This document shows, one piece after another, positions 1-49,957 of a stretch of 49,957 bases of DNA. A program made the position numbers and the translations under genes. The notes beneath the pieces are model-generated. The model ran no database searches and had not been told where the DNA came from. It worked only from the letters and a program-made list of their open reading frames with translations. Numbering within the stretch: position 1 is the stretch's first letter; each line of letters opens with the position of its first letter. Origin of the DNA: Cytophagales bacterium (GTDB lineage: Bacteria; Bacteroidota; Bacteroidia; Cytophagales; Thermoflexibacteraceae); assembly GCA_013298985.1 (NCBI GenBank), contig JAAFJS010000010.1, positions 1-49,957 of the forward strand, written 5' to 3'.

Positions 1-120
1 TACGCTTTATCATGGCGTAAGAAGTTTAAAAGCTAAATGGATACAAATGGGGTGTTAGTGTAGGGGTAATAGCAAAATTAACGAAATTAATGCAAAAAGG
101 TTTTAGTAGTTCCTTGCTTA

Positions 121-207
121 GTTCCCCTCGCTAAAGCGGGGGGTTAAATTAACCCCTCGCTTTAGCGAGGGGAACTCTGGGGGAAATTTCCCACAAATTT
201 TGTCAGA
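121..207. repeat. Palindromic repeat, one-sided copy of the MITE-like family
   Basis: The block from 121 to about 175 is a nearly perfect palindrome with arms of about 27 bp, starting GTTCCCCTCGCTAAAGCG and ending with its inverse. It is followed at 191-207 by CCACAAATTTTGTCAGA, which matches the right terminal repeat of the elements at 27796-27914 and 41609-41698 with one change. The left terminal repeat is absent, so this is a partial or diverged copy. It lies just downstream of cas9 and could also act as a bidirectional terminator. Nothing else is recognised in 1-120. Confidence 0.75.
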
Positions 208-234
208 GAATCTTTTCTCTCTCTTTCTGGTAAG

Positions 235-3200
235 CTATGCTATAGAGATTCTGCCCAAGATGTCGATGCGGACTTTGACAAATTTGAAATTGGCAATACT
301 TCGAATTCGCAAAAAAGCATTATTTTGAGTATATTTCTCAATTTTATCGACTTTTTCTTGTTTTTCTGTGTTATTTTCTGTTGGTTCGTCATTACCATCA
401 TCTTCCTTTTTTTTGATTTTTGTCATATTATTTACATAGTGCTTTGATAAGTTAAGGTCTATGCCATCAGTCTGGGTTACAGACATAGCCGTAAGTTTGT
501 AAAGTCTATTGAAAATTTCTTTGTCATCATCAAAATAGTTGGCAATCTCGTCAGGGCTTTTGTCGTACCTGATAAACATATCTCCCTTTTTGATAGTCCG
601 CTTTAATCCATATATCAATTTGTCTTTGATACTTTCAAACTCATCAGCTAAGAGAGGTTTTTTAGCTCTTTTGGCACGAATTGCATCTATAAAGTTTACT
701 GCAACTGCTTTGGAACTTATAGTAACCTTGCCCTTTTTATCTGTTTTTTCAGCCTGATAAATACCAATGATATAGTTACTATCTGATTCCACAAAAATAC
801 GGTGCGGCGTGTGTGGTCGAATCTCGATAAGTGAAGGTTGTTTCTTCATAATAACGGTTACTTTGTGCATAGGTACATCAAAATCATTTTCGGGCTTGCT
901 ATACGCTTTGGCGTGTACTTCATGGTCTTTATTTTTGGCTTGTGCTTTTTCCGCCCAATACTTTCGTAGTTGCTTTTGGGTTATCAAGTCAAGTACGTTT
1001 GCAATATCTACTTGCTTTATCTCAGCAACAAGTATCTTTTTTACCACTATTTTCTCGCCACGTTCGTATCCGCTTGGGTGGTTATCGAAAGGCATAGTGA
1101 TTTGCCTGTAAGGTTGTGTATGTAGATTACCTCTTGGGGCTATGATACTTTTCTCGGATAGCTTAAATATGGGCTTAACTTTTTTTCTTAACTTTCCATT
1201 TTTGCTTATCCACGTTTTTACTTTTTTACCAATTAAAGTTTTTGCCCTACGTTTGCTATAAAGCCTTTCTTCAGACTTGTGTGAAACCAATAGTTTTTCT
1301 AAGTGCAAATTTACCTGCTCTTTTAATTGATTATTACGCCAAGGCTCTTGGAGAATATCTACTGATTCTTGTTTTATATCGATTCTGTCTTTGTCCCTAC
1401 TATAATTGATATTGACAAATTTTTCACGCTCATTATTGTATTTAATTACTTTGGTTAAATGATTATTGAGTAATTCAGGAGTAGTGAGGGCTATTACTAC
1501 GGCATCTACAGCGTGGTGTCTGTTATCTTTGCGTTCTTTTATATCTTTCCCCTCTTTATTGAGCAGGTAGTTCAGTTTCCAGTGTCGTCTGAGCATAGCT
1601 GTTGCCTGTCCTTTTACTGTTTCGACATCTTTGAAAACGCTGGAAAGTATTTGCTTTGCTTTTCGGGCTGTATAAGCATTGTTTTGGAACTGTTGCTTTG
1701 ACCATTCCTCATCGGGAAATTGCTCTAACTTGAGCATTTCTTGTTTATAGTCAGGCAATTTTTTTATTCTGGCACAAAAGGCTTTCCACTCCCCTTTTCC
1801 ATGCTCCTGCATAAAATACTCATAAGGTGTTCTATCTTTTTTTTCGTTGTTAATATCACCCTCACAAAGAATTTTATTGGCAAAGTCATTATTCATGCTT
1901 CTTTTTAGAGGAACAATGTGGTCTATTTGTATATCAGAATTTTTTTGTAGCAAGCGAGCCAATGAAATAGGCTTTCCTGAATAAACAGATATTCTATTGC
2001 TTTCCAACCAGAGTTTAAACTTTGTGTTTTCAGGTTTTTCGATATTATCAGCAAATTTTAGAAAACCCTTTGCAAATGTTCCCATATCCTTAATTTCACC
2101 TTTTTTCATTTTGCTATCCAACTCCTCAAAATCCTCTTTGTCTTTCTTTTTCTCAAATTCTTCTGAGGGTATTGGATAAAGTTCGAGCCAAAGTTCATAT
2201 TTTTTTACTAAAGGGTCAGAGGGTAAAATCTCTCCTTTTTCTTTACCAAGCCCTGAATTTGTCAAAAATTTTGCGTAAGCCCTTCTAATAGTTTGCTTAT
2301 CGTTATTTTCTTTGTAAATTTTTTCCCTTGCTTTTTTAGGTTTTCGGAGTTCTCGCATAGTTTCTATGCGTACAGTTTTAATGTCAAGATTGCCATCTTT
2401 ATCAAACTGTCCGTATTTTTTGATAATCTCATTTACTAACTTAATCATTTCAGAAAGCGCACGCTGTACGATGGGGTTACGCAGTTCATTTATTTTGAGA
2501 AAGGCAAGTTCTTTTTTAAGAATACGGTCTTTGTCGTATTTATATTCCTCCGTAGTGATAGTATATTGTTGGGCTTGGCAGGCTGTGGTAAGATTTCCAC
2601 CTTCTTTTTTCATGTGTGGCAGGAGTTTTTTGATGGCGTACTCCGAAATAGAACCAAATTTTTTTTCTATGGTCATAGATGCCAAGCGTAGTATTTGTAA
2701 TTTGGAAAGTTCTTGCTTAACCAAAGTTGGCTTCTGAATGATTGAGGTAAATTCCTTCTCCAATTTTTCTTTTAGCCAACTTCTACTATCAAAGATATGT
2801 AGCCAATGCCAAATTCTTTCATATACCTCTCCCTGCAAGTATTCGTTAAGCCCGTTTTTATCTATTTCTTCGAACAAAAGTTCGTCAAATAGTAGCGGAT
2901 TTTTAGAAGGGTGATTTTCTGCCCTTTTCTTTATTTCTTCTACTCTTGCGCTCCCAAGTAAGGCATTAATAATTTTTATCCTTGTAATATTACCTATCAC
3001 TTTTCCATCCTCATCAAAATTAATTTCCACTCTTTTACCTCCAAAAACTAATTCCCGCACATCAGTAAGTGATAAGTTTGCACTATTTTGGGCAGCATTA
3101 TAAAGTATCTCTTTTTCAGATAAGGAGAGTGGTCTTGTAGGCTCATCTTCAGCAAAAACAACTCTTATATTACATATACTATCCCAAGTGCGAAACTCTT

Positions 3201-4065
3201 GGTAAATAGGTTTGGAGATAGGGGAACATCGTTTTTGAGATTCGTACCTGCATTGATTAATAAGATGCTTTTGAGATTTGAGTTTACGTTGGAAGAAAAT
3301 ACAATTCCAAATTTTCTTTACAGTATCATCGCTTAGTACATCATGGTAATATGATTGCTGCTTTTTTAAGATTTCTTCAAACTCGTATTTATACATTTCG
3401 CGTGAAGTATATCGCGCCCTTATACGCTCACTTGGCTGCTCAGGGTTGAAGCACTTTTCTTTTGCTTGTTCTTTCAAGAATAATTGATAAAAATATTCCC
3501 CCAGCGTTCGCGCTTTTGTTTCCGCTATTTTTTTATTTAGCTCGTTGATGCCAGCTTTTACTTTTTTCTCTTCCTTATCATCATCATCCTCTTCCTCTAC
3601 CTGATTTTCTATTTCCACATCCTTGATGTGCAGTAGTTTTTCTTCTTCTCTGATGAGGGATTTTAAATCAATATCATCTTTTTTACCACTTTGAAAGCCG
3701 CGCCTTCTGGCAATATGAAGAAGAACGATTGCTAATTCTTCTAAAGTAAGCAAACTATCTAAGCCTTTTGAACGAAGCTGATAAGCTAAAATACTACTCT
3801 TGTAAGATGGATGTCCAGACCAAATACCCATCTCAAAAAGAATAGTTTTTAACTCATTAATACGCTTTTTTCGCCTGAAAGCGCATCGCCGAGAAGTGCG
3901 CCCTATGCGGCGGTTTTTGCCTTTGGATTCTTCTTTGAACTTGGTGCTAATATTCACCCCCACAGGAAAAATCCTTACGCCCATGGCAATAATTTCTTGT
4001 TTTTCGTCCTCTATCAGCCCCCAGCCAATAGAGTTCGTCCCTATGTCTAATCCTAAAACTTTCAT
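235..4065 (-). CDS. cas9: Type II-C CRISPR-associated endonuclease Cas9
   Basis: This is an RNA-guided DNA endonuclease of 1276 residues. All nuclease motifs are visible: RuvC-I with Asp7 in LGLDIGTNSIGW; an Arg-rich bridge helix around 52-70; RuvC-II with Glu568 in VRIETMREL; HNH with Asp715-His716 in IQIDHIVPL and the downstream Asn in DINNEKKD; RuvC-III with His850/His851 and Asp854 in HHAVDAVVIAL. The long helical stretch at about 80-540 is the recognition lobe. The tail ends in KVRIDILGRISIA, as in complete Bacteroidota II-C proteins. Length and the GVRIFPVGV opening favour subtype II-C. ATG at 4065 is the natural start because RuvC-I begins right after it. The gene ends 234 nt from the window edge and no cas1 or cas2 is visible. 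The putative tracrRNA lies immediately upstream on the other strand. The protein should be catalytically competent; whether it still has an array is unknown. Confidence 0.98.
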   Translation of the reverse strand: MKVLGLDIGTNSIGWGLIEDEKQEIIAMGVRIFPVGVNISTKFKEESKGKNRRIGRTSRRCAFRRKKRINELKTILFEMGIWSGHPSYKSSILAYQLRSKGLDSLLTLEELAIVLLHIARRRGFQSGKKDDIDLKSLIREEEKLLHIKDVEIENQVEEEDDDDKEEKKVKAGINELNKKIAETKARTLGEYFYQLFLKEQAKEKCFNPEQPSERIRARYTSREMYKYEFEEILKKQQSYYHDVLSDDTVKKIWNCIFFQRKLKSQKHLINQCRYESQKRCSPISKPIYQEFRTWDSICNIRVVFAEDEPTRPLSLSEKEILYNAAQNSANLSLTDVRELVFGGKRVEINFDEDGKVIGNITRIKIINALLGSARVEEIKKRAENHPSKNPLLFDELLFEEIDKNGLNEYLQGEVYERIWHWLHIFDSRSWLKEKLEKEFTSIIQKPTLVKQELSKLQILRLASMTIEKKFGSISEYAIKKLLPHMKKEGGNLTTACQAQQYTITTEEYKYDKDRILKKELAFLKINELRNPIVQRALSEMIKLVNEIIKKYGQFDKDGNLDIKTVRIETMRELRKPKKAREKIYKENNDKQTIRRAYAKFLTNSGLGKEKGEILPSDPLVKKYELWLELYPIPSEEFEKKKDKEDFEELDSKMKKGEIKDMGTFAKGFLKFADNIEKPENTKFKLWLESNRISVYSGKPISLARLLQKNSDIQIDHIVPLKRSMNNDFANKILCEGDINNEKKDRTPYEYFMQEHGKGEWKAFCARIKKLPDYKQEMLKLEQFPDEEWSKQQFQNNAYTARKAKQILSSVFKDVETVKGQATAMLRRHWKLNYLLNKEGKDIKERKDNRHHAVDAVVIALTTPELLNNHLTKVIKYNNEREKFVNINYSRDKDRIDIKQESVDILQEPWRNNQLKEQVNLHLEKLLVSHKSEERLYSKRRAKTLIGKKVKTWISKNGKLRKKVKPIFKLSEKSIIAPRGNLHTQPYRQITMPFDNHPSGYERGEKIVVKKILVAEIKQVDIANVLDLITQKQLRKYWAEKAQAKNKDHEVHAKAYSKPENDFDVPMHKVTVIMKKQPSLIEIRPHTPHRIFVESDSNYIIGIYQAEKTDKKGKVTISSKAVAVNFIDAIRAKRAKKPLLADEFESIKDKLIYGLKRTIKKGDMFIRYDKSPDEIANYFDDDKEIFNRLYKLTAMSVTQTDGIDLNLSKHYVNNMTKIKKKEDDGNDEPTENNTEKQEKVDKIEKYTQNNAFLRIRSIANFKFVKVRIDILGRISIA

Positions 4066-4130
4066 TTTCAGGTGGTTAAAATGGATAAAAAAATTTATAA
4101 AATTACTATGAGTAAATATACTCTCAAAAA

Positions 4131-4161
4131 TTTGTTATTTCAAAATAAATACTTAACTTTG
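4131..4161 (+). promoter_or_regulatory. Bacteroidota sigma-A promoter for the putative tracrRNA
   Basis: TTTG at 4131-4134, a 19-nt spacer, then TAACTTTG at 4154-4161 is an exact match to the Bacteroidota housekeeping promoter (-33 TTTG, -7 TAnnTTTG). It points away from cas9. No ORF follows it before the terminator at 4260-4287, so it drives a non-coding RNA. Confidence 0.8.
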
Positions 4162-4166
4162 TTTAT

Positions 4167-4287
4167 CCTTATTTGAAAGTAAAGAAATTAGTATTGCTAT
4201 TTTCCTTATTTGTTAGCTTATCATAATAAAAGATTATTCTGTAGGCTGTTTTCAGCCTTGCCCTTGCTTCGAGCAGGGGCTTTTTTT
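4167..4287 (+). ncRNA. Putative tracrRNA of the type II-C system
   Basis: About 120 nt lie between a consensus promoter and an intrinsic terminator, with no ORF, immediately upstream of and divergent from cas9. The 5' part (about 4167-4215) is AT-rich and unstructured, as expected of an anti-repeat. It is followed by the hairpin AGGCTG-TTTT-CAGCCT and by a GC-rich hairpin with a T run. Size, hairpin order and position all fit tracrRNAs of II-C loci. The terminator is oriented for the plus strand: the T run is only on that side, so it does not belong to the minus-strand gene ending at 4326. The start is estimated at 5-7 nt after the -7 box. The matching CRISPR repeat is not in the window, so the anti-repeat cannot be verified here. 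Confidence 0.72.
4260..4287 (+). terminator. Intrinsic terminator of the tracrRNA
   Basis: GCCCTTGC, loop TTCGA, GCAGGGGC forms an 8-bp stem (one G-T pair), followed by seven T residues. There is no T run on the opposite strand, so the direction is plus. Confidence 0.85.
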
Positions 4288-4325
4288 GTGTTGTCCAAAT
4301 AAGCAGTTTTCCCTACAAAAACCCC

Positions 4326-5639
4326 TCAACTCCTCGCTATCTCCTCCATTGCTTTTACAAAAGCGTCTAATTCTTCTAAGGTTGTGTAGAGATGTGGCGT
4401 TACGCGTATGCCCTTCACTGCTTCCATATCAATCGCTACGGTGAAGATTTTATACTTTTCATACAGATTATCAGCGATTTGCGTAGGAGTCTTGCCTTCG
4501 ATGCCCACATTGCCCAGCCCACACGAGCGCGAGGCTTCCAGTGGCATATTGAGGATAATCTTGGGGACATTTTTGAGTTTTTCTGCCCAGTAGTTTTTCA
4601 GGTAGCGCAGGCGCGCCTCTTTGCGTTTGATGCCAATAGCATGGTGAAAACGAATCGCATTAGAAATGGTCAGGTTTGTCCAGCAGGGGTGCGTGCCTAT
4701 GCGCTCAAACTTGCGAATGTCGTCATCTGCAAAACCCGTTTCGCCGTAAAGCCCCCAAACTTTTTTGATATTTTCTTTTTTGATGTAAAGTAAGCCTGCA
4801 CCAAGCGGCGTGCAAAGCCATTTGTGGAGGCTTGTCCCAAAGTAATCACATTGCAAATCAGGGATTTTGAAGTCGATATGAGCAAACGCGTGGGCAGAAT
4901 CTGAGATAATTTCTACTCCTTTGGCGTGCGCCATTTCCGCAATTTCTCGTATTGGCAAAATCTGTCCCGTAATATTCACCAAATGCGTTACCAAAATGAC
5001 TTTGGTTTTGGGAGTCATTGCTTTTTCATAACAATCCACGATTTCCTGATTGCTTTTGGGGTGAAGCGGAATAGAAATTACCTTATTTTTAGAGCCATAC
5101 CGCCTTGCGCGCAAGTAAAAAGCCTCTAACATACTGCCGTAATCTTGGTTGGTCATTATCGCCTCATCACCTTCTTGGAGGGTTTGTAAGCCCAAAATAA
5201 CAGTTTCCAGTGCCTCAGTAGTGTTTCGCGTAATCATAATTTCTTCCGTAGAAACGCCCGCCATCTTTGCCAACTGTTTTTTAACTTCCTCTCTGTCATC
5301 AAATTGCCTGCGCCTCATATAAAACGAGGGCAATTCGTTCATCATATTTATATTTTTGAAAAGCGCGTTCATCGTTTCGACAGGCTGCGGAGAACAGTAG
5401 CCATTTTCCAAATTGATAAAGTTGGGCGATTGGACAAAAGCCTTCTGCACCGTAAACCAAAAATCTTCGTCCTTGGCGGCTTCTTCGGGGGAAAGGTGGG
5501 CTATTTTTTGGGTAGCGCGTTCTATACTATCCACAGTGCTAACTCTCTCTTGCTCTGCCGCTTGGGTGAAAGAAGAAAGTGTAGTAAGTGCGCCCAAGGC
5601 ACTGCCCTGTGCAAGGAAATCTCTACGTGAAAGTGTCAT
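4326..5639 (-). CDS. Tat-exported class V aminotransferase-fold PLP enzyme
   Basis: The 437-residue protein opens MTLSRRDFLAQGSALGAL, a twin-arginine signal, so a PLP enzyme appears to be exported folded to the periplasm. I chose the ATG at 5639 because the signal starts there; an upstream in-frame start would add 39 residues with no signal character. The body is the class V aminotransferase fold (isopenicillin N epimerase / cysteine desulfurase-like). It shows ITRNTTEAL for phosphate binding, DSAHAFAHID for the cofactor-ring Asp, and the probable Schiff-base lysine in TSLHKWLCTPLGAG. The nearest relatives are annotated as isopenicillin N epimerase-like, but substrate cannot be inferred. It stands alone. 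Two copies of a 35-bp sequence with a -7-like TACATTTG box lie upstream. Confidence 0.88.
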   Translation of the reverse strand: MTLSRRDFLAQGSALGALTTLSSFTQAAEQERVSTVDSIERATQKIAHLSPEEAAKDEDFWFTVQKAFVQSPNFINLENGYCSPQPVETMNALFKNINMMNELPSFYMRRRQFDDREEVKKQLAKMAGVSTEEIMITRNTTEALETVILGLQTLQEGDEAIMTNQDYGSMLEAFYLRARRYGSKNKVISIPLHPKSNQEIVDCYEKAMTPKTKVILVTHLVNITGQILPIREIAEMAHAKGVEIISDSAHAFAHIDFKIPDLQCDYFGTSLHKWLCTPLGAGLLYIKKENIKKVWGLYGETGFADDDIRKFERIGTHPCWTNLTISNAIRFHHAIGIKRKEARLRYLKNYWAEKLKNVPKIILNMPLEASRSCGLGNVGIEGKTPTQIADNLYEKYKIFTVAIDMEAVKGIRVTPHLYTTLEELDAFVKAMEEIARS

Positions 5640-5667
5640 TGGCTCTGTTTTTTTAAATGTAAAAAGG

Positions 5668-5800
5668 TATTTCAAATGTAAGGTCTTGATGTAGAAAATT
5701 TCGCCTTTGCAGTGTGTTGAACGCGGTGTGCAACACCTACCAAGCAAAAGCACCACACAAAAACATATTTCAAATGTAAAGAATTGATTTAGAAAATTTC
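5668..5800 (-). promoter_or_regulatory. Duplicated 35-bp upstream sequence with -7-like boxes
   Basis: The sequence at 5668-5702 recurs at 5766-5800 with 31 of 35 bases identical. Each copy contains CAAATGTA, which on the minus strand reads TACATTTG and fits the -7 box TAnnTTTG. No good TTTG is seen at the -33 position. Between the copies lies a small inverted repeat, GTGTTG / CAACAC. The arrangement suggests a duplicated promoter region of the PLP-enzyme gene that starts at 5639. Confidence 0.45.
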
Positions 5801-5848
5801 ATTTTTATACACTCAAAATTTTCTAACCTTATTTTACCAAAAATTTAC

Positions 5849-5856
5849 TACGTTTG
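5849..5856 (+). promoter_or_regulatory. -7 promoter box of the M20 deacylase gene
   Basis: TACGTTTG fits TAnnTTTG and lies 30 nt before the ATG at 5887. The -33 TTTG is not clear, so this is only a partial promoter match. Confidence 0.4.
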
Positions 5857-5886
5857 TAAAAAAATAACTGAACAAATCTTTATTTT

Positions 5887-6975
5887 ATGACCATTTCAAA
5901 ACATCAACGAAGCATCGAGCAACTTACCACAGAGGCAATCCAACTGCTAAAAAAACTCATTAGCACCCCTTCTTTCAGCAAAGAGGAAAACCAAACTGCC
6001 GATTTGATAGAAAACTATCTCCAATCCAACAATATCAAAACGTTTCGCCAAATCAATAATATTTGGGCTTTTTCAGAAAACTTTGATAATCAGCTACCTA
6101 CTATCCTGCTCAACTCACACCACGACACCGTAAAGCCCAACAGAAGCTATACCTTAGACCCTTTTTCTCCGATAGAGCAAGATGGAAAGCTGTACGGGCT
6201 GGGCAGCAATGACGCAGGCGGTGCGCTGGTTTCTCTCATTGCAACCTTTCTTTACTACAATCAGGTAGAAAATAAGCCTTTTAACCTCATTATCGCACCC
6301 ACCGCAGAGGAAGAAATCAGTGGTAGCGACGGAGTAGAGCTGGTTTTGCCGCAGTTTGGCAAAATAGATTTGGCGATAGTGGGCGAGCCTACACAAATGC
6401 AACTGGCAGTAGCAGAAAAAGGCTTGATGGTGGTAGATTGTACCGTCAAAGGGAGAGCAGGACACGCCGCACGCAATGAAGGTGAAAATGCGATTTACAA
6501 AGCACTCAAAGATATTGATTGGTTCAGAAACTACAAATTTCCACGAATTTCTGAAATGCTGGGCGAGGTCAAAATGACTGTTACTATCATCAATGCAGGC
6601 AGTCAGCACAATGTCGTACCTGATATTTGCACTTTTACCGTAGATATTCGCCCCACTGACATTTACAAAAATGCAGAAATATTGGACGTAATAAAGCAAA
6701 ATGTGGGCTGCGAAGTCAAAGAAAGGTCTATCCGATTGAATGCTTCCAGTATCCCCCTCTCCCACCCTATCGTGCAGCAGGGCATCAGGCTTGGTAGGCA
6801 GCATTACTGCTCCCCCACTACTTCTGACCAAGCACTCATGCCTTTTGATTCTATCAAAATCGGACCTGGGGACTCTGCCCGTTCGCACACTGCTGACGAA
6901 TATATTTATTTGGACGAAGTAAGAGAAGGTATTATGCTGTATATCAAGCTATTAGATGGGCTAAAATTAAAGTAA
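5887..6975 (+). CDS. M20 family metallo-hydrolase (ArgE/DapE type)
   Basis: This is a 362-residue zinc-dependent amidohydrolase of the ArgE/DapE/CPG2 family. Metal and catalytic motifs appear in order: LLNSHHDTVKP (first His and Asp), YGLGSNDAGGALVS (bridging Asp), TAEEEISG (catalytic Glu pair), GEPT, and GRAGHAAR at the start of the lid domain. There is no signal peptide, so it is cytoplasmic. In Bacteroidota, proteins of this length and opening (STPSFSKEENQTADLI) are usually the arginine-pathway deacylase acting on acetyl- or succinyl-ornithine or citrulline. No arg gene is nearby to confirm this, so the substrate is inferred from the family. It is followed by a 203-bp heptamer array and then ansA in the same direction. 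Confidence 0.85.
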   Translation: MTISKHQRSIEQLTTEAIQLLKKLISTPSFSKEENQTADLIENYLQSNNIKTFRQINNIWAFSENFDNQLPTILLNSHHDTVKPNRSYTLDPFSPIEQDGKLYGLGSNDAGGALVSLIATFLYYNQVENKPFNLIIAPTAEEEISGSDGVELVLPQFGKIDLAIVGEPTQMQLAVAEKGLMVVDCTVKGRAGHAARNEGENAIYKALKDIDWFRNYKFPRISEMLGEVKMTVTIINAGSQHNVVPDICTFTVDIRPTDIYKNAEILDVIKQNVGCEVKERSIRLNASSIPLSHPIVQQGIRLGRQHYCSPTTSDQALMPFDSIKIGPGDSARSHTADEYIYLDEVREGIMLYIKLLDGLKLK

Positions 6976-6984
6976 TAATTCAAG

Positions 6985-7187
6985 TTTAAACTTTAAACTC
7001 TAAACCTTGAACTTTAAACTCTAAACCTTGAACTTTAAACTCTAAACCTTGAACTTTAAACTCTAAACCTTGAACTTTAAACTCTAAACCTTGAACTTTA
7101 AACTTTAAACTTTAAACCTTAAACCTTAAACCTTGAACTTTAAACCTTAAACCTTAAACCTTAAACCTTGAACTTTAAACCTTAAAC
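6985..7187 (+). repeat. Heptanucleotide tandem array (29 units)
   Basis: The 203 bp divide exactly into 29 heptamers of four variants: TTTAAAC, TCTAAAC, CTTGAAC and CTTAAAC. The first part repeats the 21-bp triplet TTTAAAC-TCTAAAC-CTTGAAC five times; the rest is a mixture of the same variants. Consecutive units keep one phase throughout. The array fills the whole gap between the M20 deacylase and ansA, ending 16 nt before the ansA ATG, so it lies in the ansA leader or promoter region. It is probably a slippage-prone sequence. Confidence 0.95.
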
Positions 7188-7203
7188 GTAAAATGTAAAA
7201 TCC

Positions 7204-8280
7204 ATGCTCAACTACTACCCAACGACCAATATCAAAACTGCGGCAAATAGTAGCACAGATACCTCTATTTTTGTGATTTATACGGGCGGTACGATTGGTA
7301 TGGACTATGATGACACCAAAAATCACCTCGTGCCTCTTGATTTCAAATATATTATTGACAAAGTACCCGAACTCAAACGTTTTGATTTTGAACTGACCGT
7401 TCTTGCCATGAATGAGCCTATCGATTCATCTAACGTTCAGCCTCATCACTGGCTCAATATTGGGCGCATGATTTATGATTTTTATAACGATTATGATGCT
7501 TTCGTAATTTTGCATGGTACGGATACGATGGCTTATACGGCATCGGCATTGAGTTATTTATTAGAAAATTTGGAAAAGCCTGTGATTTTGACAGGCGCGC
7601 AGTTGCCCATAGGCGTTACGCGTACGGACGCACGCGAAAACCTCATTTCAGCCTTAGAGATTGCCGCCTGCAAAGATGAAAATGGCAAAGCCCTTGTCCC
7701 CGAAGTTTGTATTTTTTTTGATGATTTGTTGCTCAGAGGCAACCGCGCCCGCAAAGTACAGAGTTTCAAATTTACTGCTTTCAAATCTCAAAACTGTCCC
7801 CCTTTAGCAGTGGCAGGCATCGACATCAACTATGAAAGGCAGCTCATTTTACCACAACCAAGTGAGCCTTTTTGGTTTTACAATAAGTTAGATAGTAACG
7901 TGATTATCATAAAGTTATACCCAGGTCTTTCAAGTATTTATTTAGCGCATATTTTGCATACACCCAATTTGCGCGGCGTGGTATTGGAAACTTTTGGCTC
8001 TGGCAATGCCCCTTCTGATGACGAGTTTGTAGGTGTTTTAAAAAATGCGATTGAACGAGGAATTTTTATCTATAACGTATCGCAGTGTAATGGCGGCGTA
8101 GTGCAGGGCTTGTACGAAACCAGCAAGCGATTGGCTGAAATTGGCGTGATTAGTGGTGGAGATATTACACCCGAAGCAGCCATTACCAAACTAATGTTTC
8201 TGCTTGGTAATGAACATGATAACGAGCTTATCAAACAAAAATTAGAAGATTCGCTTCGAGGCGAGCTAACGATACGATAA
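7204..8280 (+). CDS. ansA: Type I (cytoplasmic) L-asparaginase
   Basis: The 358-residue protein hydrolyses asparagine to aspartate and ammonia. The first catalytic Thr is in VIYTGGTIGM (about 25-34). The second is in HGTDTMAYTASALSYL, and TGAQLPIG follows as in type I enzymes. There is no signal peptide, which fits the cytoplasmic AnsA class rather than the periplasmic high-affinity class. The C-terminal domain (LETFGSGNAP, then GGVVQGLYE) is complete. ATG at 7204 is the first start after the heptamer array. The gene is probably read with or after the M20 gene, but the array between them makes a shared transcript uncertain. It converges on the cyclophilin gene across a palindromic element. 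Confidence 0.95.
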   Translation: MLNYYPTTNIKTAANSSTDTSIFVIYTGGTIGMDYDDTKNHLVPLDFKYIIDKVPELKRFDFELTVLAMNEPIDSSNVQPHHWLNIGRMIYDFYNDYDAFVILHGTDTMAYTASALSYLLENLEKPVILTGAQLPIGVTRTDARENLISALEIAACKDENGKALVPEVCIFFDDLLLRGNRARKVQSFKFTAFKSQNCPPLAVAGIDINYERQLILPQPSEPFWFYNKLDSNVIIIKLYPGLSSIYLAHILHTPNLRGVVLETFGSGNAPSDDEFVGVLKNAIERGIFIYNVSQCNGGVVQGLYETSKRLAEIGVISGGDITPEAAITKLMFLLGNEHDNELIKQKLEDSLRGELTIR

Positions 8281-8290
8281 TAAAACAAGA

Positions 8291-8419
8291 CTGTCCAAAA
8301 AGCCAATTTTTTTTCTTACCTATGTTTTACCGTTAAAACGGTAAGCTATAATAACGGCAAACCATTGGTTTTAAATATTTTAGTAAGCCCACCGTTTTAA
8401 CGATGGGTTTTTTAGACAG
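8291..8419. repeat. Palindromic intergenic element with imperfect terminal inverted repeats
   Basis: CTGTCCAAAAAGCC at the left is mirrored by the inverse of CTGTCTAAAAAACC at the right end. Inside are the palindrome ACCGTTAAAACGGT and the hairpin CCCACCGTTTTAACGATGGG. The element sits between the convergent ansA and cyclophilin genes and may serve as their shared terminator. No target duplication is evident. It does not match the MITE-like family elsewhere in the window. Confidence 0.55.
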
Positions 8420-8434
8420 CCTCATTTCACAACT

Positions 8435-8881
8435 TTAAGCTATTTCACCAATGACAATCTTTATAATCTTGTCCCCTTGTCTGATTTGGTCGACCAGTTC
8501 TATGCCTTCATAGACTTTGCCAAAAACAGTATGTTTACGGTCTAAATGTTGTGTTCCTGTTCTGTTATGACAGATAAAAAATTGAGAACCGCCTGAGTTC
8601 GGTCTGCCCGTATTTGCCATAGAGAGTACACCTCGGTCATGGTACTGATTGCCCCCTGTGAGTTCATCGGCAATGGTGTAGCCAGGTCCACCTGACCCTG
8701 TACCTGTGGGGTCGCCCCCCTGAATCATAAAGTTAGGAATGACACGATGAAAAATAGTGCCATCATAATATCCTTTTTCTGCCAAAGTTACAAAGTTTGC
8801 CACCGTAATAGGTGCATCAGCCTCAAAAAACTGAATTTTCATCACGCCTTTTTCGGTGTGTATTTCTGCTGTTTTCATCAA
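8435..8881 (-). CDS. Cyclophilin-type peptidyl-prolyl cis-trans isomerase
   Basis: This is a compact 148-residue cyclophilin without a signal peptide, so a cytoplasmic proline isomerase and folding helper. Diagnostic segments are FHRVIPNFMIQGGDPTGTG with the catalytic Arg, the GGSQFFICH strand, and HLDRKHTVFGKV, where His replaces the Trp of eukaryotic cyclophilin A, as usual in bacteria. A -7-like TATCTTTG is present on the minus strand at 8926-8933, without a clear -33 partner. It is a single gene, downstream of but not obviously linked to the photolyase gene. Confidence 0.95.
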   Translation of the reverse strand: MMKTAEIHTEKGVMKIQFFEADAPITVANFVTLAEKGYYDGTIFHRVIPNFMIQGGDPTGTGSGGPGYTIADELTGGNQYHDRGVLSMANTGRPNSGGSQFFICHNRTGTQHLDRKHTVFGKVYEGIELVDQIRQGDKIIKIVIGEIA

Positions 8882-8941
8882 AGTTAAATAATTGATTATA
8901 AAATTGTTATTTTGATTTATTCCCCAAAGATAACAATAATT

Positions 8942-10480
8942 TTATAACTCATTTATTTTCTCCAAATATGCTTCTGCTTGTGCTAATATTTTGTCTAACT
9001 CAGCAGTTTCCATCTTGTTGAGCATCACGTACATCATGCCAATTCGGGGATTTTTTTCTAACTTAGCTCGGTGGCGATGGTAAAAATGCCAATACAAACT
9101 ATTGAAAGGGCAGGCTTTTTCGCCATATCGCAAGTCCTTGTTGTAGTGGCACTTAGCACAATAATTGGTCATTTTGTGCATATAATTGGCACTGCCTACG
9201 TAGGGCTTGGTCGCCACCAATCCACCATCAGCAAACTGGCTCATGCCGCGCGTATTGGTGATTTCTACCCACTCGATAGCATCTATGTAAATGCCTAAGT
9301 ACCATTCATCTACATAATCTGGGTGAACGCCCGCTAAGTTGGCAAAACTGCCTGTAACCATCAGTCGCTGAATATGATGTGCATACGCCAAATCCAGCGA
9401 TTGCCCAATCGCGTGTTTGAGGCAATTCATCTTCGTCTTACCTGTCCAATAAAACTCAGGAAGTGGGTTTTGATGTTCAAAAAAATTCAATGTGGCATAG
9501 TTTGGCATATTTGCCCAATATGCACCTCGCATAAATTCGCGCCAGCCAATAATCTGTCGCACAAAGCCTTCCACCTGCGAAATATCTATTTTGTCTTGGT
9601 GTTTTTCCCAATGAGAGATAGCAGCATTTACAACTTCGAGGGGGTTTAAAAGTTTGATATTCAGGGCAAAAGAAAGTCGTGAATGGAATAAATAAGGGAA
9701 ATTGGTTTCCATCGCATCTTGGTAAGTCCCAAAATAGTGAAGACAGTGATTCACAAAAAAATCCAACAATGCTAATGACTGCGCCCTCGTAAGCGACCAA
9801 TCAAAATTTGCTACATCAATATTCCCAATCGTTTTGACCTGCGTTTTTTCAATCATTTCAAAAATTTCTTTGACCTCATTTTTGAAATTTAGTGGCACAG
9901 GTACATTTACTTTTTTATCAAATTTTTTCCGATTTTCTGCATCAAAATTCCATTTTCCGCCCACTGGTTCTGTTGGATTTTCCATCAGAATATTGTACTT
10001 TTTCCGCATACTCCGATAAAAACTTTCCATTAAATACGTTTTCTTTCCCTTGAAAAAATCGCGCATTTCGTAGCGGCTTGTCAAAAAATGCTCGGAATCA
10101 TACGACTGATAAGGTATTTTCAGTTTTTTACAAAATTCAGAAAGCTGAACGTCTAAACGGTATTCATCAGGAAGTTGATATTCAAAAGCTACAAAATGGT
10201 ACTTTTCAATGAGCGCGTTTAAGTTTGCAGGAATGTCTTGCAGATTGTCTTGGTCGTCTAATTTGAGGTAAATAAATTGGTGTCCTTTTACTTGTTTCTC
10301 TTGAGCAAAGTTTCGCATTGCGGCAAAAAAGGCAACTACTTTTTGAATGTGGTGCGTTACGTAATTGGTTTCTTGGAAGACTTCCATTAGTACGTAAGTT
10401 ACCTCATTATCAACTGTTTGAAACCAAGAATGTGCATGATTGAGCTGGTCGCCCAGCAGAAGTCGTAGTGTTTTCATCAA
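8942..10480 (-). CDS. Fe-S (6-4) photolyase / bacterial cryptochrome (PhrB-like)
   Basis: The 512-residue flavoprotein belongs to the deoxyribodipyrimidine photolyase-related (FeS-BCP) family. It opens LRLLLGDQLNHAHSWF, characteristic of that family. Four cysteines that can bind a [4Fe-4S] cluster are visible: Cys353 in KMNCLKHAIGQ, and Cys441, Cys444 and Cys457 in NYCAKCHYN and GEKACPF. Their spacing (88, 3, 13) is the same as I recall for Agrobacterium PhrB. The FAD region includes GWREFMRGAYW and the family segment ITNTRGMSQFADGG. The likely role is light-driven repair of (6-4) photoproducts; a photoreceptor role cannot be excluded. No neighbouring gene adds context. Both tandem Met codons at 10480 and 10477 are possible starts. 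Confidence 0.93.
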   Translation of the reverse strand: MMKTLRLLLGDQLNHAHSWFQTVDNEVTYVLMEVFQETNYVTHHIQKVVAFFAAMRNFAQEKQVKGHQFIYLKLDDQDNLQDIPANLNALIEKYHFVAFEYQLPDEYRLDVQLSEFCKKLKIPYQSYDSEHFLTSRYEMRDFFKGKKTYLMESFYRSMRKKYNILMENPTEPVGGKWNFDAENRKKFDKKVNVPVPLNFKNEVKEIFEMIEKTQVKTIGNIDVANFDWSLTRAQSLALLDFFVNHCLHYFGTYQDAMETNFPYLFHSRLSFALNIKLLNPLEVVNAAISHWEKHQDKIDISQVEGFVRQIIGWREFMRGAYWANMPNYATLNFFEHQNPLPEFYWTGKTKMNCLKHAIGQSLDLAYAHHIQRLMVTGSFANLAGVHPDYVDEWYLGIYIDAIEWVEITNTRGMSQFADGGLVATKPYVGSANYMHKMTNYCAKCHYNKDLRYGEKACPFNSLYWHFYHRHRAKLEKNPRIGMMYVMLNKMETAELDKILAQAEAYLEKINEL

Positions 10481-10544
10481 AAAATTTAAGTAAGTTTATC
10501 TATTGCTCACTTAACTTTGATAAACGAAATAAAGTTATGAGTTT

Positions 10545-10970
10545 CTAATATTTTCTTCTCATGCCAAACATGATACCGTCCAGGGAAAACTTGCCTGCAC
10601 CTGCCATTAGCAAGGCAATGTACGGAAACAAGAAAACCAAAGGATGTTCTTTGACATCAAAAGAATCATTGGTATGTGCTTGAAAAAAAGCAACTAACAT
10701 AGTGATAATCAATGGAATAGTAACAAAACGAGTAAACAAACCAATAATGACCAAAAAAGCGCAAAATAGCTCGGCAAATATGGCAAGCCCAAGCGAAACA
10801 CCGCCACCTAAGCCTAAAAAGTTAAGAAAGCCAGGCGACCATTCTGCAAAATTTTCAAATTTTTGCCAACCGTAGCGCATCATCAATGCACCAAAAGCAA
10901 TCCGAATGACCAGCAAAGCAAGGTCTGTTTGTAAAGGAGCATTTTCTATATGAAGTAATTTTTTTAACAT
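10545..10970 (-). CDS. DoxX family membrane protein
   Basis: The protein has 141 residues with four hydrophobic segments (about 17-35, 55-80, 82-100 and 105-125). The DoxX pattern includes LVIRIAFGALMMRYGWQKF near the N-terminus and FAELFCAFLVIIGLFTRF in the second helix. It is an inner-membrane protein. Family members are annotated as quinone-linked or redox-related, but no specific function can be assigned from this sequence. It stands alone between the photolyase gene and the large secreted protein. Confidence 0.9.
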   Translation of the reverse strand: MLKKLLHIENAPLQTDLALLVIRIAFGALMMRYGWQKFENFAEWSPGFLNFLGLGGGVSLGLAIFAELFCAFLVIIGLFTRFVTIPLIITMLVAFFQAHTNDSFDVKEHPLVFLFPYIALLMAGAGKFSLDGIMFGMRRKY

Positions 10971-11051
10971 AAATTTGAAAATTAAAATGGTTTTGAACTT
11001 TGCAAAATTACCTTTTTTTTACATTTAAGCAAAAACTATCTTGCCAAAATT

Positions 11052-11091
11052 AAAAACAAACGCAGATAAGGCGTTGTACCTTATCTGCGTC
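11052..11091 (-). terminator. Intrinsic terminator of the KNH-repeat protein gene
   Basis: A perfect 12-bp stem (ACGCAGATAAGG and its inverse) with a 7-nt loop lies 36 nt past the stop at 11127. On the minus strand it is followed by a T-rich tract. It terminates the secreted-protein gene and protects doxX from read-through. Confidence 0.8.
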
Positions 11092-11126
11092 AAAAGAGAT
11101 ATTAGATTTCTTCGGTGACTCCTCCC

Positions 11127-14100
11127 CTACTCTACTATTACAGACCTATTTACCGCACTTCCTAATCCTTTTGCTCTATTTTCAATCTGTAAACGACAGA
11201 TATACAATCCTTTGGCAAGAAAATTTCCTTGTTGGTCTTTTGCTTCCCATTTTAACTGATGAAAACCTGCGGCATAGCTTTGATTGGTCAGTGTGGCTAC
11301 TTCCTGCCCCATGCTATTATACACTTTGAGGCTGACGTGGCTATTTGCATAATCTAAGGGTAGTGTGAAGTTAAACTGGGTTTGGTTTCCAAAAGGATTG
11401 GGAAAATTATCAAAAACTATCTTGTCTGCTTGCAAATTTTCAGCTATGAATTTTTCGTCCCCAAAAATTGCTTTGAAGCGGTATTTGTCTGCGGTGCGCG
11501 TGAAAGCATATTCCTTGACGGCACTCATATCTACAAAACGCTGCAACTCTTGGTCTAAGAGCATCAATTTTTTCTCATTCCCAAAATAAGCGTTTTCCCA
11601 TTGAAGTTTGGTCATTTTGTCAGGTGAGTTTGCCTCTACGGTAAATTCCCACACGAAATTATCTTTGGTAGGGACAACATCTTTGGTAAATTTAGAATAA
11701 AAATAATCAGGTCTATTGAAGTTTACTTCCACATAATTGCCAAAACGAGGCAAAGTCATGTCATCAAACTTGTCTTTGAGAATTTCTGCGCTGGGGTTCA
11801 TACCAAAACCCGCAAATTCGTTGGTTACTTTTCCTGTACTTGCCAGCAATTTTACTTCCCAAATTGGCGAAGAAAGCGGATTTGTAATTTCCTCATTTTC
11901 AACTCTTCCAGGATTAATCGTGCGATTTTTGGTAGTGGGGAATCTGAGTGTGATTGGCTGGGCAGCAAATACAAATCCACCGCGATAAAGTGGAAGAATA
12001 TCTGTGTTTTTATAGCCTTTGTCATACGTTTTGAGGTTTCCCAGTACGTTTGCATTTGTATTTCCTCTCAAAATATCTGCCCAAGAAAGGTTGTAAGTAT
12101 AAGGATTACCTATCTGATTCCAGCCTGGTTCTAAATTAAGCATAAAAGGGTTTAAAGAACTTACTCTGACCGTTGTACCTTCGCCTGTGGTGAGGTTTTC
12201 AATTGGTTTCTCCTTGATAATGAGCCAGTAACCTTTACCAGGTTCTATTTGTGTCAGTGGTTTTTCTGAATTGTTTACTTCGAATAACGTACCTGCTTCA
12301 TAGCGCAACAAACGCCAATTTTGGTCATCATACGGCTGTAATATTTTTTCAAAAATTCCCTTGACGGAGTTGTCATTCAGCACTAAGGGAATAGAAATGA
12401 TTTGATAGTCTTCTACTGTTTCTCCAAAAATAGGATTTGGAATATTTTGATTTGCGTAGCGAATGTGTGCTAATTGTGGTCTTTGCTGACCTTCGCGTGG
12501 GCTACGTGTAACATTGCCTGCGCGGTCGGTAGCTTCGAAGTAATATTCTACACCTATCTCGTTTCTAAATTCGTTTAGCGGAATAGATGCTTGATACCTA
12601 TTGCCAGCCTGCAATATTGCCTCTGTCTTCGTTTCTCCCCAAGTCGCTTTGCTTATACTTTTATAAAAACAAAAAACCCTCAATCCTAATGCGCCCAGAT
12701 TATCACTTGCACTCACAGAAGGGTCAACAGAAAGCACTGCACTGCTACTCCCATTAAAAAGCGCAGGAAAATCTTCTCCTGAAATTACAGGAGGCACATT
12801 GTCCCTGATAACACTAAAAGGCGCAGCAGTTTGCCCAAAAACAGCCAAATTTCTAACGATACTCACACGAATATTATAGTTAGCCCCCACAGGAATATTG
12901 CCACCAACGCCCCAGTTCGCGCTTCCACCACTTGGAGTAGATGGATTGATAGTCCGATTAAAAATATTGCCTATATAGAGGTCGACTTGCACCAATTCGT
13001 CCGCAGGCAAATTGCTCTGCCAAGTGATTACATAGTTTAATTCTTGGATTAAAGACTCGCCCCCTCGCGGAGAAGTAAGTGTGAGAACAGGTCTGATGAT
13101 TCGAATGGGATTGCTTTGTGCAACGAGCGTATTATTCTCTATACTACTTATTCTTATTCTGTAATCACTGGCATCTGCCAAGCCATCAGGCAAGGAAAAA
13201 TCCAAGTTCAAAGCTGTCGTACTGGGGCTAATGGTGGTTACTACATTTCCAGCGCGTATCAGTTCTACCTTTACAGGTTTTTGGGTATTATTTGTCCATT
13301 CTATAGCGTAACGGAATCCATTGCTGTACCAATTCTCGCCGCCTCTGGGATTGGTAACTTGGAGTTGTCCTTGTACGACCCTGAAATTTGCAGTGTTTGC
13401 TGTAGAGATGGCTGGGTTGATGAGGCTTGTAATTCTAATAGTATAAAAGTTACCTTCTGGCAAATCGAGAGGGATAACCCAGTTGAATACGCTTCCTGTA
13501 ACATTCATAGCTATATTGCTAATAAGTGTAACATTACTGTTGTACAAATCTATTCTTACGCCACCTTCCAAATTAGAAATCCATGTGATTGGGTAGGAAA
13601 AACCTCTAAATAATTGCTCGCCTGGGCTTGGCGTACCTATTTGAAAAGTAGGTTCTCTGAGGTTAAAAAGAGGACTATTATCACTTACCATATCTCCACT
13701 TGCCGTCCGCACGCGTACACGATACGCACCAGCGAGTAACGGTTGGTCATTTTCTCTTAGGGCAGGGATTCTCCAAGTATAAGTACCTGAATTGGTTTGG
13801 TTAGTGGCAATGGTGGTAACTACATTTCCATTGGCTATTAATTCGAGGGTTACATTTCGGCTACTGATATTTGTAGTCCATGTAATATTAAAAGTAGTGT
13901 TTTTTATTAAATTAGCATTGGCGATGGGATTGGTGATTTTGATGGAATCTCCATCTGCAATCGTAAAATTGGTAGGACTTTGCCCACTCACATTATTAAC
14001 TGATAAGCTGGTAATATTCACCCTATAATTATTAGCAGAAGGAATATTAGTAGGAATCAGCCAAGGGAAAGTGTTTGCGGTAGCCGCTACACTTGGCGTA

Positions 14101-15446
14101 ATATTTTGTAGGAATGTATTATTTCTAAACAAATCTATTTTTAAGTTGCCCTGCACACCACTCTGCCAAGTGATGTTATAGGTTTTGTTTTTCTGCCAAG
14201 TTTCCCCACCAATGGGCGCATTAACTTGAATAGAAGGTGGGGTAATAATAGAAAAAATGCCACTTATATTCTGTTGATTGGCATCTGCCATGCTAATTAC
14301 GCGTATAGTGTATCCATCACTATTCATCAAATCTGCTGGTGGAGTCCAATCAAAACTATTTACAGTTGTCGAAGGCAAATTACTTTCTATTGTTCTGATG
14401 ATATTTCCTGCCAAAATAAGTTCTATCCTAAGCAGAGCCATTACATTCGTAGTCCAACGAATCGTATATTTTGTTCCCTTACTCAATACGTTTCCTGTGG
14501 CTGGTGCTGTAACAGTAATAAACGTCCCCACTGCAAAAGTTTCATTACTTTCATCTATCAAATTGGGGTTGGTCAAGCTCGTAATCCTAATCCTATAATT
14601 AGCTCCATCAGGTGTTCCCATAGGTACATTCCATGCTAACATTCCTACGCTTGCTGCTGTACTTGCTGAGATAGTTTGCACAATCGTCCCAAAGCTATTG
14701 ACTAATTCTATTTTTACATTGTCTGATACATTTGCACTTGCTGTCCAGCGTATGGTTTGCGCGCTTCCTTTGGCAAAACTTTCCCCCCCGTTGGGCGCAG
14801 TAATAGCCAAGGTCTGCTCGATAGCAAAGGTACTACTCGTTGTAAATACATTGACATCTGTAAGATTTGTGATGCGTATTTGGTAGTTATTCCCTATATT
14901 TTGCATGACAGGAACAGCCCAAGCAAACGAATTTCCTGAAATAGAAACAGAAAGAGTTTGTAAAAAAACTCCGTTTACTAATAAGTCGATTCTTACATTA
15001 TCAGCAAAGTTTGCCGCCCAAGTAATATTGAAATTTGCACCTCTGGTGAGTACGGACGTGCTTGCAGGCGCGCCAATCACAATGGCTCTGCCCCCGCGTA
15101 TCGCAAAATTGGCATCACTGATGTCATTAGAGGAAGAATTGGTGGTGCGGCTCACGCGAATCCTATAATCTCCCCTATCTGCTAAATCCGTGGGGATATT
15201 CCATGAAAAAGGAATAGCTGTTGCCGCAACATTGGTCGCAATAATTCTATATGGATTATTATTAAGCAATAGCTCTATGGTGAATACGTCTTGGGCGGGG
15301 GTACTTGCCGTAAAGTTCCAAGCAATATTAAAAGGCGAACCCACCGTAAGCGATTCTCCACCATTAGGGGAAATAAGCGTAATTGTTTGTGCAATGACTT
15401 GATTTACCACCAATAAAGTGAATACAAGTAAAAGTATTTTTTTCAT
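11127..15446 (-). CDS. Large secreted protein with nine KNH-like modules and a T9SS type A sorting domain
   Basis: This is a 1439-residue secreted protein. The signal peptide MKKILLLVFTLLVVNQVIAQ begins at ATG 15446; an in-frame TTG three codons upstream is less likely. Nine modules of about 95 residues follow from residue 22 to about 890. Each starts like LISPNGGESL, has a W near +20, and ends YRIRV with S(L/T)xN, matching Ser-Thr-rich anchored (Kre9/KNH-like) domains. A non-repeat region of about 400 residues begins PPVISGEDFPAL and contains a segment typical of exoproteins (YWLIIKEKPIENL). The tail (FDNFPNPFGNQTQF ... GLYICRLQ ... RSVIVE) is a type A C-terminal sorting domain, so export is by the type IX system. 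The likely role is a surface adhesin or stalk; no enzymatic domain is seen. It is followed by its own terminator. Confidence 0.9.
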   Translation of the reverse strand: MKKILLLVFTLLVVNQVIAQTITLISPNGGESLTVGSPFNIAWNFTASTPAQDVFTIELLLNNNPYRIIATNVAATAIPFSWNIPTDLADRGDYRIRVSRTTNSSSNDISDANFAIRGGRAIVIGAPASTSVLTRGANFNITWAANFADNVRIDLLVNGVFLQTLSVSISGNSFAWAVPVMQNIGNNYQIRITNLTDVNVFTTSSTFAIEQTLAITAPNGGESFAKGSAQTIRWTASANVSDNVKIELVNSFGTIVQTISASTAASVGMLAWNVPMGTPDGANYRIRITSLTNPNLIDESNETFAVGTFITVTAPATGNVLSKGTKYTIRWTTNVMALLRIELILAGNIIRTIESNLPSTTVNSFDWTPPADLMNSDGYTIRVISMADANQQNISGIFSIITPPSIQVNAPIGGETWQKNKTYNITWQSGVQGNLKIDLFRNNTFLQNITPSVAATANTFPWLIPTNIPSANNYRVNITSLSVNNVSGQSPTNFTIADGDSIKITNPIANANLIKNTTFNITWTTNISSRNVTLELIANGNVVTTIATNQTNSGTYTWRIPALRENDQPLLAGAYRVRVRTASGDMVSDNSPLFNLREPTFQIGTPSPGEQLFRGFSYPITWISNLEGGVRIDLYNSNVTLISNIAMNVTGSVFNWVIPLDLPEGNFYTIRITSLINPAISTANTANFRVVQGQLQVTNPRGGENWYSNGFRYAIEWTNNTQKPVKVELIRAGNVVTTISPSTTALNLDFSLPDGLADASDYRIRISSIENNTLVAQSNPIRIIRPVLTLTSPRGGESLIQELNYVITWQSNLPADELVQVDLYIGNIFNRTINPSTPSGGSANWGVGGNIPVGANYNIRVSIVRNLAVFGQTAAPFSVIRDNVPPVISGEDFPALFNGSSSAVLSVDPSVSASDNLGALGLRVFCFYKSISKATWGETKTEAILQAGNRYQASIPLNEFRNEIGVEYYFEATDRAGNVTRSPREGQQRPQLAHIRYANQNIPNPIFGETVEDYQIISIPLVLNDNSVKGIFEKILQPYDDQNWRLLRYEAGTLFEVNNSEKPLTQIEPGKGYWLIIKEKPIENLTTGEGTTVRVSSLNPFMLNLEPGWNQIGNPYTYNLSWADILRGNTNANVLGNLKTYDKGYKNTDILPLYRGGFVFAAQPITLRFPTTKNRTINPGRVENEEITNPLSSPIWEVKLLASTGKVTNEFAGFGMNPSAEILKDKFDDMTLPRFGNYVEVNFNRPDYFYSKFTKDVVPTKDNFVWEFTVEANSPDKMTKLQWENAYFGNEKKLMLLDQELQRFVDMSAVKEYAFTRTADKYRFKAIFGDEKFIAENLQADKIVFDNFPNPFGNQTQFNFTLPLDYANSHVSLKVYNSMGQEVATLTNQSYAAGFHQLKWEAKDQQGNFLAKGLYICRLQIENRAKGLGSAVNRSVIVE

Positions 15447-15498
15447 AAAGGTCAAATTTTTTAATGCTTTGGATAATTTTTAGGAATGGTATTTCTGT

Positions 15499-16032
15499 TT
15501 ATTCATCTGGATTTGGCGGGTCAGGAAGGCGGCGAGTTCGGGGGCGACCCAAAATAAGCACCACTGCGCCAATAATAGCCACCAAGCCCACAGAGCCAGC
15601 AATAATTACCCACTTAGGTAATTTTTTGCTTTTTTGAATAGAAAAAACCTCACTTTTTGCAGTAATGTCTTTGTTTTTGATGTCAAAAATAACGATTTGA
15701 TAATCTTCCCCCAAAGCAATATCCGCAGGAATATTCCATGTATAAATATTACCCTTCCCCACCACACTCAGTGCCGAAAACTCTAAAGTACGGTCTAATT
15801 TGTCAGTTTTGTAGAGGTCTATCTGCAAATTGCCACTGCTCTTGCTTTCCCAAGTAATTTTGTAGGCGTTATTTGCTCTCAAAACTTCTCCCTTGGCAGG
15901 GGTAAGTATTCTGAGTGCCGTATCTGCCACTACCTTACCTACTGACAGGGGGGGCGTTAGGTGATTGAAATTGGCTATTTTGTGCAAACCAATTGCACAA
16001 AATAGCCAACCTAAAATGAATAAATATTTCAT
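15499..16032 (-). CDS. Membrane-anchored single KNH-module protein
   Basis: The protein has 177 residues from the ATG at 16032, which begins a hydrophobic signal (MKYLFILGWLFCAIG). A longer in-frame start at 16083 would add 17 polar residues before it. One module (about 55-140; LRILTPAKGEVLRANNAYKI ... DYQIVIFD) is of the same type as the nine modules of the downstream secreted protein. It ends with a transmembrane helix (WVIIAGSVGLVAIIGAVVLI) and a basic tail rich in Arg and Pro. The topology is module outside, short cytoplasmic tail. It lies 52 nt upstream of the large gene in the same direction, so they are probably cotranscribed. It may be a docking partner or assembly factor, which is inference only. 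Confidence 0.8.
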   Translation of the reverse strand: MKYLFILGWLFCAIGLHKIANFNHLTPPLSVGKVVADTALRILTPAKGEVLRANNAYKITWESKSSGNLQIDLYKTDKLDRTLEFSALSVVGKGNIYTWNIPADIALGEDYQIVIFDIKNKDITAKSEVFSIQKSKKLPKWVIIAGSVGLVAIIGAVVLILGRPRTRRLPDPPNPDE

Positions 16033-16119
16033 AAGTGATGTTGATAAATCAATGTTGGTGTTGAAATTTTTTTGTGATGCCAATACGCAACTGCTCTTTA
16101 AAGCGTTGCAAAAAATGCG

Positions 16120-17073
16120 CTATTTTCTTTTCAGTACGTTATAAACTGCCTCTACTACGTGTCTGGCTTTTAATCCGTACTTTTCCATAAGCTCATCAGG
16201 TGTACCACTTTCGCCAAAGCTATCCTTCACGCCTACCATTTCTAAGGGTTTGGGCAGGTTGCGCGACAAGGTTTGCGCGATGCTGTCCCCCAATCCGCCA
16301 TTGAGCTGATGCTCCTCTGCACTGACCGCACAGCCTGTTTTTCTGACGGATTCCAAGATTGCTTTTTCGTCTAATGGTTTAATCGTATGAATATTAATAA
16401 TCTCTGCATCAATGCCTTGCGCCGCCAATATTTCTCCTGCCAAGATGGATTCCCACACCAAATGCCCTGTGCAAAAAATAGAAACGTCTTTGCCTTCATT
16501 CAGCGTGATTGCTTTTCCAATCTCAAAAACTTGGTCGGCAGGGGTGAAAATAGGAACAACAGGTCTGCCAAACCTCAGATAGACAGCACCTTCATAGTCA
16601 GCTATTGCCATCGTAGCCGCTTTGGTCTGATTGAAGTCGCATGGATTGATAACGGTCATGTTTGGCAACATCTTCATCATGCCCAAATCTTCGAGGATTT
16701 GATGTGTTGCGCCATCTTCGCCCAGCGTTACGCCTGCGTGTGAAGCACAAATTTTTACGTTTTTCCCTGAATACGCAATGGATTGGCGGATTTGGTCATA
16801 GACTCTACCCGTAGAAAAATTGGCAAAAGTACCTGTGAAAGGAATCTTGCCACCAATCGTAAGCCCTGCCGCCATACCTATCATGTTTGCCTCTGCTATG
16901 CCTGTCTGAAAAAAACGTTCAGGAAACTCTTTTTTGAAATCTCCCATTTTGAGTGAGCCAGTGAGGTCAGCACAAAGCGCAACCACATTGGGGTTTTTAC
17001 GACCCGCCTCTAATAAGCCCACGCCAAAGCCCGAACGCGTATCTTTTTTATCTGTAAAAGTGTATTTTTTCAT
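16120..17073 (-). CDS. Transketolase, C-terminal (pyrimidine/C) subunit of a split enzyme
   Basis: The 317-residue protein covers only the thiamine-pyrophosphate PYR domain and the C-terminal domain of transketolase. The PYR domain carries the conserved TPP-activating Glu in GIAEANMIGMAAGL; the C domain includes ADQVFEIGKA and EEHQLNGGLGD. Split transketolases with separate N- and C-subunits are common in Bacteroidota, usually side by side. Here the gene is single: upstream is a divergent hypothetical gene at 17285 and downstream is the KNH gene pair. The N-subunit must be encoded elsewhere. The related DXS C-half is a less likely alternative. The role is interconversion of sugar phosphates in the non-oxidative pentose phosphate pathway. 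A -7-like box CAAATGTA (minus strand TACATTTG) is at 17141-17148. Confidence 0.92.
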   Translation of the reverse strand: MKKYTFTDKKDTRSGFGVGLLEAGRKNPNVVALCADLTGSLKMGDFKKEFPERFFQTGIAEANMIGMAAGLTIGGKIPFTGTFANFSTGRVYDQIRQSIAYSGKNVKICASHAGVTLGEDGATHQILEDLGMMKMLPNMTVINPCDFNQTKAATMAIADYEGAVYLRFGRPVVPIFTPADQVFEIGKAITLNEGKDVSIFCTGHLVWESILAGEILAAQGIDAEIINIHTIKPLDEKAILESVRKTGCAVSAEEHQLNGGLGDSIAQTLSRNLPKPLEMVGVKDSFGESGTPDELMEKYGLKARHVVEAVYNVLKRK

Positions 17074-17284
17074 TGATATTATTATTCCTTTTTGAGTTTA
17101 GTCTTAGTAATCAGTCAATAAAGCCATTGACTATTGCGTGCAAATGTAATAAACTATTAGTTAAGAGAAAAAAATTAAAGCATAGTTTTGTCTTGGATTT
17201 TATAAAGCAACATTAGTACGGAATTTGACGTATCTATTTTCATAACTGATTTTCAATCCTTTTTTTACTAAAACAGAAAACATC

Positions 17285-18079
17285 ATGAGCAAATTTAGTT
17301 TTTGGCTTTGGAGTATCAATGGTATTTTGATATTTGGCGTACTTAGTACGCTAATTTACAACCGCCCTGCTTGGCTGTTTGAAAAACAACAAGAGTTTAC
17401 TGAAAATCCTTATTATTACAATATGCCCGTTTCTTGGGGAAGTATTGTCGTAGATAAAAGCAAGATTGATGAAAAAATACTCGCTGATTACGAGCCTGTT
17501 TTGGCACTTACAGGCACGCAGGACAACGCGGGCTACAAACTCACCAGCCTTGTAAATATGGACACAAAGCAGTTTGGTGGTGGTGCAAACCAATATTTTT
17601 CTTCTGCGGGGCTTTCCAATCTCCTCTTTGCAGACTCCACAGGCAAGCACTTGGGCAAGCTACTCGACAAAGCGGCTTACATTCATTTGGTGGATTTGAG
17701 TGCAGGCAATATTTATGACAACCTCACTGGGCAGTACATCAAACCTACGAAAAATTATATCCTTTACAAAATTTCTTTTACAGACACCAACCAAGATGGC
17801 TTCTTAAACGAAATGGATATGTCAGAACTCTACATCTCGGACGTTGATGGCAAAAACCTGAAAAGGCTTTCCCCCCTGCCTAATACTTTTTGCGTGAGCT
17901 ACGAATTTGTAGATAATTTGCACGAGAAAATTCGCATATCTTACTTTGAGAAGTCTGCTGATGGAAAAATAAGCAACAAAGAGCAAAAATTTATAGAGTA
18001 TGATGTAGTCAATCAAACCACTAAGCCATTAGAAGACCTCAATCGGGTAATGAAAAATATTTACCAAGCTAATCAGTAG
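17285..18079 (+). CDS. Membrane-anchored hypothetical protein with an EF-hand-like motif
   Basis: I do not recognise a named family for this 264-residue protein. The N-terminus (about 5-23, FWLWSINGILIFGVLSTLI) is a single signal anchor. The rest is soluble and probably periplasmic. A calcium-loop-like stretch DTNQDGFLNEMDMSEL (about 165-180) resembles an EF-hand or dockerin loop. It is followed by LYISDVDGKNLKRLS, which resembles one blade of a PD40/TolB-type propeller. It is divergent from the transketolase gene and followed by a strong terminator, so it forms a single-gene transcript. Confidence 0.8.
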   Translation: MSKFSFWLWSINGILIFGVLSTLIYNRPAWLFEKQQEFTENPYYYNMPVSWGSIVVDKSKIDEKILADYEPVLALTGTQDNAGYKLTSLVNMDTKQFGGGANQYFSSAGLSNLLFADSTGKHLGKLLDKAAYIHLVDLSAGNIYDNLTGQYIKPTKNYILYKISFTDTNQDGFLNEMDMSELYISDVDGKNLKRLSPLPNTFCVSYEFVDNLHEKIRISYFEKSADGKISNKEQKFIEYDVVNQTTKPLEDLNRVMKNIYQANQ

Positions 18080-18095
18080 TAAAAAGTAAAATTTC

Positions 18096-18137
18096 AAAAA
18101 AAGAAGACAAAATTCAACTATTTTGTCTTCTTTTTTT
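18096..18137 (+). terminator. Intrinsic terminator
   Basis: AAGAAGACAAAAT and its inverse pair over about 13 bp around the short loop TCAACT, followed by seven T residues. It lies 17 nt after the stop codon at 18079. The A-rich left arm would also allow termination from the other side. Confidence 0.85.
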
Positions 18138-18288
18138 CTTAGATGAAATACCAAAATCAAATATTTTTAATTTTTTAATTCAACAAAAATTTGTCAATAA
18201 AAAAAAATCGCTAATTTGCCTCGCAAATAACAACGCATAGTAAAAGTTACTAAAAAGTCTTATTAGTTTTATTTTAGCTACAAATTAT

Positions 18289-18681
18289 ATGTATTTGGAC
18301 AAAGAATTTGCAAAAGTGTATGATTATCCATCAGAACCAACAGTAGTGGTGCTGGCATGGGGAAAGGTTCACATCAATTTAGCGCAAGGACAGGAGGCGG
18401 TAAATGCAGTATTAGAAACGGTAAAAAAGCAGGGCAAGACCAAACTATTGGCACTGATTAATGCCGAAGGCTATGACTCTGCCTTTTTGGATTGGCTGGT
18501 ACAGCGTTGGTACACGCCAGCATACCAAAGCGGGCTTACCAGAATTGCTCACCAAATGGGTGAAGAAATTTTTGCAGTAGCAAGTGCCGAAATTGTATCT
18601 TGGGAAGATAAATCTGGCATTGTTTTTAAGAATTTTTATGGTATGCCTGACAGCGAGCTGATTAAATGGTTACACGAATAA
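18289..18681 (+). CDS. Hypothetical STAS/SpoIIAA-like small protein
   Basis: This is a 130-residue soluble protein without a signal peptide. The alternating strand/helix pattern (VVLAWGKVHINLAQGQEAV ... KTKLLALINAEGYD ... RIAHQMGEEIFAV) resembles the SpoIIAA/STAS-like proteins frequent in Bacteroidota. The protein at 28291-28746 appears to be of the same general kind, although identity is low. It stands alone between a terminator and a convergent phosphodiesterase-like gene. No function can be assigned. Confidence 0.75.
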   Translation: MYLDKEFAKVYDYPSEPTVVVLAWGKVHINLAQGQEAVNAVLETVKKQGKTKLLALINAEGYDSAFLDWLVQRWYTPAYQSGLTRIAHQMGEEIFAVASAEIVSWEDKSGIVFKNFYGMPDSELIKWLHE

Positions 18682-18814
18682 TCGTTTATCTCTGTTGTTT
18701 TTAGCGTTACTACAACTATTTAGGAACTACTTGTAAAAATTTTGACAACCACACGCGTAAGCGATAATAAAAGCTGTCCTACCCAAAAAGAGAAATTAAT
18801 ATTTTGCAAGAAAT

Positions 18815-20191
18815 CTAAGCCTTACTTTGCAAATGGTGCAGCAAAATTTCAAAAACTTGGGTAGGGGCTATATGGCTTTCCTTCAATAAATCCTTATTTT
18901 TAGAAATAATAAGGGGTCTATCTTGCTCATTGTCAGGGATTCGCCCATGCGAGCCACGTATGAGTGTAGCATCAAGCGGAATCAAATCCATCAGCATACG
19001 AAAGCCTAACTTCTTTTTCAGCAGTTTCCAGCCAACCACCAAAGGCAGTGCCTTGATGTGAGGATTTACCACCATTTCTACAGGGTCATAGCCTATTTTT
19101 TTGTGAATATCCACGATTCGTGCAAAATCAGGAGCTTTTCGGTCATCAAGCCAATAATAGTAAGTAAACCAAGAATCCTTATCAGCTACTGCCACCAAAT
19201 CGCCCGAACGCGAGTGGTTTAGGTGGTATTTTGCCTTGCCTTCTTCGTTTAAGAGTAGCTCTATACCTTGCACATTTTCAAGGAGTTGTCTTACTTTTTC
19301 AATTTCTGACTTATCATTTACGTAAACATGGCAAAGCTGGTGGTCAGCCACCGCAAAAGCCTTGCTTGCCCCCACGTCCAGCAGTTCCAGCCCATTTTCT
19401 TCCCTGATAGTAAGGTAGCCCGCCTTTCGCAAAATCCGATTTAGGTGAATAGGCTGATACACATCTGTAATGCCATATTCGGATAATATCACGATTTGTG
19501 CGCCCTTATTTTCGTAAAAAGTGATTAAATCTTGGCAAAGCGCATCTATTTCGCGCAAATCTTTGGGAATAGTGGGGTGATTTGTCCCATAACGTTGAAA
19601 ATTATAATCCAAATGTGGCAAATAAATCAAAGTTAGTGTGGGGTTATGCCACTCCTCTACCAGCTTAGAAGCGTCCGCAATCCATTGGCTTGACTTGATA
19701 GTAGTCCTTGGTCCCCAAAAGTCAAAGAGGGGAAAAATACCTAATGCCGCCTGCAATCGGTCACGCAATTCGGGGGGCTGTGAGTAGCAATCGGGCATTT
19801 TGCGCCCATCTGCCCAGTATTGTGGACGCGGCGTAACGCTGTAATCCACAGACGAATACATATTGTACCACCAAAATAAATTAGCACAAGTAAAGGTACT
19901 GTCCAGCTTTTTAGCAGTTTCCCAAATTTTTTCAGCTTGCACTAATTTATTGGACTGCCGCCAAAATTTGACTTCACATTCGTCCTCAAAATACCAACCA
20001 TTACCTACAATTCCATGCTCATTAGGGTATTTCCCTGTCAAGTAAGTAGCTTGGGCTGTGCAAGTTACAGCAGGCAAAACAGGCTCAATAGAAGTGATTT
20101 TTGCTTTTTCAGACCATTTGGAGAGAAATGGCATATTTTTAATTAGTGTAGGTGTAAGTCCTACTACATCTATTACTACAGTTTTTTTCAT
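18815..20191 (-). CDS. Alkaline phosphatase-superfamily phosphodiesterase / nucleotide pyrophosphatase
   Basis: The 458-residue protein belongs to the type I phosphodiesterase / nucleotide pyrophosphatase group. Visible features are the metal-binding Asp at IDVVGLTP, the Thr nucleophile region PAVTCTAQATYLTGKYPN, the metal-binding HLDYNFQRYG, SEYGITDVYQPIHL, and His residues in VADHQLCHVY and RGSHGR. There is no signal peptide, so it appears cytoplasmic, unlike most periplasmic members. The ATG at 20191 is 19 nt after the stop of the TPR membrane protein gene, suggesting one operon. Substrate unknown; a phosphonoacetate-hydrolase-like activity is a possible alternative. Confidence 0.88.
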   Translation of the reverse strand: MKKTVVIDVVGLTPTLIKNMPFLSKWSEKAKITSIEPVLPAVTCTAQATYLTGKYPNEHGIVGNGWYFEDECEVKFWRQSNKLVQAEKIWETAKKLDSTFTCANLFWWYNMYSSVDYSVTPRPQYWADGRKMPDCYSQPPELRDRLQAALGIFPLFDFWGPRTTIKSSQWIADASKLVEEWHNPTLTLIYLPHLDYNFQRYGTNHPTIPKDLREIDALCQDLITFYENKGAQIVILSEYGITDVYQPIHLNRILRKAGYLTIREENGLELLDVGASKAFAVADHQLCHVYVNDKSEIEKVRQLLENVQGIELLLNEEGKAKYHLNHSRSGDLVAVADKDSWFTYYYWLDDRKAPDFARIVDIHKKIGYDPVEMVVNPHIKALPLVVGWKLLKKKLGFRMLMDLIPLDATLIRGSHGRIPDNEQDRPLIISKNKDLLKESHIAPTQVFEILLHHLQSKA

Positions 20192-20210
20192 ATTCAGAGC
20201 TACACATTTT

Positions 20211-23200
20211 CTAATTCCAATCGTCTAATTTCGCTTTTATTTTTGTCATTTCTGCCTCAAAAATTTGCTTGAAAAAGGCAAACTCCGTAGGATTGGTTAT
20301 TTCCTCTAAGCGCATGATAGCGTCTTCCGCAAAAGAAATATAGTTCATTTCCAAACACTGCAAAATATACATTTCGTACAGCGCGGGCGGGTAGTCATGG
20401 TAGTCCAAATAAAGGTCTAATGTGCTGACCAAGAGGTTATAGGCTTTTTCATTTTGTTTGCGTTTGTTGTAATGTACTGCCAATTCCATTGGGATTTCGT
20501 AGTTCATGGGCAAGCCGCGCATTGCTTTTTTAAACAGATTTTCGGCTTGAATACTGTCATTTTTTGAATCCAAAAATAATGCTTTATAAAAAAATTTGTA
20601 ACCTTCTCTTGCTATTTTTGGTTTAAAACCTTCAATTAAGTTTCCTATCTCTTTGATTTTCTTTAACTTATAAAGCAGTTTCAAATCTGCAAAAATCAAT
20701 TCTTGTTGCACTTCGGGGCTGATACCATCAAAACCTGTCAATGCGTTGCGAATCGATTCGGCAAACGTAGGTTTGTTTTCATTGAGATAAAAATGAATCC
20801 TATCTACAGCAGTAAGTAACTGATAATTAGGGTCTTGAATCGTTTTCAAAATATCATTGAAAGTTTGGTCTGCCAGTCCAAAATGGTTATAGTGCATAAA
20901 CCTGAACTTAGAAATATCGTCTAATAAATTGATTTGCAATGATTTAATACTATCGGGCAAAATCAATCTTAGCATATCTTTTGCAATAAAACGGTGCATA
21001 GAATCTGCCTTTATATCATTTGCGATATTTTGCCAGATTTCTATGGCTTTTGGTCTTTCACTCGCGACTTCGGAAAGTGCAATGGCATAGTTGAGCCTTG
21101 CTTGCGTTTCATCTAAGCGCGAAGCAGTCGCTAAATACTTGATTGCCTTGGGGTAATTGTCCTGTTCTATCATCATTAAGCCTGCCAAATTTCCATAGAA
21201 AGCATTGACATCTTTCAAGGAATTATACAAATTTTCTATCACTTTATACGCATTGGCATTTTCGCCTATTTTCCGATTTCGGAGGATATAAACCAAGTCC
21301 AAAAAGGGCATTACTTCACCATTCGAGCCAGTTTTGCGGTATGTATCCAATTTTTTCCAAATCGTGCTGTCCTCGCTGTCCATGCGATTGAGCGCATAAT
21401 TATAAAAATAACACAATTTTCCCTCCGCAATCAGGGAATCAGGCAGATAAATAGTATTAATCGCTTTATCCGTTTTTAATCCATTGCTGTTAAAAAGCAC
21501 TAATTCATTGTTGTCCGTATTCAAGTCGTCTTTGAGTTCGAGCATTTTTTTGACAGAATCAGGTGCGATTAAGAGCTTGTTTTTCAGCAAGATAGCGTAA
21601 ATATTTGCTGCCGCCACGCCCGACTCGTCCAGCAATGATTTTGCCTTGTCGAAATAGTAAAAAGCAGAATCTCCCAGATTTCTGGTTTCAGTATATAACA
21701 TTCCCAGTTTCAGGTGTAGTTCTCCACTTTTAGGGAAGCGATTTACACCTTTTTGCAAGGTAAAAATCGCATCAATAAGACGGTCTTTTTGCAAAAGTAA
21801 ATCTGAAATTTGGGCAAAAGCAAAAGGAGAGGCTTGCTTAGAAATTGCCTTGTCGAAGTACAAATACGCATCAACTTCGTTGCCTGTTTCGCGAGCCATA
21901 GCACCCAGCGTGTAGTTTGCTTTGTGGTTTCGGTAATCGTAGCCCAGCGAAGTTTTATAGTATTGCTCTCCCAAAAACATATCATTTGCGGCGCGATAAG
22001 TATCTGCTAATCCATTGTAATAACCTGCGAAAACTTGGCGATAAGTAAAGAAATTGGAACGCGAAAAGAGTAAAAACATGACCACTATTCCCATGACATA
22101 CACCCACACAAATCCTGTCTTATTAGGCTGATAAACAACGGTATAGACTTTTTTGTTTGCCCTGATATACGCATAAAAATTGGTGAGAACATAACCCAAA
22201 AAGCCAAATCCCAAACCCAAATGTGCGTACAGCGTGATGTCATAAATCACTTCTACCAAAGAATCGTTGGCAGTAGCAAAAAAATAAGAAACAGTCGCTA
22301 AACTAATGATTGCCAATGAGATATACAAAAACGCACCAATCGGCGCAAATAACATGATGCCTTCGTACTGCGATTGACGTTTGGCAAAACCCCAAATACC
22401 CAATACAAGTGTAATTCCAAGCAAAACAAAAGAATCAAGGTACAAAATTCCGAAATTTACTGCGCCAATACTTAGCAAATACGCGTAAAAAAGATTAAGG
22501 AGATAAACACTCGTAAGTACAATAAAATGTGTCAGTGTATTTTTACTACTTACATTGGCGGCGTTTGTAACCAAATATAAAATGGCATTAATAACCTCGT
22601 GAGCATTAAAAATGATAAAACTAACCGTTAAAACGAGAGGAATAATTATCCCAAAATTAGTAATAAACATTTCAGGGTGAGGTACTTGTGCAAAAAAGTA
22701 AATTAATAACGTCAAACCTACAGTTATCAGCGTAAATGCAGAAAAACGGAATAAAAATGAAGACAAAATTCCACGTTTTTCATTGGCAAAGGCATTAAAA
22801 TAATAGCTCAGAGGTACATAAGCCACAAAAGCAATGAGTAAAAAAACTTTCTGGTCAGAGCCAAAAAGGTACAAAAGTTCAGTATTTAGCGTTGCCAAGT
22901 AGAGAATCAGCACCGAGCCAATCACAATGTACCAAGTTTTGCTCATAAAAGTCGCGGTAGTCAGCAACAATACCAAGCCAAACAGCAAGAAAATCAAGTA
23001 AATATTGGTGGCGGTAAAGTTCAAATCCATGTTGCTCGCCTGATAGTTTTCTACGATTAGGAAACTATCTGCATTGATTTGAAACTCAAACAGATTCTTG
23101 TCAAAGCTGTCAATGACAGTAGGTTGCGCCTTCGTTTGGCTTGCTTTTTCCCAGCGAAGCATAAAACCAGTCCCTACAAAATAGCTGGTAAAATATAAAA

Positions 23201-23336
23201 TAAAAGCAAAACAGAAGACTACTAATGTTGCTAAATACAAGTTATCAGTAACCAGTAACCATTTACTAAGTTTTTTTTTCCAGTTACTATTTATTGTTTT
23301 TGTACTGTCAATTTTAAAATTTTTACTTTGACTCAT
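20211..23336 (-). CDS. Large polytopic membrane protein with a C-terminal TPR domain
   Basis: The protein has 1041 residues. After a hydrophilic N-terminus it shows roughly ten to twelve hydrophobic segments (about 28-50, 108-165 and on to about 430). A soluble half from about 440 to the end follows. Tetratricopeptide-like repeats are clearest at about 455-570 (LGEQYYKTSLGYDYRNHKAN, then YLYFDKAISKQASPF and GELHLKLGMLYTETRNLGD). I know no experimentally described homologue; large TM+TPR proteins are common hypotheticals in Bacteroidota. Its start overlaps the broken reading frame of the four-helix-bundle gene by 14 nt. It is followed after 19 nt by the phosphodiesterase-like gene, so the three probably formed one transcription unit. 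Confidence 0.85.
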   Translation of the reverse strand: MSQSKNFKIDSTKTINSNWKKKLSKWLLVTDNLYLATLVVFCFAFILYFTSYFVGTGFMLRWEKASQTKAQPTVIDSFDKNLFEFQINADSFLIVENYQASNMDLNFTATNIYLIFLLFGLVLLLTTATFMSKTWYIVIGSVLILYLATLNTELLYLFGSDQKVFLLIAFVAYVPLSYYFNAFANEKRGILSSFLFRFSAFTLITVGLTLLIYFFAQVPHPEMFITNFGIIIPLVLTVSFIIFNAHEVINAILYLVTNAANVSSKNTLTHFIVLTSVYLLNLFYAYLLSIGAVNFGILYLDSFVLLGITLVLGIWGFAKRQSQYEGIMLFAPIGAFLYISLAIISLATVSYFFATANDSLVEVIYDITLYAHLGLGFGFLGYVLTNFYAYIRANKKVYTVVYQPNKTGFVWVYVMGIVVMFLLFSRSNFFTYRQVFAGYYNGLADTYRAANDMFLGEQYYKTSLGYDYRNHKANYTLGAMARETGNEVDAYLYFDKAISKQASPFAFAQISDLLLQKDRLIDAIFTLQKGVNRFPKSGELHLKLGMLYTETRNLGDSAFYYFDKAKSLLDESGVAAANIYAILLKNKLLIAPDSVKKMLELKDDLNTDNNELVLFNSNGLKTDKAINTIYLPDSLIAEGKLCYFYNYALNRMDSEDSTIWKKLDTYRKTGSNGEVMPFLDLVYILRNRKIGENANAYKVIENLYNSLKDVNAFYGNLAGLMMIEQDNYPKAIKYLATASRLDETQARLNYAIALSEVASERPKAIEIWQNIANDIKADSMHRFIAKDMLRLILPDSIKSLQINLLDDISKFRFMHYNHFGLADQTFNDILKTIQDPNYQLLTAVDRIHFYLNENKPTFAESIRNALTGFDGISPEVQQELIFADLKLLYKLKKIKEIGNLIEGFKPKIAREGYKFFYKALFLDSKNDSIQAENLFKKAMRGLPMNYEIPMELAVHYNKRKQNEKAYNLLVSTLDLYLDYHDYPPALYEMYILQCLEMNYISFAEDAIMRLEEITNPTEFAFFKQIFEAEMTKIKAKLDDWN

Positions 23337-23708
23337 TATTATCTTTTTTATTTTTGTTTATTCTTGTCGTTTTTAGAATACTATAAAGCATTTTGCATAT
23401 TTCATCTACATCTGCATAGCAGCTTTCAAAAACTTTCTCTTCAATATACTCGCTGTCTTTCAATAGCGAAAGCCAATACTTTGTTTCCAAAGCCTCTTTG
23501 TAAGCAATACTTATTTTGGCAGAAAAATCAGCATCAGAAATTGCACATTTGCCTCAGCAATATTGGCACCAATAGAAGTTCCACATCTAAGTAGCTGTTT
23601 TGAAAGGACATACTCATTTTTATCTTGTAAAAACTTAAATGCTTTTACAACTCTTACCGCAAAATTATACGCTTTTTCATATACCAAACTCTTTGTATTA
23701 TCTTTCAT
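23323..23708 (-). pseudogene. Four-helix-bundle (23S rRNA intervening-sequence type) protein, frameshifted
   Basis: The first frame (ATG at 23708) gives KAYNFAVRVVKAFKFL ... LRCGTSIGANIAEAN, a clear start of the four-helix-bundle / IVP family. It then runs out of frame and stops after 65 residues. The homology continues in another frame: ISDADFSAKISIAYKEALET, KYWLSLLKDSEYIEEKVF, ADVDEICKMLYSILKTT, ending at the stop at 23323-23325. A single missing base near 23543-23547 (probably one G of an expected AATGGTGC) explains it: the whole span is 386 nt, one short of a multiple of three. The restored protein would be about 128 residues, normal for the family. Its end overlaps the start of the TPR membrane protein gene. 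A sequencing error is possible. Confidence 0.85.
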
Positions 23709-23752
23709 TAAACATCATTAAAAAAACTTATTTACTGATAATTGATAACTGC

Positions 23753-24721
23753 TCATTGTTTACTGCCAAATTCTTTTGCAAAATAAGTCAAAATCACCTT
23801 TGCGCCCGCGCGTTTGATGCTGGTCAGGCACTCCACCATTGCTTTTTCTCCATCAATCCAGCCGTTGGCGGCGGCGGCTTTAATCATGGCATACTCACCA
23901 CTCACATTGTATGCCGCAATGGGCAAGTCAAAATGGTCATGTAGCGTTTTTATCACGTCCAGATATGCCAGCGCAGGCTTGACCATAAGCATATCTGCGC
24001 CTTCCGCATAATCTAAAGCGGCTTCGACCAAAGCCTCACGCACATTAGCGGGATTCATTTGGTAGGTTTTTTTATCGCCAAACTTGGGCGCAGAATCTAA
24101 GGCTTCGCGAAAAGGTCCGTAAAAAGCACTGGCATATTTGGCAGTATAAGCCAAAATCCCTACATCTGTAAAACCTTGACTATCAAGTATTTCTCTCAAA
24201 TATTTTATGCGTCCGTCCATCATGTCCGAGGGAGCAATCATATCCGCGCCTGCTTCTGCCTGTGCAAGAGCCATTTTTCCCAAGATTTCCAGCGTTTCAT
24301 CATTCAAAATTTGTCCATTTTCCACGATTCCGTCATGTCCATCACTGCTGTAAGGGTCTAAAGCCACGTCAGTAAACAAACAGGCTTCTGGAAATTGCTT
24401 TTTAATCTCACGAATCGCGCTGGGGTACAAACCTTTTGTATTATAACTTTCCTTGCCGTATTTGTCTTTCGAACTTTCCTCAATTTGCGGAAAAGGTGCG
24501 AATGAGGTGATACCCAAGTTCAGACATTCTTCTATTTCTTTCAATAAATTATCCAAAGAAAATCTATAAATACCTGGCATAGAATTAATTGCAATTTTTT
24601 TATTTTGCCCTTCGGTAAGAAATACTGGAAAAATAAAATCTTTGACTGTAACCTGCGTTTCCGCTACCAAATTGCGAATTGCCTCTGATTGTCTATTCCT
24701 GCGTGGTCGTCTTAACATCAT
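23753..24721 (-). CDS. hemB: Delta-aminolevulinic acid dehydratase (porphobilinogen synthase)
   Basis: The 322-residue protein condenses two 5-aminolevulinate molecules to porphobilinogen in heme biosynthesis. Key parts are the N-terminal arm RRPRRNRQSEAIRNLV, the first Schiff-base Lys in AYTAKYASAFYGPF, and the second in DMLMVKPALAYLDVI. The active-site lid segment reads DVALDPYSSDGHDG: it lacks the three Cys of zinc-dependent enzymes and resembles the Mg-type (Pseudomonas-like) sequence, so zinc is probably not the catalytic metal. The tandem Met codons at 24721 and 24718 are alternative starts. No other heme gene is adjacent. It is on the same strand as, but 45 nt upstream of, the frameshifted four-helix gene. 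Confidence 0.97.
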   Translation of the reverse strand: MMLRRPRRNRQSEAIRNLVAETQVTVKDFIFPVFLTEGQNKKIAINSMPGIYRFSLDNLLKEIEECLNLGITSFAPFPQIEESSKDKYGKESYNTKGLYPSAIREIKKQFPEACLFTDVALDPYSSDGHDGIVENGQILNDETLEILGKMALAQAEAGADMIAPSDMMDGRIKYLREILDSQGFTDVGILAYTAKYASAFYGPFREALDSAPKFGDKKTYQMNPANVREALVEAALDYAEGADMLMVKPALAYLDVIKTLHDHFDLPIAAYNVSGEYAMIKAAAANGWIDGEKAMVECLTSIKRAGAKVILTYFAKEFGSKQ

Positions 24722-24912
24722 AATCTCAGAAAAAGAATTAGGTACAAATTTTAATAATTTTTAACGCTTTTGTTGTTTCAGCCCCAAAAGGACTGCAAAA
24801 GTAGTAGATTTAGCTGAGATTTAGCTGTGATTGCATCTATTTTTCGCGTAGAAGAATTTGATTTAAAGAAATTTTCATAGTTTTACTTTTCACACTTTAA
24901 TTCTTTCAGATT

Positions 24913-26163
24913 ATGTATAAAATCGTTACCAAGTTCAGCTTTTATATCAGCATTTTTTTGTTACTCTGCTCGGCTTGCACGCCCAAAGAAAAGCCAAAAA
25001 CAGACGAAGAACTCAAACTACTTGCTGATGTGCTGGCACACAAATACATCATCACAGATGGTCATGTCGACCTGCCTTATCGCCTCGTTACCAAGGGTTT
25101 TCGTTTTGAGAAAGCGTTTTTAGGGATTCCGATTAGCTCACCTATTGGCGATTTTGATTACGAACGTGCCAAAAAAGGAGGTTTAGATGCACCTTTTATG
25201 TCCATCTATATTCCTTCGTATATGCAAAAAACCGCAGGTAAATCAAAGGCTTATGCAGATACTTTAATTACAATGATTGAAGGAATTGTAAAAACGCACC
25301 CTGATAAATTTGCGCTTGTTAGCACGCCCACAGAAGTAGCGGAAAATTTTAAAAAAGGCATTATTTCGTTGCCAATGGGCATGGAAAATGGCTCTCCTAT
25401 CGAGGAAGACCTCCAAAATGTAGCTTACTTTTTTAATCGCGGTATTCGCTACATCACGCTGACGCACGCTTTGGATAATAAAATCTGCGATTCCTCTTAT
25501 GACACTACGCATACTTGGAACGGGCTGAGTCCTTTTGGAGTCGAGGTAGTCAAAGAAATGAACAAAGTGGGCATGATGGTCGATATTTCTCACGTTTCTG
25601 ACAGCACTTTTTATCAAGTCATGCGCCTGAGCAAAGTGCCTTGTATTGCCTCTCACTCGTCTTGTCGCAGTTTTACGCCCGAATTTGTACGCAATATGTC
25701 GGACGATATGATAAAATTATTGGCAAAAAATGGAGGCGTAATCCAAATCAATTTTGGCTCTGATTTTTTAGATGCAGAGATAAATAAGCAAAATAAAAAT
25801 TTGGAAAAAAAATTAGATAGCTTACTGAAAATCAATAACTTGAAGCCAACTGATAGCACTACAAAGCAATTCATTGACCAGTTTGCCAAAGACAATCCTT
25901 CACTATTTACGACCGTAGAAAAAGTAGCAGACCACATAGACCATGTAGTGGAGATTGCGGGTATTGATTATGTAGGCTTAGGCTCTGATTATGACGGTGT
26001 TGGCGATACGTTACCCACAGGCTTAAAAGATGTTACGGGCTACCCAAACCTGATTTATGTACTGCTCAAACGCGGTTATAGCGAGGAAGATATTGCCAAA
26101 ATCTGTTACAAAAATGCTTTCCGAGTCTGGTCTAAAGTATTGGAAATGAGAACTGCAAAATAG
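24913..26163 (+). CDS. Membrane dipeptidase (peptidase M19) lipoprotein
   Basis: This is a 416-residue renal-dipeptidase-family zinc peptidase. The lipobox LLLCSAC (Cys22) marks it as a lipoprotein. Metal-site segments appear in order: TDGHVDLPYRL (His-x-Asp), MGMENGSPIEED (bridging Glu), LTHALDNKICD, DISHVSD, IASHSSCRSF and YVGLGSDYDGVGD. All expected ligands are present. The enzyme would hydrolyse dipeptides, including D-residue-containing ones, in the periplasm or at the outer membrane. An insertion rich in Lys and Asn (about 285-320) is unusual but within family variation. It is followed by an intrinsic terminator, so transcribed alone. Confidence 0.95.
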   Translation: MYKIVTKFSFYISIFLLLCSACTPKEKPKTDEELKLLADVLAHKYIITDGHVDLPYRLVTKGFRFEKAFLGIPISSPIGDFDYERAKKGGLDAPFMSIYIPSYMQKTAGKSKAYADTLITMIEGIVKTHPDKFALVSTPTEVAENFKKGIISLPMGMENGSPIEEDLQNVAYFFNRGIRYITLTHALDNKICDSSYDTTHTWNGLSPFGVEVVKEMNKVGMMVDISHVSDSTFYQVMRLSKVPCIASHSSCRSFTPEFVRNMSDDMIKLLAKNGGVIQINFGSDFLDAEINKQNKNLEKKLDSLLKINNLKPTDSTTKQFIDQFAKDNPSLFTTVEKVADHIDHVVEIAGIDYVGLGSDYDGVGDTLPTGLKDVTGYPNLIYVLLKRGYSEEDIAKICYKNAFRVWSKVLEMRTAK

Positions 26164-26186
26164 AAATAGCCAAAAAAATTGTTTTT

Positions 26187-26227
26187 ATATTGATAGCATT
26201 TGTGGCAATGCTATCAATATTTTTTTG
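26187..26227 (+). terminator. Intrinsic terminator of the dipeptidase gene
   Basis: ATATTGATAGCATT, loop TGTGGC, AATGCTATCAATAT forms a 14-bp stem followed by seven T residues, 23 nt past the stop at 26163. Confidence 0.92.
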
Positions 26228-26306
26228 AGAAAATTTCAATAATATCCATTCTTATTTAATAATGGAAAATCAAAATGCTTTAATTAATGACAAACAAAGA
26301 AAAAAA

Positions 26307-26338
26307 TTTGTTTTTAAAAATTTTTTCCAACATCTTTG
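26307..26338 (+). promoter_or_regulatory. Promoter of the DUF2911 gene
   Basis: TTTG at 26307-26310, a 20-nt spacer, then CATCTTTG at 26331-26338. This differs from the Bacteroidota consensus only in the first base of the -7 box. The leader to the ATG at 26405 would be about 60 nt. Confidence 0.6.
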
Positions 26339-26404
26339 TAATCTACATATCACCCGCATTTGTACTCTCTTGTATTTTTTATTTCAAAAACTAATATTAA
26401 AAAA

Positions 26405-27523
26405 ATGAAAAACAAATTCCTTTTGAGTATTGCTTTGTTATGTTTATTTGTTTCTGTTTCTTATGCCCAACTTTCCATGCCGCACAACGGCGGTAGCAAA
26501 AAAGCCTCTGTAAGTGAGCTGATAGGGCTAACCAAAATCACGATTGACTACGACCGCCCCGCAGTGAGGGGTCGCGAAGGCAAAGTTTGGGGGACTAATT
26601 TGGCACATTTTGGCTTTATAGACCAAGGTTACGGCACGAGCAAGGCAGCCCCTTGGCGCGCAGGTGCAAACGAAAACACAGTGATTACTTTTTCTTCGGA
26701 CGTAAAAGTGGGCGGAAAAAGCCTTGCCGCAGGCAAATATGGTCTTTTTATGGCGGTTATGTCAGAAAGTGAAATTATTGTCATCTTTTCCAAAGATAAC
26801 CAGTCTTGGGGAAGTTATTACTACGACCCCGCCAAAGATGCGCTGAGAATCACCACCAAGCCCAGCAAGTCCGAAACCAGCCAAGAGTTTCTCCGCTACG
26901 AATTTGCCGAGCAAACCGAAAACTCAGCAACCGTAGTGCTGGCATGGGAAAAATGGCGTATTCCCTTCAAAATAGAGGCTGATGTAGTAAATAATGTCAT
27001 CAACTCTATGCGCGAAGAACTCAAAGGCGACAAGGGTTTTTCTTGGCAGGCATGGCATCAGGCGGCAAATTACTGCTTGCAAAACAACACCAATTTAGAG
27101 GAAGCACTCACTTGGGCAGAAGGCTCTATTTCTGGACAGTATATTGGTGAGGAAAACTTCACTACACTTTCTACCAAAGCCATGATTTTTAGTAAGCTAA
27201 ACAAACAATCCGAAGCTGACGCATTGATGAAGAAGGCACTTCCTTTTGGAAAAGTAACAGAAGTACACGCGTACGGCAGGCAATTAATCAGCCAAAAGAA
27301 GGGTGCAGAGGCTCTGGAAGTATTCAAAATGAATGCACAAAAGAATCCAAACAACTGGACAACCACACTCGGCTTGGCAAGGGGATTCTCTGCGGTAGGC
27401 GACTACAAAAATGCACTCAAAAATGCAAAACTTGCCCTCACGCAAGGTGTGCCTGACGAGCAAAACAAAAAAAGTATCCAAGAGATGATTCAGAAACTTG
27501 GTGAAAATAAGGATATTAACTAA
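26405..27523 (+). CDS. DUF2911 domain protein with C-terminal TPR-like repeats
   Basis: The protein has 372 residues from ATG 26405, which starts a good signal peptide (MKNKFLLSIALLCLFVSVSYAQ); the upstream in-frame ATG at 26360 would add 15 residues outside it. The DUF2911 domain spans about 22-190 with its hallmarks KITIDYDRPAVRGREGK, WRAGANENTVITFSSDV and GKYGLFMAVM. The C-terminal third has two or three TPR-like helical pairs (LPFGKVTEVHAYGRQLISQK ... NPNNWTTTLGLARGFSAVGD). It is periplasmic; DUF2911 has no established activity. The gene has its own promoter and a strong terminator. Confidence 0.92.
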   Translation: MKNKFLLSIALLCLFVSVSYAQLSMPHNGGSKKASVSELIGLTKITIDYDRPAVRGREGKVWGTNLAHFGFIDQGYGTSKAAPWRAGANENTVITFSSDVKVGGKSLAAGKYGLFMAVMSESEIIVIFSKDNQSWGSYYYDPAKDALRITTKPSKSETSQEFLRYEFAEQTENSATVVLAWEKWRIPFKIEADVVNNVINSMREELKGDKGFSWQAWHQAANYCLQNNTNLEEALTWAEGSISGQYIGEENFTTLSTKAMIFSKLNKQSEADALMKKALPFGKVTEVHAYGRQLISQKKGAEALEVFKMNAQKNPNNWTTTLGLARGFSAVGDYKNALKNAKLALTQGVPDEQNKKSIQEMIQKLGENKDIN

Positions 27524-27547
27524 AAATCACGTTTCAATCTAAAAAAA

Positions 27548-27584
27548 GCGAATGAATCCCAAGAGGATTCATTCGCTTTTTTTT
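27548..27584 (+). terminator. Intrinsic terminator of the DUF2911 gene
   Basis: GCGAATGAATCC, loop CAAGA, GGATTCATTCGC and eight T residues: a perfect 12-bp stem located 24 nt after the stop codon. Confidence 0.95.
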
Positions 27585-27774
27585 AAGTCAATTGTTGTGT
27601 GTTTTCACCAACAACAAAGTAAGAAGTAAAAAGTCTGATATTCAATATATAAAGTCCTGTTTATCTATAAAATAGCTATCATATTCTTTTTTTCAAAAGT
27701 CTGATTCTATTTATATTTCATTAACTATTACTTGATAATTGGCGTTTTTTAATTAAATAAAAATATTAATTTAG

Positions 27775-28189
27775 ATGAAAGAAGGAAGTAAAATAGATAC
27801 TCTGACAATTTTTGTGGAAAGTTCCCCCCGCTAAAGCGAGGGGTTAGATTAACCCCTCGCTTTAGCGGGGGGAACTCGTAGAAACTCAGTCTGCCACAAA
27901 AATTGTCAGACAACAGTAAAATATTGATAAACAATTTGATAGTGTCTTTAATTCTTGCTGGGATTATTTTTTTAAGCAAATCGTCTTATGCTGGATTTTT
28001 AGCAATGGCTTACTATTATTAGGCTTTACTGGTTTATATATTCAAATAGTTATCAGTATTATTATGGGTATTTCCATGCTTTTTTCTAAAGATAAGAATG
28101 CACTTTATTACATTTTAAGTGGTATAATAGGTTTGTTAATATCTTTTTTTACGATATGCAGGTTGCTGGAAGTGATTTGGAAATTCTAA
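27775..28189 (+). pseudogene. Small membrane-protein gene broken by a MITE-like insertion and a frameshift
   Basis: Removing the 119-bp element and one 9-bp target copy restores a frame from ATG 27775: MKEGSKILINNLIVSL, then ILAGIIF. After the seven-T run at 27967-27973 a one-base shift (an eighth T) continues as KQIVLCWIFSNG, LLLLGFTGLYIQIVIS, FSKDKNALYYILSG, IIGLLISFFTICRL, ending WKF at 28187-28189. The reconstructed product is about 95 residues with three hydrophobic segments. The family is not recognised. Both lesions together make the present gene non-functional; the T-run shift could be a sequencing error, but the insertion cannot. This pseudogene and the element are all I see in the 767-bp gap between 27523 and 28291. 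Confidence 0.7.
27796..27914. mobile_element. 119-bp MITE-like element with 17-bp terminal inverted repeats and 9-bp target duplication
   Basis: The perfect terminal inverted repeat TCTGACAATTTTTGTGG starts at 27801 and its inverse ends at 27910. The conserved outer bases GATAC (left) and CAAC (right) are also present in the copies at 41.6 and 41.9 kb. AGTAAAATA occurs directly on both sides (27787-27795 and 27915-27923), a clean 9-bp duplication. The interior is one large hairpin (27821-27875) of GTTCCCCCCGCTAAAGCG and its inverse around a short GATT-containing loop. It has no coding capacity, so movement would need a transposase in trans. Confidence 0.88.
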
Positions 28190-28290
28190 AATTCAGTTGC
28201 TGTAATTGAAATAACGAAGGATATAGAAAAGTGAATGTTATTCTTAAAGTATGGATTTTGCTTTATAAACTTACTTTTCCATAAACAAAA

Positions 28291-28746
28291 TCAATTATCT
28301 ATACTCATCAGCCACTTTTCTGCCTCTGCCAAATTGTCAAAATAACGAGTAATAAAAGGCATTTCTTTTGCTTCTTCTTGGTAAAACTGCGTAGCGAGCA
28401 TCGCATAAAATTCTTGGGGCAATACATAAGCAGAGTATTTGAAGCCACTGGCAATCACACGCGGCAATACTTCCTGCATAATGAAATCATTGATGCCGTC
28501 AAAACTGCCTTCTAATGCTGAGGTATCTGCTATGGACTTAAAGCGCAATATATCGCGTTTTTCACAAAAATCTAAGGTATATTTCCAAACGGATATCCAA
28601 CCTTCGTCAAACTGAAAACCAATCCATTTGTGGATTAAAAGTTCTCTTTCAGGATAAAAACGAAGCCAATAAATCACCTGCCCAGTATCCTGTGTGCTTG
28701 CCTCATAGCCATTTTCTTTTTCAGTAAATTTTAACTTTTCAGCCAT
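28291..28746 (-). CDS. Hypothetical STAS-like protein in the carotenoid oxygenase operon
   Basis: This is a 151-residue soluble protein without a signal peptide. It resembles the SpoIIAA/STAS-like proteins of Bacteroidota in size and in its strand/helix alternation (ERELLIHKWIGFQFDEGWIS ... ILRFKSIADTSALEGSFDGI ... FKYSAYVLPQEFYAML). Its ATG lies only 5 nt past the stop of the carotenoid oxygenase gene, so the two are translated from one transcript. It may be an accessory or regulatory partner, but nothing in the sequence shows what it does. It is a general relative of the protein at 18289-18681. Confidence 0.8.
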   Translation of the reverse strand: MAEKLKFTEKENGYEASTQDTGQVIYWLRFYPERELLIHKWIGFQFDEGWISVWKYTLDFCEKRDILRFKSIADTSALEGSFDGINDFIMQEVLPRVIASGFKYSAYVLPQEFYAMLATQFYQEEAKEMPFITRYFDNLAEAEKWLMSIDN

Positions 28747-28751
28747 ATTGC

Positions 28752-30938
28752 TCAGAAATTAGGGTAAACATACTCATTGAAAAACTGTTGGATTCTTTTT
28801 CTGCGTTTTGGGCGGATAATGGTGTTTATCAAGGCATTATAATCATCTTGGACATTGATATTGTACTTGCTTTCGCTTGGCTTGAGGTCAGGAATCCAAG
28901 TGCAGTGAAGCGTGAAAGTAAAAGCCATAGCCGCATTGCTGAGTTTACACTTGGGCTTGCTCAAATCTGCCGCGTCAAAAATCCAAATTTCATTGTGATA
29001 ATCAGCACTTTGTCCTTCGCCAATGCCTATGAGCATCGTACAAAAAATATACCCATACAGAGATTCATCTGCTCCTGCGGGTAATTCTCCCTTTTTGGGC
29101 ATAAATTGAATACTTCGCAAATTGTAGTTTTTTGGGAAAACATACACCGCTTTTGGCTTCATCTCTACTGCGTCCATCTGCAATAAAGTATAAGGAATCT
29201 GCTTTTGTGTAAGTTTTTTCAGCTCGTCCAGTGGAATAATCCTATTTTTATAATCTGCATACAAATTATAAATAAACTCAGAAAGCATATTTCGGTCTAA
29301 GCCGTAGGTTTGCCAAAAGATATTTTTGATATTTGAGCTTGGCACTTCGGCAGAAATAATGTTGCGGAAGGTATGCAAACCAATTCCCCATGTATTTACA
29401 CCTATTTTTTCAGGGTTTTCTGTATTGCCTTTTTCCCAAAATATTTTTGACTTTGTATCTATAATTTCTGCTTTTTCTGCATCAACCACAAATCTACCCA
29501 TGCGCCCAATGTCCATATCGCCCAGCGCAAACAAGCCCAAATAATCTGCGTTAATTGGCTGTTTATCAAGGGCTGACACATCATACGCGCGCAACCATTC
29601 CGCCAAGCAAGCCGCGCTATTGTGGGCAGTGTGCAAGGTAAGTTTCCCATCAGGATTTTCGTATTCTGCCGTAAAGTGTACGCACTCCAAAGGAATTGGT
29701 GCAGCTAATTTTTTGGCTGTAACCTTCGTAACATTTGCCTGTAAATCAGCACGTTTTACCAAATAAACATCAGTGAATGACTCCATTTCGCCCGAAATCA
29801 ATCGGCGAATAATGCGGTCAATCGTATCGTTATTGGGGAAAGGATTGTTCACCAAAATATCAATAGAAAACTTAAAAGAAGCATCAATCAGTATCAGGTA
29901 ATCGCGACTCAGGCTAATCTGGTGAATACATTGCTTAATACTGATTGCTTTTCCCTCACTGTCAAGCACTTCCCACTTTTTTAACGCGCCAATTTCTCCA
30001 TTCCATTCCATCACATAAAGGCTATCATAGGTTTTGGATTCCTTATTTATGTACTCCTCCACTTCACCTAAAACCCAGTTAATCAGTTGTTTCCACCAAC
30101 TTGGCTTGCCCTGTATCTCCAATCTGATATTGCTCAAAAACTGATTGATTTTGTTCAAACCTTCCGTTTTTTCCTTGTTTTCAATTTCTTTTGCCAAGTT
30201 TTCCAGACGTTGCTCCACCTTCGCTTCATCGGCTATCATCATGGCAAATAAATCCATAGAAGAAAGCATAGTTTTGGTTGATTTAGTGAAGTTTACAGTA
30301 TAAAAAACTTTTTTTACAGGGTCAAAAACAGGGTGCGCCGTACTCTGCACCAAAGGAAAAGGAAAATTGAGTAAGGGCGGTGTAGCAGGACTCCATTCTG
30401 TATTTTTACCTACTGGCGTGAGGATTTTCAGACTCACAGGGTCTATCTCGTAGGCGCGCCCCACATCATAAGTTGCTACCATTCTATTGCCTTTGTCTGT
30501 GGCAAATTTGATGGGTACAAGTGCGGTATTGAGTTCGTTGCGCGCACCCAAGGCAAGCGAAATACGCGAAATACCCATGTTCCTGAAAAAGAAGTTCTTA
30601 TACTTGTCTGTGGGGGCTTGGGGATTGTCCTGCTTGGTGGCGAGGTCAGCATAATAACATGGCGTTTTGAGTAGCCTCGTTTTCAATTTTACCTTGCCCG
30701 CTTCCTCAAAATCAAAGCGAAAAATATAGGCATCACCATTCATAATGGGGCTGGCATACTCCCGATTATTGCTCCCATCTTTATTTTTAGGTGGAAAAGG
30801 CAACCCATTTGAGTTTACGCTACCACAAGGCGAATTGACAAAAACGTGTCCGTAAATATCAGTAGGAAGCTGACCTTCAATGACTTGCAATTCAATATCC
30901 AACTCTTTATTGCTGGCATACATCACTGGGCGACTCAT
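28752..30938 (-). CDS. Carotenoid oxygenase (RPE65/CCD) family protein, extended
   Basis: This is a 728-residue non-heme iron oxygenase that cleaves carotenoid or related double bonds. The family opening is QLPTDIYGHVFVNSPCGS, followed by NGDAYIFRFDFEEAG. The likely four iron-binding histidines are His202 (STAHPVFD), His339 (CIHQISLS), His421 (CVHFTAEYENPDG) and His678 (LHCTWIPD). The gap between the first two is much larger than usual because a charged, helical insertion (about 235-305, with VEQRLENLAKEIENKEKTEG) lies there. That accounts for some of the extra length over the 460-550 residues typical of bacterial members. No signal peptide. It is first in a two-gene operon with the STAS-like protein. 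The substrate could be a carotenoid or a lignin-type stilbene. Confidence 0.9.
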   Translation of the reverse strand: MSRPVMYASNKELDIELQVIEGQLPTDIYGHVFVNSPCGSVNSNGLPFPPKNKDGSNNREYASPIMNGDAYIFRFDFEEAGKVKLKTRLLKTPCYYADLATKQDNPQAPTDKYKNFFFRNMGISRISLALGARNELNTALVPIKFATDKGNRMVATYDVGRAYEIDPVSLKILTPVGKNTEWSPATPPLLNFPFPLVQSTAHPVFDPVKKVFYTVNFTKSTKTMLSSMDLFAMMIADEAKVEQRLENLAKEIENKEKTEGLNKINQFLSNIRLEIQGKPSWWKQLINWVLGEVEEYINKESKTYDSLYVMEWNGEIGALKKWEVLDSEGKAISIKQCIHQISLSRDYLILIDASFKFSIDILVNNPFPNNDTIDRIIRRLISGEMESFTDVYLVKRADLQANVTKVTAKKLAAPIPLECVHFTAEYENPDGKLTLHTAHNSAACLAEWLRAYDVSALDKQPINADYLGLFALGDMDIGRMGRFVVDAEKAEIIDTKSKIFWEKGNTENPEKIGVNTWGIGLHTFRNIISAEVPSSNIKNIFWQTYGLDRNMLSEFIYNLYADYKNRIIPLDELKKLTQKQIPYTLLQMDAVEMKPKAVYVFPKNYNLRSIQFMPKKGELPAGADESLYGYIFCTMLIGIGEGQSADYHNEIWIFDAADLSKPKCKLSNAAMAFTFTLHCTWIPDLKPSESKYNINVQDDYNALINTIIRPKRRKRIQQFFNEYVYPNF

Positions 30939-31063
30939 AGTTTTCTCTGTTTTGTGAAATGTAAAAAAAATTCAATCAGATTGAAATTTAAGAAAAACAA
31001 TGCTTTCTCAAAAATTTAATCAAAAAAATTAATGAATTTGTTAAAAAATAAAAAATAGAGTGC

Positions 31064-32194
31064 TTACGAGCCTTTGGTGTTAATGCCTATTTTTAGCGAT
31101 TTTGCTATTAGTTCAATAGTGCTTGTCTGCTCGTCCAATGCCTTGATAACCTGCTGAATACGGTGATTTCCGTCTTTATTTTTTCCACTGATTTCTTGGT
31201 CAAAAGGTGGCTGAATTGCCTGTGCCGCCTGCAAAGTAGTTTGTAGGTTTGCCTTCATTTTTTCATTGACAGAAGGGTCAATTTTTTCCATCAGGTTCGC
31301 CAATCCCTTACTGCTAAAATTTTCATATTTCCCTTCATAGACATTTATCATGCCCTGCACATTGGCAATGATGTCTTTGTGGGTGTTGTCGCTGAAGCAA
31401 GACTGCTCATCTTCTTGGTCGTGATTGACCAAGGGAACTCTCATACGCTCGCCGCCAAGCTCGGCTCGGCTCAAACTGCCCAAGCCAGTCAGGATATTTG
31501 CCAAAGATTCCTCCGTATTTTTTACAAAAGTTACCCTGTAATTTTCTGAATTTGGCTGCCAAGCCGCTACTAATTTCTGCAAATCTTCTGCTAAAAGTTC
31601 GGTACAAAGCTGTAAATACTGGCGACGGCGGTCAGCATTAGGCGCAGTGGTATAGTCAGTAAAAATCCTCTTTCCAGCACTATTTTCGTACAAGTCTTGC
31701 CCCCAAAGCAAAAATTCAATCGCATGAAAACCAGTGCTTACATTTTCTTCTACACCATCTTGCTCATTTTTTGTTCGCAAAGTTTGCTTGTCCAGTTTTA
31801 TACTTATGTCATTGATTATGCCGCTTTTAGCATTGCCCTCTACATAGTCTATGTAGCTTTCGTCGAGAGGCCAAGCGTTAATACGCGGCTCCAGATTTGC
31901 CTCTGAGCTATCAATAGGTCCACCGTAAAATCGGAAAACTTCTGCCTGCCCGTAGGCGACGCGCGCCCCTATCCATGCGTTTTTGATAGATACGAAAGTG
32001 GCTTCGGAAGGGTCAGACGAAAATTCATCTATCTTTTTTTGTATTAAAACTACTTGAGAATGAATATCTTTGTAGTTCTGAAAAGCTATTTGGGCATACG
32101 TATTCAGCACTTCAGTTTTTAAGTCAGCTATTTCTTTGGATTGATTACAAGCAAAAAAAAGAAAGAGAAAAGAAATATATTTTAACTTTTGCAT
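31064..32194 (-). CDS. Imelysin-family (peptidase M75-like) lipoprotein
   Basis: The protein has 376 residues and a lipobox in FLFLFFACNQSK (Cys16). The imelysin signature GFHAIEFLLWGQD (the GxHxxE motif) is near 155, and NAWPLDESYIDYVEG precedes it. The C-terminal half (SLSRAELGGERMRVPL ... QEDEQSCFSDNTHKDI) completes the duplicated helical fold. Family members are surface or periplasmic proteins tied to iron uptake (IrpA, EfeO-like); proteolysis is not proven. No iron gene is adjacent. A -7 box TACTTTTG is seen on the minus strand at 32224-32231 with a CTTG 20 nt further upstream, a plausible promoter. Confidence 0.93.
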   Translation of the reverse strand: MQKLKYISFLFLFFACNQSKEIADLKTEVLNTYAQIAFQNYKDIHSQVVLIQKKIDEFSSDPSEATFVSIKNAWIGARVAYGQAEVFRFYGGPIDSSEANLEPRINAWPLDESYIDYVEGNAKSGIINDISIKLDKQTLRTKNEQDGVEENVSTGFHAIEFLLWGQDLYENSAGKRIFTDYTTAPNADRRRQYLQLCTELLAEDLQKLVAAWQPNSENYRVTFVKNTEESLANILTGLGSLSRAELGGERMRVPLVNHDQEDEQSCFSDNTHKDIIANVQGMINVYEGKYENFSSKGLANLMEKIDPSVNEKMKANLQTTLQAAQAIQPPFDQEISGKNKDGNHRIQQVIKALDEQTSTIELIAKSLKIGINTKGS

Positions 32195-32289
32195 GAGTTG
32201 TTTAGATTAATTCTAAATAAACACAAAAGTAAAAATTAAAATGAAATACAACAAGCCTTAAAAAAATAAACAAAAAAATATTGAATTTT

Positions 32290-32321
32290 TTTGGGAAAAA
32301 ATATGACTTTTCTTACTTTTG
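32290..32321 (+). promoter_or_regulatory. Promoter of the 52-residue membrane peptide gene
   Basis: TTTG at 32290-32293, a 20-nt spacer, then TACTTTTG at 32314-32321. Both boxes match the Bacteroidota consensus. The predicted start is about 15 nt before the ATG at 32342. Confidence 0.72.
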
Positions 32322-32341
32322 TAATAAGCAAATAGAAAATT

Positions 32342-32500
32342 ATGTTTACTCACTTCAAACTACAAACTATTATGAGAACATTTTACTTGAAAGAAAAGGC
32401 ACAAGAGGACAAAATGGACAAAAGTAAAGTCGCATTGATTATATTTGGTGTTACCTTTGTCATTATCAATTTGATGAACGCGATTGCTATCATTTTTTAA
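32342..32500 (+). CDS. Small single-span membrane protein (52 residues)
   Basis: The ORF reads MFTHFKLQTIMRTFYLKEKA, then QEDKMDKSKVALIIFGVTF, then VIINLMNAIAIIF. A charged N-terminal half is followed by one hydrophobic helix (about 30-52) that runs to the very end. A second start at 32372 (MRTFYLKEK) would give 42 residues. It has a consensus promoter just before it and a strong terminator after it, which argues that it is a real, separately transcribed gene. I do not recognise a family. It fills the 446-bp gap between the divergent imelysin and convergent OmpA genes. Confidence 0.65.
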   Translation: MFTHFKLQTIMRTFYLKEKAQEDKMDKSKVALIIFGVTFVIINLMNAIAIIF

Positions 32501-32564
32501 AAAGCATCACTTTCACAATTATCATAGATTTGTTATTTTTATTTAGGGATTGATTTTTTGCATA

Positions 32565-32600
32565 CAGGCAAATAATATATTTTATTATTTGCCTGTTTTT
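32565..32600 (+). terminator. Bidirectional intrinsic terminator
   Basis: CAGGCAAATAATA and TTATTTGCCTG form a stem of about 11-12 bp followed by five T residues. It is 65 nt past the small-protein stop and 41 nt beyond the convergent OmpA gene end, so it could serve both. Confidence 0.8.
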
Positions 32601-32640
32601 GTGGCTACTCCCCTCCCCTACTCCTAAAAAAGTTGTTTTT

Positions 32641-34755
32641 TTATTCTTCTGTGGGTTCTTCGCCTTTATAAATTCTAAATTCTACGCGGCGATTCATTTT
32701 TTTATCTGCTTCCGTAAGTTCGGGGTTAGTGAGGGGCTTTGTGCTTCCAAAGCCTTTGGCAGTAATTCTATTTTTGTCTAATTTTCCATAATCCAAAATA
32801 AATTTGGCGATTGCTTCTGCGCGTTGCTGGGAAAGTTTGGTATTGACAAGCGGATTTCCACTGGAATCTGTATGCCCAGAAATTTTGAGTTTGTAGTCAG
32901 GATAATCGACTAAAAAGTTGGTTATCAGGTGCAAATCATTTTCCATTTCCGATTTTATCAAGGCACTGTTATTGTCAAACTCAATGGACTCGAACTTGAT
33001 GGCGCGAATACTTTTGGTAGCAATTTCTATTTCCTTGTCGCCGCGCAACAAAAACACTTCCTCTAACCTGAAAAAGTTTTCGCCCTGCACAATGAGCATA
33101 TACTTCTTATTATCAATGAGTTCGAACTCAAACGAGCCATCTTCGCGCAGGTGTTTTGGCATGATTTCTATGCGCGTATCCAAGTCTATCAGCGATACAA
33201 TTCCCTCGAAAACCTCGCCCGTAGTAGCTTCTGTAACCTTGCCAGAAAAACGCACGATTGCCATGGGCTGTGCTTCCATCGGCATCGGGAAGGAGTGTAA
33301 ATCCAAGTTGGTTTCATTGCCTGGCTCTGATTTGGCGTAGTAAATTTTGTTGGATTTGGAGTCAATCGCAAAATAGAACTCTCGCCCGCCACCATTGACT
33401 AAGGGTCCGATGTTTTTGGGTTCTGTCCACGCGCTATCGCGCCAGTATGCCTTGTAAATATCATAATCTCCGTAATTAACTATCTGCCCATCAGAACTGA
33501 AATACAGCACGTTATAAGCGTGATGCACAAAAGGGCTGACCTCATTTTTGCGCGTATTTACGATAGGTCCTATGTTTTGCGCTGCGCCCCAGTTGCCCAA
33601 ATTGTCCTTTGCGGAGTAATAAATATCGATACCACCGAAGCCGCCTGAACGGTCAGAAGCAAAGAAAAGTGTATCCTCCGTCAGCGAAAAAGAAGGGTGA
33701 GAATCCCAAGTCGTGCTGTTCACGTTTGTCCCTAAGTTTTCGGGCTGACTCCAATACTTGCCGTCTATGCGCTTGGAAACGTACAAATCGCAATCCCCCA
33801 ATCCTTCGGGCGCGTGGCATCGCGAGAAGATAATCGTGTTGCCGTCCGCGCTGATGCTGGGTGAGCCTTCATTGAACTGCGTATTGAGGTCTTTGAAGGG
33901 ATAGGCTGGCTCCCAAAAGTCTTCATCATCACCTATTCGCTTGCTCATAAAAATATTTTCGTCCAGTTTTTTCTTAGGTGCTTTGCCATCAAAAGCCTCT
34001 GGGAGTCGCTGTGAGGTAAAAATCAACACTTGGTCGTCGCGGGAAATGGTAACGCCATAGTCCTCAAATTGTGAGTTAATTTCCTCGCCCATGTTCACCA
34101 GTACCCCCGTAGGCGGACGTAGCGTGTCCACGTGCTTGCGAAGCTCTACCATTTCATAATACCTGTCCAGCTCCACGTAAAGGTCTTTTTCCAGCTTGGT
34201 CAGGCTATCGTAGCGTTGCTTTGCTCCCTGAATATCGCCTCGGTAGTGCTTGATAATGAGGCGGTAAACATCTTTGGCGATTTCTTTCTTGCCCAAATAT
34301 TCGGACAGACGCGCCAGCTGCCACACCATATCCATACTATTGAGGTCTAAGAAATTATTGATGCCAAACTTGCAAACATACTCCAACAGCTTGGGGTGCA
34401 AGCGTTTCCAATCTTTGTCGCGCTGATATTTGTTGAGGATAGAAAGTTCGCCTTCGTCCAAATAAAAAGGCAATGTGTTGATGTTTACAAAAAAAAGTTG
34501 GTTGGGGCGGATAGCCTCTGCCTTCAATGCAGGTTCAAAATCTTTCATAAAAAGATTCTTAAACTTTTTTTCTCTCTCTTTTTTTTCAGCGTCTTTTTTT
34601 AGTTTTTCAGCCTCTTTTTTTTCGCGGTCTATTCTTTCTCTCTCCAGCTTATCTTTTTTCTCTTCTTTTTTGTCGCGTTGGGCAAAAGATTCTGTGTTGA
34701 TTATCAGGAAGATAACCAATAAAAACCAGTAAAAGCATTTAATATATTTTTTCAT
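32641..34755 (-). CDS. OmpA-family outer-membrane protein with PD40 propeller and helical N-terminus
   Basis: The protein has 704 residues from ATG 34755, where a signal peptide starts (MKKYIKCFYWFLLVIFLIIN). The longer in-frame start at 34884 would add 43 residues outside it. After a strongly charged Lys/Glu helix (about 28-65) and a helical region, PD40-type propeller blades follow (NEGSPSISADGNTIIFSRC, then WDSHPSFSLTEDTLFFASD and KNEVSPFVHHAYNVLYFSSD). A carboxypeptidase-regulatory-like segment comes next (about 500-560). The C-terminal OmpA domain has KISGHTDSSGNPLVNTKLSQ and RITAKGFGSTKP with the conserved peptidoglycan-binding Asp and Arg. The layout matches Bacteroidota PorE/SprF-neighbour proteins. 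Its role is to link the outer membrane to peptidoglycan; gliding or type IX secretion involvement is inference. A -7 box TACTTTTG is at 34783-34790 (minus strand). Confidence 0.92.
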   Translation of the reverse strand: MKKYIKCFYWFLLVIFLIINTESFAQRDKKEEKKDKLERERIDREKKEAEKLKKDAEKKEREKKFKNLFMKDFEPALKAEAIRPNQLFFVNINTLPFYLDEGELSILNKYQRDKDWKRLHPKLLEYVCKFGINNFLDLNSMDMVWQLARLSEYLGKKEIAKDVYRLIIKHYRGDIQGAKQRYDSLTKLEKDLYVELDRYYEMVELRKHVDTLRPPTGVLVNMGEEINSQFEDYGVTISRDDQVLIFTSQRLPEAFDGKAPKKKLDENIFMSKRIGDDEDFWEPAYPFKDLNTQFNEGSPSISADGNTIIFSRCHAPEGLGDCDLYVSKRIDGKYWSQPENLGTNVNSTTWDSHPSFSLTEDTLFFASDRSGGFGGIDIYYSAKDNLGNWGAAQNIGPIVNTRKNEVSPFVHHAYNVLYFSSDGQIVNYGDYDIYKAYWRDSAWTEPKNIGPLVNGGGREFYFAIDSKSNKIYYAKSEPGNETNLDLHSFPMPMEAQPMAIVRFSGKVTEATTGEVFEGIVSLIDLDTRIEIMPKHLREDGSFEFELIDNKKYMLIVQGENFFRLEEVFLLRGDKEIEIATKSIRAIKFESIEFDNNSALIKSEMENDLHLITNFLVDYPDYKLKISGHTDSSGNPLVNTKLSQQRAEAIAKFILDYGKLDKNRITAKGFGSTKPLTNPELTEADKKMNRRVEFRIYKGEEPTEE

Positions 34756-35051
34756 TTTTCCAAACTTTAAAACCTTCGCTAACAAAAGTACAAAACTTGT
34801 ACTAAAATGCTTTTGAAAAAAATAAAAACTAACTTTTGTTGTTTTTAAGCCAATGCAAAAAGTGAGGGCGTACAAGATTTTCAAAAAAAATCTTATCTTT
34901 GTTCTTGTTCAGAAAAAAAGATTGCAACGAAAAGACAACAAGGAAACGTATTGGGTAAAATACTTGTCTATAAATAAAAATGTCAATGAAACTTACTTAA
35001 TTTTTTGTTTCACTTACACTAAAGATTTTAAAATTTCGAAAACTTAACAAT

Positions 35052-38000
35052 ATGAAAAGATTTCTTTTAACCACATTTTTAAGTATTATTTTCATTGGAT
35101 TATCTACCTTCTCCTTTGCTACTCACATTGTAGGGGGCGAATTAGAAATGACATCTGTTGGCGGAAACAACTATCGCCTGCGCCTCATCATGTACTTTGA
35201 TGCGGTAAATGGCAATCCTGGCGCACTTGACCAAAGTGTAACGGTACATACATTTGCAAAATCGACGAATCGATTTGTACTAAGCTATAATTTGCCCATT
35301 ACCAGTAATACTTTGGTAAACTATACCAGCCCTGCCTGCGCGGTGGGCAATCTGATAACAAGACGCATTGTGTATGAACGTACTCTTGCCTTTAATCCAA
35401 ATTTGTATGCTGACCAAGCAGGTTATTATATGACTTGGGAACGCTGTTGCAGAAATGGGGTCATCGATAATATCATCAATCCAGGGGCAGCAGGGCAGGC
35501 TTTTTACATGGAGTTTCCGCCTTTACTGCGTGGTGGTCAGCGATTTATCAATTCTTCACCCCAGCTTTTCCCTCCGCTAAGTGATTATGCGTGCGTAAAC
35601 CAACCCTTTTTCTTTAACTTTGCAGGCACAGACCCTGATGGCGACCTCTTGCTTTATTCGATGAAAGCTCCAACTAATGGATTCAGCACTATGTTACCCA
35701 CTAATTCCCTCCCTCCTAACCCCAACCCAGGTCCCTATCCTTCTGTGCGCTTCGTTACGGGTATTAATGTCAATAGCATGATTCCTGGCAATCCCCCTTT
35801 GAGCATAGACCAAACAGGCATTATCAGGTTAAATGCCTCTCGTATAGGACTTTTTGTTTTTGCAGTTTCTGTCAGAGAAATTCGCAATGGCATACAGATT
35901 GGCGAGGTAGTGAGGGAGTTTCAGCTATTAGTGCTGGATTGTAAAACGGCAAATGCACCTATTGGGAGGCTTGCTAACCCTGCAAATCCAAGCCGTTTTT
36001 TGACGGACAGAGATACCATCAAGTTCAAACTCGAAGATGCCAATAGGTGTGCCAACATCAATATCACTGACCGCGACCCCAATACAGTCATCAAACTGCG
36101 TACTTTGCCTGTGCCTGGTCGCTTGGCGGGGATTACGCTTGGCGCGATGGGTGGAAATATTGCTAACTCTAATGATGTGCTGAATATTCGAGTTTGCGCG
36201 CCCGAATGTCCGCCCACGAGTGGCAATCAGCTTTACTCAACTGACGTTATCATAGAAGACAATAGCTGCGCCGTACCGCTTTTAGATACAGTGAGAGTAA
36301 ATGTATTGATTGAAAAGAAAAAACAAGACCCACCCATCGTGCGGACGAGCTTGGGGGTATATGATTCGCTAAAAAATGAGTATCTGATTGAAATAGAGCA
36401 GGGTGAGCCGCTCAATTTTAGCGTGATTGCGCGGGATTTGCAAAGTGAGCAACTCAAACTGGCAGTGCAAGGCTTGATAGCAGGCATGAATTTCCCCAGT
36501 AATCTTTCAGGAAATTCTCCTTTGAGTGGTAGCTTTACATGGACTCCGCCTTGTAATTTGCTCATGCCCAACGAAGACCAACGTGAATTTGTGTTAAACT
36601 TTAACGCAACCAAAACTCCAAGATGTGAACAAGAAATTCGCGGGACAACGCGCGTGCGAATTGTAGTCAAAAAGAGAAAGACAAATATTCGCGCCCAGCT
36701 TTCTTCAAATTTGGTTTTTGATGCTAACAGAAAATTGTATATTGATACCGTTTTTATTGGTGAAACTACCACTTTTGCGGTGCGTGGCATTGACCCTGAC
36801 AAAAATGACAGCTTGACGCTGAGTGCCAAAGGCAACGGCTTTGACTTAGCGGCTGTGCGCGCCTCTTTCCCTAATATTGGGCGTACACCGCCACCCATCA
36901 CCCAAAATTTTTCTTGGAGTCCGCCTTGTGAGGTGTTGCAAAATACCAATGCAGACAGCAAGGAATTTATTTTTGATTTGAACCTCAAAGAATACAATCG
37001 TTGCAAAATTTTATTGTCAGATACGATTGTAAAAGTTGCCATTTTAGTTCAGAAAAAAGTGAATTTAAAACCAATTACCACACCTGAAATTCGCCAACCC
37101 AATCCAAGCCAGCGTATATTTGTAGCAGAGGCTTTTGTGGGTGATAGATTTAGCTTTTTTGTGCGCGGTGATGACCCCGAAAAGGACAGTATCGTAATGG
37201 GCTACCAACTGCTGAATGGGAATCCTACTGTGCTGGGTATGCGCTATCCGCAGCGTTCGGGGCGACCTATTTTGCGAAATCAATTTACTTGGCAGATTCC
37301 TTGTAACATCTTGACAGACAGTACCAAAGCCCAAGATTATAATTTGATATTTACCACCACAGACATAGACCCCTGCGGCAAAGCAAAAACCGACACTGCA
37401 CGTGTAATTTTGACGGTAAAGCCAAGACTATTGCCTAACAGACCTCCCAAAGTTTCCGTAGTGCGCCAAAATACGCCTCTCCCTTTTAACGACCGCGAAA
37501 AATTATATGTAGATACAGTTTATGTGGGCAATCGCATTAATTTTGACATACTTGCAGAAGATGCAGATTTGGACTCAGTGCGGATTGAGGGCTTCCCCGA
37601 AGGCTTCCGTTTTGCAGACTTCCGCATGATTTTCCGCGATACAGCAGGTACAGCCCCTTTGCGTGCGCCTTTCCGATGGCAGACGACGTGCGATATGCTC
37701 AATTTGGCACAAGGGCAGTTCCAGCGAGAATTTTTGATGACCTTCAAAACCAGAGATTTCCGCCTTTGTCAGCGCACTTTCCGCGATTCGGTGCGCGTGA
37801 AGTTAGTATTACTTTACAATGCCCAAAATAATAGACAGCCTACAATTTCTGCCAACCTCCCACTACAACCTATGCAAACCAAGCGTTATCTTTTGGAAGC
37901 TACGGTGGGCGAAACCATCAACTTTAATGTACTGGGCGATGATGCTGACCGAGATAGCTTACAGCTAACAGGGCGAGGTATTAACTTCAATTTCAGCGAA

Positions 38001-38834
38001 GTAGATATTCAGTTTCGCAATGTAAGTGGACGTGCGCCCTTGACAGCACCGTTTTTGTGGAGAACTGTCTGTGCAAACCTACGCGGAAACTTGACCGCGC
38101 CACGAGATTTTAATATGCGCTTCGCCGTCAATGACTTACGCCTCTGTAGCCTCAATAAGTTTGACTCCATAGATGTAACCATTCGCCTGAAACCATTACC
38201 TAACAACAATCCGCCGCGCTTGGTTGCAGACTTAAACTTTGACCCTACCAAGCGTGAATACTTTGCAAATGTTATCCCAAATCAAAATCTGGTATTCAGA
38301 CTCACAGGCACAGACCCAGACCGAGAAATAATTAGCATTACAGGTGCGGGCATTGGCTATAATTTTGCTGATTTTGCCATGCAATTTCAGCCAGTAACAG
38401 GCATAGCCCCACAAAATACTGATTTTTCTTGGCTTACAAACTGCGAACTACTTGGCAGGCGCACTGATTTCCCCATGCAATTTATCATCACTGACCGCAA
38501 TACGTGCGGTCTGGTACGTGCAGATACGATTCGCGTCCGCTTAACCTTAGCCGATGAAGGCGTAACAGGTAGTTTTCAGCCCCCAAACGTGTTTACCCCA
38601 AACGGCGACGGCAAAAATGATGCTTTTACCATTCCAAACTTGCCACCAGATAACTGCTCAGATGAGTTTGAAAAAATAGAAATTTACAATCGCTGGGGCG
38701 CAAAAGTATTTGACAGCAATGCACGCGACTTCGCATGGACAGGCGGAGATTTGCCCGCAGGAGTCTATTTCTACACGCTTTTTTACAAAAACAACACCTA
38801 CAAAGGCACAGTAACCATGCTGAGAGGAAGCTAA
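35052..38834 (+). CDS. Giant surface protein with gliding-motility C-terminal (T9SS type B) domain
   Basis: The protein has 1260 residues: signal peptide (MKRFLLTTFLSIIFIGLSTF), then the opening ATHIVGGELEMTSVGGNNYR shared by many large Bacteroidota surface proteins. From about 440 on there are at least six repeat units of about 115 residues. Each contains a segment like FTWTPPCNLL or FSWSPPCEVL (aromatic-W-x2-3-C-x-L) and ends in DTVRVxL-type strands, resembling cadherin/Ig-like modules. The last 100 residues (NVFTPNGDGKNDAFTI, EIYNRWGAKVFD, DLPAGVYFYTLFY) are the gliding-motility-associated type B sorting domain. It is exported by the type IX system to the cell surface. Probable adhesin; target unknown. 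A -7-like TATCTTTG is at 34894-34901. Confidence 0.93.
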   Translation: MKRFLLTTFLSIIFIGLSTFSFATHIVGGELEMTSVGGNNYRLRLIMYFDAVNGNPGALDQSVTVHTFAKSTNRFVLSYNLPITSNTLVNYTSPACAVGNLITRRIVYERTLAFNPNLYADQAGYYMTWERCCRNGVIDNIINPGAAGQAFYMEFPPLLRGGQRFINSSPQLFPPLSDYACVNQPFFFNFAGTDPDGDLLLYSMKAPTNGFSTMLPTNSLPPNPNPGPYPSVRFVTGINVNSMIPGNPPLSIDQTGIIRLNASRIGLFVFAVSVREIRNGIQIGEVVREFQLLVLDCKTANAPIGRLANPANPSRFLTDRDTIKFKLEDANRCANINITDRDPNTVIKLRTLPVPGRLAGITLGAMGGNIANSNDVLNIRVCAPECPPTSGNQLYSTDVIIEDNSCAVPLLDTVRVNVLIEKKKQDPPIVRTSLGVYDSLKNEYLIEIEQGEPLNFSVIARDLQSEQLKLAVQGLIAGMNFPSNLSGNSPLSGSFTWTPPCNLLMPNEDQREFVLNFNATKTPRCEQEIRGTTRVRIVVKKRKTNIRAQLSSNLVFDANRKLYIDTVFIGETTTFAVRGIDPDKNDSLTLSAKGNGFDLAAVRASFPNIGRTPPPITQNFSWSPPCEVLQNTNADSKEFIFDLNLKEYNRCKILLSDTIVKVAILVQKKVNLKPITTPEIRQPNPSQRIFVAEAFVGDRFSFFVRGDDPEKDSIVMGYQLLNGNPTVLGMRYPQRSGRPILRNQFTWQIPCNILTDSTKAQDYNLIFTTTDIDPCGKAKTDTARVILTVKPRLLPNRPPKVSVVRQNTPLPFNDREKLYVDTVYVGNRINFDILAEDADLDSVRIEGFPEGFRFADFRMIFRDTAGTAPLRAPFRWQTTCDMLNLAQGQFQREFLMTFKTRDFRLCQRTFRDSVRVKLVLLYNAQNNRQPTISANLPLQPMQTKRYLLEATVGETINFNVLGDDADRDSLQLTGRGINFNFSEVDIQFRNVSGRAPLTAPFLWRTVCANLRGNLTAPRDFNMRFAVNDLRLCSLNKFDSIDVTIRLKPLPNNNPPRLVADLNFDPTKREYFANVIPNQNLVFRLTGTDPDREIISITGAGIGYNFADFAMQFQPVTGIAPQNTDFSWLTNCELLGRRTDFPMQFIITDRNTCGLVRADTIRVRLTLADEGVTGSFQPPNVFTPNGDGKNDAFTIPNLPPDNCSDEFEKIEIYNRWGAKVFDSNARDFAWTGGDLPAGVYFYTLFYKNNTYKGTVTMLRGS

Positions 38835-38969
38835 AAACTTTGGTAGTTGAAGTGTTTTTTCATTAATCCAAGAAAAATTTGAATTTTTAAAAGAAAATAA
38901 TTACATTTAACGCGGAATTTACTCGCTGAAAAAAATGCTTACTTACCAATGCCTAAATCAGACATTTTT

Positions 38970-40316
38970 ATGAACAAATTTTTTACTACATTATTACTTT
39001 TACTTCTCACCTGTGTAGCCACATACGCGCAGGAAGGCTTAGATTTTGTGCTAAAAGCGGAGGAATTTAAGCGCACCAAAAATTATGATGCGGCTTTGGC
39101 AGAATACGACAAAGCTATCCAAGCAAATCCTAAAAATCCTGATTTTCTTTTTCGCAAAGCACAGGTCTATTTTATCAAAAAAGATGCTGACAATGCCATT
39201 CAGTATTTTGAAAAAACAGTGGCTATGCAAAAAGACAATCTGGGCGCACACCTGAGCCTTGCAAAGCTTTATACCATCAAGGCAAACAACGACAATGCGG
39301 TCAAGGCATTCGAGAGTTCCTATCAATTAGAAACAGACAAAGCAAAAAAAACAGAGTATAAAACAAATATTATCAAGATTTTAAATAAACAAGGGCGTTT
39401 CTTGGATTGTGAGCAACACATCAAAGACGCGATGGACTTAGACCCTAACAATACGAACTTGCTCTACTTTGATGCGCGCCTTGCCAACATGAAAGGTAGG
39501 TACGAGCAAGCAAAGCAAAGCATGATAAAAGCAACAGGTATGTTGCGAACTGATGACCCCAAAGAGTTTGCCAAGTTCTACTACGAATTGGGCTATGCCT
39601 ATTATTATTTGGAAAAATACAATGACGCAAGAATGGCTTTTGATAAGGCAAATCATGGACCCTTTAAGTCTTTGATTTTCAGAATGACACCTCCGTATTT
39701 CTATAATTTGGCGATGTCTTATTTCAAAGTATATGAGATTGACGAAAGCAAAAAATACTTGGAAACAGCCCTAAAAATCAAAACAGATTTCACGCAAGCA
39801 CACGACTTATTGCTCAAAATAGTAGCCATGAAAGCTGACAAAGCCGCCATCATCGAATCGATGAAGCGCGCCGCCGAGTACGAAAAAGACCCACAAAAAA
39901 AGGCAATCAACTTGGCTAACTTATGTGAAAATCAGTTTTATGCCAATAAATACCAAGAAGCACTGACCTCAGCCAATACTTGCTTGGCTATCCAGCCTCA
40001 AAACGCTTCTATTGCCTTCATCAAAGCCTTGTGTTTGAGCAAGTTAAAGAAAATAGAGGAAAGTATTAATCTCTTACAAAACCTGACAAAACAGCCTACG
40101 CTGGAGCAAGACGCAAGGGCGCAGTACAATTTTGCGCTGGGCTTGATTTACAGCAAAGCAGGAAAAGATACCAAAATGGCAGAAAACACTTTCAAAAAAG
40201 CTGATTTTGCAGGCTTTAAGTATGCCGCCGCACTGGAAATTGAAAACATCAATGGGGGGAAAGTAGATGACCAACCCGCCTTAGATTCCAATGTAAGCAC
40301 AGACCCAGATAATTAA
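38970..40316 (+). CDS. Secreted tetratricopeptide-repeat protein
   Basis: The protein has 448 residues from ATG 38970, which begins the signal peptide MNKFFTTLLLLLLTCVATYA; the in-frame ATG at 38949 lies outside it. TPR units are clearest at about 25-130 (AEEFKRTKNYDAALAEYDKA, then NPDFLFRKAQVYFIKKDADN), about 195-290 and about 320-410 (CENQFYANKYQEALTSANTC). The end is acidic. It is a periplasmic scaffold or partner protein with no catalytic domain. It follows the giant surface protein (135 nt gap) and precedes the DUF2141 gene (41 nt gap) on the same strand, so the three may share transcripts. Confidence 0.88.
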   Translation: MNKFFTTLLLLLLTCVATYAQEGLDFVLKAEEFKRTKNYDAALAEYDKAIQANPKNPDFLFRKAQVYFIKKDADNAIQYFEKTVAMQKDNLGAHLSLAKLYTIKANNDNAVKAFESSYQLETDKAKKTEYKTNIIKILNKQGRFLDCEQHIKDAMDLDPNNTNLLYFDARLANMKGRYEQAKQSMIKATGMLRTDDPKEFAKFYYELGYAYYYLEKYNDARMAFDKANHGPFKSLIFRMTPPYFYNLAMSYFKVYEIDESKKYLETALKIKTDFTQAHDLLLKIVAMKADKAAIIESMKRAAEYEKDPQKKAINLANLCENQFYANKYQEALTSANTCLAIQPQNASIAFIKALCLSKLKKIEESINLLQNLTKQPTLEQDARAQYNFALGLIYSKAGKDTKMAENTFKKADFAGFKYAAALEIENINGGKVDDQPALDSNVSTDPDN

Positions 40317-40357
40317 GTATTTAGTCCCACAATTAAGCTATTTTAATTCTTGATAAA

Positions 40358-40807
40358 ATGAAAAGATTAATGCTATTTGTCTGTCTTATTTTTGTAGTTG
40401 GCATTTTGCCAAACCACATTTTTGCACAAGAAAAAAAGACGCTAAAAATTACATTTACGGCTCTCAAAGATACCAAATCATCTATTTTGATTGGTGTGTA
40501 CCGCAAGCAGGACGGCTTTCCTGGTGGTGAAAAAGATGCTTTTAAGGGCTACACTCTCAAGCCCGAAGGCAAAACCACTATCGTTTTTTCTGTACCTGAT
40601 TTGGAGTACGGCGAATATGCGATTGCGATTTATCAAGACAAAAACAGTGATAACAAGCTCAATACGGGAATGTTTGGGATTCCAAAAGAGCCTTATGCCT
40701 TTTCCAATAATTTCAAACCAAAGTTTTCAGGACCTAAGTATGACGACTGCAAGTTTACTTATTCCGCAGAAAAAAACGAAATTTCTATTGCCATGCTCAA
40801 TAATTAG
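40358..40807 (+). CDS. DUF2141 domain protein, secreted
   Basis: The 149-residue protein has a signal peptide ending near IFAQ (about 24). The remainder is one DUF2141 domain: KDTKSSILIGVYRKQDGFPG, VPDLEYGEYAIAIYQDKNSD and NKLNTGMFGIPKEPYAFSNN. The conserved DxNxD-like and GxPxEPYGFS features are all there. It is periplasmic; the domain has no proven function. Its stop codon overlaps by 4 nt that of the opposite-strand ABA4-like gene (TTAG shared). Confidence 0.95.
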   Translation: MKRLMLFVCLIFVVGILPNHIFAQEKKTLKITFTALKDTKSSILIGVYRKQDGFPGGEKDAFKGYTLKPEGKTTIVFSVPDLEYGEYAIAIYQDKNSDNKLNTGMFGIPKEPYAFSNNFKPKFSGPKYDDCKFTYSAEKNEISIAMLNN

Positions 40808-41235
40808 GGTTTGAGAACTGCTTTTTTTATGCCCTGATACATCAAAAAACCTACTGGACCCGCCATCAAGGTAAAAAATAAGCAAGGAGCTACAAACCAG
40901 TGCTTTATGCTATTTTTTTGGCTATCGTTCAGTATCCAACTGCCCACTAAGAGGTCAAAAGCCAAATAATGAAACCACCCACCCACTATTACTTGGTCAT
41001 TTCCTGCTTTGAACAAATTTTTTACTCCCTCAAAGGTACTAAAATCAGGCATTTCTCCACCTCCAAAAAGGGTAGGAAGCACCAAAAAGGCATAAGCTAC
41101 CGCAATCGCCAAGGGAATGAGGTAGGAATTGACCAACCAGAGTGTCCATTTCCACTTTGGCGCAAAAATCATCAATAACCACTGTGGCAAGATGAGTGTA
41201 TTAAAAATGGTGAAAATGAGGGTGATATTATTCAT
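40804..41235 (-). CDS. ABA4-like (DUF4281) membrane protein
   Basis: The protein has 143 residues and four hydrophobic segments (about 6-26, 33-55, 85-105 and 112-132). The conserved family pieces are WLVNSYLIPLAIAVAYAFLV, GWFHYLAFDLLVGSWI and PCLFFTLMAGPVGFLMY. Plant ABA4 is needed for neoxanthin formation, and bacterial members are found in carotenoid-producing organisms. A carotenoid-related role is therefore inferred; the carotenoid oxygenase at 28752-30938 is 10 kb away and not linked. It ends tail-to-tail with the DUF2141 gene. Upstream is the repeat hotspot. Confidence 0.88.
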   Translation of the reverse strand: MNNITLIFTIFNTLILPQWLLMIFAPKWKWTLWLVNSYLIPLAIAVAYAFLVLPTLFGGGEMPDFSTFEGVKNLFKAGNDQVIVGGWFHYLAFDLLVGSWILNDSQKNSIKHWFVAPCLFFTLMAGPVGFLMYQGIKKAVLKP

Positions 41236-41309
41236 AGTGATAAAGCAATTATTTTGTTTTTTTAAATCTTATTTTAGGACTTTTTTTAGTTGAGGAAGTC
41301 ATCATGCCT

Positions 41310-41404
41310 TTAGCACACAGATAATACTGATTTTACGGATAAAACACAGATTTTTAAATTTTTATCCGTAAAAATCTGCTAAATCCGCATTATCAGTGTG
41401 CCTA
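41310..41404. repeat. 95-bp imperfect palindrome
   Basis: The left half (TTAGCACACAGATAATACTG, then ATTTTACGGATAAAA) is mirrored by the right half (TTTTATCCGTAAAAATCTGC, then ATTATCAGTGTGCCTAA). Dispersed elements of this TTTATCCGTAAAAATC type are common between Bacteroidota genes. It directly abuts the tandem array at 41405 and forms the left edge of a 1.1-kb gene-free region (41236-42338). Confidence 0.85.
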
Positions 41405-41608
41405 ATTTATTATAGACCCTTGCCATAAAAAATTATTAATCAGTTGAGGTCCTGTTAAGGACTTAATGTTGGTAAGTAATTCATTTGAGCATTTCTAAAC
41501 TCCTTTAGGAGTTTCATATTCAACTACTTATACAACTCCTAAAGGAGTAGGAATACATTTGTATCAATTTTTTTCTACCAACATTTTACACCTACGGTGT
41601 ATAATAAT

Positions 41609-41698
41609 GATACTCTGACAATTTTTGTGGAAAGTTCCCCTCGCTTTAGCGGGGGGAACTCGTAGAAACTCAGTCTGCCACAAAAATTGTCAGACAAC
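41609..41698. mobile_element. 90-bp MITE-like element, internally deleted (copy in tandem unit 1)
   Basis: It has the same ends as the 119-bp element at 27796 (GATAC plus TCTGACAATTTTTGTGG, and the inverse plus CAAC). It lacks 29 bp, so that only one arm pair of the central hairpin remains. No target duplication is obvious. Confidence 0.88.
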
Positions 41699-41903
41699 CA
41701 TTTATTATAGACCCTTGCCATAAAAAATTATTAATCAGTTGAAGTCCTGTTAAGGACTTAATGTTGGTAAGTAATTCATTTGAGCATTTCTAAACTCCTT
41801 TAGGAGTTTCATATTCAACTACTTATACAACTCCTAAAGGAGTAGGAATACATTTGTATCAATTTTTTTCTACCAACATTTTACACCTACGGTGTATAAT
41901 AAT

Positions 41904-41993
41904 GATACTCTGACAATTTTTGTGGAAAGTTCCCCTCGCTTTAGCGGGGGGAACTCGTAGAAACTCAGTCTGCCACAAAAATTGTCAGACAAC
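41904..41993. mobile_element. 90-bp MITE-like element, internally deleted (copy in tandem unit 2)
   Basis: It is identical to the copy at 41609-41698 and offset by exactly 295 bp, so it multiplied with the tandem unit and not by a second insertion. Confidence 0.88.
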
Positions 41994-42262
41994 CATTTAT
42001 TATAGACCCTTGCCATAAAAAATTATTAATCAGTTGAAGTCCTGTTAAGGACTTAATGTTGGTAAGTAATTCATTTGAGCATTTCTAAACTCCTTTAGGA
42101 GTTTCATATTCAACTACTTATACAACTCCTAAAGGAGTAGGAATACATTTGTATCAATTTTTTTCTACCAACATTTTACACCTACGGTGTATAATAATTT
42201 ACAGCACAAATGTAAAATAAACTTCCAAAAACAAGTTTTTAGTCTTTTTGTCAAATAACGAT

Positions 42263-42301
42263 AAAAAAAGTAGAAAACACATAATATGCTTTCTACTTTT
42301 T
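42263..42301 (-). terminator. Intrinsic terminator of the TonB-dependent receptor gene
   Basis: On the minus strand GAAAAAGTAGAAA pairs with TTTCTACTTTTT around a 12-nt loop, 38 nt past the stop at 42339. The right arm itself is the T-rich tract. Confidence 0.78.
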
Positions 42302-42338
42302 CATAAAAATTAGTATTGAAGTTTTTAACTAAATTATT

Positions 42339-45300
42339 TTAAAAATTTGCATTCAAACTTACATAATAATACCCTCCATTAAAACCAAACTGTGTGGCAT
42401 TGCGGCTATACACGAAACGACCAAAAGAACTATTGTCCAAAGGAACGGTGTTTGTAGCGGTTAATGCTTGTGTTTTTTGGAGTCTGTCAGGGTAAGTGTC
42501 CAAAATATTGTTTGCGCCAATCACAACTTGTAAGAACTTTGCCACTTTATAGCTTACACTGAGGTCAGAAATCATTTTTGGAGAAAAAATCTCATCAAGT
42601 CTTGGGTCGGCGGGGTCAAGGGTTTGGACTTCGCCAAAGCGCGTGATGCGTAAGTTTGCGCCAAATTTATTGACTTTGTAGTTAAACCCTAAGGTAAATT
42701 TGCTACGCGGTTGTGCCAACTCTAACCTTGCTTTTTCTTGGCGGTTAAAGATTTGATTTCCAAACTGGTCAGGAGGTAGCGTGGCAGAAACCTGTGGCGT
42801 GCCTTGTACTTCGGTTTTGTTGAGATTGCCTGCCAGCGTAATTCCAAGTGAGCCATTGCCGATTTGTGGATTAGCAGAAAAGACAATATCAACGCCTTGT
42901 GTGCGTGTATTGACAGCATTGGTAAAGAAAATAGCGGAGTTTACATCTCTCTGCCCTGCGCCATCTAAAATTTGAGCTATTTGCAAGCCTGTCCCTGCTG
43001 TACCCCTGACGAACGAACTGGTCAAAATAATGCGGTCTTTGATGTCAATTTGGTAAAGGTCGACAGTAAGGCTAACATTTTTAGCAATTTGAGAAGTAAA
43101 ACCTACGCTGAGATTGGTAGAACGTTCTGCTTTGAGAGAAGGAATCCCAAAAGCCGCCGCTACAGGTCCGTCATTGCGGAAAGTGCCTTGCTGACGAGGC
43201 TCTAACTGACCTGCCACAGATACGAAAACGGTAGAAATGGCACTAAAATAACGCTGGTGGATAGAGGGTGCGCGGAAACCATTAGAGATGGCGGCTCTGA
43301 GCGCAAATGCCTCTGCAAACTTGTAGCGTGCGCTTAGTTTTCCTGCAAAATTGCTCCCAAAATCACTGTAATTCTCAAAACGACCTGCTAAGTTTACCAA
43401 TAATTTTTTGGTCAAATCAGATTCCAAATCCACGTAAGCACCAAAAATATTGCGGTTTGTATTGACTGCATTGGCGGGCTGGAAACCTGGGAATACTTGT
43501 GCTCCACCTGCTCTGCCCGATGTAGGTGCAAAGTTTCTCCAAGAGGCTTCCTCTCCGTCTTTGATGCTATAATTGTCTATGCGAAAGTTCAATCCACCTG
43601 CTACGTTAAAAGACTGTAAACCAATTTGTTTGCCAAAATCTTTGGAAACGCTGAAATCAGAAGTATTTTGATTAAAGCCCAGCTGACCTGCATAAAAACT
43701 GGTTTGTGCGCTTCTGCCTTGTGCAAATTGAGAGGCGTTGTTAGAGTTATTTACATCAAAACGGAAGGAGTTGCCACCATATACGTTTGATAAATCCCAA
43801 CGCCAGCCACCACCAAATTCGCCACTCACGCCCATGAGCCAAGACCTGTCCAAAATCGTAGAGGCAATTTGGGGCAGGAAACCATTGGGGTAAAGTTCTG
43901 AAATGACTTGGGTAGTTTGGAAAGGATAACGGTAAAAACCAGCCGCTTTTCCTTCTCTGTAATTCAAAATACCTGTAAAGTAAAAAGTAGTTTTTCCGCC
44001 CAAGGGAATATTGCCGTTGAGCATACCACCATAATTATCTACGGCAGAGTTACCTACAAGCATATTATTGGAAAGGCTAAAATTATTTTGTGCAATTTGA
44101 GATTGGTCTTGGTTAAACCGTTGTTGGCGCACTGCAAGGTCAGCTACGTTGTCCCAACGCGTATAAACAGGTCCCTTATAGTCGCCAGCGCGGTTAGTAA
44201 GTCCTCTGAGGCGCATATCTAAGGCAACACTAATCACTCCTTTTTTGCCAACTTTCATACCATGATAAAGTCCAAAGTTCAGCGCACGCCCATCACCTGC
44301 GTACTGCCTACCCCAGTGCAGGTTAGCAGAAGTTCCTGCCTCTTTTTTCATCACTACGTTAATTACGCCCGAAATCGCATCAGAACCGTACTGAGAAGCT
44401 GCTCCATCGCGCAAAACTTCAATTCGTTCGATTGCCGCCGTAGGAAGTGTGTTTAAGTCTGTACCCACTGAGCCGCGACCCACCGTACCATTTACGTTGA
44501 TAAGTGCCTGATTATGTCTGCGTTTGCCGTTTACCAATGTCAAAACTTGGTCAGGACCTAAGCCACGAATCGTCGCAGGGTCTATGTGGTCAGTGCCGTC
44601 TGCGACCGTTTGGCGAGCAGAATTAAAAGAAGGCGCGACCATGTTAATCATTTGGGTAGGCTCTATCTGCCCCGTAGATTGGAGTTCCTTTACAGAGATA
44701 ACGTCCACAGGTACAGGCGTATCTATGTTGGTACGCACCGCCGTAGAGCGCGAACCTATCACGACCACATCAGCCAAACTTGTTACGCTTTCGTCTAAGG
44801 TAACGTCCAGCGTCATTGCATCATTTCCTACTGTAACTTCCTGAATCTTAGTTTCATAGCCAATAAAAGAATAGCGAATTTTGTATGCTCCTGCGTTCAA
44901 ATTCAGTGAATAAGTGCCTTGTGCATCTGTAATTGTCCCTTGCTGCGTTTCTGCCACCGAAACAGACACGCCAGGAATACCAGAGCCATCTGCGCCCATC
45001 ACTTTTCCGCTTACTTTGGCAAAAGAACGGCGACGACTTGTTTTCTTCTCCTCTGTATTTTTACTTTCAAAAAGTGCAGTAGGCTCAAGCATCTTACTGG
45101 TAGAAGTCAAAAAAATCGTTTTATTACTTTCTGGCAATTCGCCCACACTTGCCCTTTTCTCTTTTTTACTTTTTTTCGGAGAAATAATTAAGTAAGTGCC
45201 TTTTTTGACTTTCTTAAAACGCAAGTTGAATTGGTGTAACAGGCTTTTAAGGTTTTCTTCTACATTGTCTGCCTTGTCAAACAAATTTTCATTGACATTC

Positions 45301-45521
45301 AATCCGTCCAAGATTTTTTCCTCGAAAAGCAAATTTACCTGATAGTGCGATTTCACATCAATCAACACATCTTTTAGTTTGATTTGTTGAGCAGGTTTTA
45401 TTTGTTCTTTTACCCCTAATTCGCGTGCAGAGGCAAGTGTTTGGGCAAAAGTTGCATTGGCGGCAAAAAGAAAGAGCAACACCAAAGACATAATTTTTAA
45501 AAAGTAAAGTGTGTTTTTCAT
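42339..45521 (-). CDS. TonB-dependent receptor with STN and carboxypeptidase-like N-terminal domains
   Basis: The 1060-residue outer-membrane receptor has a signal peptide ending near FAANATFAQ (27). An STN (secretin/TonB short N-terminal) domain follows at about 45-115 (KLKDVLIDVKSHYQVNLLF, NLKSLLHQFNLRF). A CarboxypepD_reg-like domain is at about 165-250 (VSGKVMGADGSGIPGVSVSV). The TonB plug spans about 265-390 (IRGLGPDQVLTLVNGKRRHN, IERIEVLRDGAASQYGSDAI). A 22-strand barrel ends in an aromatic-rich strand with a final Phe. The STN domain shows that it signals to a FecR anti-sigma factor; sigma and fecR genes lie upstream. The substrate is unknown; there is no SusD partner, so it is not a classical glycan system. 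An iron or cobalamin-like ligand is possible. Confidence 0.96.
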   Translation of the reverse strand: MKNTLYFLKIMSLVLLFLFAANATFAQTLASARELGVKEQIKPAQQIKLKDVLIDVKSHYQVNLLFEEKILDGLNVNENLFDKADNVEENLKSLLHQFNLRFKKVKKGTYLIISPKKSKKEKRASVGELPESNKTIFLTSTSKMLEPTALFESKNTEEKKTSRRRSFAKVSGKVMGADGSGIPGVSVSVAETQQGTITDAQGTYSLNLNAGAYKIRYSFIGYETKIQEVTVGNDAMTLDVTLDESVTSLADVVVIGSRSTAVRTNIDTPVPVDVISVKELQSTGQIEPTQMINMVAPSFNSARQTVADGTDHIDPATIRGLGPDQVLTLVNGKRRHNQALINVNGTVGRGSVGTDLNTLPTAAIERIEVLRDGAASQYGSDAISGVINVVMKKEAGTSANLHWGRQYAGDGRALNFGLYHGMKVGKKGVISVALDMRLRGLTNRAGDYKGPVYTRWDNVADLAVRQQRFNQDQSQIAQNNFSLSNNMLVGNSAVDNYGGMLNGNIPLGGKTTFYFTGILNYREGKAAGFYRYPFQTTQVISELYPNGFLPQIASTILDRSWLMGVSGEFGGGWRWDLSNVYGGNSFRFDVNNSNNASQFAQGRSAQTSFYAGQLGFNQNTSDFSVSKDFGKQIGLQSFNVAGGLNFRIDNYSIKDGEEASWRNFAPTSGRAGGAQVFPGFQPANAVNTNRNIFGAYVDLESDLTKKLLVNLAGRFENYSDFGSNFAGKLSARYKFAEAFALRAAISNGFRAPSIHQRYFSAISTVFVSVAGQLEPRQQGTFRNDGPVAAAFGIPSLKAERSTNLSVGFTSQIAKNVSLTVDLYQIDIKDRIILTSSFVRGTAGTGLQIAQILDGAGQRDVNSAIFFTNAVNTRTQGVDIVFSANPQIGNGSLGITLAGNLNKTEVQGTPQVSATLPPDQFGNQIFNRQEKARLELAQPRSKFTLGFNYKVNKFGANLRITRFGEVQTLDPADPRLDEIFSPKMISDLSVSYKVAKFLQVVIGANNILDTYPDRLQKTQALTATNTVPLDNSSFGRFVYSRNATQFGFNGGYYYVSLNANF

Positions 45522-45724
45522 AAAAAATTAGGTTAAAAATTTTTAAATACAAATAATTCAAATAGTTGATTGTTAAATAGTTAAAAAATATAAGTTTGAG
45601 CGGTTCGTTACTACAATTGTTTGAAATGGTTTGAAGTTGTTTGATATTGTTGTTAATTGTTTGTTATTTTTAATTAGTAATTCCAGAATCTTCATTCTGT
45701 ACTTCATTGCTTACTGACAACTGT

Positions 45725-46126
45725 TCACTGGTAACTGATAAAAAAAGCTCTTGCTTTGGTAGAAAAAAGTTCTTCTCGGCTATAAAACCGCAAAGGATAT
45801 TCTCTCGTCGCAAACTCACTGGTTAAGAGGGCATTACACAGACTTTCCATGTCCAAATCAGGGTGCGCCTCTGCAAAATCTCTTGCTACTTTCGCCCAAA
45901 ATAGGGTCAGCGTTTCGTGATAGCCTCTTTCTGGCGTATTTGGCGTTCCTACGGTATTGTTGTAGGAAATAATCCCGCTTCTGAGGTAACAAACCGCTTC
46001 TTCGTGCGTGTAATGCTTTGAAAACCAAAGCCCTACCACCAAGTGCGCCTGATGTGTCCATTCTGCGATTGGCAAGGTCTGATTCCTAAACCTTTCTATT
46101 AAACTGTCAATTTCTGATAAAGTCAT
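45725..46126 (-). CDS. Conserved hypothetical protein of the WTHxxHL type
   Basis: The 133-residue soluble protein has no signal peptide. Its striking features are the N-terminal EWTHQAHLVVGLWF and the central ISYNNTVGTPNTPERGYHET, a pattern with conserved His, Tyr and Thr residues seen in a widespread bacterial hypothetical family. It lies between fecR and the TonB receptor gene, and is separated from fecR by a pair of inverted 57-bp palindromic elements. It is not part of the canonical sigma/FecR/receptor cassette and may be an insertion. Confidence 0.8.
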   Translation of the reverse strand: MTLSEIDSLIERFRNQTLPIAEWTHQAHLVVGLWFSKHYTHEEAVCYLRSGIISYNNTVGTPNTPERGYHETLTLFWAKVARDFAEAHPDLDMESLCNALLTSEFATREYPLRFYSREELFSTKARAFFISYQ

Positions 46127-46140
46127 TTTATTTCTCTTTA

Positions 46141-46197
46141 CTGGTACAAGGCTAAACCTTGTATCTATTTTAAGTACAAGCGTTACGCTTGTACCAG
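46141..46197. repeat. 57-bp double-palindrome element, copy A
   Basis: It begins CTGGTACAAG and ends GTACCAG. It contains one hairpin around ACAAGGCTAAACCTTGT and a second one, GTACAAGCGTTACGCTTGTAC. Its inverse occurs at 46317-46373, 119 nt away, so the two could also pair with each other. Confidence 0.9.
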
Positions 46198-46316
46198 ATT
46201 GATAGATAATTGTTTGAGATTATTTTAAATTGTTGAAAAACAGTTGTTTATAGTTAATTATTATGTTGTTTTATTAGTCATTAATCATTAGTCATTCCTA
46301 ATTCCTAATTTTTTTA

Positions 46317-46373
46317 CTGGTACAAGCGTAACGCTTGTACCTACTTTTAGTGCAAGGCTTAGCCTTGCACCAG
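46317..46373. repeat. 57-bp double-palindrome element, copy B (inverted)
   Basis: It is the reverse complement of the element at 46141-46197, with identical first 24 bases (CTGGTACAAGCGTAACGCTT and on) and several substitutions afterwards. Its end is 5 nt from the fecR stop codon, so it may also act as the fecR terminator. Confidence 0.9.
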
Positions 46374-46378
46374 TAGAT

Positions 46379-47386
46379 TTATTCTATATTCCTAATTCTT
46401 AATTCTTCATTTTGCCTTTCCACCTCCACTCCTAAGATTTCTGCGATGGCTTTGAGCAATTCCTCTGCATTATCTGCCTTATAATCTCCTGAAATTTCTC
46501 TTTTAGCCAATTCATTATCAGAGATTTGCACTTTTACGCCAAAATTTTCTTCTATTTGGTAGGCGATTTCTTGGAGGGGCGTGCGCTCAAAGCTAAACGA
46601 ATGTTCTTTCCATGCCTTGCTGTTATTGGCAAGCGTAGTTTTGGCGGATTGCAGGTTGAAAGTGCCTTTTTTATCCACTGTAACCACATCTCCCACTTTC
46701 ATTTCCAAAGGTTTTTGCTTACTTTCCTCTTTGTGCAGTTGCACTTTGCCTTTGTGTAGCGCGACTTTTGTCCCTCTTTGGCGCGTATAGACCACAAACT
46801 CTGTCCCCAAAACTTCTACTTTTACCTTATCGGGCGTTCTTACTATAAATCTTTGATTATCAATAGTATGTGTAACAGAAAATTCTGCTTCTCCTTGTAA
46901 AAAAACTTCTCTTGTTTCTGTTCCGAAGCCAAAGCGCGGCACTTTCAGGCTCGAATTGGCATTGAGGACTACCGTACTTTTGTCGGGCAAGGTGATATTT
47001 TGCACTTCCCCAAAAGCGGTTTGGTATTCTTTGTAAAGGATTTGGTCTTTGAAAAATACGCCCAAAGAGGCAAGCAATAAAACCAAAGAAGCGGCTATTC
47101 CTACCCATAACTTTCTGATAATGAAGTGTTTTTGATTTATATTTTTTGCAGTGTTAAGTTTGTTTTCAGTAACTTGTAAATTCGTCTTAGAAAGAAAAGT
47201 TTGGTATGCTTGGTCTGTATCAGGCAGGAACTGTGGATTTTCTTTTTCCCACTCCTCTAACCATTTGAAATACAGTTCTATATTTTGAGATTCAGCGAGC
47301 CACTCCTCCACCATTTGCTGCTGCATGGTCGTTGCTTTGCCCTCTAAGGTACTGAAAACTATATTTTTAGCAATATTATTGTCCAT
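46379..47386 (-). CDS. FecR-type anti-sigma factor
   Basis: The 335-residue membrane protein has a cytoplasmic N-terminal part (about 1-85) that would bind the sigma factor. One transmembrane helix follows (about 93-111, KLWVGIAASLVLLLASLGVF). The periplasmic FecR domain is at about 115-225 (YQTAFGEVQNITLPDKSTVV, LNANSSLKVP). The C-terminal DUF4974/STN-like domain is at about 258-330 (TPLQEIAYQIEENFGVKVQI). It relays ligand occupancy of the TonB receptor to the ECF sigma factor. It sits 279 nt downstream of the sigma gene on the same strand, with a hairpin-rich element in the gap. Confidence 0.95.
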   Translation of the reverse strand: MDNNIAKNIVFSTLEGKATTMQQQMVEEWLAESQNIELYFKWLEEWEKENPQFLPDTDQAYQTFLSKTNLQVTENKLNTAKNINQKHFIIRKLWVGIAASLVLLLASLGVFFKDQILYKEYQTAFGEVQNITLPDKSTVVLNANSSLKVPRFGFGTETREVFLQGEAEFSVTHTIDNQRFIVRTPDKVKVEVLGTEFVVYTRQRGTKVALHKGKVQLHKEESKQKPLEMKVGDVVTVDKKGTFNLQSAKTTLANNSKAWKEHSFSFERTPLQEIAYQIEENFGVKVQISDNELAKREISGDYKADNAEELLKAIAEILGVEVERQNEELRIRNIE

Positions 47387-47470
47387 TTCTCTTAATTATA
47401 AATTATCAATGATGAATTATAAATTGGTTAAGGTATTTTTAATAAATCTGTTTTTCAAACCATTTTTTTT

Positions 47471-47564
47471 AGTCAAGATTTGCAATCTTGACTTGTTAAA
47501 GTCGGACAGTTCCACTGCGGTTTTAAATCCGATTTTAACATAGTCCGAATTACAAATTCGGACT
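47471..47564. repeat. Hairpin-rich intergenic element between sigma and fecR genes
   Basis: Two hairpins with 10-bp arms, AGTCAAGATT-TGC-AATCTTGACT (47471-47493) and AGTCCGAATT-ACA-AATTCGGACT (47542-47564), flank a related half-palindromic stretch (GTCGGAC ... ATCCGAT). This looks like a REP-type dispersed element and would attenuate transcription from the sigma gene into fecR. Confidence 0.75.
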
Positions 47565-47665
47565 AACGAGATATATTTTTTAACCATAGACTATAAAACA
47601 TAAACCTTATTGTATTACAACCTCAAACCATAAACAAGAAACCTCAAACTATAAACCGTTCCCTT

Positions 47666-48295
47666 TCAAATTAATGCCTTTTTTAGCGTAGCAAGAGCTT
47701 TGGTAAGATGTCCTTCTACGGTTTTGAGTGAAATTTGTAGTTCTTCGGCAATCGTTTGGTTCTTTTTTCCCTCAAAGCGGCTCATTAAGAACACTTTTTG
47801 CGCTTGTGGTGGCAGTTCCCTGATGAGGTTTTCCATTTTGAGGTATAGTTCGTTGTACTGCATGATTTGTTGCGGATTGGTAGGGAGGTCAGCCTGCGCC
47901 TTGAAGTCCTCAATATCCATGTTTTTTTGCTTGCTCAGTTCCGCACGCAGGTGCATGAACGCCTGATGACGAACCGAAGTAAACAAATAAGCACGATAAG
48001 AAGTCTGGATTTGCAAGTAGGTTTTCTTCTGCCAAAAAGAGAGAAATACCTCACTTACAATGTCTTCGGCGAGTTCTTTGGAATACAAAAAACGAACGGC
48101 ATGACTACACAAAGGGCGATAATACCGCCTAAATAGCAATTCATAACCCTTTTCAGGATTTAACTCAATAGACTTTCTAATAAAAGTTTCGTCATCAGAG
48201 ATAAATATTGCCTCTGACTCGTTTTCCTCATTATTTGGCGTAAGTGAGGGCTTATTTTTGTCCAAATTTTTCGCAAAAGGTAAGTGTAGCTTCAT
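47666..48295 (-). CDS. ECF sigma-70 factor (Bacteroidota family)
   Basis: The protein has 209 residues from the ATG at 48295; an in-frame TTG two codons earlier is unlikely. Region 2 is YELLFRRYYRPLCSHAVRFL, then AEDIVSEVFLSFWQK; region 4 is LPPQAQKVFLMSRFEGKKNQ, then IAEELQISLKTVEGHLTKAL. An N-terminal extension of about 45 polar residues is longer than usual. It works with the FecR protein encoded downstream and presumably activates the TonB receptor gene at 42339-45521. Whether it also controls its own gene is not shown by the sequence. Confidence 0.95.
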   Translation of the reverse strand: MKLHLPFAKNLDKNKPSLTPNNEENESEAIFISDDETFIRKSIELNPEKGYELLFRRYYRPLCSHAVRFLYSKELAEDIVSEVFLSFWQKKTYLQIQTSYRAYLFTSVRHQAFMHLRAELSKQKNMDIEDFKAQADLPTNPQQIMQYNELYLKMENLIRELPPQAQKVFLMSRFEGKKNQTIAEELQISLKTVEGHLTKALATLKKALI

Positions 48296-48442
48296 AATCA
48301 ATTCATTTTTGAACCACTCAACCGCAAAAATATAGATTTTACACTATATTACTTGTTTTTTAAGTATAGATGCAAAAATTAAGAATTACCCTTGCTCTCA
48401 ATGAAAAAATATTTTGGTGAGTTGGTTTGCCTAAAATTTATC

Positions 48443-48649
48443 TCACTCGCCCAGCACCCAAATCAGCACCAAGCAAATGACGACAATAATAAAAGCAAGC
48501 ATTTTTCTATCTTGATACCACATCTTGCGGATACCTTCGGGCGTATGAAGTTGGTGGTAAGTAGTTACGAACTTGTTGAAATCCTTGTACTTACGAATGG
48601 TCTGTGTATCTGGGTCAGGTTTTTCTATGTTTACTTTGATATTAGGCAT
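48443..48649 (-). CDS. Small C-tail-anchored hypothetical protein
   Basis: The 68-residue protein has a polar N-terminal part (MPNIKVNIEKPDPDTQTIRK, then a Tyr/Lys-rich stretch) and one transmembrane helix at the C-terminus (MLAFIIVVICLVLIWVL). Charged residues before the helix (KMWYQDRK) suggest an N-in orientation. Proteins with this outline occur as conserved hypotheticals in cytophagaleans. Its short 5' gap (116 nt) to the divergent M24 gene gives a shared promoter region. Confidence 0.75.
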   Translation of the reverse strand: MPNIKVNIEKPDPDTQTIRKYKDFNKFVTTYHQLHTPEGIRKMWYQDRKMLAFIIVVICLVLIWVLGE

Positions 48650-48765
48650 TGTTTGCTTTGATTTTATGGGTTATCCGAAGAAATATAAAACTTTGGAGAG
48701 GTTTTATACTTTTAAATCAAAAAATTCTTACTTTTCGATTCACAAAATAATCTACACTTATAACT

Positions 48766-49957
48766 ATGAAAAAACAAATACTGTTCCTGATTTTATTAAT
48801 TTTTGTTGGTTTTTCTGCCTTTGCCCAAAATGTTATCCTGAACCTTCGCCAGCGCGCGGAGGTCGAAGACCGTTGGTTAGATACTCGTTTTCAGAAAGTT
48901 ATCCCCGAACTGATGCGGCGCGAAGGCATCGATATGTGGGTGCTTATCTGTCGCGAATACAATGAAGACCCAGTGCTAAAAACCATGCTTCCTGCTACTT
49001 GGCTTTCTGCACGTCGTCGCACGATTTTGGTTTTCCATGACAAAGGGGAAGCACAAGGCGTTGATAAAGTGGCGATTGCACGCTATGATGTAGGTAGGTT
49101 TTTTAAAGGAGCATGGATTCCCGAACGCGAACCAGACCAGTTCAAGCGACTATCGCGAGAAATCATAGACCGCAATCCTAAAAAAATAGCAGTGAATTAT
49201 TCTGACAACTATGGTCATGCTGACGGAATTACACACACTGAATTAGCACTTTTCAAAGAAGCATTGCCCAAACAGTTTCAAGAAAAAATCGTTTCTGCAG
49301 AAAAACTGGCAGTGGGCTGGCTCGAAACGCGCACCGCCGAAGAAATGGAATCTTACCGCCAAATCTGTCGGATAGCTCATGAAATCATAGCGGAAGGGCT
49401 TTCCGAAAAAGTGATTCAGGTGGGGGTAAGCACGACCAAGGACGTGGAATGGTGGTATAGGGAAAAAATCGTGGAATTGAAGTTAGATACATGGTTTCAC
49501 CCGTCCGTTACGGTGCAACGCGCAGAGGGCGTAGCTATGCGAAACAGCAATTTTTCTACCAAGCCCGACGAGGTTACAATTCTCTCTGGCGACTTGGTTC
49601 ATGTAGATTTTGGCATTACTTATTTGGGCTTAAATACTGATACACAGCAACATCTGTATATTTTGAAACCCGAAGAAAAAGATGCTCCCGAAGGGCTGAA
49701 AAAGGCATTACAGGTGGGAAATCGCTTGCAAGACCTTCTCACTATGAACTTTAAAAGTGGACGTTCTGGCAACGAAATCCTCAGAAATACGCTTGTGCAG
49801 GCAAAAAGCGAAGGCATTAATGGCACGATTTACACCCACCCAATCGGTATGCACGGACACGCCGCAGGACCTACTATTGGAATGTGGGACAATCAGGGTG
49901 ATACCAAAGGCGCGGGCGACTACCCCATGTACCCAAATACTGCATATTCTATCGAAC
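48766..49957 (+). CDS. M24-family metallopeptidase (Xaa-Pro aminopeptidase-like), truncated by window end
   Basis: The first 397 residues are visible. ATG 48766 begins a signal peptide (MKKQILFLILLIFVGFSAFA), so the enzyme is periplasmic. The N-terminal creatinase-like domain (about 25-165) contains LMRREGIDMWVLICREYNED. The pita-bread domain starts near 185. Two metal ligands are in LVHVDFGITYLGLNTDTQQ, and the ligand His is in HPIGMHGHAAGP. The remaining metal ligands lie beyond the window edge. The likely activity is release of N-terminal residues preceding proline. Confidence 0.92.
   Translation, partial: MKKQILFLILLIFVGFSAFAQNVILNLRQRAEVEDRWLDTRFQKVIPELMRREGIDMWVLICREYNEDPVLKTMLPATWLSARRRTILVFHDKGEAQGVDKVAIARYDVGRFFKGAWIPEREPDQFKRLSREIIDRNPKKIAVNYSDNYGHADGITHTELALFKEALPKQFQEKIVSAEKLAVGWLETRTAEEMESYRQICRIAHEIIAEGLSEKVIQVGVSTTKDVEWWYREKIVELKLDTWFHPSVTVQRAEGVAMRNSNFSTKPDEVTILSGDLVHVDFGITYLGLNTDTQQHLYILKPEEKDAPEGLKKALQVGNRLQDLLTMNFKSGRSGNEILRNTLVQAKSEGINGTIYTHPIGMHGHAAGPTIGMWDNQGDTKGAGDYPMYPNTAYSIE

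Follow-up and report, generated by a model that had tools for sequence, protein, structure and literature searches.

The locus considered here raises two linked questions: which RNA, if any, is encoded between a cas9 gene and the gene that converges on it from the other side, and how would such an RNA engage the CRISPR repeat of its own genome? The window, by which we mean the whole 49,957-bp stretch of DNA analyzed, is an entire contig (C2) of a Cytophagales genome of the Thermoflexibacteraceae (G000; 6.06 Mb, 383 contigs, 98% complete). We compared it with two genus-mates, namely the Cytophagales MAG REAZ01 (G001; 62% complete) and Thermoflexibacter ruber DSM 9560 (G002; NZ_FONY01). The cas end of the window presents the following features:

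1-13, minus strand: start of cas1; the first codons (ATGATAAAGCGTA) match those of G001 cas1 without a difference, and the preceding intergenic sequence is common to both
120-176: palindromic dispersed repeat, REP/MITE-like, between cas9 and cas1 and outside the tracrRNA
235-4065, minus strand: cas9, 1276 aa, uninterrupted, TIGR01865 at 491 bits, with HNH_4 and RuvC_III domains

The contig stops 234 bp 3' of cas9, inside cas1, and of the cas operon it is cas9 and this cas1 start that are assembled in the window genome. In G001 the gene order is cas9, cas1, cas2 and the array, with both cas1 (PF01867) and cas2 confirmed by Pfam, and in T. ruber two ORFs following cas9 resemble cas1 and cas2, as judged by ORF resemblance without profile scores. 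The gene order of the genus-mates makes subtype II-C likely, an assignment that is not settled in the window genome itself. The window Cas9, at 1276 aa, is about 160 aa longer than those of the genus-mates (1110 and 1120 aa), and a Cas9 scan of the contig collection found no relative. Two repetitive elements were observed in passing: the palindrome at 120-176 has 28-nt arms and recurs in at least 40 places of the genome (80 matches on both strands, with 40 of 118 candidates scored), and a tandem array of 21- and 14-bp units of the TTAAACTCTAAACCTTGAACT type lies between two genes at 6977-7195.

On the other side of cas9, the interval bounded by the cas9 start (4065, minus strand) and the end of the converging gene (4326) is devoid of any ORF of at least 80 aa. 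Very probably, 4131-4287 encodes the tracrRNA of a type II Cas9 system. Its signals and 3' elements are as follows:

4131-4134, plus strand: TTTG, -33 box of a putative Bacteroidota promoter, by motif match
4154-4161, plus strand: TAACTTTG, -7 box, 19 nt after the TTTG, placing the putative transcript start at about 4167
4228-4245, plus strand: nexus-like element, with conserved copies in G000, G001 (two of them), G002 and the Hymenobacteraceae MAG G140
4243-4258, plus strand: hairpin of the GGCTGTTTTCAGCC region, predicted fold
4260-4287, plus strand: intrinsic terminator, predicted stem 4260-4280 followed by T7 at 4281-4287

The first-pass annotation had described this stretch as a divergent tracrRNA candidate with an exact promoter and terminator. 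The motif TTTG-N19-TAACTTTG, which we take to represent the -33 and -7 boxes of the Bacteroidota promoter, is indeed present exactly as it had reported, and so are the two hairpins, the T run, the lack of an ORF and the orientation away from cas9. The weight to be placed on the signals is another matter: the 50-kb window contains 13 instances of the relaxed pattern TTTG-N17-21-TANNTTTG, where 3.2 would be expected, and the terminator is one of four terminator-like sites in 2 kb, both strands counted, where 2.5 would be expected. Each signal is therefore weak evidence when taken alone. A TANNTTTG box also lies 4-5 nt 5' of the first block of the RNA in both G001 and T. ruber. Roughly 100 nt separate the putative RNA start from the start codon of cas9, which places the RNA near cas9 and outside the array. 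The 121 nt of 4167-4287 fold at -32.8 kcal/mol (z -2.93), a value reached by none of 200 dinucleotide shuffles, and the predicted order of nexus and hairpins 3' of an anti-repeat, closed by a terminator, comprises the 3' modules of a type II tracrRNA. Rfam, including its tracrRNA family, gave no match at the gathering score in the window.

The annotation had further proposed to look in the rest of the genome for a CRISPR repeat complementary to the candidate. Querying the genome with the 3' anti-repeat in exact reverse complement retrieved the tracrRNA itself and chance-level sites (27 against 19 for the reversed control) and was set aside; the array of the window genome was instead located via the repeat of G001, whose array contains the consensus GTTGTGGTTTGCTTTCAAATAAGGATTTTGTATATT 62 times in a row. 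The first 24 bases of that repeat have one exact match in the window genome, on the minus strand of C118 (278-301), and none elsewhere in it at up to three mismatches; the reversed-pattern control likewise gave none. C118 carries a 36-bp repeat, GTTGTGGTTTGCTTTCAAATAAGGAGTTTGTAAATT, assembled in one copy and followed by at most 28 nt of spacer and then by an insertion sequence (this region of C118 is L096, 1-301), whose end is common to eight further places of the genome. A 72-aa transposase fragment on C118 has no Pfam match. A reading in which the 30 nt past the repeat make up one whole spacer and the insertion sequence lies 2 nt into the next repeat was dropped because the insertion sequence is shared to base 237/238 of L096, leaving at most 28 nt. 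As a separate observation, the G001 array contains a truncated repeat at about 16925-17065 of L034; a tandem repeat of roughly 20 bp (ATAACTAATAACCAATGACC) comes after it, before the outermost repeat is reached.

When co-folded with the candidate, the C118 repeat interacts at -18.6 kcal/mol; shuffled repeats average -6.0 +/- 2.5 kcal/mol, with none of 200 as good. The corresponding co-folds of G001 (-21.6 kcal/mol) and T. ruber (-20.0 kcal/mol) with their own repeats also beat 200 of 200 shuffles; the T. ruber repeat was taken from two copies at the end of contig C109 and assigned by sequence, and the shuffles in the co-folding and in the split and continuous comparisons below are mononucleotide. 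A second tracrRNA core was absent from the window genome at up to three mismatches. In the folding model, the pairing of the genome's own repeat with the candidate, together with the lack of a competing core, supports the proposal that this RNA is a tracrRNA, and the combination of a non-pairing array with another tracrRNA, which would have spoken against it, was not encountered. The intergenic position, and promoter and terminator motifs that are weak alone, would also suit a leader, terminator or antisense RNA of a neighboring gene that is no tracrRNA at all; given the specific complementarity to the genome's own CRISPR repeat and the conservation beside cas9 in the genus, we find this scarcely credible.

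The state of the array has a bearing on whether the system is functional. With a single assembled repeat, a partial spacer interrupted by an insertion sequence and Cas1 undetected in the assembly, the system may no longer be whole: the RNA would then be a tracrRNA by descent in a decayed system that had lost its adaptation genes, which is compatible with the bipartite anatomy described below. Cas1 was sought in the assembly with the Pfam model, which was positive in 9 of 14 control genomes, and with the G001 protein as query, which had no positive control, and neither detected it. Against decay, cas9 is uninterrupted with its HNH and RuvC domains and the tracrRNA core is 96% identical to that of G001, while the contig ends inside cas1, and an assembly gap explains the absence of Cas1 equally well. 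Judged from their sequences, cas9 and the tracrRNA look intact; the rest of the array and Cas1 may be missing through an assembly gap or through real decay, and on balance we regard a decayed system as unlikely, if a serious contender.

The annotation had placed the anti-repeat within 4167-4215. This placement does not hold: the 3' block lies at 4215-4227, and much of 4167-4215 is a predicted hairpin (4177-4211), unless an equally stable continuous pairing is used. The pairing elements are the following:

4167-4179, plus strand: AR1, 5' anti-repeat block CCTTATTTGAAAG, complementary to repeat nt 12-24, with 4167-4176 paired in the split fold
4177-4211, plus strand: predicted stem-loop insert of 14 pairs, in the minimum free energy (MFE) structures of the free RNA and of the split duplex
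4204-4212, plus strand: second CCTTATTTG copy, in the 3' arm of the insert, permitting a continuous anti-repeat at 4204-4227
4215-4227, plus strand: AR2, 3' anti-repeat block AGCTTATCATAAT, pairing with repeat nt 1-13, the duplex being interrupted by a single 2x2 U.U internal loop

The complementarity of AR1 to the repeat is above chance in the window, G001 and T. ruber (none of 2000 shuffles in each case); in the window the segment 4161-4183 pairs with repeat nt 13-36 at -15.7 kcal/mol, with none of 2000 shuffles as good. AR1 begins at the putative transcript start in all three genus members. The insert hairpin by itself is of unexceptional stability in G000 (105 of 1000 shuffles as stable) and G001 (193 of 1000), neither being significant, and moderately distinguished in T. 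ruber (13 of 1000). As the 3' arm of the insert carries the second CCTTATTTG, continuous pairing is possible in the window and in G001, and there the two states are nearly equal: in the window continuous pairing (-54.1 kcal/mol) is better than split pairing (-53.8 kcal/mol) by 0.3, and in G001 the split (-50.3 kcal/mol) is better than the continuous state (-50.1 kcal/mol) by 0.2. The MFE duplex of the window has no gap above 4 nt, as in the outgroups considered below. In T. ruber, the split state (-44.6 kcal/mol) far exceeds the continuous one (-30.5 kcal/mol), and barring AR1 costs 14 kcal/mol. Its AR1 differs (AATTTAACAAATC and the following bases), its insert is a different hairpin, and its AR1 pairs at -17.2 kcal/mol with its own repeat against -8.5 and -5.8 kcal/mol with the other two repeats of the genus; the reverse specificity is weaker, with the AR1 of G000 and G001 reaching -12.2 kcal/mol with the T. 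ruber repeat. Hence, in the energy model it is T. ruber alone that discriminates in favor of split pairing, which is possible in the window and G001; because the two pairings are about equal in the window, we infer the split there. The anti-repeat thus appears, from the modeled folds, to be divided by an inserted hairpin in this genus.

These energies also frame the main competitor, an ordinary tracrRNA with a continuous anti-repeat at 4204-4227, in which AR1 would be left over from a partial duplication or be a 5' tail trimmed off in processing. It accords with the MFE of the window (-54.1 against -53.8) and with outgroups that are continuous or have a bulge of at most 7 nt, but it must contend with the poor continuous pairing of T. 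ruber (-30.5 against -44.6), whose different AR1 matches its own repeat, with AR1 and the insert being conserved like the rest of the RNA between G000 and G001, and with the position of AR1 at the putative transcript start in all three members. We hold it to be improbable, albeit the best placed of the alternatives. A bolder proposal would turn the near-equality into a mechanism: a two-duplex Cas9 guide around a stem-loop, bistable in the window and G001, with the 3' half of the crRNA on AR1 while the hairpin is folded, or on the second CCTTATTTG once it is opened, such that a register switch, perhaps temperature-dependent, would gate RNase III processing or Cas9 loading. This we consider decidedly doubtful.

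Streptococcus pyogenes possesses tracr-L, a long tracrRNA whose 5' extension precedes the anti-repeat and folds back onto it. Unlike in tracr-L, the extension in the window covers the upper part of the anti-repeat only and is itself anti-repeat. One might nonetheless envisage a tracr-L-like natural single guide, in which the 5' arm of the insert mimics the repeat and the 5' end directs Cas9 to repress its own locus, as this arm does pair with 4204-4211 of the anti-repeat in the free RNA. However, in the free fold this mimic does not engage AR2, the nexus-proximal stem, which stays unpaired, so that the duplex for Cas9 to hold would be missing, and the 5' segment of the RNA is a complement of the repeat. 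As AR2 is free in the fold of the lone RNA, we rejected this reading, which we judge very improbable.

Comparison with relatives bears on whether the two blocks evolved together. An RNA of this kind, likewise divergent, is encoded upstream of cas9 in both G001 and T. ruber. Between the window and G001, the stretch from AR1 to the nexus (4167-4245) is identical at 76 of 79 positions without gaps, while elsewhere the same pair matches at 2153 of 3943 columns of cas9 DNA, 76 of 104 of the spacer with the putative promoter between cas9 and AR1, and 38 of 57 of the tail hairpins. All three differences, as we read the folds, keep pairing: that at 4224 turns a U.G into a C-G opposite G4 of the repeat, and the other two, which are adjacent, shift a U.U mismatch inside the 14-pair stem. 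This identity, together with the pairing-preserving nature of the differences, argues at the sequence level for joint selection on AR1, the insert and AR2. The conservation of the tracrRNA is far above that of Cas9, whose protein identity between the window and G001 is 45%.

We observed a Cas9 match in 31 of 148 genomes, the window genome included, and took 17 loci (L034-L050) from the other 30, two of them being those of the genus-mates. Of the remaining 15, nine, which belong to the family or order, offered a repeat together with a recognizable tracrRNA and were folded; those left out were L044 and L047 (repeat, no tracrRNA found), L037, L041 and L049 (core, no array) and L048 (neither). A divergent tracrRNA-like core is present at 10 of the 12 loci with a located cas9 start, the window included. 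The largest gap on the tracrRNA side of the outgroup duplexes is 0-4 nt in eight of the nine and 7 nt in one (G082, in another place), as compared to 38 nt in G001, 21 nt in T. ruber and 4 nt in the window, where the MFE is continuous. As the nine outgroup pairs and G140 are without a large insert, the insert looks like an innovation of the genus, sampled here by the sequences of three species. The pattern of AR2 plus nexus was recovered on three contigs of a collection of 84,980 species, those of G001, G002 and G140, the window's own genome possibly being excluded. A 16-nt anti-repeat scan missed most mismatched tracrRNAs; a 13-nt AR2 scan found several further tracrRNAs, and the sites of the window, G001 and G082, which were not among its top five, were located by motif search and reading of the regions upstream of cas9. 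A MAFFT alignment of five loci was used for AR2 and the nexus only, the inserts not being sensibly aligned. In G110 a second anti-repeat-like stretch (TGAAGCAATTCACAGC) was seen near the cas9 start, besides the tracrRNA, at about 7711-7726 of L045 on the minus strand.

G001 also bears a second tracrRNA-like element, at about 12680-12830 of L034 on the minus strand, between cas2 and the array and in the direction of the array. It comprises TTTTTGAAAG, a long hairpin (-18.5 kcal/mol, none of 1000 shuffles as good), GCTTATCACAAT, a nexus and a terminator; as a whole it interacts with the repeat better than any of 200 shuffles, and its AR1 part is not significant (115 of 2000). Going by its placement, it could be co-transcribed with the array.

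That a tracrRNA lies just upstream of cas9 in Bacteroidota is already known. The CRISPRCas_38 tracrRNA model is confined to type II-C, with 578 of 599 instances in Bacteroidetes, lies typically at most 100 bases upstream of cas9 and has an antirepeat matching the array repeats (PMC9067536); the window resembles this description of the model in position and antirepeat. Riemerella anatipestifer has a tracrRNA candidate whose short anti-repeat TGAAAGCAATTCACAA lies upstream of cas9 as one uninterrupted 16-nt block (PMC5006608), like the window in its location and unlike it in being a single block. Closer at hand, the tracrRNAs of the Cas9 relatives G140 and G029 share with the window a near-identical AR2 plus nexus, AGCTTATCACAATAAAGAT(A/C)ATTCTGCAGG, and differ from the genus in reading CTGAAAGC or CTTTTGAGC uninterrupted where the latter has a stem-loop stretch of 21-38 nt. 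G029 was co-folded with its repeat; G140 reads CTGAAAGCTTATCACAAT without the insert and, no array having been found, its continuity is taken from the sequence. Four tracrRNAs of the AATAAGGATTATTCCG type that were compared (G042, G110, G017 and G085) likewise have a continuous anti-repeat.

Type II systems are described as having a single imperfect repeat:anti-repeat duplex (PMC11246509), and a single duplex with at most a small bulge is to be understood as the usual rather than the defining type II feature. The V-B, V-F and V-G tracrRNAs are described as forming two repeat:anti-repeat duplexes with a Cas12 effector, and in several cases a pseudoknot (PMC11246509, PMC10511118). The proposed split is like these in having the repeat held by two separate anti-repeat segments, and unlike them in its Cas9 effector and in the co-linear arrangement that its two duplexes would have on either side of a stem-loop. 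A limited search of the open-access literature yielded no Cas9 precedent for a split or two-block anti-repeat, with a two-anti-repeat case in Cas12g and a three-way junction in IscB, and no paper on CRISPR in Thermoflexibacter. Gasiunas et al. 2020 report longer, more complex guide RNAs in some Cas9 clades (PMC7606464); the hairpin-interrupted Cas9 anti-repeat looks new, and similar inserts are possible among those guide RNAs.

Computation places the RNA beside cas9, pairs it with the genome's own repeat, finds it conserved and resolves the split in T. ruber. Taking these together with the divided anatomy, we consider it probable that the locus is a type II, most likely II-C, tracrRNA gene running away from cas9 over about 4167-4287 with a bipartite anti-repeat. 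We posit that the RNA would be transcribed from about 4167 to 4287, divergently from cas9; that AR2 (4215-4227) would form the stem beside the nexus by pairing with the crRNA repeat over its 5' half; and that AR1 (4167-4176, up to 4179) would pair with the 3' half of this repeat. The stem-loop 4177-4211 would then project from the tracrRNA strand and create a three-way junction; in related Cas9s the duplex runs on through this place without a break. The window RNA would have to adopt this split over the equally stable continuous state, and RNase III would presumably cut the upper duplex, with Cas9 being loaded. If this is true, tracrRNA finders that need one continuous anti-repeat match can misplace the anti-repeat. 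Moreover, the stem-loop at the junction of the lower and upper stems, a site of interest for guide engineering, would show where the Cas9 of this lineage tolerates or uses extra RNA.
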